This document shows, piece by piece, positions 1-7,372 of a stretch of DNA of 7,372 nucleotides. The position numbers were made by a program, and so were the translations under genes. Within the stretch, counting starts at the first letter, position 1. Each line of letters opens with the position of its first letter. Origin of the DNA: an uncultured Lachnospiraceae bacterium (GTDB lineage Bacteria > Bacillota_A > Clostridia > Lachnospirales > Lachnospiraceae); assembly GCA_902796775.1 (NCBI GenBank), contig CADBQK010000371.1, positions 1 through 7,372 on the forward strand, read 5' to 3'. The notes below the pieces were generated by a model that saw only the letters and a list, made by a program, of their open reading frames with translations, made no database searches and was not told where the DNA came from.

Positions 1-138
1 CAGCAGATTTACGAGAATCTGAAGAGTCAGGGACTGGATCTCAGCCAGTACGGTATCACGAAGGAGCAGGTGAACGGGATCTGGGACTTGTTGAGAGCTT
101 TTTTTGAGAAGCTGTTAAGCCTGTTTAGCAGGATGTAG
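1..138 (+). CDS. 3' end of an unidentified protein (possibly DUF1002/YpuA-like)
   Basis: Frame 1 is open from the window edge to a TAG at 136-138, giving the last 45 residues of a protein whose start lies outside the window. The tail holds a polar stretch (QGLDLSQYGITKEQ) followed by an amphipathic, Phe/Leu-rich helix ending in LLSLFSRM. Codon use is ordinary and an intrinsic terminator follows about 110 nt downstream, which fits a genuine gene end. The look of the tail recalls the C-terminus of DUF1002 (YpuA-like) proteins of Firmicutes, but 45 residues are too few to assign a family, so this is only a resemblance from memory. It is probably transcribed separately from the polysaccharide genes downstream. 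Confidence 0.65.
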   Translation, partial: QQIYENLKSQGLDLSQYGITKEQVNGIWDLLRAFFEKLLSLFSRM

Positions 139-250
139 TTTTAGTGAACAATCATAAGACTTTACATCATACAAGCAAATGAACTCTTGTAAATAGCTAA
201 AAAATGGTTGTTTGGCAAAGGAAAGATTATAAACAACAAAAATAATACTG

Positions 251-293
251 CCATCAGATTATGGATATGCTACCATAATCTGGTGGCTTTTTT
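251..293 (+). terminator. Rho-independent terminator
   Basis: A 14-bp stem (ccatcagattatgg at 251-264, ccataatctggtgg at 273-286) closes an 8-nt loop and is followed by a T-run at 288-293. The only imperfection is one position that can form a G-U wobble in RNA. It ends transcription of the gene whose 3' end lies at 1-138. It also separates that gene from the dehydrogenase, which therefore should have its own promoter. Confidence 0.93.
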
Positions 294-335
294 ACGTTTC
301 GTTTATTGGTTTATATTTATTAGCTGATATTAAAA

Positions 336-358
336 ACATGAAGGAATCAACTTCATGT
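336..358. repeat. 8-bp inverted repeat (hairpin acatgaag / cttcatgt)
   Basis: Perfect 8-bp arms at 336-343 and 351-358 flank a 7-nt spacer. There is no T-run after it, so it is not an intrinsic terminator. It may be an operator or an RNA hairpin in the dehydrogenase leader, or chance in AT-rich DNA. Confidence 0.35.
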
Positions 359-384
359 ATCGGGAGATCTGTTACACACTTGTG

Positions 385-438
385 CAGTCAAATGGTAGAA
401 AAGGAAACATTTTGAACATAGATTTTAAAATTTGACTG
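385..438. repeat. 9-bp spaced inverted repeat (cagtcaaat / atttgactg)
   Basis: Perfect 9-bp arms at 385-393 and 430-438 are separated by 36 nt. The right arm overlaps a -35-like TTGACT (432-437). This could be a paired regulator site or the arms of a large leader hairpin; no function can be assigned from sequence alone. Confidence 0.35.
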
Positions 439-494
439 TTTAAAAGGTAGTATAACTATTTTCGTATTTACTGCTAAAAAAAAATACGATATTC

Positions 495-526
495 TATTCA
501 TATATTAGAATATTCATATATTAGAA
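495..526. repeat. Perfect tandem duplication of a 16-bp unit
   Basis: The unit tattcatatattagaa occurs at 495-510 and is repeated immediately at 511-526 without mismatch. Within it, attcta (491-496) and tagaat (506-511) form a further inverted repeat. It lies about 165 bp upstream of the dehydrogenase start. It may be a regulator binding array or a replication-slippage duplication in AT-rich DNA. Confidence 0.85.
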
Positions 527-690
527 AGTTCACTATTTTGTTTGAGTATATATTTTTCGAAAAGCGCCTCATCATCTGAATCAGATCCACAAATTAAGAA
601 CATTGCAGATAGTGTGAGTACGTTTGCTAATAAGTTAGCTTACCTCTGAATAGATAGATATGAAAATGCAGAAAGTTAAGGAGGGGGATC

Positions 691-1935
691 ATGCGGAATT
701 ATGAGGATCTGAGAATTGCTGTAGCTGGAATGGGATATGTGGGCCTTTCTATTGCAGCTCTTTTGGCACAGCATCATTCTGTCACTGCTGTGGACATCAT
801 CCCTGAGAAGATTGATTTGATTAATAGAAGGCAGTCTCCTATACAGGATGAGTACATCGAACAGTATCTGGCAGAGACGGAGCTTGATCTGACAGCTACC
901 ACAGATGGGGCAAGTGCCTATTCTAATGCTGATTTTGTGGTCATCGCTGCGCCAACCGATTACGATCCTCAGAAGAATTTCTTTGATACGTCCGTTGTAG
1001 AATCTGTGCTAAATCTTGTGATATCTGTGAATCCCGATTCCATCATAGTTATCAGGTCTACTATCCCCGTGGGATTTACCCGCCACATTCGGGAAAAATT
1101 TAACAATAAAAACATTCTCTTCAGCCCTGAGTTCTTGCGTGAGAGTAGGGCACTTTATGATAATCTTTATCCGTCACGCATTATTATTGGTTGTGATGCC
1201 GATACCAGAGAATGTGCTGAGGTCTTTGCTCAATTACTTCAGGAAGGAGCAGAGAAGAAAAATATTCCAACACTCTTCATGGATTTTACAGAAGCGGAGG
1301 CAGTCAAGTTATTCTCCAATACGTACCTCGCTCTTCGTGTCAGCTATTTCAATGAACTTGATACTTACGCTGAAATTAAAGGGCTGAATACCCGAAACAT
1401 CATCAATGGCGTTTGCCTTGATCCACGTATTGGTTCTCACTATAATAATCCATCGTTCGGATATGGTGGTTACTGCCTTCCGAAAGATACAAAACAACTT
1501 CTGGCAAATTATGCTGATGTCCCAGAGAATCTTATTCAGGCAATTGTGGAGAGTAATAAAACCAGAAAGGATTTTATTGCGGATCGTATACTAAAAGTAG
1601 CGGGGTATCACATTTGTTCGAATGGTAGATACGATATATCTCAGGAGAAGCCTGTAGTCATTGGGGTCTATCGATTGACTATGAAGAGTAACAGCGATAA
1701 TTTTCGCCAATCTTCCATCCAAGGAGTTATGAAACGCCTTAAGGCAAAAGGCGCACCAGTGATTATATATGAGCCAACACTGGGAGATGGAACAACATTC
1801 CATGGCTCTCTGGTAGTAAATAATTTGGAGAATTTTAAAGTTCAATCGGATGTTATCATTGCCAACCGATACGATAGCTGTTTGGATGATGTTCAGGACA
1901 AGATTTATACCAGAGATCTCTTCAGACAGGATTGA
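691..1935 (+). CDS. ugd: UDP-glucose 6-dehydrogenase
   Basis: This cytosolic enzyme oxidises UDP-glucose to UDP-glucuronate with two NAD+, supplying the sugar for uronic-acid polysaccharides. The 414 residues match the usual family length. An N-terminal Rossmann NAD site reads [11 protein letters not shown] (10-20). The substrate and catalytic regions follow: STIPVGF (123-129), SPEFLRES (145-152), [16 protein letters not shown] (201-216) with the conserved Lys206 and Asn210, and [11 protein letters not shown] (256-266) with the nucleophile Cys262 and Asp266. A C-terminal UDP-binding domain carries [17 protein letters not shown] (325-341). The whole protein closely resembles streptococcal HasB/Cap3A from memory, more than it does GDP-mannose or UDP-ManNAc dehydrogenases. 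The ATG is set by AAGGAGG at 678-684, six nt upstream. No residue known to be essential is missing. The next gene, 240 bp on, is a polysaccharide-initiating transferase, which supports a capsule or exopolysaccharide role. Confidence 0.95.
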
Positions 1936-2011
1936 TATAGGTTAAAGGAAAATATGGATGTGGTTTAGAACGTGTCCATTCGTCTGATTTTTTAGGCTGT
2001 CTGTCAGATAA

Positions 2012-2041
2012 ATGAAAAGATGGTTCTCTATGCAGTATAAT
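2012..2041 (+). promoter_or_regulatory. Candidate sigma-A promoter for the sugar transferase gene
   Basis: A perfect TATAAT (2036-2041) sits 18 nt after a 4-of-6 -35 match (atgaaa, 2012-2017). The predicted transcript would have a leader of roughly 130 nt before ATG 2176. A second TATAAT lies at 2123-2128 but has no recognisable -35. No terminator is visible between 1935 and 2176, so read-through from the dehydrogenase is also possible. Confidence 0.4.
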
Positions 2042-2175
2042 ATCATTTAGAAATTATTAATGCTACATAAAGAAAATTATGGTGATAATGACGGATTATT
2101 AAAAAAATAAAGGAAATATTTTTATAATATGTTATTATTATCTGGAAAGAGAGTAATATGAGATGAGGGATTATA

Positions 2176-2859
2176 ATGGAATTGCGTTCATGGGAACAGC
2201 TTCCTCCGGAGATGCAGAATAAGAAAGTCAGGAGATATTTCGTCAGTTTGTATTCGAAAAGAGTCAAATGGACAGTAGTAAGAATCTGTGATATATGCCT
2301 GTCTTCGACTTTAATTGTCGCTATCCTTTTACCTGGTATAGTCATTTCTGTGATAATTATGCTGGATTCACCCGGTGGTCCTTTTTTTTTACAGGAACGG
2401 ATAAAACAATACGGGGAGAGTTTTAAAATTATTAAATTTCGAACCATGAGAAAACAGGAAGCTGAAGATCGGGACAATATGGTTGGAGAAACCGGGAGAA
2501 CAACAAGAATTGGAAAAATTCTCCGAAAATATCGAATTGATGAAGTGCCGCAACTTATAAATATCCTCAAGGGTGATATGGCATTTGTAGGAACAAGACC
2601 TGAAGTCAAGAAATTTGTGGATTCATACTCTGAAGAGATGTACGCTACGCTGCTTCTACCCCCCGGACTTACTTCCATTACAAGCATTAAATATAAGGAT
2701 GAAGAGCAGATTCTCGCCGGAGTTGAAGACCCGGATATGGAATATATAAAGAGCGTGCTTCCGGAAAAGATGAAGTATAATCTTGATGAAATACTTCATA
2801 TAGGTTTTTCCTATAATATTGAAGTACTTTTAAGAACAGTGAAAGAAGTTTTTTTGTAG
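2176..2859 (+). CDS. Membrane sugar-1-phosphate transferase (initiating polysaccharide glycosyltransferase)
   Basis: This is a bacterial sugar transferase family protein (Pfam PF02397; PglC and the WbaP C-terminal domain). Members move a sugar-1-phosphate from a UDP-sugar to undecaprenyl phosphate, the first step of lipid-linked glycan assembly. At 227 residues it is the short form without the extra WbaP-type transmembrane bundle. A basic, amphipathic start leads to one hydrophobic segment (about 39-63), the re-entrant membrane helix of the family. The core follows: FFLQERIKQYG (70-80), FKIIKFRTM (83-91), LRKYRIDEVPQL (116-127) with the catalytic Asp122-Glu123 pair, ILKGDMAFVGTRPE (130-143) and LLPPGLTSITSI (160-171). 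GAGGG-like spacing (GAGGG at 2165-2169, six nt before ATG) supports the start. The sugar specificity cannot be read from sequence. No partner glycosyltransferases, flippase or polymerase are visible in the window. Confidence 0.9.
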   Translation: MELRSWEQLPPEMQNKKVRRYFVSLYSKRVKWTVVRICDICLSSTLIVAILLPGIVISVIIMLDSPGGPFFLQERIKQYGESFKIIKFRTMRKQEAEDRDNMVGETGRTTRIGKILRKYRIDEVPQLINILKGDMAFVGTRPEVKKFVDSYSEEMYATLLLPPGLTSITSIKYKDEEQILAGVEDPDMEYIKSVLPEKMKYNLDEILHIGFSYNIEVLLRTVKEVFL

Positions 2860-2901
2860 TATTGGTGAGGCAGCTGTGTTTCACATATATGTTTTATGAA
2901 C

Positions 2902-2926
2902 TCAATATTATTAAGAATGATATTGA
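2902..2926. repeat. 7-bp inverted repeat upstream of the signalling cassette
   Basis: Arms tcaatat (2902-2908) and atattga (2920-2926) flank 11 nt, some 34 bp before the protease-FHA start. There is no T-run, so it does not end transcription from the sugar transferase gene. It could be an operator, but it is short and AT-rich. Confidence 0.25.
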
Positions 2927-2959
2927 AATACAGAAATATTTTAAAGAGGGAGGTTTTAT

Positions 2960-4636
2960 ATGAAAAAAGCAGTGAAACTGGTCACAGCAATGGTGGTAAC
3001 ACTTTTGATTATGGCCGCATCGTGTGTGCCGGTTATGGCAGAAAACAGACCGGAGGAATCAGTCGTTAAAGTTGTTTGGACTTATCTTACAGACGCAGGA
3101 GTCTATGCAGATATCAAGTTTGGAACAAGCTTTCTGATTAACGAAAATACGGTTCTTACAAATTATCACAATCTTGTATTTATCAATTCGGATGAGAAAA
3201 AAGCTATAATAGAATATCTTAATTCGGAGTATGGCCTTAATCTTTCTAAGCTTGAGTCGAATGACAGGCATTTTCATTGTTACATTCTTCCGAACAGAGA
3301 TACTCGTGTTGACTGTACAATAGATGCAAATGTAGTATCCGATATTGATCATCTGGATCTTGTGGCTCTGCATCTCAGCACGCCAGTTCTGGATCGGACA
3401 CCTGCGGTTCTGGGCAATTCATCAGAATGCAAAATTACGGATCAGGTATTTGCATATGGATTCCCGATAGATTCTTTGAACAACAAAGAAGAGAACACGA
3501 TAGACGACGTATCTGTTGTAAGCGGAAACATATCCAAGATGACAGTGCTGCCTTATGCGGATTGCATTGAACATTCAGCTCAGCTGACTGATGGAAATTC
3601 CGGTGGACCTCTTTGCAATAAGGATGGATGTGTTATAGGTGTCAATGAATATATTATTGATAAGAAGAATTATTCTATTCAGATTGATCAAGTTAAATCC
3701 ATACTGAATACATATGGTATATCATACACTACATCGGATGATCTTGCTACCGCTCCTGCAGCGGAACCGGATACATCAGTTGCAACTGTTGCGCCGGAAC
3801 CGGAACTCGATAAATCGGGTCTTGAAAGTGCCATTGATGCCGCTAGGATCAAACTTCAGGAGAATCTGGCACCTGAATCCAAAACTGCACTGGAAACAGC
3901 TTTGAGCGATGCGCAGAACACATTGAGGACAGCTGATACACAGGAAGCTTTAAACAATGCAGCATCAACCTTGAATAGAAATATTGATGACGCTCAAATC
4001 AAAAAGCTTGGAGTGAATCCGCTCATTATTGCAGCGATAGCAGCAGCGATTATTGTTCTTCTTATTATCATTCTTATTATCTCCAGCAATAATAAAAAGA
4101 AAAAAGCGGAACAGGAGAGAAGAAGAAGATCATATACTGGCGGCATGAATGACGGTCCGGTCAACCAGAATATGAATTATCAGAATACATATCCTGAGAC
4201 AGGTGGCGGGGCACCGGAAATAAGTGGCGGCCTTGGAAATATGAATGTCACAACCGACCCGGTCTCTATGGGAGATGAAGGTACTTTTATGTTGAACCAG
4301 GGGGCTGACGGAACAACAATACTGAACAATAGTTTTGATAATGCTGCATATTTGATTCGTAAAAAAACCGGTGAGAGAGTTATTCTTTCGAACAGTAATT
4401 TTGTAATCGGTAAAGAAAAGAGCAAAGTGGATTATTGCATTACAGACAATACTGCCATCTCCAGAACACATGCTATCATAAAGAAAGAAGGAGATGATTT
4501 TGTTATCGTTGATCAGAAGTCTACGAACTGCTCTTATGTAGATGGCGCGAAAGCTTATCCGAATCAGCCTGTTCAGATCAGGGACGGATCGGTCATTAAG
4601 CTGGCGGATGAGGAATTTGAATTCCATAAAGCATAA
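2960..4636 (+). CDS. Membrane-spanning protein: exported trypsin-like protease fused to a cytosolic FHA domain
   Basis: A Sec signal peptide (1-27, probable cut VMA|EN) leads into a trypsin/HtrA-type serine protease domain (about 33-255). A complete triad is visible: His70 in VLTNYHNLV, Asp133 in DHLDLVAL and Ser214 in DGNSGGP. A helical FIVAR-like segment (about 283-345) follows, then a transmembrane helix (about 354-376). A basic stop-transfer run (KKKKKAEQERRRR) places the C-terminus in the cytosol. After a Gly/Asn-rich linker comes an FHA phospho-threonine-binding domain (about 462-556), with FVIGKEKS, the core SRTHAIIKK (501-509) and STNCSYVDG (521-529); the usual G-R is G-K (Lys485) and the usual NGT is NCS. 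The mature protease has six Cys (107, 119, 157, 202, 219, 224), which may form disulfides. Start: GAGGGAGG at 2946-2953, six nt before ATG. Domain order and topology are clear; substrate and ligand are unknown. Confidence 0.9.
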   Translation: MKKAVKLVTAMVVTLLIMAASCVPVMAENRPEESVVKVVWTYLTDAGVYADIKFGTSFLINENTVLTNYHNLVFINSDEKKAIIEYLNSEYGLNLSKLESNDRHFHCYILPNRDTRVDCTIDANVVSDIDHLDLVALHLSTPVLDRTPAVLGNSSECKITDQVFAYGFPIDSLNNKEENTIDDVSVVSGNISKMTVLPYADCIEHSAQLTDGNSGGPLCNKDGCVIGVNEYIIDKKNYSIQIDQVKSILNTYGISYTTSDDLATAPAAEPDTSVATVAPEPELDKSGLESAIDAARIKLQENLAPESKTALETALSDAQNTLRTADTQEALNNAASTLNRNIDDAQIKKLGVNPLIIAAIAAAIIVLLIIILIISSNNKKKKAEQERRRRSYTGGMNDGPVNQNMNYQNTYPETGGGAPEISGGLGNMNVTTDPVSMGDEGTFMLNQGADGTTILNNSFDNAAYLIRKKTGERVILSNSNFVIGKEKSKVDYCITDNTAISRTHAIIKKEGDDFVIVDQKSTNCSYVDGAKAYPNQPVQIRDGSVIKLADEEFEFHKA

Positions 4637-4652
4637 TATTGAAGAACATTAC

Positions 4653-4664
4653 AGGGTGAGTATC
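4653..4664 (+). promoter_or_regulatory. Shine-Dalgarno site deciding a TTG start for the phosphatase
   Basis: The GGTGA core (4655-4659) pairs with the 16S rRNA tail and lies 5 nt before TTG 4665. The in-frame GTG at 4656 sits inside this site and has only a weak gaag upstream. In-frame ATGs at 4542 and 4608 lie inside the FHA coding sequence without a good site. Confidence 0.55.
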
Positions 4665-5462
4665 TTGAAGTTTGAATGTGCTCTTTATAGCGATGTGGGC
4701 ATCGTAAAAAAAACAAATCAGGATTCAATGCTGCTTAAAGAAGCGGAGACCGATTACGGAAGAATACTTCTTGCGGCAGTCTGTGATGGAATGGGCGGCC
4801 TCTCAAAAGGAGAGGTCGCAAGTGCATATGTGGTGCATCAGTTATCTGAATGGTTCGAGAATGACTTGCCGGAACTGTTATATGGGAAAAATATTCGATA
4901 TACAAATCAGGAACTCAAGAAACATATTCAGAAAGAGCTGGAACGTATCGCAGAGGAAACAAACCGGAAAATATATGAGTATGGGAGACAGCACCATACG
5001 ATGCTGGGCAGTACGCTCTCTGTTATTGTTTTGATTAAAAATCATTACTTTATTTTGAATGTGGGCGATTCCCGGGTTTATAAGGTTTATAATTCCCTGA
5101 TACAGCTGACAAAAGATCAGTCGCTTGTTCAGCAGAAAGTCGACAGAGGAGAAATAACTGAGGAAGATATGGAAAAAGATCCTCAACGTAATGTTCTGTT
5201 GCAGTGTATTGGAGCTACGTCAGATGTAAAACCGGACTTCTATAGCGGTATTTATGAGGATAATAGTGTATTTCTGTTATGTTCTGATGGATTCCGACAT
5301 GTATTGAAGAAAGAGGAGTTGTTTTTTTATTACAGACCGCAGATACTCAGCAATGAGGCTGTTATGCGGAATATATCCATGAAGCTGGTCGAGCTGAATA
5401 AGCAGCGAATGGAAAAGGATAACATTTCAGTAATCGTTATTCATGCTAAAAAGGATAGGTAA
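4665..5462 (+). CDS. PP2C-family Ser/Thr protein phosphatase
   Basis: This soluble metal-dependent phosphatase (PPM/PP2C; PrpC, Stp and PhpP are relatives) would remove phosphate from Ser/Thr residues modified by the kinase encoded downstream. From the TTG start it is 265 residues, a normal bacterial length. Motifs in order, numbered from TTG: SDVGIVKKTNQDS (9-21), VCDGMGG (39-45) with metal-binding Asp41 and Gly42, GSTLS (115-119), GDSRVY (134-139), QLTKDQS (147-153), LLCSDGF (204-210) with Asp208 and EKDNIS (250-255) with Asp252. Gln replaces Glu in the first motif, as it does in pneumococcal PhpP, so activity is expected. There is no transmembrane segment. The start is uncertain: TTG 4665 gives the family's typical beginning (MKFECALYSDVG), GTG 4656 adds three residues, and upstream ATGs would overlap the FHA gene. 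It lies 28 nt after the FHA gene and abuts the next start. Confidence 0.92.
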   Translation: MKFECALYSDVGIVKKTNQDSMLLKEAETDYGRILLAAVCDGMGGLSKGEVASAYVVHQLSEWFENDLPELLYGKNIRYTNQELKKHIQKELERIAEETNRKIYEYGRQHHTMLGSTLSVIVLIKNHYFILNVGDSRVYKVYNSLIQLTKDQSLVQQKVDRGEITEEDMEKDPQRNVLLQCIGATSDVKPDFYSGIYEDNSVFLLCSDGFRHVLKKEELFFYYRPQILSNEAVMRNISMKLVELNKQRMEKDNISVIVIHAKKDR

Positions 5463-6446
5463 ATGCTTAAACAGGGAGAATTACTGGAAGATAAATACAG
5501 AGTAGAGAAAGTCCTTTTTGAAAGTCGGACAACAGAATACTATCTGGCCTTTAAGGCTATGGAAAATATACCTGTAATAATCTCGACATGTTCATACAAT
5601 GATACGGATGATCTGGAGAACAGGATCAAAGAGCTAAAAAGTGTAAATAAATATATTGATAGCAGGATTTTAAAGATACTTGAATGCTTTCAGAAAGACT
5701 CATGGCTTTTTATTGTTCAGGAGGCGCCAAAAGGCAGTTCCGTTAAAGACAGAATTATGACACAGGGTCCATTTGAACGAAAAACAGCCCTGATGATTTC
5801 CATTGAGATAGCGAACTTGTTTGCCGACTTGTTCGGCAGATGGCCGAGACGATTAATCAATGATTTCAACAACAGCAGAGTTTATTTCACAGACGACAAA
5901 AAATTGGAATTAATCGCTGCGGATCAGATTCAGCCGATGACAGAGCTTGGAAAAGATGGGGAGAAAGAGTGCATTCGCGCGCTTGGCCTCACTATGTATC
6001 AGATAACAACAGGTGTTAACGATCTGTCATCATTTCATCAAAACCAGGTCAATACTTTGGAGGTGCCCTTTATCATACCCGGTTTTGGTAAAAAATACAG
6101 TGAAGTGATACGAAAATGTATTACTGCAGAGTATGCTGATCTAAAAAACCCGTTCAAGCAGATCAGTAAGGATTTAAAGCAGGCTAAATTATTTGACGGG
6201 CTATTTGGTTTCTCGACAACGGAAAATAGAAATTCATCCGAGCGAACGAAAGAAGCTGCGAACAGAGCAGATGCCGGATCTGAAAATCAATTTAAGAATC
6301 AGAATGCGAGTCAAATCGAATCAGATACAGTAAGACTTGATCAGGTGCAGCATGTACCTGAAGCCGTGAAGAAAAATTCGGCATACGCAGGACGTTTTGA
6401 TATTGTTAGAAGCGATATGTGGATTCATACCAGGGAGATAATCTGA
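5463..6446 (+). CDS. Predicted pseudokinase (degenerate protein-kinase-fold protein)
   Basis: The protein of 327 residues follows the layout of a bacterial Ser/Thr kinase but lacks the catalytic signature. Recognisable parts are the opening LLEDKYRVEKVL (7-18), a hinge-like LFIVQEAPKGSSVKDRI (82-98), a helix-F-like ALGLTMYQITTG (173-184) and a final lobe helix near 213-242. The glycine loop has become LFESRTTEYYLA (18-29, no glycine), the VAIK lysine is Ser41 (PVIIS), HRDxKxxN reads INDFNNSR (132-139; Asp134 kept, Lys and Asn lost), and DFG reads AAD (152-154). Catalysis by the usual mechanism is therefore unlikely. A polar tail (about 250-327) contains ESDTVRLD, a possible phospho-threonine site. 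It has no membrane segment. ATG 5463 follows the phosphatase stop directly, with AAGGA at 5451-5455. The likely role is a scaffold or regulator of the kinase encoded next; that is inference. Confidence 0.82.
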   Translation: MLKQGELLEDKYRVEKVLFESRTTEYYLAFKAMENIPVIISTCSYNDTDDLENRIKELKSVNKYIDSRILKILECFQKDSWLFIVQEAPKGSSVKDRIMTQGPFERKTALMISIEIANLFADLFGRWPRRLINDFNNSRVYFTDDKKLELIAADQIQPMTELGKDGEKECIRALGLTMYQITTGVNDLSSFHQNQVNTLEVPFIIPGFGKKYSEVIRKCITAEYADLKNPFKQISKDLKQAKLFDGLFGFSTTENRNSSERTKEAANRADAGSENQFKNQNASQIESDTVRLDQVQHVPEAVKKNSAYAGRFDIVRSDMWIHTREII

Positions 6447-6447
6447 C

Positions 6448-7372
6448 ATGTATATCGGACCGGGTACCTTAATAGAAAACCGATATCTGATTAAAGAAGA
6501 GATAGGCCAGGGTGGTATTGGAATTATTTACCTTGCATATCATGTTCCTCTGAAAAAAGATGTTGTAGTCAAGAAGGCTGCCCGTGGAACAAAAAATGAT
6601 TATCGAACGGAAGTGGATATTCTGAAAAACCTCCATTTTTCCGGGATTCCTCAAGTTTATGATTTTCTTGAGATAGATGGTTATGTATATACCGTTATGG
6701 ACTATATTGAAGGACATGACCTTTCCTATTACATAAAAAAAGGCGGACGTATTTCTGAAAAAAAACTTCTTGACTGGCTTGAAAAGTTGACGGAAATTCT
6801 GGATTACATACATACGCTGGAGGTACCTTATTATCACAGCGATATTAAACCAGGAAATATAATGATCACCAGTAAAGGGGAACCTTTCCTAATTGATTTT
6901 AATATTTCTGTAAAAAGCGGTGAAAACAGAGTTAAAGGAATAAGCCCGTATTATTCTGCCCCGGAACAGTATAAGCAAGCAGAAAACATAATGAGGTACC
7001 ATAACGATGGAGGCATTGTTGTGGACCATCGAATAGATATTTACAGTCTGGGAGCGTCCTTCTACACGATTATGTGCGGACGGATGCCGGGACTGTCTGA
7101 GGAGGAAACGCCACCGCTGACGATGATGGATCTTCCGTATTCTATGGCATTCAGAGCGCTGATTGATAAAACGATGCGGGAAGACCCGAAAAAAAGATTT
7201 CAATCCGCTGCTGTTATGTTGAAATCTATTCGCAATATAGTTGTAATGGATCCGGAGTACCAAAGACTGACCACCCTGCAGATTTTTCTGACAGTTCCAT
7301 TTGCTCTTTTTATGATTATTGCATTCATTCTGGTGTTCAGCGGGAACAATATGATCAGACAGGATAAATATA
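6448..7372 (+). CDS. Membrane-anchored Ser/Thr protein kinase, 3' end beyond the window
   Basis: The frame is open from ATG 6448 to the window edge (308 codons). The cytosolic kinase domain is of the PknB/PrkC (Hanks) type: glycine loop GQGGIGIIY (20-28), VVVKK with Lys42, helix-C Glu55, catalytic loop YYHSDIKPGNIM (128-139) with Asp132, Lys134 and Asn137, metal site IDFNIS (149-154) with Asp150, SAPEQY (170-175), DIYSLGASFYTIMCG (197-211) and DPKKRF (246-251). All catalytic residues are present. Two motifs deviate: HRD is HSD and DFG is DFN. The activation segment has serines but no threonine. A transmembrane helix (about 278-298) follows, so the missing C-terminus should be outside the cell; any sensor domain is not visible. 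It starts 1 nt after the pseudokinase stop, with GGGAG at 6433-6437, ten nt before ATG. PP2C upstream is the probable opposing phosphatase. Confidence 0.93.
   Translation, partial: MYIGPGTLIENRYLIKEEIGQGGIGIIYLAYHVPLKKDVVVKKAARGTKNDYRTEVDILKNLHFSGIPQVYDFLEIDGYVYTVMDYIEGHDLSYYIKKGGRISEKKLLDWLEKLTEILDYIHTLEVPYYHSDIKPGNIMITSKGEPFLIDFNISVKSGENRVKGISPYYSAPEQYKQAENIMRYHNDGGIVVDHRIDIYSLGASFYTIMCGRMPGLSEEETPPLTMMDLPYSMAFRALIDKTMREDPKKRFQSAAVMLKSIRNIVVMDPEYQRLTTLQIFLTVPFALFMIIAFILVFSGNNMIRQDKY

Follow-up and report, generated by a model that had tools for sequence, protein, structure and literature searches.

A predicted membrane-spanning trypsin-FHA fusion and its type VII secretion setting in relatives

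Mycosins are subtilisin-like proteases. MycP, the mycosin of T7SSa, is likewise a serine protease that is exported and anchored in the membrane as part of a type VII system, but the protein considered here is trypsin-like and has a predicted cytosolic FHA domain. According to the abstract of PMC5082899, the mycosin is required to keep the membrane complex stable, yet its activity is dispensable, in keeping with a family that retains catalysis in some members and not in others. PMC11217815 (Garrett, Higginson and Palmer, 2024) defines T7SSc-j and takes the presence of kinases, phosphatases and FHA proteins to suggest control by phosphorylation. There the DUF6382-FHA protein TseJ is said to be at all T7SSe loci, the giant Ig proteins TsdI and TseI are counted as type VII components, and the EssC FHA domain of T7SSb is described as lacking a phosphothreonine site and binding EssB. 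The word "protease" occurs twice in the main text, for mycosin and in a reference title, and "peptidase" and "trypsin" never; the main-text parts covered here name no protease for T7SSe or T7SSd. From 2023 on, T7SSe and T7SSd occurred as whole words in PMC11217815 only, and no trypsin-TM-FHA protein appeared in the titles or abstracts of the literature searched.

Three further systems share parts of the arrangement. Passages of PMC3953482 describe kinase-FHA control of a secretion machine in the threonine phosphorylation pathway of T6SS (PpkA, PppA, Fha), where a kinase and an FHA protein likewise act on a membrane component, although the machine is another one and its FHA domain is not fused to a protease. 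GarA and OdhI have a phosphorylatable ETTS motif before the FHA domain in passages of PMC8546545, and the title of a reference in that paper speaks of an intramolecular switch. The likeness lies in a phosphorylatable Thr motif ahead of FHA; the differences are that these are soluble metabolic regulators, with ETTS as their motif and no protease. HtrA and DegS share the trypsin fold, with a triad that is present in our protein and incomplete in 8 of 19 sampled relatives, but our protein has no detected PDZ domain, a transmembrane (TM) helix after the protease and an FHA tail.

Architecture of the protein and its neighbours

The window, a stretch of 7,372 nucleotides from an uncultured, gut-type Lachnospiraceae bacterium, contains the following features.

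2960..4636, + strand: 558-aa protein with signal peptide, trypsin-like domain, stalk, TM helix, linker and FHA domain (ORF, Pfam, alignment, model, hydropathy)
2960..3040, + strand: predicted Sec signal peptide, residues 1-27 (hydropathy; A27 conservation)
3050..3727, + strand: trypsin/HtrA-like protease domain, residues 31-256, with H70, D133 and S214 (Pfam, alignment, fold)
3815..3994, + strand: three-helix, FIVAR-like stalk, residues 286-345, optional in the family (model; PF07554 in relatives)
4019..4087, + strand: TM helix, residues 354-376 (model, hydropathy)
4088..4342, + strand: predicted cytosolic linker, mostly disordered (pLDDT below 50 for 376-382 and 387-458)
4283..4294, + strand: first TxxL motif, T442-L445 (69 of 70 rows, one gap)
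4313..4324, + strand: second TxxL motif, T452-L455 (70 of 70 rows)
4343..4627, + strand: FHA domain, residues 462-556, with pocket residues K485, S501, R502, H504 and N523 (Pfam, alignment, model)
4656..5462, + strand: PP2C/Stp1-type phosphatase, likely start GTG 4656 or TTG 4665 (family searches)
5463..6446, + strand: putative pseudokinase with adaptor-like tail, 327 aa, no TM segment seen (searches, model)
6318..6341, + strand: ESDTVRLD, a TxxL motif in the pseudokinase tail, identical in 6 of 6 (window and five relatives)
6384..6443, + strand: tail resembling the adaptor C-terminus (WIHTREII; comparison with adaptors)
6448..7371, + strand: Ser/Thr kinase, truncated by the window end, its kinase domain followed by a hydrophobic segment (searches)

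The original prediction of a signal peptide, trypsin domain, single TM helix and FHA domain in one polypeptide agrees with hydropathy, Pfam and AlphaFold2. Hydropathy exceeds 1.5 only at the N-terminus and around residues 347-381, and Pfam places Trypsin_2 (PF13365) at residues 55-228 (E 1.2e-16) and FHA (PF00498) at residues 482-548 (E 3.6e-14), both above the gathering score. Relatives were compared in an alignment of 70 rows, A3, made of the window protein, 22 of the 76 proteins found by search and 47 locus proteins, a selection that excludes a second subfamily, P0073-P0076 and any copy that was nearly identical to another, cut or broken; Ala 27, at -1 to the predicted signal peptidase site, is conserved in 65 of these rows. 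The AlphaFold2 model built on this alignment has a mean pLDDT of 82, with the protease and FHA domains mostly above 90 and linker residues 387-458 below 50, three stalk helices at 286-344 and a TM helix at 354-376. Foldseek matches the protease fold to HtrA1, Deg1, MucD and DegS (E 1e-13 to 1e-12); family searches returned trypsin families only and no subtilisin-type domain. Conservation among relatives rules out the ORF as chance or artefact, and a viral scan for phage origin gave no relative.

Eight Lys or Arg residues lie within the 15 residues after the TM helix versus three before it, so the FHA domain is predicted to be cytosolic and, as first proposed, the protease domain outside; an arrangement with both on one side of the membrane is not what these charges predict. 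The FIVAR-like helical stalk fared less evenly. Three helices are indeed modelled, but Pfam makes no FIVAR call in the window protein, PF07554 being precomputed for several relatives, and the stalk appears optional in the family, since only 38 of 70 A3 rows have at least 50 aligned stalk residues.

The protein search gave 76 proteins, the window's own included, of which 73 have both domains in a precomputed list. Another 79 hits, at the level of loci, came from a genome scan, their titles pointing mainly to Lachnospiraceae, Ruminococcus and other Clostridia. Among 246 genomes of Coriobacteriia only the starting genome matched (E 1e-30); its locus, in a Coriobacteriales MAG (L017), has a protease-FHA gene, PP2C and the start of a kinase. 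A second SP-trypsin-TM-FHA subfamily (loci L053, L057, L059, L060, L061 and L063; genomes G140, G178, G234, G077, G397 and G157) also joins both halves in one ORF. At its six loci the FHA pocket has Arg and the linker lacks the TxxL tandem, and the type VII ATPase EssC is on other contigs only or was not found. One of these loci includes a cluster without EssC (L061:6672-12501) encoding PP2C, a pseudo-trypsin-FHA, a trypsin-TM-FHA and a PrsW-FHA protein.

The fusion was expected to keep its domain order next to kinase and phosphatase genes across genera, and it does so in several: PP2C directly follows 53 of 56 ORFs (55 records, the window among them), and a kinase takes third place for 49 of 52. 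In the PP2C count L048 contributes two ORFs, L001 and L007 are near copies and L029 ends before the next gene. Exceptions to the order are L053 and L056 with other neighbours, L010 (cut), L048 and L045, where a second FHA ORF and a small opposite ORF, respectively, intervene, and the window with its pseudokinase. At L048:8846-11693 a full protease-FHA ORF is followed by a shorter, FHA-half-only ORF before PP2C. Separate genes for the two halves, which would have spoken against the fusion as a unit, were not seen in the rows examined; a candidate split version, L193 (G111), reads by eye as an ordinary HtrA-like ORF beside a ClpX-like ORF.

The operon in relatives runs protease, PP2C, kinase, adaptor, small membrane protein and Ig giant. 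The adaptor, encoded after the first kinase, has a single TM segment, repeated TTVL/TTLL and a C-terminal H[TS]xExI-like tail; that of [Ruminococcus] torques (L008:14138-14923) has seven TTLL repeats. In the window a pseudokinase with an adaptor-like tail takes the place of both first kinase and adaptor. Three observations underlie the reading of 5463..6446 as a pseudokinase: Pkinase matches it in part and below cut-off, catalytic motifs are absent on visual inspection, and the model, of low confidence (pLDDT 52), has 50 listed structure matches that are protein kinases; given the poor model and these matches, no link to EssB is drawn. Against second kinases of the fetched loci the window kinase reaches 219-274 bits (163 for the cut one of L033), against first kinases at most 140, and the window PP2C matches operon PP2Cs of these loci with up to 289 bits. 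The listed ATG of the phosphatase, at 4542, falls within the FHA gene. In the kinase (6448-7371) HSDIKPGN and DFN replace HRD and DFG, DFN likewise occurring in five of seven second kinases of relatives.

Type VII secretion loci in relatives

The original prediction mentioned neither a type VII setting nor the tandem TxxL motifs discussed below. EssC lies downstream of the protease-FHA gene on the same strand, at 1.3-19.3 kb, in 28 genomes, a count that omits G157, whose T7SS-type tail is cut by the contig end, and includes four triad-poor cases (G388, G216, G162, G080) and one broken frame (G430). Seven extended loci continue on one strand with the adaptor-like tail, a second kinase and EssC, the EssC of G006 and G007 being cut by the end of the examined stretch. 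In all seven the Ig place is occupied by an ORF of 1953-3533 aa; Pfam finds Ig families there for L002 and L019. Family searches of L087-L088 and L090 return a kinase with TPRs, a TPR protein, an FHA protein, EssC, LytTR, YukD and two WXG100 proteins. Pfam names YukD and the two WXG100 proteins in one locus, L088, whose EssC matches TIGR03928 with 1060.6 bits (cut-off 778.4) and carries an FHA domain. WXG100-like ORFs in G001, G003 and G005 come from a local profile built from these loci, and the neighbour and module labels generally use local profiles partly built from the loci they label.

Like T7SSe and T7SSd, the extended loci have an EssC-type ATPase with FHA, YukD and WXG100 proteins, a TM kinase, a PPM phosphatase, a giant Ig-like protein and small single-TM proteins; the kinase (cut) and phosphatase are present in the window too. 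They differ from T7SSe in their second kinase and in that TseJ is not at every locus. DUF6382 occurs in 24 of the 28 genomes, on other contigs only in G001 and G003, with weak matches near EssC in G002, G381, G388, G345, G299, G022 and G139, while a DUF6382-FHA TseJ was not found near EssC at several loci of this set. Most T7SSe features thus fit, and the loci are best described as a variant related to T7SSe that has an extra protease-FHA component, rather than as proven T7SSe members.

Co-occurrence with EssC is strong within one family. Among 397 Lachnospiraceae genomes, EssC is found in all 19 with both halves in one ORF versus 97 overall (hypergeometric 5.5e-13, kinship ignored), the 19 excluding G112 (FHA without a protease domain) and G157 (whose protease ORF belongs to the second subfamily). 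At the threshold used, 78 of the 97 EssC genomes have no protease-FHA protein. The second subfamily has EssC in one of its six genomes (G157). In the family of G006, left out of this count, 26 of 200 genomes matched, many over the FHA part only. In a tree of 60 chosen EssCs, with no reference TseC among them, the 13 rows with the protease-FHA gene on the same contig cluster (6 changes versus a shuffled mean of 11.9; 0 of 500 as low), whereas different-contig genomes hardly do (7 versus 8.6). The same-contig rows form two separate clades, one of which holds the triad-poor rows. From this distribution the protease-FHA protein is an accessory part of the type VII locus, gained or lost several times. 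Behind loci of the window's type (41, the 47 traced minus the six second-subfamily loci; G004, G008 and G010 left out of the search) EssC is present in 35 genomes, two of them (G412, G413) matching below the family cut-off; it was not found in the other six, of which four loci lie on contigs of 6-32 kb (L027, L034, L040, L045) and two are L048 and L049, described below. The window contig ends inside the kinase, before the Ig gene and EssC, so its own type VII link is by orthology, through the kinase and PP2C scores, the window kinase grouping with the second kinase of type VII loci.

We favour, with slightly less than even confidence, an explanation in which the gene product is an accessory part of a module under phosphothreonine control; in relatives this module usually stands at the head of a type VII locus. 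Judged by its sequence, a membrane-anchored HtrA-like domain faces outward and is joined to a cytosolic tail of two TxxL motifs and FHA, and the operon also encodes PP2C, one or more kinases and an adaptor (a pseudokinase-adaptor in the window) with the same motif. A kinase would phosphorylate the Thr of the TxxL motifs, and FHA would dock on the putative pThr-x-x-Leu of the adaptor and of neighbouring copies, gathering outer domains at the secretion apparatus and the giant Ig-like surface protein. Outside, the domain would cut or stabilise the machine: with an intact triad, like that of the window, it would act as a protease, and with a lost one it would have at least a structural function; PP2C would reset the system. 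Counting against this explanation are triad loss, the Lys in the FHA pocket and the Gly that replaces its Ser in three rows, the EssC-negative genomes, the 78 EssC genomes without the protein, the near absence of clustering among different-contig genomes, and a window that ends before EssC and has a pseudokinase in place of the first kinase.

Catalytic residues across the family

The triad predicted for the window protein sits exactly at H70, D133 and S214, and His, Asp and Ser are present in all eight rows formed by this protein and its seven nearest relatives (P0002-P0008). Across A3, H and S are kept in 70 of 70 rows and D in 69, with Asn in L014, but this overstates conservation because A3 members were found by similarity to triad-bearing proteins. 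In a less selected sample, the 19 Lachnospiraceae genomes in which a single ORF carries both halves, 11 keep all three residues and eight lack one or more (G211, G039, G153, G080, G139, G388, G216, G162). Further losses occur in P0074 and in an ORF of L061, while the second subfamily keeps a complete triad in six of six genomes. The expectation that relatives would not routinely lose the triad thus holds only in part. FHA proteins whose trypsin-like domain lacks catalytic residues were noted in P0074, L061:8191-9681, L103, L104, L106, L107, L109, L110, L112 and L115.

Taken together, the complete rows around the window and the eight losses make catalysis likely in the window's own branch; judged by these residues, it is not a universal property of the fusion family. 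In some relatives the fusion seems to have outlived catalysis, which hints at a second role for the outer domain. It is possible, though less likely than not, that the outer domain works without catalysis as a docking or stabilising part, the triad of the window's branch reflecting retained or secondary activity. The eight genomes that keep fusion and EssC with an incomplete triad, the pseudo-protease forms of P0074 and L061, and the mycosin that is needed though its activity is dispensable (abstract of PMC5082899) speak for such a role. The intact residues of the window and its seven nearest relatives count against it, as do H and S in every A3 row, selected as that set is. In the phosphothreonine-controlled module that we favour, an outer domain without catalysis would still serve as a structural part, somewhat as mycosins are needed though their activity is dispensable.

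TxxL motifs, the FHA pocket and remaining alternatives

The linker aligns poorly across A3, yet T452 and L455 are kept in 70 of 70 rows and T442 and L445 in 69. The two motifs are spaced by 10 residues directly before FHA; at least two TxxL occur in 69 of 70 linkers, and in total 144 are observed versus 16.6 after shuffling (70 related rows). In six of the eight triad-poor proteins TxxL also precedes FHA, outside the TM segment. The adaptors of 28 loci contain 138 TxxL versus 26.7 shuffled; they were chosen by their C-terminal pattern (25 of 28 with the stricter motif), so the tail is selected for and the TxxL count is not. FHA domains bind phosphothreonine with selectivity at the +3 position. 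Recognition of pT+3 is mentioned in passages of PMC3953482, and the linker TxxL is a candidate ligand of the kind expected for FHA.

The same motifs could serve a switch in cis, in which the phosphorylated TxxL of a polypeptide binds the FHA domain of the same polypeptide or of an adjacent copy, as in GarA and OdhI, and the adaptor is not the main target. The position of the two motifs just before FHA and their near-universal presence suit this idea, as does the ETTS motif ahead of FHA in GarA and OdhI (passages of PMC8546545). The adaptor, however, has as many as seven copies of the motif (L008), as would suit binding in trans, and the linker is disordered in a model made without phosphate; we regard such a switch as possible, though on the doubtful side.

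Of six DUF6382-FHA (TseJ-like) proteins, a sample in which one search recovered the ORF for four of nine loci, three have tandem TxxL before FHA (P0073, L111, L113), two have one copy (L116, L120) and one has none (P0075). Since TseJ-like proteins share the motif, the TxxL-FHA tail looks like a module joined to either DUF6382 or SP-trypsin-TM. A broader proposal, which we hold doubtful and offer as speculation, is that some Bacillota type VII systems have acquired their own outer protease in this way, and that multivalent pThr-x-x-Leu/FHA contacts in the cytosol assemble an outer array that cuts in some lineages and serves as a scaffold where the triad has decayed, an independent parallel to the mycosins. 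If this were true, a protease-derived component would have been added to Bacillota type VII systems, an FHA-ligand motif would be proposed that recurs in several proteins encoded by one operon, control of type VII secretion by phosphorylation could be tested with short peptides, and cytosolic phosphorylation steering an outer domain via one helix would be an unusual inside-out layout. Together with the usual type VII setting in relatives, the arrangement suggests that internal signals steer the outer domain, be it an active protease or an inactive cousin. A comparison of triad-bearing lineages with those that have lost the triad would reveal the purpose of the protease.

The module might instead be an independent surface-protein unit whose target is the giant Ig-like membrane protein, with type VII genes as frequent neighbours but not mechanistic partners. 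At L048 and L049, on contigs above 116 kb, the Ig gene is the last of the module, and a search of these genomes found no EssC; the Ig protein also has a C-terminal hydrophobic segment followed by Lys/Arg and should thus face the same side as the protease domain. This reading is nevertheless unlikely given that, in one family, all 19 genomes with the protein also have EssC, and that in another EssC clade the protein lies near EssC without the Ig module (L197, L199), and passages of PMC11217815 count TsdI and TseI as type VII components.

An improbable alternative makes FHA a phosphate-independent connector, comparable to the pairing of EssC FHA with the EssB pseudokinase in T7SSb. At the position usually occupied by the phosphate-binding Arg, A3 has Lys in 65 rows and Arg in five; the window also encodes a putative pseudokinase, and the T7SSb EssC FHA binds EssB without a phosphothreonine site (passages of PMC11217815). 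The position is nonetheless always basic, R502 and N523 are kept in 70 of 70 rows and S501 in 67 (Gly in three), and kinase and phosphatase genes adjoin. Phosphothreonine binding by the window's FHA domain is therefore likely, though with Lys mostly in place of the pocket Arg it is not established. An ordinary HtrA-type quality-control protease of the envelope, its neighbourhood incidental, is very improbable: the fold is closest to HtrA/Deg proteins, but Pfam finds no PDZ domain in the window protein and the operon and motifs are conserved.

PADLOC matched RT-Protease_XI to the protease, PDC-M21C to the phosphatase and PD-T4-6 and mad6 to the kinases; we read these as shared domains and set a defence system aside. 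Upstream on the same strand, at 691-2859, are genes for UDP-glucose dehydrogenase and a bacterial sugar transferase, and positions 1-138 hold the end of an ORF entering from the left.
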